From: a virus
Length of the DNA stretch: 41,208 nt
Virus record (IMG/VR): IMGVR_UViG_3300027896_000093
Span: 1-41,208 of that record
Reading direction: 5' to 3' (one strand)
Shown here one piece after another: positions 1 to 41,208 of this stretch (its first letter is position 1; every line of letters begins with the position of its first letter). Made by a program: the position numbers and the translations under genes. The notes under the pieces were generated by a model. The model did no database searches and had not been told where the DNA came from. It worked only from the letters and a program-made list of their open reading frames with translations.

Positions 1-2178
1 GGTTATACTAATGGTTGTGTTGAGTTAACTGGTACAACAACTCTTAATGGTAACACAATAACTGCTCTAGCAAATGTTTATAACCTTTCTGTAGGTATGT
101 TAATAACAGGGCCTAATATTCCTGCTGGAACTTATATTCAAAGTTTCCCTTCTACAACAAGTGTACAGATGACTCAGAATGCTACAGCAGCAGCTTCTGC
201 ACAATCCTTCATATTCGCAGATGTTAATAAATCTTTAGTAGGTCAAACAGTTACAGGAACAGGAATTCCAAGTAGCACAACAATTACAGCTATTGGAGTT
301 ATACCTGGACAGTACTTAGGTTCAGGTTTAGTTTATACTGCTGGTAGCAATACAATAACTGGTTTTACAAATGCTGTTATAGCTGCTATTCAACCTGGCA
401 TGGTTTGTTATTCTGGTTCTTCAGCTAGTTACTTACCATATACCTATATTACATCTGTTACAAATACTGGTACTCCAGCAACTAATGCTATTACAGTAGC
501 TATTAATGCTACAAATTCTACCGCTAGTGGTTCTATGACTATTGGTGGAACTATGTATGCATTATTAAGTAACAATGCTACAGTGACAAGTAGAAACAAC
601 TTGTTTACAGTTAATTCTCCTTTGTTAATAACTGGTACAACTTCAAATACCAGTACATCTGTTACAAATTGTAACTATGTTTGTAGTGCAATGATAGGGC
701 AAACGATAACTGGTCCTGGTATTCAAGTTGGGACTACTGTTACAGCTATTTCTTTTAACTCAACAACAAATTTAGGGGCTATTACTTTATCTCAGGCTGC
801 AACTGCTAGTGCTACAGTAACTATGGCTTTACAAATACCATGGCAGTTCTTCTGTGAGTTACATACTAAGAAAATAAGTAATATTACTTTAGGCCCAGTG
901 GAGTTAGGGGACATGACTAAGGCTTATCCTCCTAATTTTTCTCCTTCTGCTTGGTCACCTATTACTGGTACTGACCATTATATTGATATTTACTTACTAC
1001 CATCATGGTCACCTTCTGTTTATACAACAAGACCAGGATGGCATTGGCAATCTATAGCGTCTCATTCGGACGCTTGGATGACACATGATTCCCTTGTTTC
1101 AAAAACAAGATTATCAGGTACTGTAAGATTTATGGATTGTTTCTTTGGAAATGCACCAAACCAACATTATCAGTTTGGTGATTTTGAAGTATTTGGTAAC
1201 CCTGCTTATGTAATATATAGTCAACAAACAGGTACAACTACTTTTGGTAGTACCACAATATCAGCATTAACTTCTACTGCTGGTTTACAACCAGGACAAG
1301 CTGTAAGTGGGACTGGTATTCCTAGTGATACCTATATCCAAAGTGTAACCGATGCTACGAATTTAGTTATAACTAAACCAGCTACAGCAGGGGCATCCGT
1401 GACTATTACTTTTGGGTGGTCGGGTAGTTCAACTCCAAGTTTTGATGCTAGTATGTGTAGTGCTGGAACATGGCAAAGTTTATCTTTATATAAAGCAAGA
1501 GTAAGAGGTTTTATAAATGGTTACGCAAGGCAAGGCACATCTCCAGGATATAGATTTGGTTTGACTCAAGTAGAGAATACTGAATTGACCGCTTTTTGTA
1601 ATTTATATTCTTATGACCATATTCAAAATTCACATTTTAAAGCAGGTATGGCATGGGCTAATGGTGCAATAGGCTTTGATGATCTAGGCATTATGAATTG
1701 CCAGATAGCTAGTACTGCTGCTTTTAATGGAACAGCATCTGCTCCTCTAAAGATGGATTCATTTACAAATTACTATTTTAAATCAGTATCTGCTACTTTG
1801 GGTTCTACTACTGCTAAATTGATTATGAATGATAGTACTCCAGCAGCTTTAAATTTAACAGCACAGACCTCAAGTATTGGTACAACTACTTTATTCACAC
1901 CAGCATCAGATGGTACTTATCAACTTAATATCTATAGTTCTTGTACAACAGCAGGTACTGCTGGAACAGTTACTACAACTATAGGGTGGAAGGATGATAC
2001 TACTACCCAGAGTGTTTCTACTATAGCTATGGGATTAACAGTTCAAGGAACTTACTTTCAGCAATCTTTATTTGTAAAAGCTAAATCGGGACAACCAATT
2101 ACTTATGCTACAACAGTAGCAGGGGTTACAGGCAGTCCTCAATACTCTTTGTATTTTAATTTAATTAATATTTCTTAG
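1..2178 (+). CDS. Tail fibre / adhesin-like structural protein (5' end outside window)
   Basis: The frame is open from base 1, and residues upstream of the first ATG (97) carry the same repeat pattern as the rest, so the gene starts before the window and ATG 97 is internal. About 725 residues are visible. They are rich in Thr, Ser, Gly and Ala. A glycine-rich beta module with the core GTGIP-x(2-3)-T-x-I recurs at about 28-200, 220-300, 325-550, 620-830 and 1220-1420. This module type is common in phage tail fibres and in giant-virus surface proteins. The part at about 1430-1720 is rich in aromatic and polar residues and looks like a beta-helix; the last 100 residues may be a trimerisation or tip domain. 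The neighbours are further fibre-like genes. The receptor cannot be inferred. Its role as a virion fibre is inferred from composition and context. Confidence 0.7.
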   Translation, partial: GYTNGCVELTGTTTLNGNTITALANVYNLSVGMLITGPNIPAGTYIQSFPSTTSVQMTQNATAAASAQSFIFADVNKSLVGQTVTGTGIPSSTTITAIGVIPGQYLGSGLVYTAGSNTITGFTNAVIAAIQPGMVCYSGSSASYLPYTYITSVTNTGTPATNAITVAINATNSTASGSMTIGGTMYALLSNNATVTSRNNLFTVNSPLLITGTTSNTSTSVTNCNYVCSAMIGQTITGPGIQVGTTVTAISFNSTTNLGAITLSQAATASATVTMALQIPWQFFCELHTKKISNITLGPVELGDMTKAYPPNFSPSAWSPITGTDHYIDIYLLPSWSPSVYTTRPGWHWQSIASHSDAWMTHDSLVSKTRLSGTVRFMDCFFGNAPNQHYQFGDFEVFGNPAYVIYSQQTGTTTFGSTTISALTSTAGLQPGQAVSGTGIPSDTYIQSVTDATNLVITKPATAGASVTITFGWSGSSTPSFDASMCSAGTWQSLSLYKARVRGFINGYARQGTSPGYRFGLTQVENTELTAFCNLYSYDHIQNSHFKAGMAWANGAIGFDDLGIMNCQIASTAAFNGTASAPLKMDSFTNYYFKSVSATLGSTTAKLIMNDSTPAALNLTAQTSSIGTTTLFTPASDGTYQLNIYSSCTTAGTAGTVTTTIGWKDDTTTQSVSTIAMGLTVQGTYFQQSLFVKAKSGQPITYATTVAGVTGSPQYSLYFNLINIS

Positions 2179-2187
2179 GGGTGATAC

Positions 2188-3234
2188 ATGTCTCAAATAT
2201 GGAAAAGTAATATGGTTTGGGGTGATGAAGCCCTTAGTACAATGGCAGGTGAAAGACAGATAGGGGATACTAAAAGAGAAATTCTTTATGTTGATAATAG
2301 TTCAACTTCTTCTACTGAAGATGGAACTTTAAAGAACCCTTATAAATCTTTACCCACAGCTTTCGCTACAATTTCAGCTTTATCTGCTGATTGGCCTAGA
2401 AGAGTTACAGTGTATGTTGCTCCTGGGGCGTATGGTACAAGTGGTAGTCCAGTAGCTATTTATGTACCAGCAGGTAGACAAATAAATTGTATTTTTATGG
2501 GACCTTCCTCGGTTAATGATGCCTTTGTAGTAAGGCAAGATAAGTCAATTGCTTATAGTGAACCAGGTAACTTCGTTATTAATGGTAATATAAATGCAAC
2601 ACAGGGCTTATCTGGTCATTGGAAAGAATTTTCTAGGTCTCAAAGCTCTTTATTTTCTAGACCTATTTATGTAATTAATAATCAAACTAGTGATAGTTTA
2701 AATTGTCATATTCAAATGTGTAATATAGAATTTAATTATCAGATAGTTGTTTCTGAAATAGGTGGGGCTTCTTCTAGTGCTTGTGGTGCTTATGAGTTCT
2801 ATGGTGCAAATTTTATGCAATCTTATAATTATGTAGGGCTATGGATGTCTAATGTTACAATAAGGTATAGAGATGGCTTCTCTGGTAACCAACGTACTTA
2901 TATTGGAACATATGGCCCATCAGTAAGAATTATGGATGCAAAGAATTGTCTTTTTGGAAATCAAATGAATGTAAAAGGTATTGTTAGGGCATCTTGTATT
3001 TTTGATGGGGATGTAATTGTAACGGAAGCAAATAATGCAGATGCTACATATGACCAACCATTAAAGGGTTTATTTAGGAGTAAATTTAAGTCTATGGCAG
3101 GTAACGTCGTTAATTTTAATGGACCTGCTAGTTCATTCTATGCTGATAGGTTAACTTTAAAATTTAGTGGTGGGACTAATGCTGTAACTTTTACTGGTGG
3201 TTCTGCTTCATTAGCTAATGCAATAGGAGAATAA
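2188..3234 (+). CDS. Tail spike/fibre-like protein with right-handed beta-helix
   Basis: 348 residues. The start ATG follows AGGGGTG, 9 bases after the upstream stop. The N-terminus reads IWKSNMVWG, nearly the same as the start of the next protein, and probably is a common attachment or assembly tag. Residues about 33-60 (LYVDNSS...DGTLKNPYKSLPTAF) match the opening of pectin-lyase-like beta-helix proteins (YVD...G..G...PF.tl..A). Hydrophobic/Asn-rich beta coils follow to the C-terminus. No hydrolase active site is recognisable, so it could be purely structural or could bind or cleave a polysaccharide. Most likely a tail spike or side-fibre component; the exact role is unknown. Confidence 0.6.
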   Translation: MSQIWKSNMVWGDEALSTMAGERQIGDTKREILYVDNSSTSSTEDGTLKNPYKSLPTAFATISALSADWPRRVTVYVAPGAYGTSGSPVAIYVPAGRQINCIFMGPSSVNDAFVVRQDKSIAYSEPGNFVINGNINATQGLSGHWKEFSRSQSSLFSRPIYVINNQTSDSLNCHIQMCNIEFNYQIVVSEIGGASSSACGAYEFYGANFMQSYNYVGLWMSNVTIRYRDGFSGNQRTYIGTYGPSVRIMDAKNCLFGNQMNVKGIVRASCIFDGDVIVTEANNADATYDQPLKGLFRSKFKSMAGNVVNFNGPASSFYADRLTLKFSGGTNAVTFTGGSASLANAIGE

Positions 3235-3239
3235 CAAAG

Positions 3240-3875
3240 ATGACACAAAAGATTTGGAAATCAAGCATGACTTGGGGCATACCAAGTACAAATGACATTA
3301 TCAATGGTGTGGCTTTAACCAGCCGAGGTTCTGTTAGAAACACTACTTCAACTTATTCTGGTGTAGGATTATGGAGTAGAAGTGTAACATCAGGAGAAAG
3401 CGGCACAATTACGGTAACTTGGGGAGGCACTAATAACAGAAGAACATTAACTGCTTATACGCTTATTGGTGCGCAAGATGCTGTTGAAGCAACTTCCACA
3501 GCATTTAGTAATACAGGAGCTACTACAACTAGCCTAACTACTATAACAGATGGAGCCATGATTGTTTCCGCAGGTTCTATTGGTAGTGCTTTAACAATGA
3601 CAGCAGTAGGAACAAACCATAATATAGATACTCAAATATCAGCCACATCTCTTTCTTGTGCTATTGGAGATTTAGATACAACTACTGCTGGATCTTACAC
3701 AGGAATTGGATTTTCAACATCTCCAGCACCAGCCAATATGGAAATTGTGTTGGCTGCATTTACACCCGCATTTACCCCAGCCACGATTGTTGAAGTTTCT
3801 GATAATAAATATTCAGCAACAGCTTTAAATATTCCAACATACACTACCACTTATTTAAAATACAGGAGGTATTAA
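3240..3875 (+). CDS. Small tail fibre-like structural protein with IWKSSMTWG tag
   Basis: 211 residues. The ATG is preceded by GGAG in the tail of the upstream gene, 5 bases away. The N-terminus has IWKSSMTWG, matching the upstream protein's IWKSNMVWG. The rest is a Ser/Thr/Gly-rich beta domain (GTITVTWGG, TLIGAQDAVEAT, a MEIVLAAFTPA strand) that resembles a jelly-roll or lectin-like virion module. There is no signal peptide and no catalytic motif. A short C-terminal stretch ends in KYRRY. The shared tag and the tandem position suggest that it is mounted on the same virion site as its neighbour, or replaces it. No specific family is recognised. Confidence 0.5.
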   Translation: MTQKIWKSSMTWGIPSTNDIINGVALTSRGSVRNTTSTYSGVGLWSRSVTSGESGTITVTWGGTNNRRTLTAYTLIGAQDAVEATSTAFSNTGATTTSLTTITDGAMIVSAGSIGSALTMTAVGTNHNIDTQISATSLSCAIGDLDTTTAGSYTGIGFSTSPAPANMEIVLAAFTPAFTPATIVEVSDNKYSATALNIPTYTTTYLKYRRY

Positions 3876-3877
3876 AT

Positions 3878-4459
3878 ATGGCAACGGTGATTAATCGCAC
3901 AACAACAAAAATAATTTATAGCGCAAATACACCAGATTATCCAATTACCGATTGGATTATTAATCCAGATTTGTCATTACTTACAAGTGTACCTCAAAAA
4001 TACTGGAAAATATCTGGTGATTCAGTTTTAGAGATGAGTGCTCAAGAAAAAATTAATGCTGATGCGGTCATAGCTGCTAATACTTTTCCAGATAACTTCG
4101 AAACATCCTTGGGTGATACTGCTTCAACAAACAGTTCTTCGTATATAAATAGATTAACTTTTAATATAAATTTACAAGCAGGTCAGGAATATGAAATTAC
4201 TAGTAATTTCACATGGTCTTTCAGCTCAACAAGTTTTTATTTCAAAAGTCGTTTAACATATTTTAAAGATGATTTAAATACTTTATGGCAAATTTCTGTA
4301 ACACCAACTTCCTCTTCAGATGTGATTCCATTTAGTAATATTACAACTTTTAGTGTTTTAACTTCTGGTGTGTATACTATAAATTTAGATTATGCTTCAA
4401 GTAATCCAAGCAGAACAGCCACAGTATATGGAACAGCTATTAAATTAAGGAGTACATAA
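3878..4459 (+). CDS. Fibre-associated structural protein with PQKYWKI..D..EM motif
   Basis: 193 residues. The start is set by AGGAGG 9 bases upstream; the upstream stop lies between this site and the ATG, so the two genes are probably translationally coupled. Residues about 28-65 hold PDLSLLTSVPQKYWKISGD followed by VLEMSAQEK, a segment I associate with small phage proteins encoded next to tail fibres. The remainder is a beta-rich domain that may be jelly-roll-like. No enzyme motif, signal peptide or membrane segment. Likely a fibre accessory or tip protein; this is an inference from context, and the function is not established. Confidence 0.45.
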   Translation: MATVINRTTTKIIYSANTPDYPITDWIINPDLSLLTSVPQKYWKISGDSVLEMSAQEKINADAVIAANTFPDNFETSLGDTASTNSSSYINRLTFNINLQAGQEYEITSNFTWSFSSTSFYFKSRLTYFKDDLNTLWQISVTPTSSSDVIPFSNITTFSVLTSGVYTINLDYASSNPSRTATVYGTAIKLRST

Positions 4460-4460
4460 T

Positions 4461-5435
4461 ATGAGTATGACATATAATTATACAAAAGATAAAGTTTCAA
4501 TAAGTAGGTTAATACAAGAAGTACATGACAGTACAATAACTGTAGCATTAGATTACATAAATGTTGTTGGAACTGAATTAGCTATTACATTTAAAGCAGA
4601 GCTAACAACCGATGAAAAAACAGCACTTGATACTCTTGTGGCTAATCATTCGGGAGAACCTATGCCCGATGATCCCAAGGAAGTTAAAGCTATTTTAGGC
4701 TCAATTGTGACACCTACCAGCCCCCAAAACGATAATTGCTTACAACCTTTTGGTGCTGTTAAATTAAGTTTTTTGTCTAATAGCCAAAACTGCTCAATAA
4801 CATTAAGTAATAAATCGCAGGATGGGCTAACTTTTAGCTACAATGCGGATTGCCCAATAGTTCCTTCAATTGGAAATTACATTTTTCAAAATGATTGTAA
4901 TAATAGAAGTTGGATAGAAACAGTTGATAACGTCAACCATACAATCACTGTTGAGTTACCCTTATTAGAAGAAGGCGCAGGATTATACACAATGGGACAT
5001 TATATAGACTGTGTAATTAAAGACTGGGCTACACTGATGTACTTATGGGGTGTAATGGTTAAAATTAATAACTCAGGTGATAATGATTTTATTGAGCTTA
5101 GTATTGTTGATTTATATGACTTATTTAAAAATCCAGATGTTCTACAAGCAATGTTTCCTGGGCTCACTCAAGATCAAATAAATACACAATTAGAGTTAAT
5201 GGCATTTGAGATTAATGGAGAGTACGAGGATCACTGGACTAAATATTATGATGAGTCTTGGATAAGTACTATAAATAGCAGGCAGATAATGACACCCGAT
5301 GGAGCACCAGGAGAATGTCTTCCTAATCTAGTTGCAAGAGTATCATATTTCTGCACCAAGACAGATGACTCTAAAGTGAATGTTTACCTAGATTATATAT
5401 TTACTTCAAAAGATGAAAAAATAATACAGGAATAA
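4461..5435 (+). CDS. Hypothetical phage structural protein, fibre cluster
   Basis: 324 residues, starting one base after the upstream stop. The N-terminal 75 residues (YNYTKDKVSISRLIQEV, then STITVALDYI, then LTTDEKTALDTLVANHSGEP) form a small alpha/beta domain whose pattern I associate with virion proteins encoded beside tail fibres. Residues about 95-170 form a beta domain; the C-terminal half is acidic and aromatic. The end (VSYFCTKTDDSKVNVYLDYIFTS) is again beta-like. No catalytic motif or signal peptide. It is the last structural gene before the accessory cassette and is separated from the peptidase gene by only four bases, so they are probably co-transcribed. Function unknown. Confidence 0.45.
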   Translation: MSMTYNYTKDKVSISRLIQEVHDSTITVALDYINVVGTELAITFKAELTTDEKTALDTLVANHSGEPMPDDPKEVKAILGSIVTPTSPQNDNCLQPFGAVKLSFLSNSQNCSITLSNKSQDGLTFSYNADCPIVPSIGNYIFQNDCNNRSWIETVDNVNHTITVELPLLEEGAGLYTMGHYIDCVIKDWATLMYLWGVMVKINNSGDNDFIELSIVDLYDLFKNPDVLQAMFPGLTQDQINTQLELMAFEINGEYEDHWTKYYDESWISTINSRQIMTPDGAPGECLPNLVARVSYFCTKTDDSKVNVYLDYIFTSKDEKIIQE

Positions 5436-5439
5436 TACT

Positions 5440-5991
5440 ATGATAAAACGCGGATCAATTTTTATAGGGGCTCAAAAAGACGATTTTTTAAGTGGCGCAA
5501 TTAGAAAAGTATCAAGTTCTAATTGGAGTCATTGTGCTATTATAACAGATTCCACAGATTTTGAATCTTATGTATTTGGAGCTAGGGGTAGGGGAGTAGA
5601 TCTCTGTACTCTTACAGAATACGATAGTATAGATAAATATTATTATAGAATTTATGAAATAGATATGCCAGAATTTGCTATTGATAAGGTCTTAAGGGAG
5701 ACCGTTGATACTTTTTTAGAAAAGCCTTATGGTTATTTTCAACTTGCTGTTGGCTTTCCTATATGGTTTGCTCTAAAAGACTGGCTAGGTATTACATTAC
5801 CTTTTAATCCAGTAAGTTTTTGGACAGTATGTAGTGAATTAGATGCTGTATATATGAAAGCCTTATTAACTGACAGATTTCCAGAACTAAAACTTTGGAA
5901 TAAAGACTTAATCACTCCTGAGAATATTTTTCAGTTTGTCGAAAAACATCCCGAAATATTTAAAAGGGTAAAAGAGAAAAAAGCCTTGTGA
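5440..5991 (+). CDS. Permuted NlpC/P60 (YiiX/YaeF-type) papain-like cysteine peptidase
   Basis: 183 residues. The order of motifs is that of the circularly permuted NlpC/P60 families: RGSIFIG near the N-terminus, then SSNWSHCAII with the candidate catalytic His31, then WTVCSELDAVYM with the candidate nucleophile Cys131 near the C-terminus. A third polar residue, possibly Glu42 or Asp40, follows the histidine strand. Known members cleave peptidoglycan-derived peptides or act as amidases/acyltransferases. There is no signal peptide or membrane segment, so it would need a holin or virion delivery to reach the wall. The next gene's GTG start overlaps this stop (GTGA). It could be a lysin, a virion-associated wall hydrolase or an unrelated amidase; the fold call is fairly good, the substrate is open. 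Confidence 0.65.
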   Translation: MIKRGSIFIGAQKDDFLSGAIRKVSSSNWSHCAIITDSTDFESYVFGARGRGVDLCTLTEYDSIDKYYYRIYEIDMPEFAIDKVLRETVDTFLEKPYGYFQLAVGFPIWFALKDWLGITLPFNPVSFWTVCSELDAVYMKALLTDRFPELKLWNKDLITPENIFQFVEKHPEIFKRVKEKKAL

Positions 5992-7109
5992 TTTATAAGA
6001 TAGAGCACAATAATAAATTTAGTAGACAGCTAGTAGCTTGGAAGCACGCCCAACACATGAAGTCTATAGACTATGAAGAGCTTCCTAATAAAATATCTGA
6101 TAATTGTATTATTCAGGAAAAAGTGGATGGCCAATTGGTTGCTTTCAATTGGACTAAAGGCTCAGAATCGTCTTTTTCAAACACAGGCTTTGGTGTACGG
6201 AAAGAATTACCAGTACTTGATGAGATTGTGCATATATTAAAATCTCACGGATATGCACAATCAACTATAATGGGCGAGCTGACTTTTGTAAAAAAAAGAG
6301 GTGTACCCGAGCAGTTCAACCAAACGATGTCTAAAACAAGAGCCCCAGAATCAAAAGAAGATGAGGACAAAATACATTTCTTTATCTTTGAATGGTACAC
6401 AGGTAATGATAAGAAATGTATTTTGTCCTCATCTTCTTTTGATTCTGGGGTCAAAGAATTACATAAGATATTTAAAGATGCAAAGCATATTTATCCTGTA
6501 GATTATTATATAGGGAAAGATAATCTTAAAAAAGCTTGGAATGAGTTTGTAAAAGATGAAAAAAATGAGGGGATAGTCATACGTTGCCCTAATAAAATAA
6601 TAAAAAGCAAGCCGTTTTTTACTATTGACTTAGCGGTAATAGGCGTAGAAAGAGGCACAGGTGTCAACAAAAACAGAATGGGCGCTCTTAAATTAGCATA
6701 TTTCGATGGTAAACATTTTCATCTAGCTGGTCGGGTGGGTACAGGATTCTCTTTTAAAGACAGGGATGACTACTGGGCACTTGCTAAAAAACATGAAGTA
6801 AAAAAAGAAGGTAATGTAATTTGGGTAGATCCTTATAAATTTAATAAAATACTGGAAATACAATATCAGCGAGCAAAAGGTACATATAATCATACCCTTG
6901 AATTTAAAAAAGGAGAGTGGTCGGAGGGTGAAAAAGAATTTACGATTACTCTTACAATACCCTCGTTTAAAAGATTAAGAGATGATAAGACTGTGAATAA
7001 GGCTGATTTAAGAATGACACAGGTACCTATATTCAGTGAGCTTAAAAGTCAGTATAAAAAGTCGGCTTATAGAATAATTAAGGCATACTTTAAGGAATAC
7101 TGGGAGTAA
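5988..7109 (+). CDS. ATP-dependent DNA ligase, compact form
   Basis: 373 residues. It joins DNA nicks by lysyl-AMP chemistry. Motif I is EKVDGQ with Lys45 as the AMP acceptor; motif III is MGEL (Glu97); motif IV is EGIVIR (194-199); the motif V region is IKSKPFFTIDLAVIGV with Lys206/Lys208. An OB-fold follows (GALKLAYFDG, then GRVGTGF at 248-254), which is characteristic of ATP-dependent ligases. No N-terminal DNA-binding domain is present. The start is a GTG overlapping the upstream TGA. Residues 119-154 are odd: they are encoded by a 40-bp perfect inverted repeat, so one strand's KKCILSSSSFDSG is the antisense of PESKEDEDKIHF. The next gene encodes LigD-like polymerase and phosphoesterase domains, so this is probably the ligase arm of a split LigD-like system. 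Confidence 0.9.
   Translation: MIYKIEHNNKFSRQLVAWKHAQHMKSIDYEELPNKISDNCIIQEKVDGQLVAFNWTKGSESSFSNTGFGVRKELPVLDEIVHILKSHGYAQSTIMGELTFVKKRGVPEQFNQTMSKTRAPESKEDEDKIHFFIFEWYTGNDKKCILSSSSFDSGVKELHKIFKDAKHIYPVDYYIGKDNLKKAWNEFVKDEKNEGIVIRCPNKIIKSKPFFTIDLAVIGVERGTGVNKNRMGALKLAYFDGKHFHLAGRVGTGFSFKDRDDYWALAKKHEVKKEGNVIWVDPYKFNKILEIQYQRAKGTYNHTLEFKKGEWSEGEKEFTITLTIPSFKRLRDDKTVNKADLRMTQVPIFSELKSQYKKSAYRIIKAYFKEYWE
6343..6450. repeat. 40-bp perfect inverted repeat inside the ATP-ligase gene
   Basis: The left arm is 6343-6382 (starts CCCCAGAATCAAAAGAAGAT) and the right arm is 6411-6450; the right arm is the exact reverse complement of the left over 40 bases. With a one-base bulge at 6383, three more pairs form and leave a 21-base loop. 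The repeat lies wholly inside the coding frame and keeps it open. In RNA this would be a very long hairpin and a plausible RNase III substrate. It may have come from a template-switch (snap-back) replication error. An assembly artefact is the main alternative. Confidence 0.95.
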
Positions 7110-7111
7110 TT

Positions 7112-9364
7112 ATGGCGTACCCAAAGCATCCAGATACCGTTATGGTCAAAGCCGATAACTATAGCTATACCAAAAATATAACAGAATATCATATCTGGAA
7201 ATACTACGATTCTATAAAGTCAAAGCTTATACCAATATTAAAAGGATCTGATTTATTTATTGTACTAAAAACAGCTAAAGACAGTATTTATATGAGGCAT
7301 CCTTTTGACAGTAAGACTGCTTTTATTAGAATAAATAATGCAGAGCAATTTGATAAGTATAACACAGGACGTGTAGTAGAGTTTCATTTGACTAGCCCCC
7401 AAATGACAGATCTTATGGTACTCGATATGGATCCTGCCAAAAATCTTCAATGGTCAGATATAAAACAACGTACTCTACAGCTCTATGACTATCTTAATGC
7501 CAGAAAAGAATTTAAAAAAGTAGAAATATACTATACAGGCGCTAGGTCTTTTCATATATGGTGCTATTTGAAATCTAAAAAAGATATAGACTCAGTACGT
7601 AATGAGTGGAAAGAAATCCTTAAAAAAGATTTTCATGATAAGGACTACTATACTGTCGATGAGAAAAGTCCCAAGAAAAATCAACTTAATATAGACTTCT
7701 CACCAGTAAAGGTAAATGGTGGATTTGTAGCGCCCTTTTCTATCCGTGTCGATACTGGGCTAGTAAGTACTGAAGTACCTGCTAAAAAGCTATCGGCATT
7801 TAAAAAGACAGACAGTACTATAGATAAAGTATATAAGAAGACCTTAAAAAAAGAGTTTCCGTGGGATATAGAAAAAGAAAATAAAAAAGCTTTTAGATTG
7901 GTACTGGCTTATTATGGCTTAGCCACTCTTACACAACCATTAGTGTCTCGACCACCGTACGTAGGTGATCAGATCACTTATAAAACATCAAACAATAAGT
8001 ATGTTAAAGAAGAACTTGTTAAAGGCTATAGGGGCAAGTTTGTTATACAAAAACACCAAGCTACAAGTTTGCACTTTGATCTTCGATTAGAATTTCCAGT
8101 TTCATCTTTAAGAGACTCTCTTGAACCCCAAGCAAAACTTACTGGTGAAAAGAATACTGCTCCAGATAAAGCTGGTACTGTATATAGATCGTTTGCTATC
8201 CCAAAGCATAAGCTACCTACCTATCACAATAAGCTATTAGCCATGGAAACAGAAGATCATGCAATGTCATGGGGGACTTTTGAAGGTACCATAGAAGAAG
8301 GTTATGGGGCGGGTACAGTCGAGATATTTGATAAAGGTACTTTTGAGCTATTAGACGCTACTTACGATAAAAAATATATTATAGAATTTAAAGGTAAAGA
8401 CATAAAAGGTATTTTTGCTCTTATAAAGACTAGTGCTAAGACATTTTTATGGGTAAAAGTAAAAGACAAAGAAAAATACGCTTCTGTAATTGATTATCCA
8501 AGGCAAGAATTACTACCTGAGCTGTGGGAATTTATAGATGAGATACCTCATATAAAAGACATTTATAGAGATAAGATTACCCTTGATTTATATAAAAGTG
8601 CTGAAATACACTTTAAGAATCCTCAAAATTGGATAATAAGGCTTACAGTAACGGGATCTATGACTACTAATTTATACAGCGACCTGTCTGACTTGGATGT
8701 GAATGTAGAGATAGACTATGATAAATTTAGATCCAATAATCCTGATATTTCTCTATCTGATGATTATTTACTACGTAATTTTATCAGAGATAAGATTTAT
8801 CCTGACGTAAATAGCTATTTTTTAGATGACCTAAAAATTAAGTACTTTATTATTGGGGTAGGGCACTGCCTTACAAGTGACTTTAAATATGATCTTACTG
8901 ATGAAAAATGGTTAGGAGAAGCTCCAAGGCTATACCCCTTAGAGTATAATCCTGATAAAATTTTTGAAAAGGAAAAGGCTATCGCTTTACAGGCCATTAA
9001 AATATATGATATGTACATAGAGGATATAATTACAAAGTTAAAGGAGTATGAAAAGCTTACAAGTTATTTAAAGGTCTTTGATAATAAGAAATTTCATTCT
9101 TTAAAAGATACTCTTTATAAAGATTTACAAAATAACATAAATACACTCAAAAGATGGGATGACATACAGCCAAAGTTCAGGAATATGAGATATAAGCTAC
9201 CGAAAGAAAAATTAAAGTATCCTTATATTGACATTAATGAGAATTGGGAAGCTCATAATATTATCTTTAAGTACTTGGAATTCTTTGATTATTCTAACTT
9301 AATATGGCTGCTAAAAAGCCGTCTTACCGAAGAACAAAAGAAAATAGTAGAACAGCTGATTTAA
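7112..9364 (+). CDS. LigD-like primase-polymerase / 3'-phosphoesterase / nucleotidyltransferase fusion
   Basis: 750 residues with three domains. Residues about 20-260 are a LigD-type archaeo-eukaryotic primase-polymerase: VLDMDP (Asp105, Asp107), TGARSFHIW (His148), and NIDFSPV...VAPFSIRV (third acid Asp195). Residues about 305-455 are a LigD phosphoesterase: FVIQKH (His315), LHFDLRLEF (His321, Asp323, Arg325), EDHAMSWGTFEG (His383) and GYGAGTVEIFDKG. Residues about 505-640 carry TGSMTTNLYSDLSDLDVNVE, the G-S...D-x-D signature of pol-beta-type nucleotidyltransferases (Asp527, Asp529). The last 100 residues are helical. Bacterial LigD uses the first two domains to fill in and trim broken DNA ends before ligation. 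The start follows GGGAG and overlaps no gene; the ATP ligase ends two bases upstream. The third domain's substrate is unknown. Confidence 0.85.
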   Translation: MAYPKHPDTVMVKADNYSYTKNITEYHIWKYYDSIKSKLIPILKGSDLFIVLKTAKDSIYMRHPFDSKTAFIRINNAEQFDKYNTGRVVEFHLTSPQMTDLMVLDMDPAKNLQWSDIKQRTLQLYDYLNARKEFKKVEIYYTGARSFHIWCYLKSKKDIDSVRNEWKEILKKDFHDKDYYTVDEKSPKKNQLNIDFSPVKVNGGFVAPFSIRVDTGLVSTEVPAKKLSAFKKTDSTIDKVYKKTLKKEFPWDIEKENKKAFRLVLAYYGLATLTQPLVSRPPYVGDQITYKTSNNKYVKEELVKGYRGKFVIQKHQATSLHFDLRLEFPVSSLRDSLEPQAKLTGEKNTAPDKAGTVYRSFAIPKHKLPTYHNKLLAMETEDHAMSWGTFEGTIEEGYGAGTVEIFDKGTFELLDATYDKKYIIEFKGKDIKGIFALIKTSAKTFLWVKVKDKEKYASVIDYPRQELLPELWEFIDEIPHIKDIYRDKITLDLYKSAEIHFKNPQNWIIRLTVTGSMTTNLYSDLSDLDVNVEIDYDKFRSNNPDISLSDDYLLRNFIRDKIYPDVNSYFLDDLKIKYFIIGVGHCLTSDFKYDLTDEKWLGEAPRLYPLEYNPDKIFEKEKAIALQAIKIYDMYIEDIITKLKEYEKLTSYLKVFDNKKFHSLKDTLYKDLQNNINTLKRWDDIQPKFRNMRYKLPKEKLKYPYIDINENWEAHNIIFKYLEFFDYSNLIWLLKSRLTEEQKKIVEQLI

Positions 9365-9416
9365 TAATACAATTCAACCAGATAAGCCTGTTCTGAAGCG
9401 CGTTTTCTACTAATAA

Positions 9417-9623
9417 GTGCCTTTTTATATGTTGGTTTTTTGCTTACCTAGTCTGGAAATAAAGAGCAACAGGATTGTTAAAAAGATTATAATAGGTAAA
9501 ACTGTGCATATTAGTGTAGAAGAGGTACATTTAAATGCTGGGCATATGCCTGTACCTGATATAGTCATAGAACCAGAGGTAAAGAAATCTAAAAATTTAT
9601 GGAAGAAGAAAGATAGTCTTTAA
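9417..9623 (+). CDS. Small basic hypothetical protein (doubtful)
   Basis: At most 68 residues from GTG 9417; ATG 9429 is an alternative start. Neither has a convincing ribosome binding site. The C-terminal part (HISVEEVHLNAGHMPVPDIV, then a Lys-rich tail) looks like real protein; the N-terminal part is less convincing. No domain, membrane segment or catalytic motif is recognised. It fills the space between the LigD-like gene and the metallopeptidase-like gene on the same strand. The real start could differ or the frame could be non-coding. Confidence 0.35.
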   Translation: MPFYMLVFCLPSLEIKSNRIVKKIIIGKTVHISVEEVHLNAGHMPVPDIVIEPEVKKSKNLWKKKDSL

Positions 9624-9663
9624 TAAAGCTTTTTTAAACAGTAGAATAATAACGTAGGAATTT

Positions 9664-9984
9664 ATGAGAAAAAAATTAAAAATTGGAGCTTTGGATTGGG
9701 ACTATGATGATTGTGCCAGTGCTAAAGAGATGGGGGATGAACTAGGTAATTGTGATTATGAAAAATTGAGCATTAAAATAAAAAGAAAAATGCCTGAAAA
9801 TGTTAAAAAAGTAACAATTTTTCATGAAATTTTTCATAGTTTTTTTTTCTCCGGCGGAAACTCTCCTAAAAATGAAGAAGATGTTGTAGACTTACTGGCT
9901 AATCAATTTGTTATGTTCATTCAAAATAATCCTAATTTTTTTAAGAAAATATTTTTTAATAAAAAAAAAAATCTCTGTAATTAG
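9664..9984 (+). CDS. Small HEIFH putative zinc metallopeptidase, phage ImmA/IrrE-like
   Basis: 106 residues. ATG follows TAGGA by five bases. It has the zincin signature HExxH as TIFHEIFHSFFF (residues about 55-66), followed by an acidic helix NEEDVVDLLANQFVMFIQNNP that would supply the third ligand (Glu or Asp). This layout, a short strand-rich N-terminus with HExxH and then E-x(3)-LAN, is common in small phage proteins related to ImmA/IrrE peptidases. The target is unknown; ImmA cleaves repressors. The C-terminus is encoded by an 11-A run (9961-9971) that makes the last residues prone to frameshift. It is not obviously part of either the repair cassette or the tail operon. Confidence 0.65.
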   Translation: MRKKLKIGALDWDYDDCASAKEMGDELGNCDYEKLSIKIKRKMPENVKKVTIFHEIFHSFFFSGGNSPKNEEDVVDLLANQFVMFIQNNPNFFKKIFFNKKKNLCN

Positions 9985-10002
9985 CTCAACTGTAGCCTCT
10001 TC

Positions 10003-10032
10003 TTTATAAAAGCCAACTTCTAAGAGTATAAT
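10003..10032 (+). promoter_or_regulatory. Possible sigma-70-like promoter for the chaperone/tape-measure operon
   Basis: The 113-base gap 9985-10097 is the longest gene-free stretch. It holds a perfect TATAAT at 10027-10032 and TTTATA at 10003-10008 with an 18-base spacer. Transcription would begin about 10039, 59 bases before the first chaperone-like gene. The -35 box matches only four of six positions, and AT-rich DNA gives such matches by chance, so this is tentative. Confidence 0.3.
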
Positions 10033-10097
10033 AGTTCTAGTTTACTAATATTTTCAGACTATAAGGATAATTTTATTTAAAATGGAGGATAGAGACG

Positions 10098-10562
10098 ATG
10101 AATCAAAAGATTTTAGACGATCTGAAGAAGTTGAAGACTGTGTATTATGAAGAGAAAGATGTAAAAATTGGAGATGCTCTTACTTTAAAACTAAAGCCTC
10201 TCACCTCAGAAGAAGAAACAGATTCTCATGCGTATGCTATGACATACGAAAGAGGTCTTTCTTATCTTTTTGCATTAAAAAGGGATACGCTTTGTAAGGC
10301 TATTATCAGTTTAAATGGGCAGGATTTACCAGAAATAATTGAAGATAATGAAATAAAAGATACTGAGGGAAAGCCTGAAAAGACACAAAGACATCTATGG
10401 ATAAGGAAAAATATTGTAAAAGGCTGGAATCAGGAATTAGTCGATACAATTTGGAATCATTATAAAACTTTAATGGACGGTATTGAAACAAAAATACACG
10501 GTAATGTAATCGTAGGAAAACTAGATGCTGTAGTGAGTGAGATACTAGATAAGAAAGAGTAA
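10098..10562 (+). CDS. Putative tail assembly chaperone
   Basis: 154 residues, with a strong GGAGG 12 bases upstream of the ATG. The core (VKIGDALTLKLKPLTSEEET, then a helical part ending in LCKAIISLNGQDLP) is the pattern of a small beta hairpin plus helices seen in tail assembly chaperones and baseplate-hub assembly proteins of contractile-tailed phages. The same pattern appears in the next protein (IGNINFVFKTLNEEEYSRI...LYMINGYNIL), so the two seem to be paralogs. The position just before the tape measure gene fits the usual chaperone slot. Its stop overlaps the next start (TAATG). I see no -1 slippery site, so this looks like reinitiation and not a programmed frameshift. Family assignment is by pattern and position only. 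Confidence 0.55.
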   Translation: MNQKILDDLKKLKTVYYEEKDVKIGDALTLKLKPLTSEEETDSHAYAMTYERGLSYLFALKRDTLCKAIISLNGQDLPEIIEDNEIKDTEGKPEKTQRHLWIRKNIVKGWNQELVDTIWNHYKTLMDGIETKIHGNVIVGKLDAVVSEILDKKE

Positions 10563-11662
10563 TGGATAAAAAAAAATATTTTTTTTTAGAAGACCTGTTA
10601 TTTAAAGGTTTTATTCCTTTAAAGATAAAGATAGGTAATATAAATTTCGTTTTCAAAACTTTAAATGAAGAAGAATATTCACGTATCAGTTTAATGAGTG
10701 GCTTTGAGGAAGATCCTAAATACAAATTTAATTATTACTTAAATTATTTGTATTTATCTCTTTATATGATCAACGGCTATAATATACTTTATAAAAGAGA
10801 AGAGCTATATGACACTATTTTGGAATTTTTTAAAAATTTACCTATAGCTCTTTTACACAAATTAATGAAAACTTTAGAACTTCTAATGAAAAAAGCTAAC
10901 GAACAGGTGACTGTTGTTGAATCTTATAGTTATGAGAGCGAATCTAGATATTTTTGGGCTTTTAAGAAAAATCAATTAAACAGTCAAAAAAATACTGGAA
11001 TTTTAGGAAGTGATATTTTAGGTTTAAATAATTTTCAAAAATACTGGATATTTTTAAATTCTATTGAAGATATAAAAGAAAGCTTTGACACACAATACAG
11101 TTTAGCAAAATTTATGGCATCTTCTCATAATCCAAAAGGAGTTAAAAAACTTGAAAATTTAGACAGATTAAAGCGAGAAGAAGAAAAGAAAAGACGAGAA
11201 CGTATAAGATTAAATGGCACCCCTGATGAAAAGAGATATATCTCTGGTCCAACAGAGACCGCAGAAGACTTAGTAAAAGAATTGGATAAGCAAATGCGTG
11301 GTGAAAAAGATGAGCATGACAGAATAATAGAAGAGTATGAAAAGACTTTAAGAGATGAAATGGTAAAACAGCAGACACAACTACAGCAAGTGCGGGAAAG
11401 ATATGATAAAGACACTTCGGAATTAGATAGTGTAGCTGTTATTTCAGAAGAAGAAATGAAAAAACGAATTAAAAAAGTAAGAGAAGGTAAGACTTTTCAA
11501 TTAGAGGCTTCTGATATTGACGAAGAAAGAAGCAAAAAGTTTACGCAAATATACACAACAGACACTGAGGATAAAAAAGAAAAGGAATATGTCAAGCAAC
11601 AGAAGATATTAGCGGCAGAGGCTAGTATAGATAACTTAGATTTTCCAAACCTAAGGAAGTAG
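10562..11662 (+). CDS. Putative tail assembly chaperone with long charged coiled-coil tail
   Basis: 366 residues starting in a TAATG overlap with the upstream gene. Residues about 15-75 match the preceding protein's chaperone-like core. Residues about 75-190 are helical. From about 195 to the end the chain is strongly charged (EEEKKRRERIR, then repeated Lys/Glu blocks), a predicted coiled coil about 150 residues long with a linker around the GTPDEKRYISGPTETAEDL segment. No catalytic motif. Its position directly upstream of the tape measure suggests that it binds the tape measure or guides tail tube assembly. A baseplate hub assembly role is the alternative. The codons just after the start form an A9-TA-T9 palindrome. 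Confidence 0.5.
   Translation: MDKKKYFFLEDLLFKGFIPLKIKIGNINFVFKTLNEEEYSRISLMSGFEEDPKYKFNYYLNYLYLSLYMINGYNILYKREELYDTILEFFKNLPIALLHKLMKTLELLMKKANEQVTVVESYSYESESRYFWAFKKNQLNSQKNTGILGSDILGLNNFQKYWIFLNSIEDIKESFDTQYSLAKFMASSHNPKGVKKLENLDRLKREEEKKRRERIRLNGTPDEKRYISGPTETAEDLVKELDKQMRGEKDEHDRIIEEYEKTLRDEMVKQQTQLQQVRERYDKDTSELDSVAVISEEEMKKRIKKVREGKTFQLEASDIDEERSKKFTQIYTTDTEDKKEKEYVKQQKILAAEASIDNLDFPNLRK
10568..10587. repeat. 20-bp perfect A9-TA-T9 palindrome at a gene start
   Basis: Nine A (10568-10576), TA, nine T (10579-10587), a perfect palindrome without a loop. It covers codons 3-9 of the second chaperone-like gene (KKKYFFL). Both homopolymer tracts are places where polymerase or the ribosome can slip. 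Such runs can also be sequencing or assembly error sites. Confidence 0.85.
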
Positions 11663-11663
11663 T

Positions 11664-14600
11664 ATGGCCGATACACCAACAAAAGAACAAGTATTAACAG
11701 CTAAGGAGCTAAGAGTTGTTTTGTCACAACTAAAAAAACAGGAAAAGGAAACAGCTGAATCGGCCCAATCCGATTTAAAAGCTCTCTCTAAAGAAGCTGA
11801 CATATTTAATAAAAAGATAAAAGAATCAAAAAATGTTTTAAATAAATTAGGAATAGCTTCTTCAGCTTCTTTTAAAGGTTTAATCACTGATATTGATGAA
11901 ACAAAAAAAACAATTACTGATTTACAAAAAACAAAATTCACTTTTGACAAAAAAATAGAAAATATAAAGACCGCGATGAAAGAAACAGCCGCAGCTATTG
12001 CCTTAGGAGGCACTGCTACAAAAGATTTACAAAAACAATTTGATAAACTTCAAGAATCTACAGATAAACTACAGAAAGAGGAACTAGGTGCTGGCTTAAA
12101 AGATGATTTTGATGCATTAGTAAACAGTCTAGCCAAATTACCTAAAGATCAAATAGCTGTATTTTCAAAAATGTTTGACCCAAGTATACAGACGGATGCG
12201 AAAGCTCTTTTAACAGCTATAGAAGATATTGGTAAAGTGAAGGGACTCGATACCAATATTACAGCACAGCTTGATAATATTGAAAGAAAAGCTAAATTAA
12301 TGGAATCTGTTGAAAGTATTGGTAGTACACTTTTTGGGGCAAAAGAAGGTAAGGAACAAGAAGAGGCTCTTCAAAAAAATATAGCAGCGCTTGAGGCTGC
12401 CCAAAAAATGTCAAACGAAAATCTTGATAGAGGTATTGAGAAAGCCAACACTAAATTAATCAATCAGGGTAAAATTCTTGAAGAAACAACAACTAAATTC
12501 GAAGCAATTGTTCCTTCGCAAAAAGTTCTTGAATCAACACTAGAAGGGGCTACTGAGACAATTAAAAGTTGGAAAGATGGCGTCGGCCAATTAATGGCTA
12601 GAGGTATTCCGATAGATAAATCTTTTTTAAACATTGAAGGCTTACGTAAACAGCTTGCCAGTCTCACAGCACTGCAGTTAACTCTTGCAAGTGAGTTAAT
12701 AGCTATAGCTAATAAAGAAGGAACAACAGAAGAGGGAAGAAAACAAGAAGTTATAAAGCTACAAGAAAAATATAATAAAGAATTAGAAAAGACTATAAAA
12801 GATATTAATGACATGCAAAATCTAGGAGACAAAGCCATAGCAACAGCCGAGACTACCGCTTCTGAAATGGCTGGCTCAGCTCAAAAATGGTCAGATAAAC
12901 TTTTAAAGGCCAAAAGTGTGCTAGGCACACTTGGTAAAGATTTACCTATGCTAAAAGGTTTGTTTGATAAATTAGGCGCTGTTGCTGGTGGCGCTGCCAA
13001 AGCGGTGGGCAAAATAGCAATACCATTAGCTGTTTTTTCAGAATTAGGCGCTCTTATTAAAAAAATAGCAGAGGTACAAGCAAAAGTGGCAGGTATGTAC
13101 CAAGAGCTTTATGATACTGGTGTTTTTATAGGCACCTCAGCCGAGACTGTTGGAAAAAAAATGACAACTTCTTTAGCTGATGCCACAAATTTAATAGGAT
13201 TAACAAAAGCTGCTACTGGTTTTGGTTCGGAAATGGCGTTAAGTAGAGACGAAATTGTAGGAATGGTGAAAGCTCTTGATCAAGGAGGTATGGCCGCCAG
13301 AACTTTAGAATCTCAAATGAAAAACATATCAACAACATCAGCTGCTGCGTCTAATAGCCTACTAGGGGCTGCTAATATTGTAAAAACTTTTTCTATGAAC
13401 CTTGGAGTGTCAGATGCCACTATGGGTGAACTGATGGGAAATATGGCCTTTGAATTCAATACGACAATGGGCGGAATGAAAGATGTGTTTACTGATATAA
13501 CAAATGCAGCTCAGCAATCAGGAATGAGTACCAATAAATTTTTAGGAATAGTGCAGACCACTACAGCAGGTGTTGCTTTATTTGAAGATCAAATTAAGTC
13601 AACAGCCAAAACAATATCAGCTCTTGGGCGGAATACCAGTCTTTCAGGAAATCAAATAGAAGATTTAGCAAAAAATGCACAAGGACTTTCCCAAGATATG
13701 ATGCAATCTGTCACAGCCTTTGCCATGATTGGAAAAGGGAAAATGAAAGAGATGGCTGCTCCTGCGGCAGATCGTTTAAAAACAATAAAAGAAGCTGGAA
13801 CAAAAATTCAAGAAAAAATAGATGTTATATTAGCGAAAGGAAAACCATCAACTGCTGATAAAGAGCAATTAGCAGAGCTTAAAAAAAGTTTAGCTTCTAA
13901 TCAATATTCAGCGACTATGCAAGGAAAAATGGTAGACGCTTTAAATTCCGGCAGTGCAACTCAGGCAGGTGCTCTAGTAGAGTTTGCAGATACCGGTACT
14001 AAACTAGAACTTCTCGCTAATTTGGCAAAAAAAGGTTACGATATGAGCGCGGGGGATGCCTTAGTATTCAGAACAATAGCCACCAAACTTGGAGTATCCT
14101 CTAAACAACAAGGCCTTCTACTGGCTAGTGGTGGAAAAATAACTGATGAAATAAAAAAATCTGTAGAAGAATCCTCTAAAGGCGCTGATGATGGCGCTAA
14201 AACTTTTGAAGATTTTCAAAAACAGGCAATTGAAGCACAAAAGCAAACAGGAGCTGCTCAAGTAAAGCTACTTCAGGGTATCTCAGATAGACTTAATCAG
14301 ATACTCGGTGGTTGGGGTGCGTTACTTCAAGGAGTATTATCAATAGTAGGTACTTTATATGGAATAATGAAAATTGCCCCATTAGCAAAGTCAGCATTGG
14401 GTTATTTAGCAGAATTAGTAGCACCCGCTGCTGAAACAGCTGCAGCAGCTACTGAAACTGTTGCGGCTACCGAAGCCGTTGTTGCGGCCACGGCTGCTAC
14501 CGAAACCGCAGCTGTTGGAGCCGCTGGTGTTGCTGGAGCTGTTGGCGGAGTGGCTCTAGCAGGTACCGTTGGTGCTGGAATAGGTGCCGGACTAGGTGTT

Positions 14601-15065
14601 GGATACGGCTTGACAAAACTTGATGAAAAATATTTAGGTAGTGCAGTCGGTAAAGCTGTTACCGGATCTCTAGGAGCTTGGCTTTCTGGGCAATCTGCTG
14701 CTGAAGAAGGATATAAAAAAACCTTAAAGGAGCAAGGACTTACTGATGAAGAAATCTCAAAAAGATTACAAAAAATTTATTCATCAAATAAAGTACAACC
14801 TGTTGAAATTGAAAAAATGCCAACACCCACATTAACGGAGCCTTTATCAATAGATGCAACATCTCTTGCTGCCCCTACTGTACCGGCTATGGGTCCAACA
14901 GCAGCAACAACTCCCGCAGGAACAGCACCACCAGCCTTAGGAGCAACAACAGGTCTTAAAAATGTAATTATAAATATAAATGGGGGGGATCTTGATAGAA
15001 TAAGAAGGGTTGTAAGAGAAGAGCTAATGTTATCACAAAATAGAGTAAATAGAGGAATAGGATGA
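11664..15065 (+). CDS. Tail tape measure protein
   Basis: 1133 residues, start ATG after AAGGAAG. Residues 1 to about 430 are Lys/Glu-rich heptad coiled coil. A hydrophobic Gly/Ala segment follows at about 432-467 (KLGAVAGGAAKAVGKIAIPL), then a long helical section with Gly/Ser (FGSEMALSRDEIVGMVKALD, TTAGVALFEDQIKSTAKTIS). A second hydrophobic Ala-rich stretch is at about 885-980 (repeats of AAAATETVAATE type). The C-terminus ends in NVIININGGDLDRIRRVVRE, a common tape-measure ending. The protein sets tail length and may be injected with the DNA; at about 1.5 angstrom per residue the tail would be roughly 170 nm. It follows the two chaperone-like genes and overlaps the next start by four bases. 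Confidence 0.88.
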   Translation: MADTPTKEQVLTAKELRVVLSQLKKQEKETAESAQSDLKALSKEADIFNKKIKESKNVLNKLGIASSASFKGLITDIDETKKTITDLQKTKFTFDKKIENIKTAMKETAAAIALGGTATKDLQKQFDKLQESTDKLQKEELGAGLKDDFDALVNSLAKLPKDQIAVFSKMFDPSIQTDAKALLTAIEDIGKVKGLDTNITAQLDNIERKAKLMESVESIGSTLFGAKEGKEQEEALQKNIAALEAAQKMSNENLDRGIEKANTKLINQGKILEETTTKFEAIVPSQKVLESTLEGATETIKSWKDGVGQLMARGIPIDKSFLNIEGLRKQLASLTALQLTLASELIAIANKEGTTEEGRKQEVIKLQEKYNKELEKTIKDINDMQNLGDKAIATAETTASEMAGSAQKWSDKLLKAKSVLGTLGKDLPMLKGLFDKLGAVAGGAAKAVGKIAIPLAVFSELGALIKKIAEVQAKVAGMYQELYDTGVFIGTSAETVGKKMTTSLADATNLIGLTKAATGFGSEMALSRDEIVGMVKALDQGGMAARTLESQMKNISTTSAAASNSLLGAANIVKTFSMNLGVSDATMGELMGNMAFEFNTTMGGMKDVFTDITNAAQQSGMSTNKFLGIVQTTTAGVALFEDQIKSTAKTISALGRNTSLSGNQIEDLAKNAQGLSQDMMQSVTAFAMIGKGKMKEMAAPAADRLKTIKEAGTKIQEKIDVILAKGKPSTADKEQLAELKKSLASNQYSATMQGKMVDALNSGSATQAGALVEFADTGTKLELLANLAKKGYDMSAGDALVFRTIATKLGVSSKQQGLLLASGGKITDEIKKSVEESSKGADDGAKTFEDFQKQAIEAQKQTGAAQVKLLQGISDRLNQILGGWGALLQGVLSIVGTLYGIMKIAPLAKSALGYLAELVAPAAETAAAATETVAATEAVVAATAATETAAVGAAGVAGAVGGVALAGTVGAGIGAGLGVGYGLTKLDEKYLGSAVGKAVTGSLGAWLSGQSAAEEGYKKTLKEQGLTDEEISKRLQKIYSSNKVQPVEIEKMPTPTLTEPLSIDATSLAAPTVPAMGPTAATTPAGTAPPALGATTGLKNVIININGGDLDRIRRVVREELMLSQNRVNRGIG

Positions 15066-15562
15066 CCGTAAGGCTTAATTACCCAGCTAACATTCTTACT
15101 TTTAATATAGTGGATGATTTAACAAGTACTCAACTTTCCATATCGTCTCTTCAGATGTATATTAATCCCGGGAATATGAAACAGACCTTTACTAAAAAAA
15201 TAAATAGAACTCAAACTTTTAGTGCTGTATACGAAGAGCATTGGGGAGAAGAGTTAGATGCTATAGCGTGCTCAGGTTCTACAGGTGCTTTTATATCTAA
15301 AGACGGTCTAACTACTATAGATCGAAAAACAAGTGATTCTTATTTAAATTTTAAAAATCTTGTAAATATTTATAGAAACAATGGTTGTATTTATGACCCC
15401 ATGACAGGACAAATTAATAGAGTAGGTTATGTGGAACTTGTTTTTTCAGAAGGGATTTATAGGGGCTATTTTGAAAATTTTAATGTTAACGAAGACGCTA
15501 CGACACCTTTTAGAATTACATATGATTTTATTTTTAAAGTAGAACAAACAATTATAGGATAA
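15062..15562 (+). CDS. Tail tube-like/baseplate hub protein, short paralog
   Basis: 166 residues; the ATG overlaps the tape measure stop (ATGA). The core runs LQMYINPGNMKQTFTKKINR, then VYEEHWGEELDAI, then FKNLVNIYRNNGCIYD, then YRGYFENFNVNEDATTPFRI. The next protein has the same string of motifs, so the two are tandem duplicates. A beta-sandwich of this kind, right after the tape measure, is typical of tail-tube-like proteins that connect the tube to the hub (the place of XkdP or T4 gp48/gp54 in other phages). I cannot say which of these it equals. No LysM or enzyme motif. Confidence 0.55.
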   Translation: MTVRLNYPANILTFNIVDDLTSTQLSISSLQMYINPGNMKQTFTKKINRTQTFSAVYEEHWGEELDAIACSGSTGAFISKDGLTTIDRKTSDSYLNFKNLVNIYRNNGCIYDPMTGQINRVGYVELVFSEGIYRGYFENFNVNEDATTPFRITYDFIFKVEQTIIG

Positions 15563-15564
15563 CT

Positions 15565-16719
15565 ATGCTTAATGATTATACTAATTTATCATTTCCAACA
15601 AGCTTTAATATAGTTGTAGCTGAACAAGTTACCGAAAAAAATCTTCTTGAAAGAAAGCGTATTCCAATGAAATTTTGGATACAGTATCCTGATGTATATG
15701 ATTTGACTCCTCCTGAGCTTACCCTTTTGGTAAATCCTAATACTTTTAATATGAGTTTCTCTAAAAAAATAAATCCTACTTTTACAAGACAAGGTATAAT
15801 TGTCGAGCACTGGGGGGAAATGCTGGATACAATTAATGTGGAAGGTCAAATAGGAGCTTATTATATTTATACAGGAAATAGTTCTTTGAATAACTCAAGT
15901 AATAATAGACTTGTTGGTGGTGAGCCTACTTCTGTGAATTTAACTAGAACAGATAGAGCTTCTTCACCTTCTTTTAGAAATATATATTCTTTATATTTAC
16001 TTTATAAAAATAATGGATATGTCTATACAGAAAGTAGATCTGATATAAATATTAATGTACAAACAATCAGCCTTGTTCAAACCAGATTAGATAGACAACA
16101 AAATTATAAAAAACTAGATGCTAAAAACAGAATTGATAAAATTGGATCAGTATTTTTCCAATATGATGATTCTGTGTATGAAGGTTCTTTCGATGAATTC
16201 ACAATGGAAGAAGATGCTAAAAATCCATTTACACTTAAGTACAGTTTTCAATTTACAGTAAGACAAAGACTGATCATAGAATCCCCAAACAAAACAGGAT
16301 TGACAACATATGCATCGACCAAAAGCACTGTTTCAGTAATAACAGGTCCTTCAGAGTCTACGACGGAAGGACAACTTGAAAATCTTCCTGATTTAACTAT
16401 AGCTGAGTGGGAACTTCCTAAAGAGATTATAGTTAAGACTTTATCATCACAAATACAAGAAAGTATTAATACAACTAGTGCTTATAATCCTTTAGATTCT
16501 ACACAAACAAGTACTTTAAATAACATAGTTCAGGAAAAAGTAAACGCTATTGTAACAAAAGATTATTCTGCCAATAATGCTGCAGATAATGCTGTTCGTG
16601 GGTTTTTTCAGAATCAAAAAAGTGAAATTACCACAAAAGCTGAAGCATCTAGTGATGCTGACATGGTAATACGACATGTTATTAAACAAACAAAACTATA
16701 TCAACCGGTGGGGATTTAA
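15565..16719 (+). CDS. Tail tube-like/baseplate hub protein, long paralog
   Basis: 384 residues, start ATG with AGGATA upstream and two bases after the previous stop. Residues about 45-232 repeat the neighbour's domain: LLVNPNTFNMSFSKKINPTF, VEHWGEMLDTINVEGQIGAY, LYLLYKNNGYVYTE and YEGSFDEFTMEEDAKNPFTL. An insertion of about 45 residues, polar and Asn/Ser-rich, separates the second and third motifs. Residues about 235-384 are a unique polar, partly helical tail with no counterpart in the short paralog; it may contact the hub or spike. Its TAA overlaps the ATG of the hub gene. The function is inferred from duplication and position. Confidence 0.55.
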   Translation: MLNDYTNLSFPTSFNIVVAEQVTEKNLLERKRIPMKFWIQYPDVYDLTPPELTLLVNPNTFNMSFSKKINPTFTRQGIIVEHWGEMLDTINVEGQIGAYYIYTGNSSLNNSSNNRLVGGEPTSVNLTRTDRASSPSFRNIYSLYLLYKNNGYVYTESRSDININVQTISLVQTRLDRQQNYKKLDAKNRIDKIGSVFFQYDDSVYEGSFDEFTMEEDAKNPFTLKYSFQFTVRQRLIIESPNKTGLTTYASTKSTVSVITGPSESTTEGQLENLPDLTIAEWELPKEIIVKTLSSQIQESINTTSAYNPLDSTQTSTLNNIVQEKVNAIVTKDYSANNAADNAVRGFFQNQKSEITTKAEASSDADMVIRHVIKQTKLYQPVGI

Positions 16720-19049
16720 TGGCAACAGAAACAGCACAACTTGCTAAAAACACCTATAGACAAAAAAAAGTAATAGCACGAGCACCTGATGCGGTAGTGC
16801 TTATTAATAACCAACCATCTATAGAGGTCTGTCCTATATGTCATGCTCAAATGAATTTATCTGAATACATTACTTCTATTACGACAAGTCTTTCAAATAA
16901 CACAACAGTAGGTACGGCTAATATTGTTATAACTATACCAAGGCACGGACATAATACAAATTATCTAGTACGTGGTGGAAAAATATATGGTCTTCGATTA
17001 ATGGACGAAATAGATATATATTTTAAAAGCTACTTTAAAGATTCTTCTGGGGAATACAAATATTATAAAGCTTTTTGGGGAGTAATAACTGAGCTAGCAG
17101 AATCTTACAATGACGGTCTTCAGACAATTACAATTAACTGCCAATCAATGTTAAAGTGGATGCAGCTAATGCAAACCAATGTACACCCAGCCGCAGTAGC
17201 TCTTCAATATGTTATGTCTAGCGGAGCTGCTGGTGCGGCTATCTATGCCGGTAAATCTTTTGCAGGTATGAATCCTTATGAAATAATATATTTATTAGTC
17301 AATGTGTCTTTCTTAAATATTGTACATCCAGTTGTTTTTGAAAAAGAAGGACCTGAGACACCGGGCAATCCCTTTACTTATAAAGATAACGACTTAATGA
17401 AAGCTTGGGTAGATAAGTTTTCCAGAATAAAACAAGCTTTAAGAATGTTTGGTACATCAGATAAGTCTTTTTTAAATATCAGTAATCCTGATTTTGAAGA
17501 AGGAAAAAAACAATATCTTAGTCAAGCATACCCAAAAGCAGTAGATGCAGCCGCTTCTAATATACCCAATATTGCTACAAAAATTTTATATGACAGTTCT
17601 CTTTTAAAAAACTTTAAACCTTTTTTTAAACCAGACGAACAACAACAGCTTGATCCTATTCAAAGCTCATATCAAAGTAACCTTGAAATAATAAATGAAA
17701 CAAAATTATACACAGGCTTTGAGTTTTATTTAGACACAACAGGAGAATTTATATTTAAGCCTCCATTTTGGAATTTAGATGTGAGAGACAATCCTATATT
17801 TGTAATAAAAGATGATGAAATATTAAGTTGGGATATTATCGAATCAGAAGCCGAAATTGTTACTAGAGTAGAGGTGATGGGACGCTTAAATCAACAAGTT
17901 CCAGGTCAATCTGTTGCTAGTACAAGAGGTGTGTATACAGATTATAATCTAGCAAGAAAATTTGGTTTGCGCTGTAATAATATTACTGGTTATTTGTGTA
18001 ATACAAAAGAAAGCTGCTATTATCATGCTATAAGCGAAATGGAACGTATAAATGCTGGAAGATTTACTGGGAGTCTAGCTATTATCGGTAGACCAGAATT
18101 AAAACTAGGATTTCCTGTTTATATAGAAAGTAAAGATAGTTTTGTATATGTTGAGAATATTCAACATAATTTTTCTTTTGGAGGTACCCACACAACACAG
18201 GTACAGTTTTCATCAATGAGAAGAAAATATGTTGGCCCTGAAAATAAAGGAATACGTACTCCAGATGATGTTAAAAATGTAGCCCCATTTAGTATAAACG
18301 GCGAATCTACAATGCTGGTTTTACAAGGTTACACAGCTGATGATGTTGTAAGGCAAAAACAATTAGAAAGTTCAATGAAGACAGCAGCACAGACACAAGC
18401 ATCCGTTATAAAAAAAGATGTTAACAACAGTACCGCTCCCACAAACCCCATTACCGTTGCTGATAAAGAGGCGCACGGTGATCCTGCATTTAATGCGGCA
18501 CAAAATACACTTATAAAAACAAATCGATACGGTACATATATTGAAAAAGATTTATCTGATTCTCTTGTGCAAGAGGTGCTTAAAAAAATGGAAAACGCTA
18601 AAGCTAAAGATAGTACAACAGAATATTTAGCTATTTTAGATTATGCTATTCCAGTAAGTGATGAAAACGGCTATGAATTAATAGGTATTTTTGAAAATGG
18701 CAGGACTTTTAAACTTTTGCAAGACGGCACACTTCAAAAGAAAGGTCCTTTAAATGCCTTAGGCCAACAAATAGATAGAGCAAAATCACCTAGTAGAATA
18801 GCAAAATCTGATGTAACAAATAAGGTACAAGCTTCTGTTGATCAGAAAGCTTTAAAAGATCCAATTTCAGGTGGTTATACTTATTCTAATTATCAAGCGG
18901 CAACTTTAGCAAAACTTACTCCTACGGGTTCTAAAACAGCTTCTCAATGTATTTGCAACACTCTTGTTCAATTTGGGAATATACTACAACCTGAAACAAC
19001 AAGACAGGCTTTGATTCAAGATGCTAGAAGAAAGTTAGGGGGAGTATAA
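16719..19049 (+). CDS. Baseplate hub protein, gpD/gp27/XkdQ-like
   Basis: 776 residues. The motifs YYKAFWGVITELAESYNDGL and TITINCQSMLKWMQ (around residues 107-145) fit the first tube-like domain of late-control D / gp27 hubs. The segment FYLDTTGEFIFKPPFWNLDV, DDEILSWDIIESEAEIVTRV and the following VYIESKDSFVYVENIQHNF fit the second. The usual hub is about 350-400 residues; here there is an inserted helical part (about 165-320) and a C-terminal extension of about 250 residues. An N-terminal CPIC (Cys38, Cys41) is unusual and may bind metal. The protein forms the trimeric ring below the tube that holds the spike, encoded immediately downstream. Confidence 0.72.
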   Translation: MATETAQLAKNTYRQKKVIARAPDAVVLINNQPSIEVCPICHAQMNLSEYITSITTSLSNNTTVGTANIVITIPRHGHNTNYLVRGGKIYGLRLMDEIDIYFKSYFKDSSGEYKYYKAFWGVITELAESYNDGLQTITINCQSMLKWMQLMQTNVHPAAVALQYVMSSGAAGAAIYAGKSFAGMNPYEIIYLLVNVSFLNIVHPVVFEKEGPETPGNPFTYKDNDLMKAWVDKFSRIKQALRMFGTSDKSFLNISNPDFEEGKKQYLSQAYPKAVDAAASNIPNIATKILYDSSLLKNFKPFFKPDEQQQLDPIQSSYQSNLEIINETKLYTGFEFYLDTTGEFIFKPPFWNLDVRDNPIFVIKDDEILSWDIIESEAEIVTRVEVMGRLNQQVPGQSVASTRGVYTDYNLARKFGLRCNNITGYLCNTKESCYYHAISEMERINAGRFTGSLAIIGRPELKLGFPVYIESKDSFVYVENIQHNFSFGGTHTTQVQFSSMRRKYVGPENKGIRTPDDVKNVAPFSINGESTMLVLQGYTADDVVRQKQLESSMKTAAQTQASVIKKDVNNSTAPTNPITVADKEAHGDPAFNAAQNTLIKTNRYGTYIEKDLSDSLVQEVLKKMENAKAKDSTTEYLAILDYAIPVSDENGYELIGIFENGRTFKLLQDGTLQKKGPLNALGQQIDRAKSPSRIAKSDVTNKVQASVDQKALKDPISGGYTYSNYQAATLAKLTPTGSKTASQCICNTLVQFGNILQPETTRQALIQDARRKLGGV

Positions 19050-19051
19050 GT

Positions 19052-21100
19052 ATGACTTTTGTTAGAGAAGTACATCAGGGGTATAAAGATCCATCACAAA
19101 GATTTATAAAAACCGCTACCACATCCATCAGATTTGGTGAAATAGTAAGAGTAGATCCAGAAGAGATGACGGCTGACATAATCTGGTTAGATGGGGTAGG
19201 CTCTTATTATAAATTAAATATCTCTGCAGCCTATGCCGGATATCGTAGTTTTTTAGGAGCTATGCCCGCTAAAGGTGATTGGGTAATTTGCAGTTTTTCA
19301 AAAGCAGGTACCCTAACAAAGCCAGTTTTAGTACAGTTTATGCCAAAGGGTTATATTTCTGGTATAAATAATGATCTTATAAAACCTCCGCCTGAGTTGG
19401 AGGTTACTGGAGCGGCAACAGCATTACGCTTTAAAATGCAAAAGTTATATGAAGGAGAGTTGTACGGCGCATCAACCTACGGCAGTGAATTTTACTTAGA
19501 TCGAAATGTAACAATTTCTAACAGTGTGCTTAATGAAATTAATTTAAGGGCTTCTGATCAGACCATTTCTCTGAATGCTCTTAATAATGTGATTAATTCA
19601 GCTGGTGTAAAAACATCATCAGGTCTAATAACAAGAGACGCTTTAATTGCCCATCCTGACTTTCAAGTATACCAAGGAGTATCTAAATTTCCAATATTTT
19701 ATGATTTTGAAGGATTGCCCCATTTTATAGTCACATATGCTGATTTTATAACAAATGAATACCCCTATGGTAGACAGACTATAGATGACGGTAAATCTGC
19801 TTTTACTGAGCACAGAATTGATGTCGAAGAACTTACTACTCCTGTTATGAGCGTCTTAAAATCTAATAGTGGAGTAGATGTTGATTCTCCTTATAAAGAT
19901 CGTACTGATGGCACCATCGATCAACCTTTAGTAACACAAGTACTTGGTACTTTAGTGGGTAATGATTATGTAAGCGCAGAAGGTAAAAAGGTCTACGGTG
20001 TTGTTTTAAAACCTAAAATATTTTCAGACACAAAAGACGATGCAGCGGCTTCTCTTATAGAAGAAGCTTGTCTTATCAGTGATGGTAAAGATGAGACTGC
20101 AACATTAGCTGCTGCTTATACTTTAAAATTTCCAAAAACTAGTACTGCTTTTTACATAAATAAAGAAGGAAAATATTTAGCAAATATTGGGGCATCTTCT
20201 AGAATTGATTCGGCGGGTAGTGGAGAATCTGCTGAAATAAATCTTAACGGTCATGCAAAAGTAAGATTAGGTAAAAATACAGCTAGAGGACGTTCTCTTA
20301 CTCTTTATACGGATGGAGGAATACGTAGTAATATAGGTTTTGATAACGATAAAACCAGATCATGGGATGCTACTTTTAGAAAAGGGGTATCTTGGAATAT
20401 TTTAGGTAATGATGCTGATAAAACAGGTTTTATTTTAAATGTAAATGGAGATGTACGAGAGGTAATAGAAGGAAGTAAGTTTACAGAAATAAAAGGAAAC
20501 GATGTACGGCTTGTGCATGGTGTTATAGAAGATAGAATCTTTGGCAAAAAAATAGATAATTTTATCGGAGATAAGACTACAAATTATGGAGGAAATTATC
20601 AAGAGACTGTTGTACAGAGCTATGAACAGACCATAGGAACAGGTAGAAAAGTCTCCATACAAGCTCCTAACATTTTAAAAGGAAGCACAGTTGCTGATGA
20701 GACTAAAATCTTATTTGGTGATTCAACCCTTTCTATGCTTCTTGGTAGTAGAAAAGAAGACATAAAAGCAGGTAATCACTCTACTACAATTTTAGCAGGA
20801 AATAAATCAGTCAGTATCACTGCTGGAAACTACTCTATTAAGGTGACTGCAGGAAATATAAATATACAGACTAGTTTAGGTTCTTTAAACTTTAAGACCA
20901 CTGTGGGTACTGTAAATATTGAAGGGGCACTTGGAGTAAATATTAAAAGTGCGGGTCCTGTAAATATACAGGCTCCAAAAGTACAGGTAGGTTCTTTACC
21001 ACAAGGGGGCCCAGTAAATGATGGTCCTTGTGGTCAGCCTTGTTACTTTACTGGGGCTCGTCATATTGGTGCAAAAAGTGTGACTGTCAATACTATTTAG
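19052..21100 (+). CDS. Baseplate central spike protein (OB-fold plus triple beta-helix)
   Basis: 682 residues. Residues about 25-110 look like the OB-fold of gp5/gpV/VgrG spikes (RFGEIVRVDPEEMTADIIWL, then AMPAKGDWVICSF). The middle is a mixed domain. Residues about 463-645 have short alternating repeats (IKAGNHSTTILAGNKSVSIT, SIKVTAGNINIQTSLG, INIEGALG-type), typical of the triple-stranded beta-helix of spike tips. The chain ends with CGQPCYFTGARHIG, which could hold a metal or disulfide at the tip. There is no lysozyme domain between OB-fold and helix, unlike T4 gp5. It follows the hub gene directly. The stop is TAG. Confidence 0.8.
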   Translation: MTFVREVHQGYKDPSQRFIKTATTSIRFGEIVRVDPEEMTADIIWLDGVGSYYKLNISAAYAGYRSFLGAMPAKGDWVICSFSKAGTLTKPVLVQFMPKGYISGINNDLIKPPPELEVTGAATALRFKMQKLYEGELYGASTYGSEFYLDRNVTISNSVLNEINLRASDQTISLNALNNVINSAGVKTSSGLITRDALIAHPDFQVYQGVSKFPIFYDFEGLPHFIVTYADFITNEYPYGRQTIDDGKSAFTEHRIDVEELTTPVMSVLKSNSGVDVDSPYKDRTDGTIDQPLVTQVLGTLVGNDYVSAEGKKVYGVVLKPKIFSDTKDDAAASLIEEACLISDGKDETATLAAAYTLKFPKTSTAFYINKEGKYLANIGASSRIDSAGSGESAEINLNGHAKVRLGKNTARGRSLTLYTDGGIRSNIGFDNDKTRSWDATFRKGVSWNILGNDADKTGFILNVNGDVREVIEGSKFTEIKGNDVRLVHGVIEDRIFGKKIDNFIGDKTTNYGGNYQETVVQSYEQTIGTGRKVSIQAPNILKGSTVADETKILFGDSTLSMLLGSRKEDIKAGNHSTTILAGNKSVSITAGNYSIKVTAGNINIQTSLGSLNFKTTVGTVNIEGALGVNIKSAGPVNIQAPKVQVGSLPQGGPVNDGPCGQPCYFTGARHIGAKSVTVNTI

Positions 21101-21129
21101 ATTTTTGAGTTTGGGGAGTATTATTATAT

Positions 21130-21732
21130 ATGCTGAATGGAACACTATTATCAAATATATTAAAAGCTAAGATGGCCAGTAAGGGCATTTTAGGTAAGGA
21201 TATGCCTAGCTTTTGTGATGCTTTTGGTACAGCTGTAGTCACTTCTTTTTTAAGTATGAATATTGTTAACACTACCGATACCGGTATCATTGCTGTTGGC
21301 ACAGGTATAGGAAAACTTTCAGGACTTGTAGATACAGTACTTTCTCTTCAAATATTTGAAAAATTTATGACAAAAGGAATAAGGGGTATTCCAGTCAAAA
21401 GTTTTTCAGATGCTTTAGCTGAAGCTACAGTATTACATTTTAACACAGCTTCCATTATTAACACAACAAGTGCTGGGATTGCTGTAGGGACAGGTATTGG
21501 AAAAATATCAGGATTAGTTCCCACAGCTATGTCTACCTTAATGCTTACAAAAATGTTAAGCGGTGGTATTATGGGGATTGCAATTAAAGACTTTTGTGAT
21601 GCCTTTTCAGAGGCTTTTTGCCAACATGTAACTTCTTTAGGAATCGCTACTGTAGTTATTTCTGGAGCACCAGTGCTCGTTGGTGGCAGCCCAGTTCCGG
21701 GGGCTGGAGTTGGCTTGGGAAAAGTGAGTTAA
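21130..21732 (+). CDS. Three-repeat baseplate-region protein of unknown function
   Basis: 200 residues made of three tandem copies of a unit of about 62-66 residues: 2-67, 69-130 and 132-200. Each unit has a hydrophobic helix, a [ST]F[CS]DA[FL] motif (PSFCDAFGTA, KSFSDALAEA, KDFCDAFSEA), an [NS]xxx[IN]TT-like turn and a glycine-rich end (GTGIGKLSGLV, GTGIGKISGLV, GAGVGLGKV). GGGGAG lies 12 bases before the ATG. Position right after the spike suggests that it caps or surrounds the spike or is carried with it. A PAAR fold is not evident. I recognise no family. Confidence 0.55.
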   Translation: MLNGTLLSNILKAKMASKGILGKDMPSFCDAFGTAVVTSFLSMNIVNTTDTGIIAVGTGIGKLSGLVDTVLSLQIFEKFMTKGIRGIPVKSFSDALAEATVLHFNTASIINTTSAGIAVGTGIGKISGLVPTAMSTLMLTKMLSGGIMGIAIKDFCDAFSEAFCQHVTSLGIATVVISGAPVLVGGSPVPGAGVGLGKVS

Positions 21733-21747
21733 GATTAGGGGTTAGTG

Positions 21748-24700
21748 ATGCCTATTGATTTTGGACAATTTATAATAAGAAAGCCAAGAGTATCCTCAAT
21801 AAATGCTAATACAACCAAAGCACCGAGTTCTGAGGGCACTTTGACTTACAAACCGGCTTTTCAAATATATTATAATGGCTCCTGCACTACTGCAGAATTA
21901 ATTATCACACATAAAAGGATATATACACTTATTGATTTATCACCAGCCCCGTATACAGATTCTTTTGTTTTAGAAATTGAGGGTCAAACCTTACAACAAG
22001 TACTGAATTCTTTTGTAGGATATCCTAATTATATAATAACTACAGAACCAAATGCAGTATTAACTAGCAAAGCTCTTTTTATAGGATTTAATCGCACTAG
22101 CATAAAAGGAAGCATTAATAGTCTAACTGTTTATTATTACACAGAAGATGAATATTTTGTAAACGTAAACACAGAAGGTGATATAGGCAGTCCTTTTGCT
22201 TCGACAGATGTATCAATTCCTGACAATACTATAAATGTACCTAAAGATCGTTTTGCAAATGGTGATATTGTAAAACTATCTTCCACAGGAACTTTACCTG
22301 CCCCGTTAACTGCAAGTATTTCCTATTATGTGGTCCAAGCAGGAACAACTAATGTGAAATTATCTCTAAGTTCTGGCGGATCTGTAATAGATCTTACTAC
22401 AACAGGCAGCGGTGGCTTTATAGGAAAAACAACAACTTCGGTAGATTGGAAAAAAAATGATTTTTCATTCAGTAATGAAATGAGCCGTTGGTTTGTGGAT
22501 GCAGGCTATATTTTAGATCAAACAAATATCACTGTACCTTTAAATGGAGTCACGCCTATTGCTGATGGAATATCTATAGATTTTTATAATACATTAAATA
22601 GTGCTGATAAAGATTTATCAAAAATAGTGTCATATACTGATTTTACTTTAGCAAGCTCCATTTCTGAGGCTATAACCAGTATTTTATTTCCAGCCTCTCC
22701 TGTTCTTATACCTAGCACTTTTGAATTAAAAATAAATCAAAATGTACAAACTGAGGGGATAAACTATAAACTTAGATACGGTAATCCTGCTGTACTGGTA
22801 GCAAAGAATCCAGAGCCTTATAATATTACAGGTAGTACCAACATATTTAAAATTCGATATAATGATAATTCTATACAAACTTTCATATTATCTATAGGTA
22901 GTTTAAACGCAAAAGATATAGCTAATCTTATAAATTTAACAACTACAGATATTCAAGCTTTTGTATCTATAGATACAAATAATCTTAACCGTCTCGGTAT
23001 TCAAACAATAAAAGGCACAGCTTATAATAGATTTATGATAGAGGACGGTTCTGCAAATCCGGTATTAGGATTTGATAATTCTTCAGGAGTTAAAGGTGAT
23101 GGAATTGGCTCTATTGCTTTTCTCAGCTCTTTTCCAGATGAAGATGACACTCCTACATCCCTCACAAACACAGTAAGAGTAACAGGCCCCAGTTCTGTTA
23201 CAGATAGACCCTTTTTAGGTATTAATACAGATGATTTTTCTTTGTCTGAAAATAATATTTTAAAAAAACAAGGTGTTGACTATCTTGTGGATACTTCTGG
23301 ATTAGTGACTTTTAGCTATGCAATTACTGACGAGAATCTTGCAAGTGCTATTTTAAAACTTGATACTGAATTATTTGCAAATGATTATACTGTCTATGAA
23401 GATACAAAATTACTATTACTTAATACAGACTATACAATAAACATAGAACAAGGTTGGATTAATTTAACTACAGCAGCTTTGCCTGATAAAGTATATACGG
23501 TCACTTATAAAAACACTGCATTAGGCCTCATAGAACAAGAAGTGTTACTAGGAAAAAAAGCAACAGTTATTTCAACCGTTAAGGGGCCTTATCTTTTCGG
23601 TACTGTTAATTCTTTGGAAGTAGTTGTGGATTCAGATACTGTACAGGTCTTTGTATTTCCAGAAGATTTTGAACAACAGACTGCACAAGTAGTATCTATC
23701 ATTAATGAATCAGCTACAGGATTCACAGCTTCTAATAGTAACGGATTCTTGGTACTTGAGACAGATATTGCAGGTCTTCAAAAAATTATTTCTATAAAAA
23801 ACGGGAACCCGACATTGGGTTTTACAAACAATCAACAAAATAGCGGTAAAGGAGCTGTTGGTGGTGAGATTTCTTTAAAAATTAAAAATCCTCCTATGGC
23901 GATAAGTCAACTATCATTGCCTAGCGGCGGAGACACTATAATTATAAAAAATAATGATATATCTACACGCTATCCCGCTGGAGCAGTAATTCAAATACAA
24001 AATGATTTTTATACAGTGTATCAAACAACTTTAGATACCACAGCTAATTTAATCAGTAAGCTTTCTGGAACTTTTACAATAATAGCAGATGTTAATGATA
24101 AGTTCATATACACAACAGACGGTACAGAAAATACAATAACTTTAACAGCAGGAAGTAATATTCCTGTAGAAGTCATAGTGAGTGAATTTAATAAAGCTGT
24201 ACCCAATTCTGCTGAAGTATTCTATTGGAATAATTCAAAAAGAATAAAAATAAAATCTCTTACTTCAAGTTCTCTTTCTTCTATACAGGTAAAAAACGGT
24301 AACGCTAATAGAACTCTTGGTTTTGATAATTCAGACTTAGATACAGGTAGCCCCGACACATTAATACAAATAGACAGTACTTTTACTTCTTCTTATATTA
24401 ACCCCGATCTGTATACGACTGCGGGAACTGTTACATTTCTTACAGAAGCTGCTGTGAAAGCGCAAGTTCCTAAAAATGACAATAAAATTATATTTAACGG
24501 ATATTTAATTAATCACTATTCAAAAGATATTTTAATAAGGGTAAATAAAAAATATATTTATAAGGTAATTAATTCTTCTTATAATTCTGGTCTAACCACA
24601 GTGTTGTTAGGTACAAAACTGTACACTCCTATACTAGAAGACTCAGTCATCGAATATACATCTAGGCCCATTATACAAGAAGGTGCTGTTGATTTGTATT

Positions 24701-26523
24701 CTCAATATACTCCTATAATGACAGAACCTTTTACATTAAAGAAAAATAATAGCACACTTACCTATGACGTAGATTATAGTTTTAATGATTCAGGCACAAT
24801 AGAATTAAAACAAGGAATATTACAAGGTGATAGCTTTGCTCTTGATTATATGGGTAGGCGTTATATTGATTCTTCAATATCTGTAAAAACCAATTATTCG
24901 TTTTTTGATCAGATAGTAAAAGGAACAAACATTAAAGTAAGTTTTCAGGCTATAAATCCAGACTGTTTTTATTTAAATGTACTATATAATGGTACTTTAA
25001 TGAATGAGCTTCAGCAAGAAATTGATAAAGCAAATGCTGATCTGGCAAATTCTAGTTCTTCTGGTTTTCCTACAGGTCAAATAACCCAAACAAGCTCTAC
25101 TGAAACAGGAAATGATTCTTATATCTGGCGAGTTGGTAATATAGAAGATAAAGACAATTTGGCAAAGACTTGGTTTCAATTTTTAGATAATAGACTTGCA
25201 TATTTTGAAACAGAACTTAATTTAATAAACGGTTACACTGTTGGTGCTGAAGACGGTAGAGTTACAGAAACAGATATTGAACATGCACTAGACACACCTC
25301 CTACAAGACTTTTTCCAAGTAAATATCCAGTAAATTACCCAGATATTTCATTAGCTGGTCAGACATATACAGACACAAATCCAATAAGACTACCCGCCTT
25401 GCTAGCTTATGATAAAGGAAATCAAAACGATATTTGGGTTAGCCCAGTTGTACCACCAGTAGCGCCTATGCTAACAGCATTTAACTCAGAAATTAATGAT
25501 ATAAATTCTGAAATCTCACATTTAAATCTTTTATTAGGAAGAAGCATTACTACGCACACTTTATCAAGTTCTGGTAATTTCTTTTTTACAACAACAGAAA
25601 CAATGACCCTTTATGTAGAAACAAAACATTCAGGAGCTTTACAACAAAGATTACCTGTTACAGTTTCTTTTATTCCAATTCAAAATCCTATTACACATGC
25701 TTATATTGCTTGGACAGCCGCTAATGTGGCACTACAAATAAATAGCGAGATTGACTCTGCTTTTGGTTATACAGTAGGCACAGCTTCAGTACTAGGTTCT
25801 AGTGTTGTCTTAACAGCTAGTTCTAACACTCTTACCCAATGTTGTTATATAATCACCGACGCACCGTCTGTAAATTTTTTGAATTTAGGCTTCGAAGCAG
25901 CAATTAGAAGTAGAAGTGTTTTATGGACAGGGGGTTATACTTACAGTGGATATACAGTACCAAGTCATCCCTCAGTACATTTAGATATTATTGCGGAAAA
26001 TACCATTAGAAATAATACAGAGATAGCACAACATAATATTCAAATTGCTCAGTTAACTGGTGAGATGGACGAGTGGGTAGCACCTTTCAATACTGCTTTT
26101 GCATCTGCACATGATGAGTTAGTAAATGCAACAAATTTTATAGATAACACAACGCTAATGAGCATAGATAGCTCATCTTTTGATGATTTAAAATCCGAGT
26201 CACTTATTCCACCACATGTTTTTGACTCTATTGACTCTGACACCACATTAAATAATAGAAAAGCTGCTTTAAATACTGCTGTGACCGGTAGATTAGCTGT
26301 AATAGCAAATAGACAGTCAGAACTTACAACAAGAATATCAAGTATCGAAACAACACTTACAACTGAAAATTTATATGATCTACGTTATTCATGGATTGTT
26401 TATAGAGTAAATAAATCTAACGGTCTATTAGCCTTAAAAAAGATAGAAGATTCACAAGAGGCAGCGCATCAAAAACAATTAGCAAATAACGGCAACATGA
26501 GCGATGCTTGGGGGAGTTTTTAA
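21748..26523 (+). CDS. Giant modular virion protein (about 1591 residues)
   Basis: Frame opens at GTG 21745; ATG 21748 has the better spacing (7 bases) from AGGGG. It is almost wholly beta-rich. A module of about 80-90 residues ending in LGF recurs: about 22834-23086 (PVLGFDN), 23602-23835 (PTLGFTN), 24100-24345 (RTLGFDN), and a diverged copy at about 25560-25905 (NLGFEA). Between them are VDY[LS]VDTSG-type strands that read like repeated virion ladder domains. The region 25000-25330 is polar and may be a linker, and the C-terminal 200 residues are helical (coiled coil at 25470-25520 and 26000-26500). It sits between the spike group and wedge genes. It may be a baseplate-attached fibre or scaffold. 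No known name; no enzyme motif. Confidence 0.6.
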   Translation: MPIDFGQFIIRKPRVSSINANTTKAPSSEGTLTYKPAFQIYYNGSCTTAELIITHKRIYTLIDLSPAPYTDSFVLEIEGQTLQQVLNSFVGYPNYIITTEPNAVLTSKALFIGFNRTSIKGSINSLTVYYYTEDEYFVNVNTEGDIGSPFASTDVSIPDNTINVPKDRFANGDIVKLSSTGTLPAPLTASISYYVVQAGTTNVKLSLSSGGSVIDLTTTGSGGFIGKTTTSVDWKKNDFSFSNEMSRWFVDAGYILDQTNITVPLNGVTPIADGISIDFYNTLNSADKDLSKIVSYTDFTLASSISEAITSILFPASPVLIPSTFELKINQNVQTEGINYKLRYGNPAVLVAKNPEPYNITGSTNIFKIRYNDNSIQTFILSIGSLNAKDIANLINLTTTDIQAFVSIDTNNLNRLGIQTIKGTAYNRFMIEDGSANPVLGFDNSSGVKGDGIGSIAFLSSFPDEDDTPTSLTNTVRVTGPSSVTDRPFLGINTDDFSLSENNILKKQGVDYLVDTSGLVTFSYAITDENLASAILKLDTELFANDYTVYEDTKLLLLNTDYTINIEQGWINLTTAALPDKVYTVTYKNTALGLIEQEVLLGKKATVISTVKGPYLFGTVNSLEVVVDSDTVQVFVFPEDFEQQTAQVVSIINESATGFTASNSNGFLVLETDIAGLQKIISIKNGNPTLGFTNNQQNSGKGAVGGEISLKIKNPPMAISQLSLPSGGDTIIIKNNDISTRYPAGAVIQIQNDFYTVYQTTLDTTANLISKLSGTFTIIADVNDKFIYTTDGTENTITLTAGSNIPVEVIVSEFNKAVPNSAEVFYWNNSKRIKIKSLTSSSLSSIQVKNGNANRTLGFDNSDLDTGSPDTLIQIDSTFTSSYINPDLYTTAGTVTFLTEAAVKAQVPKNDNKIIFNGYLINHYSKDILIRVNKKYIYKVINSSYNSGLTTVLLGTKLYTPILEDSVIEYTSRPIIQEGAVDLYSQYTPIMTEPFTLKKNNSTLTYDVDYSFNDSGTIELKQGILQGDSFALDYMGRRYIDSSISVKTNYSFFDQIVKGTNIKVSFQAINPDCFYLNVLYNGTLMNELQQEIDKANADLANSSSSGFPTGQITQTSSTETGNDSYIWRVGNIEDKDNLAKTWFQFLDNRLAYFETELNLINGYTVGAEDGRVTETDIEHALDTPPTRLFPSKYPVNYPDISLAGQTYTDTNPIRLPALLAYDKGNQNDIWVSPVVPPVAPMLTAFNSEINDINSEISHLNLLLGRSITTHTLSSSGNFFFTTTETMTLYVETKHSGALQQRLPVTVSFIPIQNPITHAYIAWTAANVALQINSEIDSAFGYTVGTASVLGSSVVLTASSNTLTQCCYIITDAPSVNFLNLGFEAAIRSRSVLWTGGYTYSGYTVPSHPSVHLDIIAENTIRNNTEIAQHNIQIAQLTGEMDEWVAPFNTAFASAHDELVNATNFIDNTTLMSIDSSSFDDLKSESLIPPHVFDSIDSDTTLNNRKAALNTAVTGRLAVIANRQSELTTRISSIETTLTTENLYDLRYSWIVYRVNKSNGLLALKKIEDSQEAAHQKQLANNGNMSDAWGSF

Positions 26524-26705
26524 TGGCTGAAAAATTAAAAAATTGGAAAGAAATCAAGAATTTAGGCATACACGAGACTCTAAAACCTATTATTGGTAAT
26601 TTAATATTAATTTTAGAAGAAGAAAGAAAAAAAATTATTAAAAAGGTTGAAGAGACTAAGGCATTAATAGAAAAGATGGAAAATGATAGCCCCAATAATC
26701 ACTAG
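26523..26705 (+). CDS. 60-residue helical coiled-coil protein
   Basis: The ATG overlaps the upstream TAA (TAATG) and has GGGGGAG six bases upstream, which decides this start over the in-frame ATG at 26508. Residues about 20-55 (NLILILEEERKKIIKKVEET) form one charged amphipathic helix with heptads. The last 23 bases overlap the start of the next giant gene. It may be an assembly factor or a bridge between the two giant proteins it lies between. No family is recognised. Confidence 0.55.
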   Translation: MAEKLKNWKEIKNLGIHETLKPIIGNLILILEEERKKIIKKVEETKALIEKMENDSPNNH

Positions 26706-29700
26706 CCCCACTAGAACTATCATAGCTTGGGATGAAGATCTTACTGTACTTTTAGAAGGTATAGCTGATTCAGCTTCCGTACGTGTGAAAGTGAACGGTA
26801 CAGATATAGGTACAGGATATAATCCAACAAACTATACTTGGCAATATAGTGTTACTTTATCTTCGGGTTTTGTTCCCTATACTTTTGTGGTTGTATCTGA
26901 AGATATTTTTAATAATGTCAGTCCTTCAGTTAGTATCACCTTACAAATTAATGGACCAATAATATTAAATGACCACTATAATAAACAACATACAGATTTA
27001 GAAGGCAGAACTCATTATATTTCTACTTCTGTTGAAACTAGCCTATTCCCTACTTCTGGCTTTACAACAACAAATGTGACATTTTTACCTTATTTAGAGG
27101 ATTGGACTTATAATAATTTTTTCTTTTCAGTTCCTCTAATAACAATGTACCATAGGGCAACTGATGATTCGGCAAATTATAGTATAATTACATCTACAGA
27201 TTTACAGTATGCCTTAAATATACCTAGAATAGATATACCAGATACAGATATATTTATAACAGATGTTAATGTCAGTTTATCGGGATATACAGACTATGAA
27301 ACAGTTGGGCTGGCTATTTTACCTGCAAGCGGAAATTGTAGCGGGCATCTTAACACGGAATACGCAAGTGGAAGTATACGCTGGGGCTATTCCTTTCAGA
27401 TATTAGATACTACGACTGATTTTTCTATAAAAGCTATAGATGTATTTAACCAAGAAACAGACGCTAATACACGTTCTTTACACTATAGTCTTTATCCCCC
27501 TATAATTACCAAACCTGGATTTATTAAAAAAACTCTCACTATAAATAAAGATAAATATAAAGAGTATTTCTTTATAGCAGGAGAAGATTTTATAGCAGAT
27601 GGTGTACAAGTAAATGACGATATCACTGCTCTTACAGGTGCTAATACAGGAATAACTAAAAAAATACTTGCGGTCTATAACACATATTTGGTGACTGAAG
27701 CCTTCCCTAATTTTTGGGAAGCTTTTGATACAATTGAAATTGCAAGACTTCATAATCCTATTATTTTAATAGATAATACCTATGACGCATCAGTATATAC
27801 AACAATACTTATTGTAAATGAGCCGTTAACTGGGTTAATAATCCAAGATCAAGTATTATCGGTATCTGGAATAAACATATCTGAGTTGCAGAGTATACAG
27901 ACTATAACAGCTGATTTTATAATAACAGATACTTTTACTTATAAATTTTCAGATTTAGATAGTCTCTATGTATATCCAGCCACAGATAGGCCTTCTTATT
28001 TATCTCACACTTTGTACTTAAAAGATGAAAATGCTATAAAAGGATTTTGTAGTCCTAATTCCAAAAAAGTAATATATTCTACAGATGTACTTACAGATAT
28101 CACTTTTCAGTCTACGCTAGCTGGCGATTATAATATTACCTCTTCTGCAAATAGCCTTTTACTTACTGTTGGTTCAGAAACAAAGCCGATTTTATTAAAC
28201 ACAGGTACACAATCAGCCCAAGAAATAGCAGATCAAATAAATTCTAATTTTTATAATACCGTTGCTGGTGTATCTGCTGGTTATATTGTTCTTTCTGATA
28301 ATTATATAAAAATAGAAACCGTAGCAAATTCAGCTAATTCTGTACTTGGATTTCCAGAAATAGAAATTTTAATATCTATAGACTTTTCACCAGTTATTCC
28401 AGTTGTGTTTGGACAACAAGATACCAATATTTTAAGTCTAGCAGTAGGTACTAAGAACTATGATATAGTTTTTGACAGAGATATCAGCTATTCGATAGAT
28501 GACATTATATCCAAAATAAATTTTGTGGCTCCCAATTTAGCTTTTAAATCAGTAACAGGTATATCTTTGTATGCCAAAGATAATATTTGGATAAAAACAG
28601 ATATGCCTAGACTTTCTTTAGATATCACATCTAAAGGTGTTGTTAAATATACTGAAGGAGATGCTTACTGGGAGACCAACTTTACAATTTCAAAGCCCAA
28701 TCTTTCTTTTTACATATATTCTTTAGACCAGCTTTATAAATATAGTCCTTCTGATAGCCTCCAGATTAATTATAAAATAGAAGCACCGGCACTCTCTACG
28801 ACTAATCTAGTATCACCGGCAGATTCTATTTTATTATCTGGTACATATAACTCCGAGGGAATTAGTGTATATTTAAATAGTCAATTAGTGACTTTTTATA
28901 AAGAAGGAGCTTGGTCTACCACCCTGAAATCCCTAAGTGACGGAGATAATTCTGTTTCTGTAAAAGTAACAGATATTTTTGGACAAGATTCAGATTTGTT
29001 GGTATTTTCAGTATCTTACACTACTCCTACTGCTGAAGAGCCCATACCTAGTCCAACAGGCCCAAGATGGGTTCCTACAGATCTTACCCATCTTGATCCT
29101 ACACACGCAATGAGAGCTGTTGCTGATCCTATTTTTGATACTTTAAATAATATAGTAGCAGTATTAAAAACAGTAAGTGCAATACTTGATGTAATTAAGA
29201 CTTTTATTACAGATTATGCAAATATATTAAAACAGCTTATACAAGCTTTATTAGATCAAATTTTAGCACTTTTAAAGGATCTTGCTGGTTCTGGCGTCTA
29301 TGTACTAAACACTATGTCGCCAATTGGACATATAAAACCTTATCCCTCTTATTTTGAAGGAGGCTATCCAGAATTTGTTAATAAAGTAGTATCAAGTTTT
29401 GATGATCCCAACGACAGCAGAAGACCTCAATTTAGCAGCACAGCAAAAGTTGGTGGATATATCATAGCTGTTGATAGTGCTGATAATATACAAAATTTCT
29501 TTAGAGCAGTTAAGGCTTTGCAAGATTTAATTAGACAGACAGTAACCGATGATGCTTTAGTTGCTCCTTTAAATTTTCAAGCAAAAGGTGAAAATAAAAG
29601 GGTAGTGCTTACTTGGAATAGAGGACCGGGCCTCGCTCCAAATTCATATGCTATTTATAAAGCTGTTCAGTCAGGTGGAGATCCTGTGTATATTCAGGAA

Positions 29701-31287
29701 AACTATACTGATAAAAACGGTAATCCTGCTGTGAGAGCGGTACCGCAAACAGATGCTTATGGAAATATTGTAAGAATGTATGAGCAGATTGGAGAAATTT
29801 CAGACGAATACGTATTTAGCAAATTTAAATTTGTTGATGGTATAATGTCAGCTGGTGAAAAAGCTAAAGCCCTAGCATCAGGTTATTATATAGGAACTAC
29901 CGGCGAAGACATTGATAACGGACTTTCTAACTATTATCAAGTAATTGGTAGGATACTGTTTACGGCTAAGGGGCACCCTTCCGCTGAAGTAGTAGCTACA
30001 CCTTCTAATCCAGATTTAGAATTATTTACAGAACCTTTAACTAATTGGACACAAATCACAAACACTACTGGACAAGTGCTCGCTTCTAGAACAACTTATG
30101 AAATATATAATAAAGATAACGGCTTAGTCTCTGACAATACCCTAGACCTAGAATTAAGTATCAATGGTAGAAATGTAATACCTCTAGCCATAGATGGTAC
30201 AAGTGGTCAAGTACAAATTGCAACAACTTATGCAAATGATGCTGCCAATTTAGCAACCGCTACTTATTGGAAGAAAAGAGAAGTGACCCCAACTAGGGCT
30301 TTTGTAAAAAGTACAAATAAAGAACCTTTTATTTTTAAAGACGCGGGAGCCGATACTTTAAAAGACCCTACTCTAGAATTAAAAGTAGGAGTGGGCTCAG
30401 GGCTTCAACAATTTGACACTGCTGTAAATTCTATTTCTGGTATACCTTTTGCGGGGCATGCTTTATCTGGCGTACAAAAAATAACAATTGAAAAGTATCC
30501 TTCAAATTTAGACAGTATTCCTTTCTTTACACTAAATAAAGCTGCAGCAAAAACTGTCGCTGATGGATTTAAAGCACAGTGGAAAGCCTCTCCTTTAATA
30601 CTATCTGCAAATGATATACTAGATGAATTACGGCATCTAAAAGGAATGAAAGTCTGGGCAGATTCTCAAGGTTATATTATAATACAAGATAATCTTATTC
30701 CAGATACATATAGAGGATCTCAAATAGAAATAGTAAAAGGAAATACTGTATTAGGTTTTGAAAAAGGAATTTATAAAGCTGGTCCAACAAGTACGCCCCC
30801 AGACTGGTACAGTATTCGTACAATTGATTTTATCCCAGGTCTTTCTGATTTAATAGACTGGATAAATAATTTAGCACAATCTCTTCTGTCTGGCGTCGAT
30901 ACAGCTTCAAAAACATTAACAGATTTTATTGATTTACTTCAGCAAAGGGTAGACGCTTTAACAAAATTAATAGAACAATTAGCAGACACATTAGATAAAT
31001 TGACTAGAATTTTTCCAGCAAATGCTGGTATTTACTTATTAAAAATAGATTTTCATATAGGTGGAAATGACTATTTTAAAAATGCGTTGATCAATTCTAC
31101 AAACACACCCACAAGTACATCAGTAGGCTATTGTGGTGGAATCATCTTTTTGGTAGGAGCTGGAAATCCTTCAGGTGCTAGAGGAGGCTTAGATTCTGAA
31201 ATAGGAAAATCTTTAGCAGAGCAGGAAGCTTTAGCAAAGGCGGCTTTTAAATCCTTAGACTTATTATTATCAGGGGTGGGACCATAA
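26683..31287 (+). CDS. Giant modular baseplate protein (Ig-like, FN3-like, helical modules)
   Basis: 1534 residues. The start (IAPIITSPTRTI...LEGIADSASVRVKVNG) is an Ig-like domain nearly matching the N-terminus of the J-like wedge protein on the other strand. A second Ig-like unit lies at about 700-780 (NLVSPADSILLSGTY...LSDGDNSVSVKVTD). LGF-ending modules are at about 28110-28355 and 30530-30765. Long helical segments at about 798-880 and 1385-1450 are each followed by a G-x-Y-x-L strand (GVYVLNT, GIYLLKI), which suggests an internal duplication. Residues about 963-1100 resemble a fibronectin type III domain (RVVLTWNRGPGLAPNSYAIY). The C-terminus is Ala/Leu-rich. Probably an extended baseplate or fibre-connector protein. 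No enzyme motif is visible. Confidence 0.6.
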   Translation: MIAPIITSPTRTIIAWDEDLTVLLEGIADSASVRVKVNGTDIGTGYNPTNYTWQYSVTLSSGFVPYTFVVVSEDIFNNVSPSVSITLQINGPIILNDHYNKQHTDLEGRTHYISTSVETSLFPTSGFTTTNVTFLPYLEDWTYNNFFFSVPLITMYHRATDDSANYSIITSTDLQYALNIPRIDIPDTDIFITDVNVSLSGYTDYETVGLAILPASGNCSGHLNTEYASGSIRWGYSFQILDTTTDFSIKAIDVFNQETDANTRSLHYSLYPPIITKPGFIKKTLTINKDKYKEYFFIAGEDFIADGVQVNDDITALTGANTGITKKILAVYNTYLVTEAFPNFWEAFDTIEIARLHNPIILIDNTYDASVYTTILIVNEPLTGLIIQDQVLSVSGINISELQSIQTITADFIITDTFTYKFSDLDSLYVYPATDRPSYLSHTLYLKDENAIKGFCSPNSKKVIYSTDVLTDITFQSTLAGDYNITSSANSLLLTVGSETKPILLNTGTQSAQEIADQINSNFYNTVAGVSAGYIVLSDNYIKIETVANSANSVLGFPEIEILISIDFSPVIPVVFGQQDTNILSLAVGTKNYDIVFDRDISYSIDDIISKINFVAPNLAFKSVTGISLYAKDNIWIKTDMPRLSLDITSKGVVKYTEGDAYWETNFTISKPNLSFYIYSLDQLYKYSPSDSLQINYKIEAPALSTTNLVSPADSILLSGTYNSEGISVYLNSQLVTFYKEGAWSTTLKSLSDGDNSVSVKVTDIFGQDSDLLVFSVSYTTPTAEEPIPSPTGPRWVPTDLTHLDPTHAMRAVADPIFDTLNNIVAVLKTVSAILDVIKTFITDYANILKQLIQALLDQILALLKDLAGSGVYVLNTMSPIGHIKPYPSYFEGGYPEFVNKVVSSFDDPNDSRRPQFSSTAKVGGYIIAVDSADNIQNFFRAVKALQDLIRQTVTDDALVAPLNFQAKGENKRVVLTWNRGPGLAPNSYAIYKAVQSGGDPVYIQENYTDKNGNPAVRAVPQTDAYGNIVRMYEQIGEISDEYVFSKFKFVDGIMSAGEKAKALASGYYIGTTGEDIDNGLSNYYQVIGRILFTAKGHPSAEVVATPSNPDLELFTEPLTNWTQITNTTGQVLASRTTYEIYNKDNGLVSDNTLDLELSINGRNVIPLAIDGTSGQVQIATTYANDAANLATATYWKKREVTPTRAFVKSTNKEPFIFKDAGADTLKDPTLELKVGVGSGLQQFDTAVNSISGIPFAGHALSGVQKITIEKYPSNLDSIPFFTLNKAAAKTVADGFKAQWKASPLILSANDILDELRHLKGMKVWADSQGYIIIQDNLIPDTYRGSQIEIVKGNTVLGFEKGIYKAGPTSTPPDWYSIRTIDFIPGLSDLIDWINNLAQSLLSGVDTASKTLTDFIDLLQQRVDALTKLIEQLADTLDKLTRIFPANAGIYLLKIDFHIGGNDYFKNALINSTNTPTSTSVGYCGGIIFLVGAGNPSGARGGLDSEIGKSLAEQEALAKAAFKSLDLLLSGVGP

Positions 31288-32069
31288 TGGCTTTTAATTT
31301 TGCAGGTAAAATAAAATCAAAGAAAGATTGGGATGAGTTTGAAGAGTTTTTTAGAAAAGAAATTGCTTTAGCCAATAAAAAAACACTTCATTTAACTGCT
31401 GAGATTACTCGGTTAGGTACCCTTTTAGACAATTTTAAGCATGCTGATATAGCTTTACGAGCAGGTTATTCTCTTTCAGAGGCACCAGATCTTAAGTATT
31501 TACAAAAAGCAAGACAACAAGACGAGCTACCGACGAACACTCTTGATACTGTAACAGCTATGGATGTTGCTATTTTAAAAAAGCCTATATTAGATGCTAT
31601 AAAAGCAAAAAGAGAAAGGAATGAGTGGAAAATCAAAAGGATAAGGGACTTAATAGAACAGTACAATAATGAAATAGCAAATATAAATAATGTTGTTACC
31701 GTATATGAGGATGTGCTCAATAGAGTGACTTCAAGATTTAAAAATACAGATTTTACAGAAGTTCAAGAAATCAAAAAACAAGATGAGACTGAAATTGATC
31801 CTTCAAAACTGGCAGTTCGTAAGTCGGGTAAAATTACTGTAAAAGATGTAACTTGTTATACGGTATCCAACATAGCAGCAGATAATAACATCATAACATT
31901 TGAAGGTACAGCCCCACCTGTTGCAATAGGGGGAATACTTGTTTTATCTGGTGGTCTAAATGATGGTGAAAAAACTGTACAAGAACTAATAAGTTATAGA
32001 CAACTGAAGGTAGTAGAGACGCTAATCTCGGAGAATCCGACAAATACTGTTATATTAATAAAGTCCTAA
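31287..32069 (+). CDS. Coiled-coil structural protein with C-terminal beta domain
   Basis: 260 residues starting in a TAATG overlap with the giant gene. Residues 1-155 are long charged helices (DWDEFEEFFRKEIALANKKT, RERNEWKIKRIRDLIEQYNN). Residues about 185-260 form a small beta domain (GKITVKDVTCYTVSN, GGILVLSGGLNDGEKTVQEL). A helical stalk plus a beta head fits a baseplate connector or fibre network part. It lies just before the gp25-like gene with a 15-base gap. No family is recognised; a virion role is inferred from position. Confidence 0.5.
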   Translation: MAFNFAGKIKSKKDWDEFEEFFRKEIALANKKTLHLTAEITRLGTLLDNFKHADIALRAGYSLSEAPDLKYLQKARQQDELPTNTLDTVTAMDVAILKKPILDAIKAKRERNEWKIKRIRDLIEQYNNEIANINNVVTVYEDVLNRVTSRFKNTDFTEVQEIKKQDETEIDPSKLAVRKSGKITVKDVTCYTVSNIAADNNIITFEGTAPPVAIGGILVLSGGLNDGEKTVQELISYRQLKVVETLISENPTNTVILIKS

Positions 32070-32084
32070 TTTTAGAGTAATAAT

Positions 32085-32834
32085 ATGTCTATAGACCTTA
32101 AACTTGAAAAAATATGTGATCATAAGATAGTGAGAGAACCTTTATTTTTAGAGTCTGACTATAGAACCCTAAAAATTCCTAGAACCCTTGCATCATCAAA
32201 AGTGACTTTTTGGATTAACGACTATCAGATAGATGCAGATAATAAACATTTTGGTTGGAGTATTCAAAACGACACTTCCTTAACACTATCTAAGAGATTT
32301 AAAATATATTTTAATCATAAAAGAAAAAGTAACGATGATCTTTTTTTCCTTACTTATGCAGTACCGCCAGAACAGTGCCCTAAATGTAGAGGCCTTAGAG
32401 TCTATAATGATATTACTTACGGTAACTTAGGGCGTCCTAAGACTGTAGAAAAGGAAGAAAAACTTATACAAGAGGTAAAAAAGGGGGTCTATACAGTATT
32501 AGGCTCTAACTTATTCCATACTTGGATAGGTACGAGGATAAAACAACTTATTGGATCAAAAATTACTAATATTGAGCTTCTTAGAGGTCGTATAGCTCAA
32601 GAAATTTCAACATATTTAACAAAATATATAGATATACAAGTAAAACAAAGTCAGTACCAAACAGTAACAAATGAAGAAGCTTTCTTTAATCTTTTAAGTC
32701 TTGAAGTAACACCTCAATATGATTATGATATTTCTTTATGGTATGTTAATATTACCTTCTCTAATAAAACCGGTAAAGAGTACTCACAACAAGAAGAATT
32801 AAAAATTCCCGGACCTGTTAATTTTCTTTATTAA
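32085..32834 (+). CDS. gp25/W-like baseplate wedge protein with CxxC segment
   Basis: 249 residues. Residues about 125-245 fit the gp25-like wedge fold: VYTVLGSNLFHTWIGTRIKQ (which includes the typical N-x-x-x-x-x-x-G-T), a middle helix, and a final beta-alpha part with DISLWYVNITFSNKTG. The N-terminal half is an added beta domain with CPKC (Cys98, Cys101), followed by RGLRVYNDI. I know of CPxC-type N-terminal extensions on wedge proteins of large myophages, but I cannot name the phage. Gp25/W proteins link wedge arms to the sheath. In P2-type phages W is followed by J and I on the same strand; here those are on the opposite strand just beyond it. Confidence 0.65.
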   Translation: MSIDLKLEKICDHKIVREPLFLESDYRTLKIPRTLASSKVTFWINDYQIDADNKHFGWSIQNDTSLTLSKRFKIYFNHKRKSNDDLFFLTYAVPPEQCPKCRGLRVYNDITYGNLGRPKTVEKEEKLIQEVKKGVYTVLGSNLFHTWIGTRIKQLIGSKITNIELLRGRIAQEISTYLTKYIDIQVKQSQYQTVTNEEAFFNLLSLEVTPQYDYDISLWYVNITFSNKTGKEYSQQEELKIPGPVNFLY

Positions 32835-32873
32835 AAACAATAATATATTACTTTTTATTACTTGCCGACTAAT
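32835..32873. other. Convergent intergenic gap between + and - tail clusters
   Basis: 39 bases separate the last + gene from the first - gene stop. It contains TAATATATTA (a 10-base palindrome) followed by a T-run on the + strand. No GC-rich terminator stem is present. Because transcription from both sides meets here, a terminator is expected; a weak AT-only signal or overlap of transcripts are both possible. Confidence 0.35.
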
Positions 32874-33485
32874 TTAACAGGTAAGTCTAAAAATTATGCT
32901 CATAGTTGCATTATTTGGCTTGTTTATAACTGGATATGTTAAATAATTTATAAGAGTGCCTGAATTTGCTATTGCAACATCAGCATCTCCGCCAAACAGA
33001 CCAAATTCCACTAGCGGCCCTACACTTTCTGATTCATTCATGACTGTTTGGAGATCTATAATATTTGTTGGGATACTAGAAGGAAGTCCTGACCCGTTGG
33101 TCTGGACATAATATACTTGAGCAAATCTTTTTCTTGCCAATTCAGAAACAAGCTGTGTCTGTGTAATAGTCGGTGCTGGTGGATTCTGTTTATCCCAGCC
33201 AATACCACCGGTACCAACTGCTAAAACCCATAAGCCATGAGCTGGCCCAACAGGATCAACTGCCGCCTGTCCGTCAGCTAACAACCGAGCTATTAACAGG
33301 GAAGATGAATCTACAATTATATTTTTATAATAGTATTTTTCTTCTCTTCCATCTTTATGATTAAGTGTGATAAAAAATTCGCCTTTTAGTCTATTTTTTG
33401 AATCTAAATTTTCTTTATATAACGTATTCATACCCAGTTTACTCACCTTTTCTTTCATTTTTTGTAAATTTTCTTTTATACGCAT
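32874..33485 (-). CDS. Fibre/collar-like structural protein, paralog 2
   Basis: 203 residues. A TTG at 33497 is in frame, but GGGGGAG lies within that extension just before ATG 33485, so the ATG start is preferred. Motifs: LKGEFFITLNHKDGREEKYY, KNIIVDSSSLLIARLLADG, LAVGTGGIGWD..NPPAPT, LVEFGLFGGDADVA, GTLINYLTYP. The gene upstream encodes a paralog with all of these motifs. I know the type from large phages as a small virion protein encoded by the wedge genes. Function unknown; a fibre or collar protein in the gpH position is likely. Confidence 0.55.
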   Translation of the reverse strand: MRIKENLQKMKEKVSKLGMNTLYKENLDSKNRLKGEFFITLNHKDGREEKYYYKNIIVDSSSLLIARLLADGQAAVDPVGPAHGLWVLAVGTGGIGWDKQNPPAPTITQTQLVSELARKRFAQVYYVQTNGSGLPSSIPTNIIDLQTVMNESESVGPLVEFGLFGGDADVAIANSGTLINYLTYPVINKPNNATMSIIFRLTC

Positions 33486-33510
33486 AAACTCCCCCAAAAT
33501 TAATAGGTTA

Positions 33511-34068
33511 TCATTCCCAAATTATTAATCTAAACGTCACAATTAACGTAGCCGTAGTTGGCATATTAATAGGAAAGGTCAGATAATTTATTAAAGTACC
33601 AGAATTTGCTGATAAATCAGCATCCCCTCCGAACATTCCAAATTCTAAAATATTTCCTGTGATCTCAGCTGCACTAAAATAAGTAACCGTTTCTATAGCG
33701 TGAATAGGTAATCCTGACATCATTATGTTATTAAATTCTATTTGTGAAGTAATAGGAAGACCGTTTGGTTTTATATAGTTAAGACTATAAAAAGGCTTTC
33801 GATACACCTCATTTACCAATAAGGTCTGATCAGGAGTTGGGGCAGGTGGATTTAAAGGATCCCAAGCACCACCTCTTCCAAGAGCTAAGAACTTTAAACC
33901 ACCAGCGACTGTACCAGAAGCAAAGAGACTGGCTATTAAAGTAGCAGATGTGTTTACAATTACATTTTTACAAATATAAGTCTCTATTGAGCCGTTTTCA
34001 TGTTTTAGTTCAAATTTAAATTCTCCTTTTAAATTACCTAAATTTTCGTGAATTAAAAAGCTGTCCAT
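33511..34068 (-). CDS. Fibre/collar-like structural protein, paralog 1
   Basis: 185 residues from ATG 34068; a TTG-initiated frame five codons longer (34083) exists, but alignment with the paralog supports the ATG. Neither start has a clear ribosome binding site. Motifs: LKGEFKFELKHENGSIETY, KNVIVNTSATLIASLFASG, FLALGRGGAWDPLNPPAPTP, LEFGMFGGDADLSANSGTLI. It is the first of the two tandem copies behind the wedge protein gene. Duplication with divergence suggests hetero-oligomers or alternative fibres. The role is inferred from position only. Confidence 0.55.
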   Translation of the reverse strand: MDSFLIHENLGNLKGEFKFELKHENGSIETYICKNVIVNTSATLIASLFASGTVAGGLKFLALGRGGAWDPLNPPAPTPDQTLLVNEVYRKPFYSLNYIKPNGLPITSQIEFNNIMMSGLPIHAIETVTYFSAAEITGNILEFGMFGGDADLSANSGTLINYLTFPINMPTTATLIVTFRLIIWE

Positions 34069-34104
34069 ACAGGAATGATACAAATTATTTGTTGATTATT
34101 TAAC

Positions 34105-36240
34105 CTAAACAGGCCTTATTTCAATAACATCAGTAATTGTGTGATATACTGTTGAATTAATAAGTGGCTCTAAAGCATTTAAGCTATGATATACTGGCTG
34201 CGGTGATACTGCCCCAAGATTTTTATAATTTAGAGTAAATGGCCCCACAGCTACAATATGATTAGTGTAGTCTATTATATAATCAGAATCTGTTAAAATA
34301 TTATGAGGAAGCAGTTTAGTATTGTTTGTTTCACTATTGTTGCTATAGAACCAATCGCCATTAAATAGTTCTTGATTTACTTCATCTATTTGAATAGGAG
34401 AACCGTATGCAGAGTTATCAGGTAATTCGTCCTGAATAGCTAAATTTAAGTCCTCTTCATAAAGAGCATCTATATCTATTTGATAATTAGCACTATCAGT
34501 GCCCCAAATCTTATCTCCATTATTAGATTGTGAGGAGTTTGTAAAGAAATGACTATTATAAGTCATACTGATTTTTCGTAAATTCTCTGAAGCTAGCCTA
34601 AATTCAAATTGCACATTATCAGATACACAAATAGTTGTAAGAGAGTCTACCCCGCCATTATCTTGTGCTGTTATGTCAAGACCACTATAGAAAGGATAAT
34701 AATCTGGCTTATGGATATCCCCAAAAAGTCTATCCTCTTTCACATTTAAATGAAAATTTGTAGCATTTAATATAAATTGCTGTCCTGTTAATTTTCTCCA
34801 AAAATCCTTTTTCTCAAGAGATTTTGACACAAGCGGTGTCTTGGGACCTAATACTGTACTATACTGAGATTTAATTAAAGTAGCATCATTTAATCTGTTT
34901 CTAAGACCTAGTTGATTAAATAAAAGAGTCTCAGGACAGTTTGTAACAGAAGAGTCAAAAAGTTCAAAACCTATATATTTATAATCAATTTTTAAAGGCG
35001 GTCTAAGCTCTAATGAGGAATTAGGATATAGTACAGATTTATAGGAAAACTCTGTAGCTGTATCTTTCCAATGATTTAAAACAGTATCGTAATTATTTGT
35101 CTGAAGAAATCCTACATAACCTTTTACATAGTAATAGTCTATTGTGACAGTTGATCCCACTGGTGGTATATTTCTTAAAGTCACAACCCCTGAAAGGGGT
35201 ATAATTGCTGTTATTTCCACAGCAATATTGTTTACTTTTACAATTACATCAGATATTTCAGCTAAAGTACCATCAGGCTTACAAATAGGCCCATGATGTG
35301 TGTGATAATCATAAAGAGAAATACTAGACCAAGTACCACCCAACCCGCTTTTTACATATCTTGGAGAAGCTTGTTCTGTTATGTCTTCTCCAAGTATTTG
35401 TGAAATTGGAGTATTACAGTTTTTATTGCGAAGATCTTCATAATAATAACTATATAAATCATAATGGGTTGTGTCACATATTGAGGTATTAGCTTGTTTA
35501 GATTTTATATTAAAGCCATCATGAGATATTATAGGTTGTCCGTGAGGATCTACAAGCTCTACACAGCCTTTTCTATATATATCAAAAGATTCTTGAAATA
35601 AAATATTGGTTTCATAAAAAGTATGGGCAGGTTTTATAATACCTAAAAGAAAAGCTGTTTGTTGTTGTATATAAGCTATATCTTGAGTAATTGAGGTGTC
35701 TATAGCAAAAGAAAACATAAACTGTTTGGAAATATCAGCAACACCTAAACGATCTAATAAATAATATTCTGTAATAGCTATCGGTATATTTAAAAATCTT
35801 TTTAATACACTTTCTATATTACTTTTTGTACTACCACCAAAATAGGCTTGTACAATAGAAAGCAAAAAGTTTTTAAATTGTATATCTGAAGAATTGGTGA
35901 GGGCAAACCTGTTATAAGGAAATAAAAAACTAGCTATGTTTTGAGAAAGGTACTCTCCCCTAGTATCATCAAAAATTATATCAGAAATAATTTTATTGGT
36001 CATCTCTAAGAACTTGGCTGATTCAAAAGAATAAGCTCTTAAATCTGAAGCATATGCTGGGCCTAAAGCTTCAGAAATATATGAACTGTCTAAGAGACTT
36101 ATTAAGCCACTAGTTTTAGAAAATAGACTAGCATTATCATAACTTTTAAGAAGCCCAAATCGGGTTTCGGCTATAGCATTTACCGCTTTACGGAATTCTT
36201 TTGAATCTAATAGACCCTTTCTGCTTCCATTAAATGCCAT
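34105..36240 (-). CDS. Baseplate wedge protein, gpI/gp7-like
   Basis: 711 residues, starting three bases after the J-like gene. The first 240 residues are helical; FLNIPIAITEYYLLDRLG and the segment DIAYIQQQTAFLLGIIKPAH...YET resemble the IKPAHT-type motif of tail protein I / wedge gp7-type proteins. Residues about 300-380 hold beta strands and an unusual SLYDYHTHHGPICKPDG stretch. The C-terminal 300 residues are beta-rich and polar. The neighbouring J-like gene supports the call because J and I are normally adjacent. The protein would link wedges to fibres. gp7 of T4 is about 1030 residues, gpI of P2 about 180, so this is an intermediate or divergent member. Confidence 0.5.
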   Translation of the reverse strand: MAFNGSRKGLLDSKEFRKAVNAIAETRFGLLKSYDNASLFSKTSGLISLLDSSYISEALGPAYASDLRAYSFESAKFLEMTNKIISDIIFDDTRGEYLSQNIASFLFPYNRFALTNSSDIQFKNFLLSIVQAYFGGSTKSNIESVLKRFLNIPIAITEYYLLDRLGVADISKQFMFSFAIDTSITQDIAYIQQQTAFLLGIIKPAHTFYETNILFQESFDIYRKGCVELVDPHGQPIISHDGFNIKSKQANTSICDTTHYDLYSYYYEDLRNKNCNTPISQILGEDITEQASPRYVKSGLGGTWSSISLYDYHTHHGPICKPDGTLAEISDVIVKVNNIAVEITAIIPLSGVVTLRNIPPVGSTVTIDYYYVKGYVGFLQTNNYDTVLNHWKDTATEFSYKSVLYPNSSLELRPPLKIDYKYIGFELFDSSVTNCPETLLFNQLGLRNRLNDATLIKSQYSTVLGPKTPLVSKSLEKKDFWRKLTGQQFILNATNFHLNVKEDRLFGDIHKPDYYPFYSGLDITAQDNGGVDSLTTICVSDNVQFEFRLASENLRKISMTYNSHFFTNSSQSNNGDKIWGTDSANYQIDIDALYEEDLNLAIQDELPDNSAYGSPIQIDEVNQELFNGDWFYSNNSETNNTKLLPHNILTDSDYIIDYTNHIVAVGPFTLNYKNLGAVSPQPVYHSLNALEPLINSTVYHTITDVIEIRPV

Positions 36241-36243
36241 GTT

Positions 36244-39200
36244 TTAGAATCCACTAAATTTTTTCTTAAAAGCATAAGAAATTACTAATGAGCCAACCAA
36301 AGCTTGTTCTATATCTGAACAATTAATATCTCTTGCACCTGCAGCATTTTCGACTAAATAGGTAACGGTATAATTGCTAGTAAGTTTATCATTTGTTGTA
36401 GATAATATTACATGACCATCTGCTGCAATATACGCTCTGTTAGATCCTTGTGCAACAGCATTTGCGCTATCTACAATTTCAAGTTCTAAATCATTTTCAA
36501 AAACACCTCTAAATTCTGTGGTTGGGCCACCTCCAGCAGATGTTTCCCAATTTAATTTAGCAGTACTTTTATATGAGTTGCTGATGTCTATTTGATAAAG
36601 TGTCCAAGATGTGTTTAAAGATTCTCTTAATACCAGACTTCCGTTAGCCTTTACCATTTTCGAAAAAGGAACAACTACGTAATATACCCCAGTTACGCTT
36701 TCAATTATGTCAATTATGTCAGATTGATAAACCGATTCTCCAAGCTGCTTAGAGGCCAAAAATTTAGCAATTTCTGTTCTTATTTTTCTATCTACGGTAC
36801 CTTGATCTACACCCTCTTCTAAAACAACAGTCATATCAAAGTCTATATAAGTTTGAACAGCGGATTTTACAACAACATCTGCAGTAAGATGTTTCATGGT
36901 ATTTACACGCTCTTGTACATTATTTAAAAGAGAATTCACAGCATATGTGACTATAAAATTTTCACCACAAGCATAAGAAATATACACCGTCGACCCATTA
37001 GAGATATGGCTGCTTGCAGTTCTTTTAATTGTTGTTTTTACCGCTTCTGATCCCGCACTCATTATGTAATCTATATCTTTTATATAAGTAACAGTGTGTG
37101 CTTGGTTTGTTACTACAACACTTGTGTTATCTACCCCATACTTTGTTAAAGATATTTCATTTTCTCCTGTCATTATCCAAGATTCGTCTGTTATATGAAT
37201 AAGGACTCCGTTAGGCACCCCATTGTAGTATAGTAATTGCATTTGGTCTTTAGCTGCGGTTGATCTTCCAAATTTAAGCGGATCCTCTAAATGCTGTAGT
37301 TGATAATTATTTACACTTAGTGTACCGGCAGTTTCTCCGACAACAGCTGTTATGGAATCAACAGATTGATTAGCAAATATATAAGGATCAGAGTCTCTAT
37401 ATCGATAAGCTATTTGAATGACATCTGATGGACTTAGACCTATAAAAATATTAGCTGCAAGGGTGCTGTCTAAATCTATCACATTTCCGTCACCGCTTAT
37501 TATATATCCAATAGTGTCATAATTTGCAGACTTCGAGACATTTTTTACCTGAATGACATCGAATATAGGCTTATCAATTGTGATATTAGGATTTGTAAGT
37601 CTAAATTGAAAGTGTGAGGCGCTTTGAATAAGTGCTTGTTCTTGTTTTACTGTAGCGTATAAAAATCCAAAAGTATCTTGATACTGTTCTTGTACGGCAC
37701 CTTCTATATAAATATCTACTTTTCCATATACATGGATTTTTCGTAAGGGATCTATATCTCGTTGCATTAAGGGCTCGCCAGCACTTATAATTTTTCCTCT
37801 TGCTACATTAGGAGTACCTAGTGTATTTGCCAGATATCCAGCTTCTGTTCCTGCATCTACAGAAGCGAAAGCTAAGATAGCTCTTTCAGCTAACTTTTCA
37901 TTGGTCTCAATATCTTGTCCAAATTCTGTAGGGTTAGGGTTTGTTACAGCAAATACGTTATCGACCCCGCTTACTATTACATTTATTTTTGTAGCATCGA
38001 CGTTTCCTGCGCTACCTTCTTTAAGAGCTTGAATATCTAAAAGAATTTCATATCTGTCTGTTGCTGAATTATAATAGTCACTTAAATTTGAAATAGGTAA
38101 AGTAAAAGATGTTGTTGTTATAAACTGTACTGATGCAGTAGTCTCATCAGATAGTGTTTCTATAGTAGATCCAGCTGCTATATTAGCATCTGAAGTAGGG
38201 GTTGTTCTAGTATAAAACAACGCTTGTCCAATAGCTTTTTGTGCTTCATTTCTGTGGACATTTACATTTCCAGCTAATTTTGTAAAAGCGTTATCTATTA
38301 CTGTTTGTACCTGATCTGCTTGATCATCTGTTAATAGTAATGCTTCTTTTAATTTTAATTTTAAAGGTGATGTGAGGACATCATCAGATATGCCATCATT
38401 GTTACTGTCATCAAAGGCTAAAAGAGTAAGAAAGGACTGAGAGCGGTGTTGGAAATCTTGTATAATATAAAGTCTTTCAAATTCGTCTGATGGCGGATTA
38501 ATGTGTATATCTCTTGTAACTGTCCCAGGTTTTACATCAGCCTCAGAATGTGATTTCAATATTTCATCAATAAGACTTTCTTGGACATCTAAAGTTGTGC
38601 GTGCTGGTAAATCTGTTACAGAGGTGTCTATTAGTAAAGGCTTATCTCCCAATTCAGCACTGTATGGAGACTCTACCATCACACTATTGGCTGAATCAAA
38701 AGCTAATGCGGTGACCACATAATGATTTGGCTCACTTAAAGGATTTAAGCCTAGAGGTTGATCTACTCTATTATGTATATAAGAATAGTAATAATTTTTT
38801 CTGACATCTTCTACTATGTATGTTTTTCTTATATTTCCTGATACTTCCTGAGTCTCTGAAAGCAGTACATTATTTTCCTTAAAAAAATCAGAATCTGTCA
38901 CTAGACCGTTTGTATTAAGTAGTGTGAATCCGTTTACACCGCCGCCAACCTCTTCAGATCCATAAAAATTATAACCAAGTATGTTGGGTTCAGGATTCTT
39001 AATCACAGATATTTTAACAGAATTTTTAGATCTTTCCAAAATAATACTAGTTGGAGAACTTACCTCAAGGTTTAAATCAGCATCAGGAGTATAAGTGACT
39101 GTTATTGTATCAGGTACACTTGCTCTGTTAGAAAAATCAATAGACACTACATTGAATATATTGTCACCCTCTGTAAGCATTGTGACAAAAGTCCATGTTG

Positions 39201-39354
39201 TTGTTCCGGAGGCATAGGCAACTCCAGCTAGACTATTATTTACTTGAATTTGCTTTGTTGAGAGATCAGCAATACCTTTTAAAGTAATATTTTCAGCATT
39301 TGTACTGAATCCAGCTGTAGTAGTTGGAAATGTGATTATTGGAGCTATAGCCAA
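36244..39354 (-). CDS. Baseplate J/gp6-like wedge protein with N-terminal Ig/FN3 modules
   Basis: 1036 residues. TTG start (39354) with AAGGAG six bases upstream. Residues about 1-90 are an Ig-like domain (IAPIITFPTTTAGF...LKGIADLSTKQIQVNNSL), shared with the giant + strand protein. Residues about 95-250 look FN3-like (NPEPNILGYNFYG). The Baseplate_J core lies at about 420-600: GSAGNVDATKINVIVSGVDN, NPNPTEFGQDIETNEKLAER, AGTEAGYLANTL and VARGKIISAGEP. The C-terminal part carries the helical tail usual in J-type proteins (VDQGTVDRKIRTEIAKFLAS). It forms the wedge ring around the hub. P2 gpJ is about 300 residues and T4 gp6 about 660; the extra length is mainly N-terminal. Confidence 0.8.
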   Translation of the reverse strand: MAIAPIITFPTTTAGFSTNAENITLKGIADLSTKQIQVNNSLAGVAYASGTTTWTFVTMLTEGDNIFNVVSIDFSNRASVPDTITVTYTPDADLNLEVSSPTSIILERSKNSVKISVIKNPEPNILGYNFYGSEEVGGGVNGFTLLNTNGLVTDSDFFKENNVLLSETQEVSGNIRKTYIVEDVRKNYYYSYIHNRVDQPLGLNPLSEPNHYVVTALAFDSANSVMVESPYSAELGDKPLLIDTSVTDLPARTTLDVQESLIDEILKSHSEADVKPGTVTRDIHINPPSDEFERLYIIQDFQHRSQSFLTLLAFDDSNNDGISDDVLTSPLKLKLKEALLLTDDQADQVQTVIDNAFTKLAGNVNVHRNEAQKAIGQALFYTRTTPTSDANIAAGSTIETLSDETTASVQFITTTSFTLPISNLSDYYNSATDRYEILLDIQALKEGSAGNVDATKINVIVSGVDNVFAVTNPNPTEFGQDIETNEKLAERAILAFASVDAGTEAGYLANTLGTPNVARGKIISAGEPLMQRDIDPLRKIHVYGKVDIYIEGAVQEQYQDTFGFLYATVKQEQALIQSASHFQFRLTNPNITIDKPIFDVIQVKNVSKSANYDTIGYIISGDGNVIDLDSTLAANIFIGLSPSDVIQIAYRYRDSDPYIFANQSVDSITAVVGETAGTLSVNNYQLQHLEDPLKFGRSTAAKDQMQLLYYNGVPNGVLIHITDESWIMTGENEISLTKYGVDNTSVVVTNQAHTVTYIKDIDYIMSAGSEAVKTTIKRTASSHISNGSTVYISYACGENFIVTYAVNSLLNNVQERVNTMKHLTADVVVKSAVQTYIDFDMTVVLEEGVDQGTVDRKIRTEIAKFLASKQLGESVYQSDIIDIIESVTGVYYVVVPFSKMVKANGSLVLRESLNTSWTLYQIDISNSYKSTAKLNWETSAGGGPTTEFRGVFENDLELEIVDSANAVAQGSNRAYIAADGHVILSTTNDKLTSNYTVTYLVENAAGARDINCSDIEQALVGSLVISYAFKKKFSGF

Positions 39355-39360
39355 AATAAT

Positions 39361-39391
39361 CTCCTTAGGATAGATTTAGAATCCTAAAGAG
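39361..39391 (-). promoter_or_regulatory. RNA hairpin covering the ribosome binding site of the J-like gene
   Basis: Read on the minus strand, CTCTTTAGGAT (39391-39381) pairs with ATCCTAAGGAG (39371-39361) across a 9-base loop. All 11 positions pair in RNA, one as a G-U wobble, and the AAGGAG ribosome binding site lies fully in the downstream arm. On the plus strand the wobble is a C/A mismatch, so the stem suits minus-strand RNA. A terminator is less likely, because no solid U-run follows. Confidence 0.5.
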
Positions 39392-39421
39392 CTTATAAAT
39401 TAATTGATAATTTATTCTATT

Positions 39422-41208
39422 TTAAAACAATCCCTTAAACAACATTTTTTGCAAGTCTTCTTCTGTGATTACTTTTGTACCATATGCTGTTGCTTTTTGA
39501 GCTTTTGAAGAACTAGAATTAGCATTTTTCATAACCAAATAGGTGAGAGTCTTGGTCACACCATTAGATATCCTGCCGCCTTTTTCTTTTATTTTGTCCT
39601 CAAGCTGGTTATTTCGAAAGCCGGTAAAACAGAACGACTGACCCGAAAATTCTCCTGAATACTTTTTTAAAGACGTATATTCTAAAATTTCTTTTATCAA
39701 ATCTTTGTTGCTTTGAATTCCTTCATAAATATAAGTAGCTAGAGTATCCTCAAAACCGTCCAGTTTTAATATATCTTCTTTTTTAATAAGCAAAAGCGCA
39801 TCTAAGTCATAGGTGTCTCCTAGAATTTCAGCTCTTTTTGTACTTAAATTTCTTATATTTAGCCCCGCCAGTAACTCTGCTATGGTAATTTCTTTCTTTT
39901 CGTGTAATTGCTTTAAAGCCCTGACAGCACTGCGCTCACCCTGTCTATCCAAAATTGATATATCTTCAGCGGTAAGCTTATAGAAGTCTGTGATTTTATT
40001 GAGTTTTCCCGCAGAATTTAATTGTTCAATTAACTTAGTGCCGAAATCTTTTATATTTAAGACATCTAGCCAATGTTCTAATGATTTCAACAGTTTGGCT
40101 TCACAATTTTCATTTTTACAATAAAGAATACTTTCTGTTTTTTCAAGTATTCCTCCACAGTCGGGACAACTCTTTGGAATTTCTATCTTTTTACAATCAT
40201 TATGCCGTATGACCTCTACTATTTTAGGTATCACGTCCTTCGATCTTACAATTTTTATATCATCATTAATATGGATTCCAAGACGCTCTATTTCATCAAA
40301 ATTATGTAAGGTAATCCTTGAAATGGTCACCCCCGCACATTCGACTGGTAGTATAAAAGCTACAGGTGTAATAGCACCTGTTCTTCCACACTGATACTTT
40401 ACGTCTAATAAAGTGCTTTCGGCAACTTTAGACTCAAATTTGTACTTTCTGGCATATTCAGGATAATAGATATCTGATGTAATTTCATCTTGTCTCTTTT
40501 TATCATTTATATTTACTACAAGGCCATCTAACTCATAATCTAGCTTATCACGTACCTCTTCTTCATATTTCTTATGCAGTGCAATAAGAGTCTGTATATT
40601 AATTTTATAAAATCTAGGAGTTTTTAGCTTTAATGTATCCTTTATATAGCCCAGCATATCGTATTCTGTATTAAAAGATACACCATATAGCTTATAAAAG
40701 AATATAGAAAGATGTTCTGCGCCTTGTCCATCGAGGCGTCTCATAAGTCCTACAGCACCGTTTCTAGGATTTTTATATTGTGGGAAGTGTGTGTTCCATG
40801 TGGAACATAAAAGCACTATTTCTCCTCTAAGATGCCCTGTAAAAGGTACTGGTAATTTTTGTGCCATACCTTGCATTTTTAAGACATTACGCGTCACATC
40901 TTCTCCAGTATCACCATCTCCACGAGTAATAGCTTTTATAAGCTGGCCTTGGTGAAAGGTAATACTTATAGACAAGCCGTCTAATTTCTCGCTAGCACAT
41001 ACTTCATTTTCTTTTGAATATTTATCAGCCCATTTATAGATATCTTCTTCTGCTTCAAATTCAATAAGAGATCCCATTGGTATTTCGTGTTTTGCCTTTT
41101 CATAGCCTAATGCTGGAGTAGCACCTACTTCTTTTAAAAAGGGATCACTGGGATACTTTTCTTTATAGACCTTTTTTAGTTGATCATATTCATCATCTGA
41201 TACAAGAG
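39422..41208 (-). CDS. ligA: NAD+-dependent DNA ligase (5' end outside window)
   Basis: The ATG at 41077 is internal: the frame stays open to 41208 and reads SDDEYDQLKKVYKEKYPSDP, then GATPALGYEKAKHEIPMGSL, the NAD-binding domain Ia motif that precedes the adenylation domain. About 595 residues are visible. Motifs in order: EKLDGLS (AMP-lysine codon at about 40985-40987), RGDGDTGEDVTRN, RGEIV, NPRNGAVG, ELDGLVV, KYKF, an OB-fold (GRTGAITPVAFILP), a C-x2-C-x12-C-x4-C zinc finger (CPDC...CKNENC), a helix-hairpin-helix block, and a C-terminal BRCT domain at about 39431-39670. It seals nicks using NAD+, in replication or recombination. Bacterial LigA is about 670 residues, so the full gene is probably a little longer than what is seen. 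The J-like gene follows after 67 bases. Confidence 0.93.
   Translation of the reverse strand, partial: LVSDDEYDQLKKVYKEKYPSDPFLKEVGATPALGYEKAKHEIPMGSLIEFEAEEDIYKWADKYSKENEVCASEKLDGLSISITFHQGQLIKAITRGDGDTGEDVTRNVLKMQGMAQKLPVPFTGHLRGEIVLLCSTWNTHFPQYKNPRNGAVGLMRRLDGQGAEHLSIFFYKLYGVSFNTEYDMLGYIKDTLKLKTPRFYKINIQTLIALHKKYEEEVRDKLDYELDGLVVNINDKKRQDEITSDIYYPEYARKYKFESKVAESTLLDVKYQCGRTGAITPVAFILPVECAGVTISRITLHNFDEIERLGIHINDDIKIVRSKDVIPKIVEVIRHNDCKKIEIPKSCPDCGGILEKTESILYCKNENCEAKLLKSLEHWLDVLNIKDFGTKLIEQLNSAGKLNKITDFYKLTAEDISILDRQGERSAVRALKQLHEKKEITIAELLAGLNIRNLSTKRAEILGDTYDLDALLLIKKEDILKLDGFEDTLATYIYEGIQSNKDLIKEILEYTSLKKYSGEFSGQSFCFTGFRNNQLEDKIKEKGGRISNGVTKTLTYLVMKNANSSSSKAQKATAYGTKVITEEDLQKMLFKGLF

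Follow-up and report, generated by a model that had tools for sequence, protein, structure and literature searches.

The 41,208-base viral DNA analysed here (hereafter the window) encodes an ATP-dependent DNA ligase, a primase-polymerase (AEP, or Pol) and a 3'-phosphoesterase (PE). These are the same three domain families, with the same catalytic residues, as those of bacterial LigD (Pol-PE-Lig or PE-Lig-Pol), which is accompanied by Ku. With moderate confidence, we interpret these genes as a Ku-independent, LigD-like module with which a huge myophage mends its own DNA. In favour of Ku-independent repair, all three LigD activities are encoded, the catalytic residues are intact and the genes are adjacent. 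On our best reading of the comparisons presented below, the module would work more like the mycobacterial LigC/Prim-PolC pair with an added PE than like classical NHEJ.

The ligase/Pol-PE pair lies among genes for tail, tape-measure and baseplate proteins, in agreement with the phage context proposed in an earlier reading of the letters alone (hereafter the sequence-only reading). Both open reading frames described in that reading are present, and its observation was confirmed, though it proved incomplete. The best match of the baseplate wedge protein in the window is to a 485-kb uncultured phage (32% over 93%), followed by Tunturi_5 and Bacillus phage G, and the window is most likely a piece of a huge-myophage genome. 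Host contamination or a chimera was ruled out by even base composition and by the presence of tail or baseplate genes on both sides. The relevant features are as follows.

5440..5991, + strand: putative permuted papain-like (C92/YiiX) enzyme, upstream neighbour of the ligase (PF05708, 5e-5, below cut-off)
5988..7109, + strand: ATP-dependent DNA ligase of the minimal type (nucleotidyltransferase and OB domains), 373 aa
7112..9364, + strand: fusion protein of Pol, PE and a probable nucleotidyltransferase (NTase) domain, 750 aa
7112..7921, + strand: LigD-type primase-polymerase (AEP) domain (PF21686, alignment, fold match)
8012..8479, + strand: LigD 3'-phosphoesterase (PE) domain, residues about 309-440 (PF13298, fold match, residue table, tree)
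8096..8176, + strand: insert of ~27 residues inside the PE domain, missing from all other PE domains aligned
8519..9361, + strand: probable pol-beta superfamily nucleotidyltransferase with a helical tail, putative (motif G515-S516...D527-L-D529-V)
39422-41208, - strand: NAD+-dependent DNA ligase LigA with BRCT, a second ligase that continues past the window end

The GTG start of the ligase gene at 5988 overlaps the stop of the C92-type gene, and the 750-aa fusion begins two bases past the ligase stop. Because these genes overlap or almost touch, all three are probably read as one unit. The ligase/Pol-PE pair shows a weaker codon bias than the structural genes, in which it resembles the LigA gene, and this suggests that the pair is expressed at a lower level than they are. 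Searches of the 41-kb window revealed no tRNA genes, and defence-system models gave no match. The phage thus encodes ligases of the ATP and the NAD+ type, which were largely complementary in a survey of jumbo phages (PMC7824862). Shortly 3' of the cassette, positions 9664-9984 encode a small protein of unknown function (phrog_1233) with an HExxH-like motif, possibly a metallopeptidase.

The product of 5988-7109 matches the phrog_114 profile for ATP-dependent DNA ligases (E=4.7e-23), Pfam DNA_ligase_A_C (PF04679, 8e-8) and solved DNA ligases (down to 9e-9). Its motifs are intact (motif I EKVDG with K45, GEL with E97, EGIVIR, KSKP, RVGTG, and motif VI FKRLRDDK) and can be aligned with their counterparts in LigD and phage ligases. 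This ligase domain is not part of a LigD-type chain, and NCBIfam LigD models score far under cut-off. The claim of a separate ATP ligase therefore stands, and to this extent the set is indeed 'split', as the sequence-only reading put it. By itself, however, such a division is not exceptional, since Bacilli MAGs have split sets made up of Ku, ligase and a PE-Pol fusion (L073, L092, L097). These are among the 80 cellular loci, in which several phyla also encode PE, Lig and Pol as individual genes and one Acidiferrales MAG has a Pol-PE protein (L089), no ligase being seen within that locus. A split LigD is, as such, nothing new.

Profile searches likewise uphold the assignment of a LigD-type polymerase to the N-terminal part of the 750-aa protein, since LigD_Prim-Pol (PF21686) matches residues 66-251 above cut-off (1.6e-11, or 1.2e-12 with the domain cut out). 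An AlphaFold model of this protein, prepared from a 16-row alignment, has confident cores in Pol (residues ~100-200) and in PE (~300-330 and 356-450). Foldseek places both on known structures: the Pol core matches Prim-PolC and LigD Pol structures at about 1e-4, with Prim-PolC structures ranked top, and the PE core matches 3p43 at 6e-11. With viral models as the target, Foldseek gave only full-length matches of low quality. In an alignment with 45 cellular Pol domains, the Pol catalytic residues are kept (D105, D107, D195, H148 and R212).

NHEJ polymerases carry a specific three-residue 5'-phosphate pocket formed by N13, K16 and K26 (PMC3898472; PMC8656161). At the aligned positions of the window Pol, which lie in a weakly aligned stretch modelled with low confidence, these residues are replaced by H6, T9 and E25. 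In cellular Pol domains, the K16 position is occupied by K or R (44/44) and the K26 position by K (44/44). By alignment in the same weak stretch, the equivalents of R53 and P55 are S46 and D47. The wedge F63/F64 is changed to I59/Y60, and its first position is F in 43 of 44 cellular sequences and W in the other. The N-terminus of Pol is only ~21% identical and is modelled with pLDDT <50. The region past residue 245 is also modelled with pLDDT <50, and a C-terminal Loop 3 of the Prim-PolC type is not recognisable there. Because the pocket lysines are lost, weaker gap binding by the phage Pol would be expected unless other lysines substitute. The term 'end-joining cassette' used in the sequence-only reading assumes NHEJ and is overstated, given that the window Pol has, by alignment, lost the defining pocket of NHEJ polymerases (K16 to T9, K26 to E25).

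The PE domain fused to this polymerase is recognized by LigD_N (PF13298) with a value of 3.6e-19 (9e-21 with the domain cut out) and by sequence comparison with solved PE structures (2.7e-19), such that the proposed fusion of the two activities is well founded. Neither of the results that the sequence-only reading had named as refuting it, a first domain outside the LigD/AEP superfamily or an undetected PE, was obtained. Equivalents of Q40, H42, H48, D50, R52, S61, K66 and H84 are kept, including the Mn site (H42/H48/D50 and H84). Two other positions differ. Tyr88, whose mutation inactivates the P. aeruginosa PE (PMC8656161), is replaced by W in the window, a change shared by three of the 11 other viral PEs and by none of 57 cellular PEs; R76 is replaced by L, likewise in four other viral PEs.

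Although the Pol and PE assignments for 7112-9364 were correct, a fourth domain was missed, which is C-terminal and NTase-like. Residues ~470-750 hold TGSMTTNLYSDLSDLDVNVEIDYDKF, a pattern of pol-beta-type nucleotidyltransferases, and PF01909 matches this domain at 0.023, below the Pfam cut-off. Weak tblastn matches (E 0.7 and 3) are to stand-alone proteins of Streptomyces phages pSt2308 and BRock, which align along the C-terminal domain and have in common with it GS...DLDV followed by DY..F..NP. The model of this domain is of low confidence (pLDDT 48) and has no fold match. Judging from these motifs, the domain is probably nucleotidyltransferase-like. An identity as RlaP was ruled out, since profile PF10127 gave no match. 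Two loci (L115 1405-2394 and L114 1369-2358) represent an unannotated Streptomyces phage family adjoining endolysin genes, and its members look like stand-alone nucleotidyltransferases related to the C-terminal domain of the window.

The statement that the window contains no Ku gene is borne out, as PF02735 gave no match in this 41-kb fragment of a huge-phage genome. Moreover, Ku was not found in any of 14 records searched, among them the related huge-phage records of 340 (G005), 485 and 309 kb. For the 750-aa protein, the phage collection gave no relative, and no true relative was identified among 2.9 million viral contigs of IMG/VR with the whole protein. The only viral match of the whole-protein and C-terminal scans (L001) was rejected as a chance match of 16-18 residues on the wrong strand of a capsid-type gene. 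No matches resulted from a Pol-domain profile run against viral contigs, a whole-protein scan of genome contigs or a baseplate scan of viral contigs for sister phages.

A PE profile scan of the viral contigs yielded 12 loci. Four of these (L007, L008, L009 and L011/L032) group PE with a ligase and/or a LigD-like AEP. In L009, ligase, AEP and PE form one protein of 1,362 aa, and in L007 they are spread over two genes. The AEP and PE of L008 are retained up to a contig end at which the ligase side is lost, and the L011/L032 cassette, from a 340-kb record, consists of two genes. A further locus (L119) carries ligase and AEP before its contig stops. Where the contig is long enough, the gene order in these huge phages is terminase, portal, one or two genes, and then the cassette, whose giant proteins also include ASCH, DJ-1/PfpI or 2H phosphoesterase domains. 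Profile comparison relates the cassette AEPs to LigD Pol with a probability of 97, where the LigD side had three rows including the window sequence; a further profile comparison, with the window sequence in both alignments, was set aside. Huge phages carry the set only patchily, as indicated by the two phage genomes nearest by baseplate, in which no PE was found.

Trees were used to examine descent. The PE tree (63 rows, 139 columns) comprises 57 cellular or plasmid PEs and one viral PE outside the phage group, and it joins the window with L007, L008, L009 and L011 as one group against these 58 others (support 98/89), with a long branch for the window. In the Pol tree (40 rows), where branches are very long, the window groups with the four phage AEPs, apart from 35 cellular Pols (94/95, not starred). 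In contrast, the window ligase is ~19% identical to the ligases of the other huge-phage cassettes and, at 18-24% identity, is no closer to giant-cassette ligases than to cellular ones. These findings indicate that the PE, and perhaps the Pol as well, descended within phages, whereas the ligase may have been swapped. Given this low identity among the ligases, the whole set need not share one origin.

Among known systems, bacterial LigD offers the three domain families, and the Pol-PE order of the window is also that of Saprospiraceae LigD (L052, L077). The window differs from LigD in that its ligase is a separate gene of the phage DNA-ligase type, no Ku is detected, the locus is that of a phage, the aligned positions of the Pol do not keep the residues of the 5'-phosphate pocket and of end recognition, and there is an extra NTase-like domain at the C-terminus. 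Split sets of Bacilli resemble the window in having a ligase gene beside or near a protein with both Pol and PE activities, and L089 shares its Pol-PE order. However, Ku is nearby in Bacilli and their Pol keeps the pocket lysines, and the cellular sets have no C-terminal NTase domain.

The giant cassettes of huge phages (L007, L008, L009, L011/L032 and L119) are like the window in combining ligase, LigD-like AEP and PE of the same clade with no Ku found, so that sets without a detected Ku recur. They are unlike it in that their domains are fused into proteins of 1,300-2,300 residues by terminase/portal, and in that their ligase and Pol are only remotely similar. Such chains fit the injected polyvalent proteins of phages, in which disparate enzymatic domains are found in one chain adjoining the portal gene (PMC5512222), but the window proteins (373 and 750 aa, in a tail module) do not.

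LigC and Prim-PolC, a separate ligase and Prim-Pol that act as an excision-repair pair (PMC5663958), are similar to the window in being encoded together, in the Ile-Tyr wedge (I73/Y74 in Prim-PolC, which fills short gaps in excision repair; PMC7442782) and in providing the best Pol fold match. The mycobacterial pair is Ku-independent, and the window set has no detected Ku. Unlike the window, the pair has no PE domain and keeps a 5'-phosphate pocket of N20, K23, Y25, K35 and P65 (PMC7442782), with K23/K35 corresponding to T9/E25 of the window. Prim-PolC also has Loop 3, which is not recognisable in the low-confidence part of the window Pol model. Because Prim-PolC keeps these lysines, their loss is not a Prim-PolC trait, and the phage Pol appears to be fully like neither the NHEJ polymerases nor Prim-PolC.

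In the mechanism that we infer (its activities, step order, substrate and benefit), the PE domain would trim 3'-phosphates or 3'-ribonucleotides off damaged or nuclease-cut 3' ends. The Prim-Pol would then close the short gap, where, like its relatives, it would probably insert ribonucleotides, and the separate, co-translated ATP ligase would seal the nick. The C-terminal NTase-like domain might add or modify a terminal nucleotide, or hold the substrate. The substrate is predicted to be phage DNA with nicks, short gaps or ends that are already paired, rather than breaks bridged by Ku. A role for the set in repair of phage DNA, as suggested in the sequence-only reading, is plausible, whereas the circularisation or end protection also suggested there is conjectural. 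Points against Ku-independent gap repair are that Prim-PolC keeps its pocket, that the Pol N-terminus is weakly aligned, that the PE carries the Y88 to W change, and that the ligase is distant.

Of the competing explanations, canonical NHEJ survives best, although we regard it as unlikely. The proteins would join double-strand breaks with a Ku that comes from the host or from the unsequenced part of the phage genome. This possibility is consistent with the full LigD activity set, with the fragmentary coverage of the huge-phage genome, with the split Ku + ligase + PE-Pol sets of Bacilli, and with the precedent of mycobacteriophages Omega and Corndog, which pair their own Ku with host LigD (as cited in PMC7719229). 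It is opposed by the lack of Ku in the window and in the related 340-, 485- and 309-kb phage records, and by the loss of equivalents of the 5'-phosphate pocket, R53, P55 and F63 in the window Pol.

A more speculative proposal, which we also rate as unlikely, is that an ancient Ku-free LigD lineage of huge phages is carried in the virion and injected to clean, fill and seal the genome before expression, with the window representing a streamlined two-gene form with an added nucleotidyltransferase. Improbable, and less likely than NHEJ, is the proposal that the window proteins themselves are late products that travel inside the virion and are injected with the incoming genome, which they would repair or circularise ahead of attack by host nucleases. 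The ligase and Pol-PE genes do sit within the tail and baseplate module, and the sister cassettes are giant multidomain proteins by terminase/portal, which is the setting of injected polyvalent proteins (PMC5512222). However, neither protein of the window pair is a giant polyvalent chain, and virion delivery is less likely for this pair than for its relatives, as the pair has a weaker codon bias than the structural genes, suggesting lower expression.

Repair of RNA ranks lower still and is, in our judgement, quite doubtful. Ligase, PE, Prim-Pol and nucleotidyltransferase would here restore RNAs such as tRNAs that had been cut by host ribonucleases. The ligase does have weak similarity to the RNA_ligase fold, below cut-off, an NTase-like domain is encoded beside it, PE in general acts on ribonucleotide ends, and jumbo phages provide a precedent with their sets of RNA ligase and RlaP (PMC7824862). 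Nevertheless, the ligase carries a DNA-ligase OB domain and motif VI and has DNA ligases as its best matches, the RlaP profile is without a match, and the window lacks tRNA genes. Finally, a decayed or moonlighting acquisition from a cell without a conserved repair role, as the divergent Pol, the Tyr88 to Trp change and the lack of close relatives in 2.9 million viral contigs or the phage collection might suggest, is very improbable given the intact catalytic residues of three domains, the long open frames, the grouping of PE with phages rather than cells, and the recurrence of similar sets.

The Ku-independent module that we favour belongs to what appears to be a new, Ku-less phage lineage of ligase, Prim-Pol and PE. 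No report of such a lineage with all three activities was found in the literature searched, most subscription papers being outside the search. A LigD review does not mention phages (PMC8656161), a jumbo-phage survey does not mention LigD (PMC7824862), the polyvalent-protein survey does not name DNA ligase, LigD or ASCH (PMC5512222), and some 3,000 actinobacteriophages examined in an NHEJ survey yielded none of its components (PMC7719229). Some Bacillus phage records contain genes labelled 'ligD', which match in the ligase part only. Known phages either bring Ku and borrow the ligase of the host, as Omega and Corndog do, or use Mu Gam; a phage that has the LigD side, with no Ku detected, turns the Omega/Corndog arrangement round. 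If the phage lineage is real, it would offer testable Ku-independent versions of LigD chemistry, hint at how huge genomes survive nuclease defences, and mean that PE and Prim-Pol domains may have a reservoir in phages.

Several additional observations were made in the viral loci. A stretch of lysozyme-like appearance (ESGGK...GDxGxSFGxTQVH) lies between the ligase and ASCH domains in L007 2675-9496, L009 5622-9710 and L119 7112-10312; Pfam searches of the whole L007 and L009 proteins name nothing there, and a PDB search with the L009 stretch gave 0 matches. Many different portal-near proteins (L033 4386-12127, L009 4470-5618, L032 8901-10082 and L119 5604-7109) open with a motif like LAxxLDxxGxxxEADxLDxxI, which is perhaps a packaging or targeting tag. 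Stand-alone LigD PE domains are present in L010, L012, L014, L016 (a 315-kb record), L017 and L018, some with the catalytic Tyr changed to Trp. In L013 10022-11152 (from a 235-kb viral record) and L015 6012-7142, a protein of 376 aa fuses a LigD PE to an apparently complete family X DNA polymerase, with HhH, palm and thumb present, and constitutes another Ku-less end-processing fusion.

Follow-up and report, generated by a model that had tools for sequence, protein, structure and literature searches.

A 40-bp perfect inverted repeat within a phage DNA ligase gene, probably produced by a template-switch mutation

The window analyzed here, the whole 41-kb record (41,208 nucleotides), derives from an uncultivated tailed phage with Baseplate_J and minor tail genes and contains an ATP-dependent DNA ligase gene with a long perfect inverted repeat inside its coding frame (Table 1). 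Its baseplate protein shares 61% identity with the proteins of two IMG/VR contigs, of 193 and 69 kb (L014 and L015), and is also related to one encoded in the 485-kb genome of an uncultured phage; it is therefore probable that the window covers part of the genome of a large phage. This type of ligase was not found in the contigs of the two baseplate relatives L014 and L015. The open reading frame that carries the repeat encodes an ATP-dependent DNA ligase. It matches the Pfam family DNA_ligase_A_C (8e-8) and PHROG 114, ATP-dependent DNA ligase (4.7e-23), and it contains motifs I (EKVDG, with the predicted catalytic Lys45), III (GELTF), IIIa (FIFEW), IV (EGIVIR), and V (KSKP) in an architecture of a nucleotidyltransferase core and a C-terminal OB fold.

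Table 1. Positions of the ligase gene and of the parts of the inverted repeat in the window
Feature	Coordinates	Strand	Description
ATP-dependent DNA ligase gene	5988..7109	+	373 aa, GTG start
Arm 1	6343..6382	+	Residues 119-132, ...PESKEDEDKIHF; probably ancestral and template of the copy
Spacer, 28 nt	6383..6410	+	Residues 132-141, with the conserved strand of motif IIIa
Arm 2	6411..6450	+	Residues 142-155, KKCILSSSSFDSG-; probably an inverted copy of arm 1 over the original codons

The ligase gene is directly followed (stop at 7109, ATG at 7112) by a LigD-like gene (7112-9364) with a primase-polymerase domain (Pfam, 1.6e-11), a 3'-phosphoesterase domain (3.6e-19), and a weak C-terminal nucleotidyltransferase-like match. 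Together, the two genes resemble a LigD (end-joining) enzyme split in two and carried by a phage; none of the proteins scanned was a Ku. The same fragment also carries an NAD-dependent DNA ligase with a BRCT domain (39422-41206), whose N terminus lies beyond the end of the window. The ligase/LigD pair (5988-9364) lies between a peptidase-like gene, which in the window is of the C92 type, and a small gene for a putative metallopeptidase. The corresponding interval of the two closest phage relatives (L066:10447-13987 and L067:4412-7997) contains, among other genes, one that is metallophosphoesterase-like and one that is methyltransferase-like, and it appears to be a site of gene exchange.

The two arms of the repeat are reverse complements at all 40 positions. 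Both are read in the ligase frame, with codon position 3 paired with codon position 3 (phase 3), and they enclose motif IIIa, which is encoded by the spacer, with arm 1 before the motif and arm 2 after it. The stem is extended to a total of 43 pairs by G6408-A6409-T6410, which pair with A6384-T6385-C6386 beyond one bulged T (TATC...GAT). In the present sequence, TT(T)ATC/GATAA adjoins the spacer and is a candidate for a short inverted seed from which a switch could have been primed. Our recomputation reproduced the preliminary description of the repeat in its coordinates, arm lengths, 28-base gap, 43 pairs with one bulge, and encoded peptides.

A chance origin of such a repeat is excluded. Its inverted-repeat score is 40, compared to a best score of 17 in 12 first-order simulated windows under strict scoring, 19 in 20 further simulated windows under lax scoring, and 21 in 60 codon-shuffled windows. 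In other loci, mostly of phages, that total 600,234 bases, no perfect inverted repeat with a spacer of up to 300 exceeded 17 bp. We found no second copy of the repeat elsewhere in the 41-kb window and no exact match to an arm among the IMG/VR records searched, which may exclude near-identical ones, and a tandem-repeat search returned nothing relevant. The second-best inverted repeat of the window (7236-7274/7317-7355; 30 of 39 pairs, 42-nt gap) sits in the gene after the ligase, in the same codon phase as the 40-bp repeat. One of the 60 codon-shuffled windows scores equally high, and the fold has a z score of -2.1; this second repeat is possibly an older, decayed fold-back event, a hint only.

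To place the arms in the context of the family, we aligned the ligase with 25 phage ligases, whose overall identity to it is only 21 to 28%. The column of residue 154, which is occupied by arginine in all 25 homologues, is a glycine encoded by arm 2. Counted from the motif IIIa phenylalanine, this invariant arginine lies at +20 in 20 homologues and at +21 in three, the remaining two having a shorter loop, and in those 20 a hydrophobic residue, mostly leucine, follows four residues later at +24. The window protein has exactly this spacing, with Gly154 at +20 and Leu158 at +24, so that residues were replaced and none were inserted or deleted. Moreover, residues 119 to 198 of the ligase contain no arginine at all, so that a shifted alignment cannot restore the invariant residue. 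Outside the repeat, the ligase also departs from the family: 9 of the 35 well-conserved columns differ, including that of the motif Ia arginine, which is present in 25 of 25 homologues and is Asn65 here (6177-6191, residues 64-68). Independently of the repeat, this substitution may alter ligase activity.

Of the two arms, only arm 2 has lost family residues. Arm 2 has the lowest profile fit of all 210 13-residue windows of the core (mean BLOSUM score of -1.09 against the family), a rank that, given the overlap between these windows, is worth roughly 1 in 16. Arm 1 is ordinary in this respect (+0.42, rank 97 of 210), close to the core mean of +0.57. Composition points in the same direction. The coding strands of the window are purine rich. 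Purines make up 40% of arm 2, which places it at the 1.6th percentile within the ligase and at the 3.8th among all coding sequences, and 60% of arm 1 (56th and 72nd percentiles); the codon score places arm 2 at the 9th percentile and arm 1 at the 46th. Synonymous codon choice alone fails to separate the arms (21st and 18th percentiles). With its low purine content and poor profile fit, arm 2 thus resembles antisense sequence placed in a sense frame. The best explanation, judged from distant homologues only, is that arm 1 is ancestral and that arm 2 is a derived copy that replaced the homologous codons. The opposite direction, in which arm 2 would have been the template for arm 1, was rejected because both the profile fit and the composition speak against it. 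Searches by peptide patterns found no close relative of the ligase in IMG/VR or in GTDB genomes, and an alignment of nine members yielded no pattern of use: one candidate with a local match of 53% (L108) is overall a T4-like ligase of the ordinary type, and a match to another (L003) was spurious.

Template-switch mutation during replication has been described in bacteria, yeast, and primates. We consider it likely that the repeat arose in this way, through a fold-back event of the quasi-palindrome type in which arm 2 was overwritten by an inverted copy of arm 1. In such an event, with the coding strand growing rightwards, past arm 1 and then the spacer, the new 3' end (...GATAA) would have folded back onto TT(T)ATC just past arm 1, with TATC...GAT as the presumed priming seed, or would have jumped to the sister strand. 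Arm 1 would then have been copied as its reverse complement for about 38 to 40 nt before synthesis resumed, in register, on the original template. The outcome would be an in-frame replacement, at equal length, of approximately residues 142 to 154 by the antisense of residues 119 to 132, with the long mRNA hairpin as a by-product of the copying. Little luck is needed for the copied frame to remain open, as 58% of the antisense 40-mers in phase 3 are free of stop codons in this genome. If the arms evolve freely, the absence of any difference over 40 pairs puts the changes accumulated after the event at under about 0.04 per site (from exp(-80d) = 0.05), which would make it recent. The replacement itself is what the data show; the replication mechanism, the seed, and the recency are parts of this explanation that we infer. 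Points that count against it are the length of the copied tract, which exceeds the 16-bp arms of the yeast study, the divergence of this ligase from the family as a whole, the overlap of the profile windows, the failure of synonymous codon choice to separate the arms, and the view of the ancestral arm 2 through distant ligases only, as no close relative lacking the repeat was found. The preliminary description had suggested a recent snap-back or template switch and had raised the question of whether residues 142 to 154 are a replacement. Comparison with related ligases indicates that they are, since length and spacing are kept, the residues of arm 2 do not fit, and the invariant arginine is lost, and these same features support the template-switch reading.

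The preserved spacing also bears on other origins of the repeat. Rickettsia palindromic elements sit in frame inside genes, and the 108-bp palindromic segment described here, also in frame within a gene, recalls such inserted selfish elements. However, the homologues have equal numbers of residues in each interval and thus show no insertion, the spacer itself encodes motif IIIa, and the segment is single copy, with no second one in the window and no exact arm match in IMG/VR, leaving this origin a next to negligible probability. An assembly or amplification artefact, that is, a fold-back chimera joined into the contig, would be in keeping with a source that is a single metagenomic virus record and with the chimeric by-products known from strand-displacement amplification (PMC9484634). 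A plain fold-back chimera, however, would run on into inverted upstream sequence, whereas here the reading frame of the ligase continues immediately beyond arm 2, at the spacing of the family, with Leu158 and motifs IV and V. An artefact would therefore need two switches with no net length error, and we regard an assembly error as an unlikely source of the repeat.

It is also conceivable that both arms are old and that their identity has been kept by repeated arm-to-arm conversion, as proposed for nematomorph mitochondria. The arms are indeed identical without a mismatch, and template switching is able to re-perfect stems (PMC6649704, PMC8794818). Yet the window contains just one further candidate, a weak one, for a long coding repeat above chance, the relatives lack long coding repeats, and arm 2 encodes no conserved region, unlike the nematomorph cases, so that only a very slight chance can be given to this history. 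A related proposal is that ongoing fold-back conversion keeps the repeat and that the repeat acts as a flip site, which could let a phage population alternate between an active and an inactive ligase. Inversion of the spacer in silico leaves the frame open and changes motif IIIa from KIHFFIFEWYTGND to KIHFLSLPVYHSKI, and spacer inversion between perfect arms is known in yeast (PMC8604942). We nevertheless regard such a switch as highly improbable.

The remaining alternative is that the 43-bp stem is maintained by selection, as an RNA hairpin that would hold down ligase output by slowing translation or by serving as a site of RNase III cleavage. The predicted stem is highly stable, with a folding energy of -73.3 kcal/mol for the repeat region and a z score of -13.4 against 200 shuffles; DNA parameters give the same z score of -13.4. 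Long perfect RNA duplexes are substrates of RNase III, which cleaves them. Cleavage of a sense-antisense duplex by this enzyme has been described (PMC7373196). On the other hand, neither the repeat nor a comparable fold is present at the matching site in any of the 25 homologues, all of them distant relatives, and the 40 pairs include neither a wobble pair nor a compensatory change. Phase 3 is the most restrictive codon phase, allowing on average just 1.59 amino acids at each position, and it is absent from nematomorph repeats longer than 65 bp (PMC6649704). Since pairing of third codon positions is the arrangement least able to satisfy two protein constraints at once, a selected coding hairpin becomes less likely, and it would moreover have cost the ligase its invariant arginine. 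We found no terminator-like site and no Rfam match. Taken together, the absence in relatives, the lack of compensatory pairs, the restrictive phase, and the lost invariant residue fit an accident better than a tuned hairpin, and we judge selection for the structure to be distinctly unlikely. The suggestion in the preliminary description that a selected RNA structure throttles the ligase thus finds no support, although a side effect of the predicted hairpin on mRNA decay or translation is possible.

Template switching as the origin of the repeat can be compared with three sets of known cases. One is found in the coding genes of Saccharomyces, in which inverted copying homogenizes the arms of repeats within genes and in frame, leaving clustered amino acid replacements for which selection is not needed (PMC8604942). 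The yeast arms reported there reach 16 bp, with at most five amino acids changed, whereas the tract described here covers 40 bp and about 13 to 14 residues; in addition, the yeast events were read from sister strains and ours from distant homologues only. In microRNA and rRNA genes, a single event can likewise turn unpaired sequence into a perfect stem with a short loop (PMC8794818), here with the difference that a phage protein gene is affected. The palindromes in the mitochondrial protein genes of nematomorphs (PMC6649704) are similar in their perfect repeats (mean length of 43 bp) and hairpin spacing. They differ in number, with more than 100 repeats compared to the single one in our 41 kb; in phase, the longest nematomorph repeats being in phases 1 and 2; and in that both of their arms encode conserved regions, whereas arm 2 of the ligase breaks a conserved residue. 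A maintained palindrome of the nematomorph type was rejected for the window because arm 2 is not conserved, having lost the arginine and having the worst profile fit, and because the repeat is unique in the window.

The type of mutation proposed here is already known; what is notable is the length and cleanness of this instance and its position in a virus enzyme, beside a catalytic motif. If the template-switch reading is correct, the repeat would be a clean viral footprint of a polymerase that folded back on its own product and, in one step, overwrote a stretch of an enzyme near the active site. It would exemplify how 13 to 14 adjacent residues can be changed at once with length and frame intact, and that selection is not needed for a long perfect mRNA hairpin to arise. 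In screens for RNA structure, such a hairpin could easily be misread as a regulatory element.
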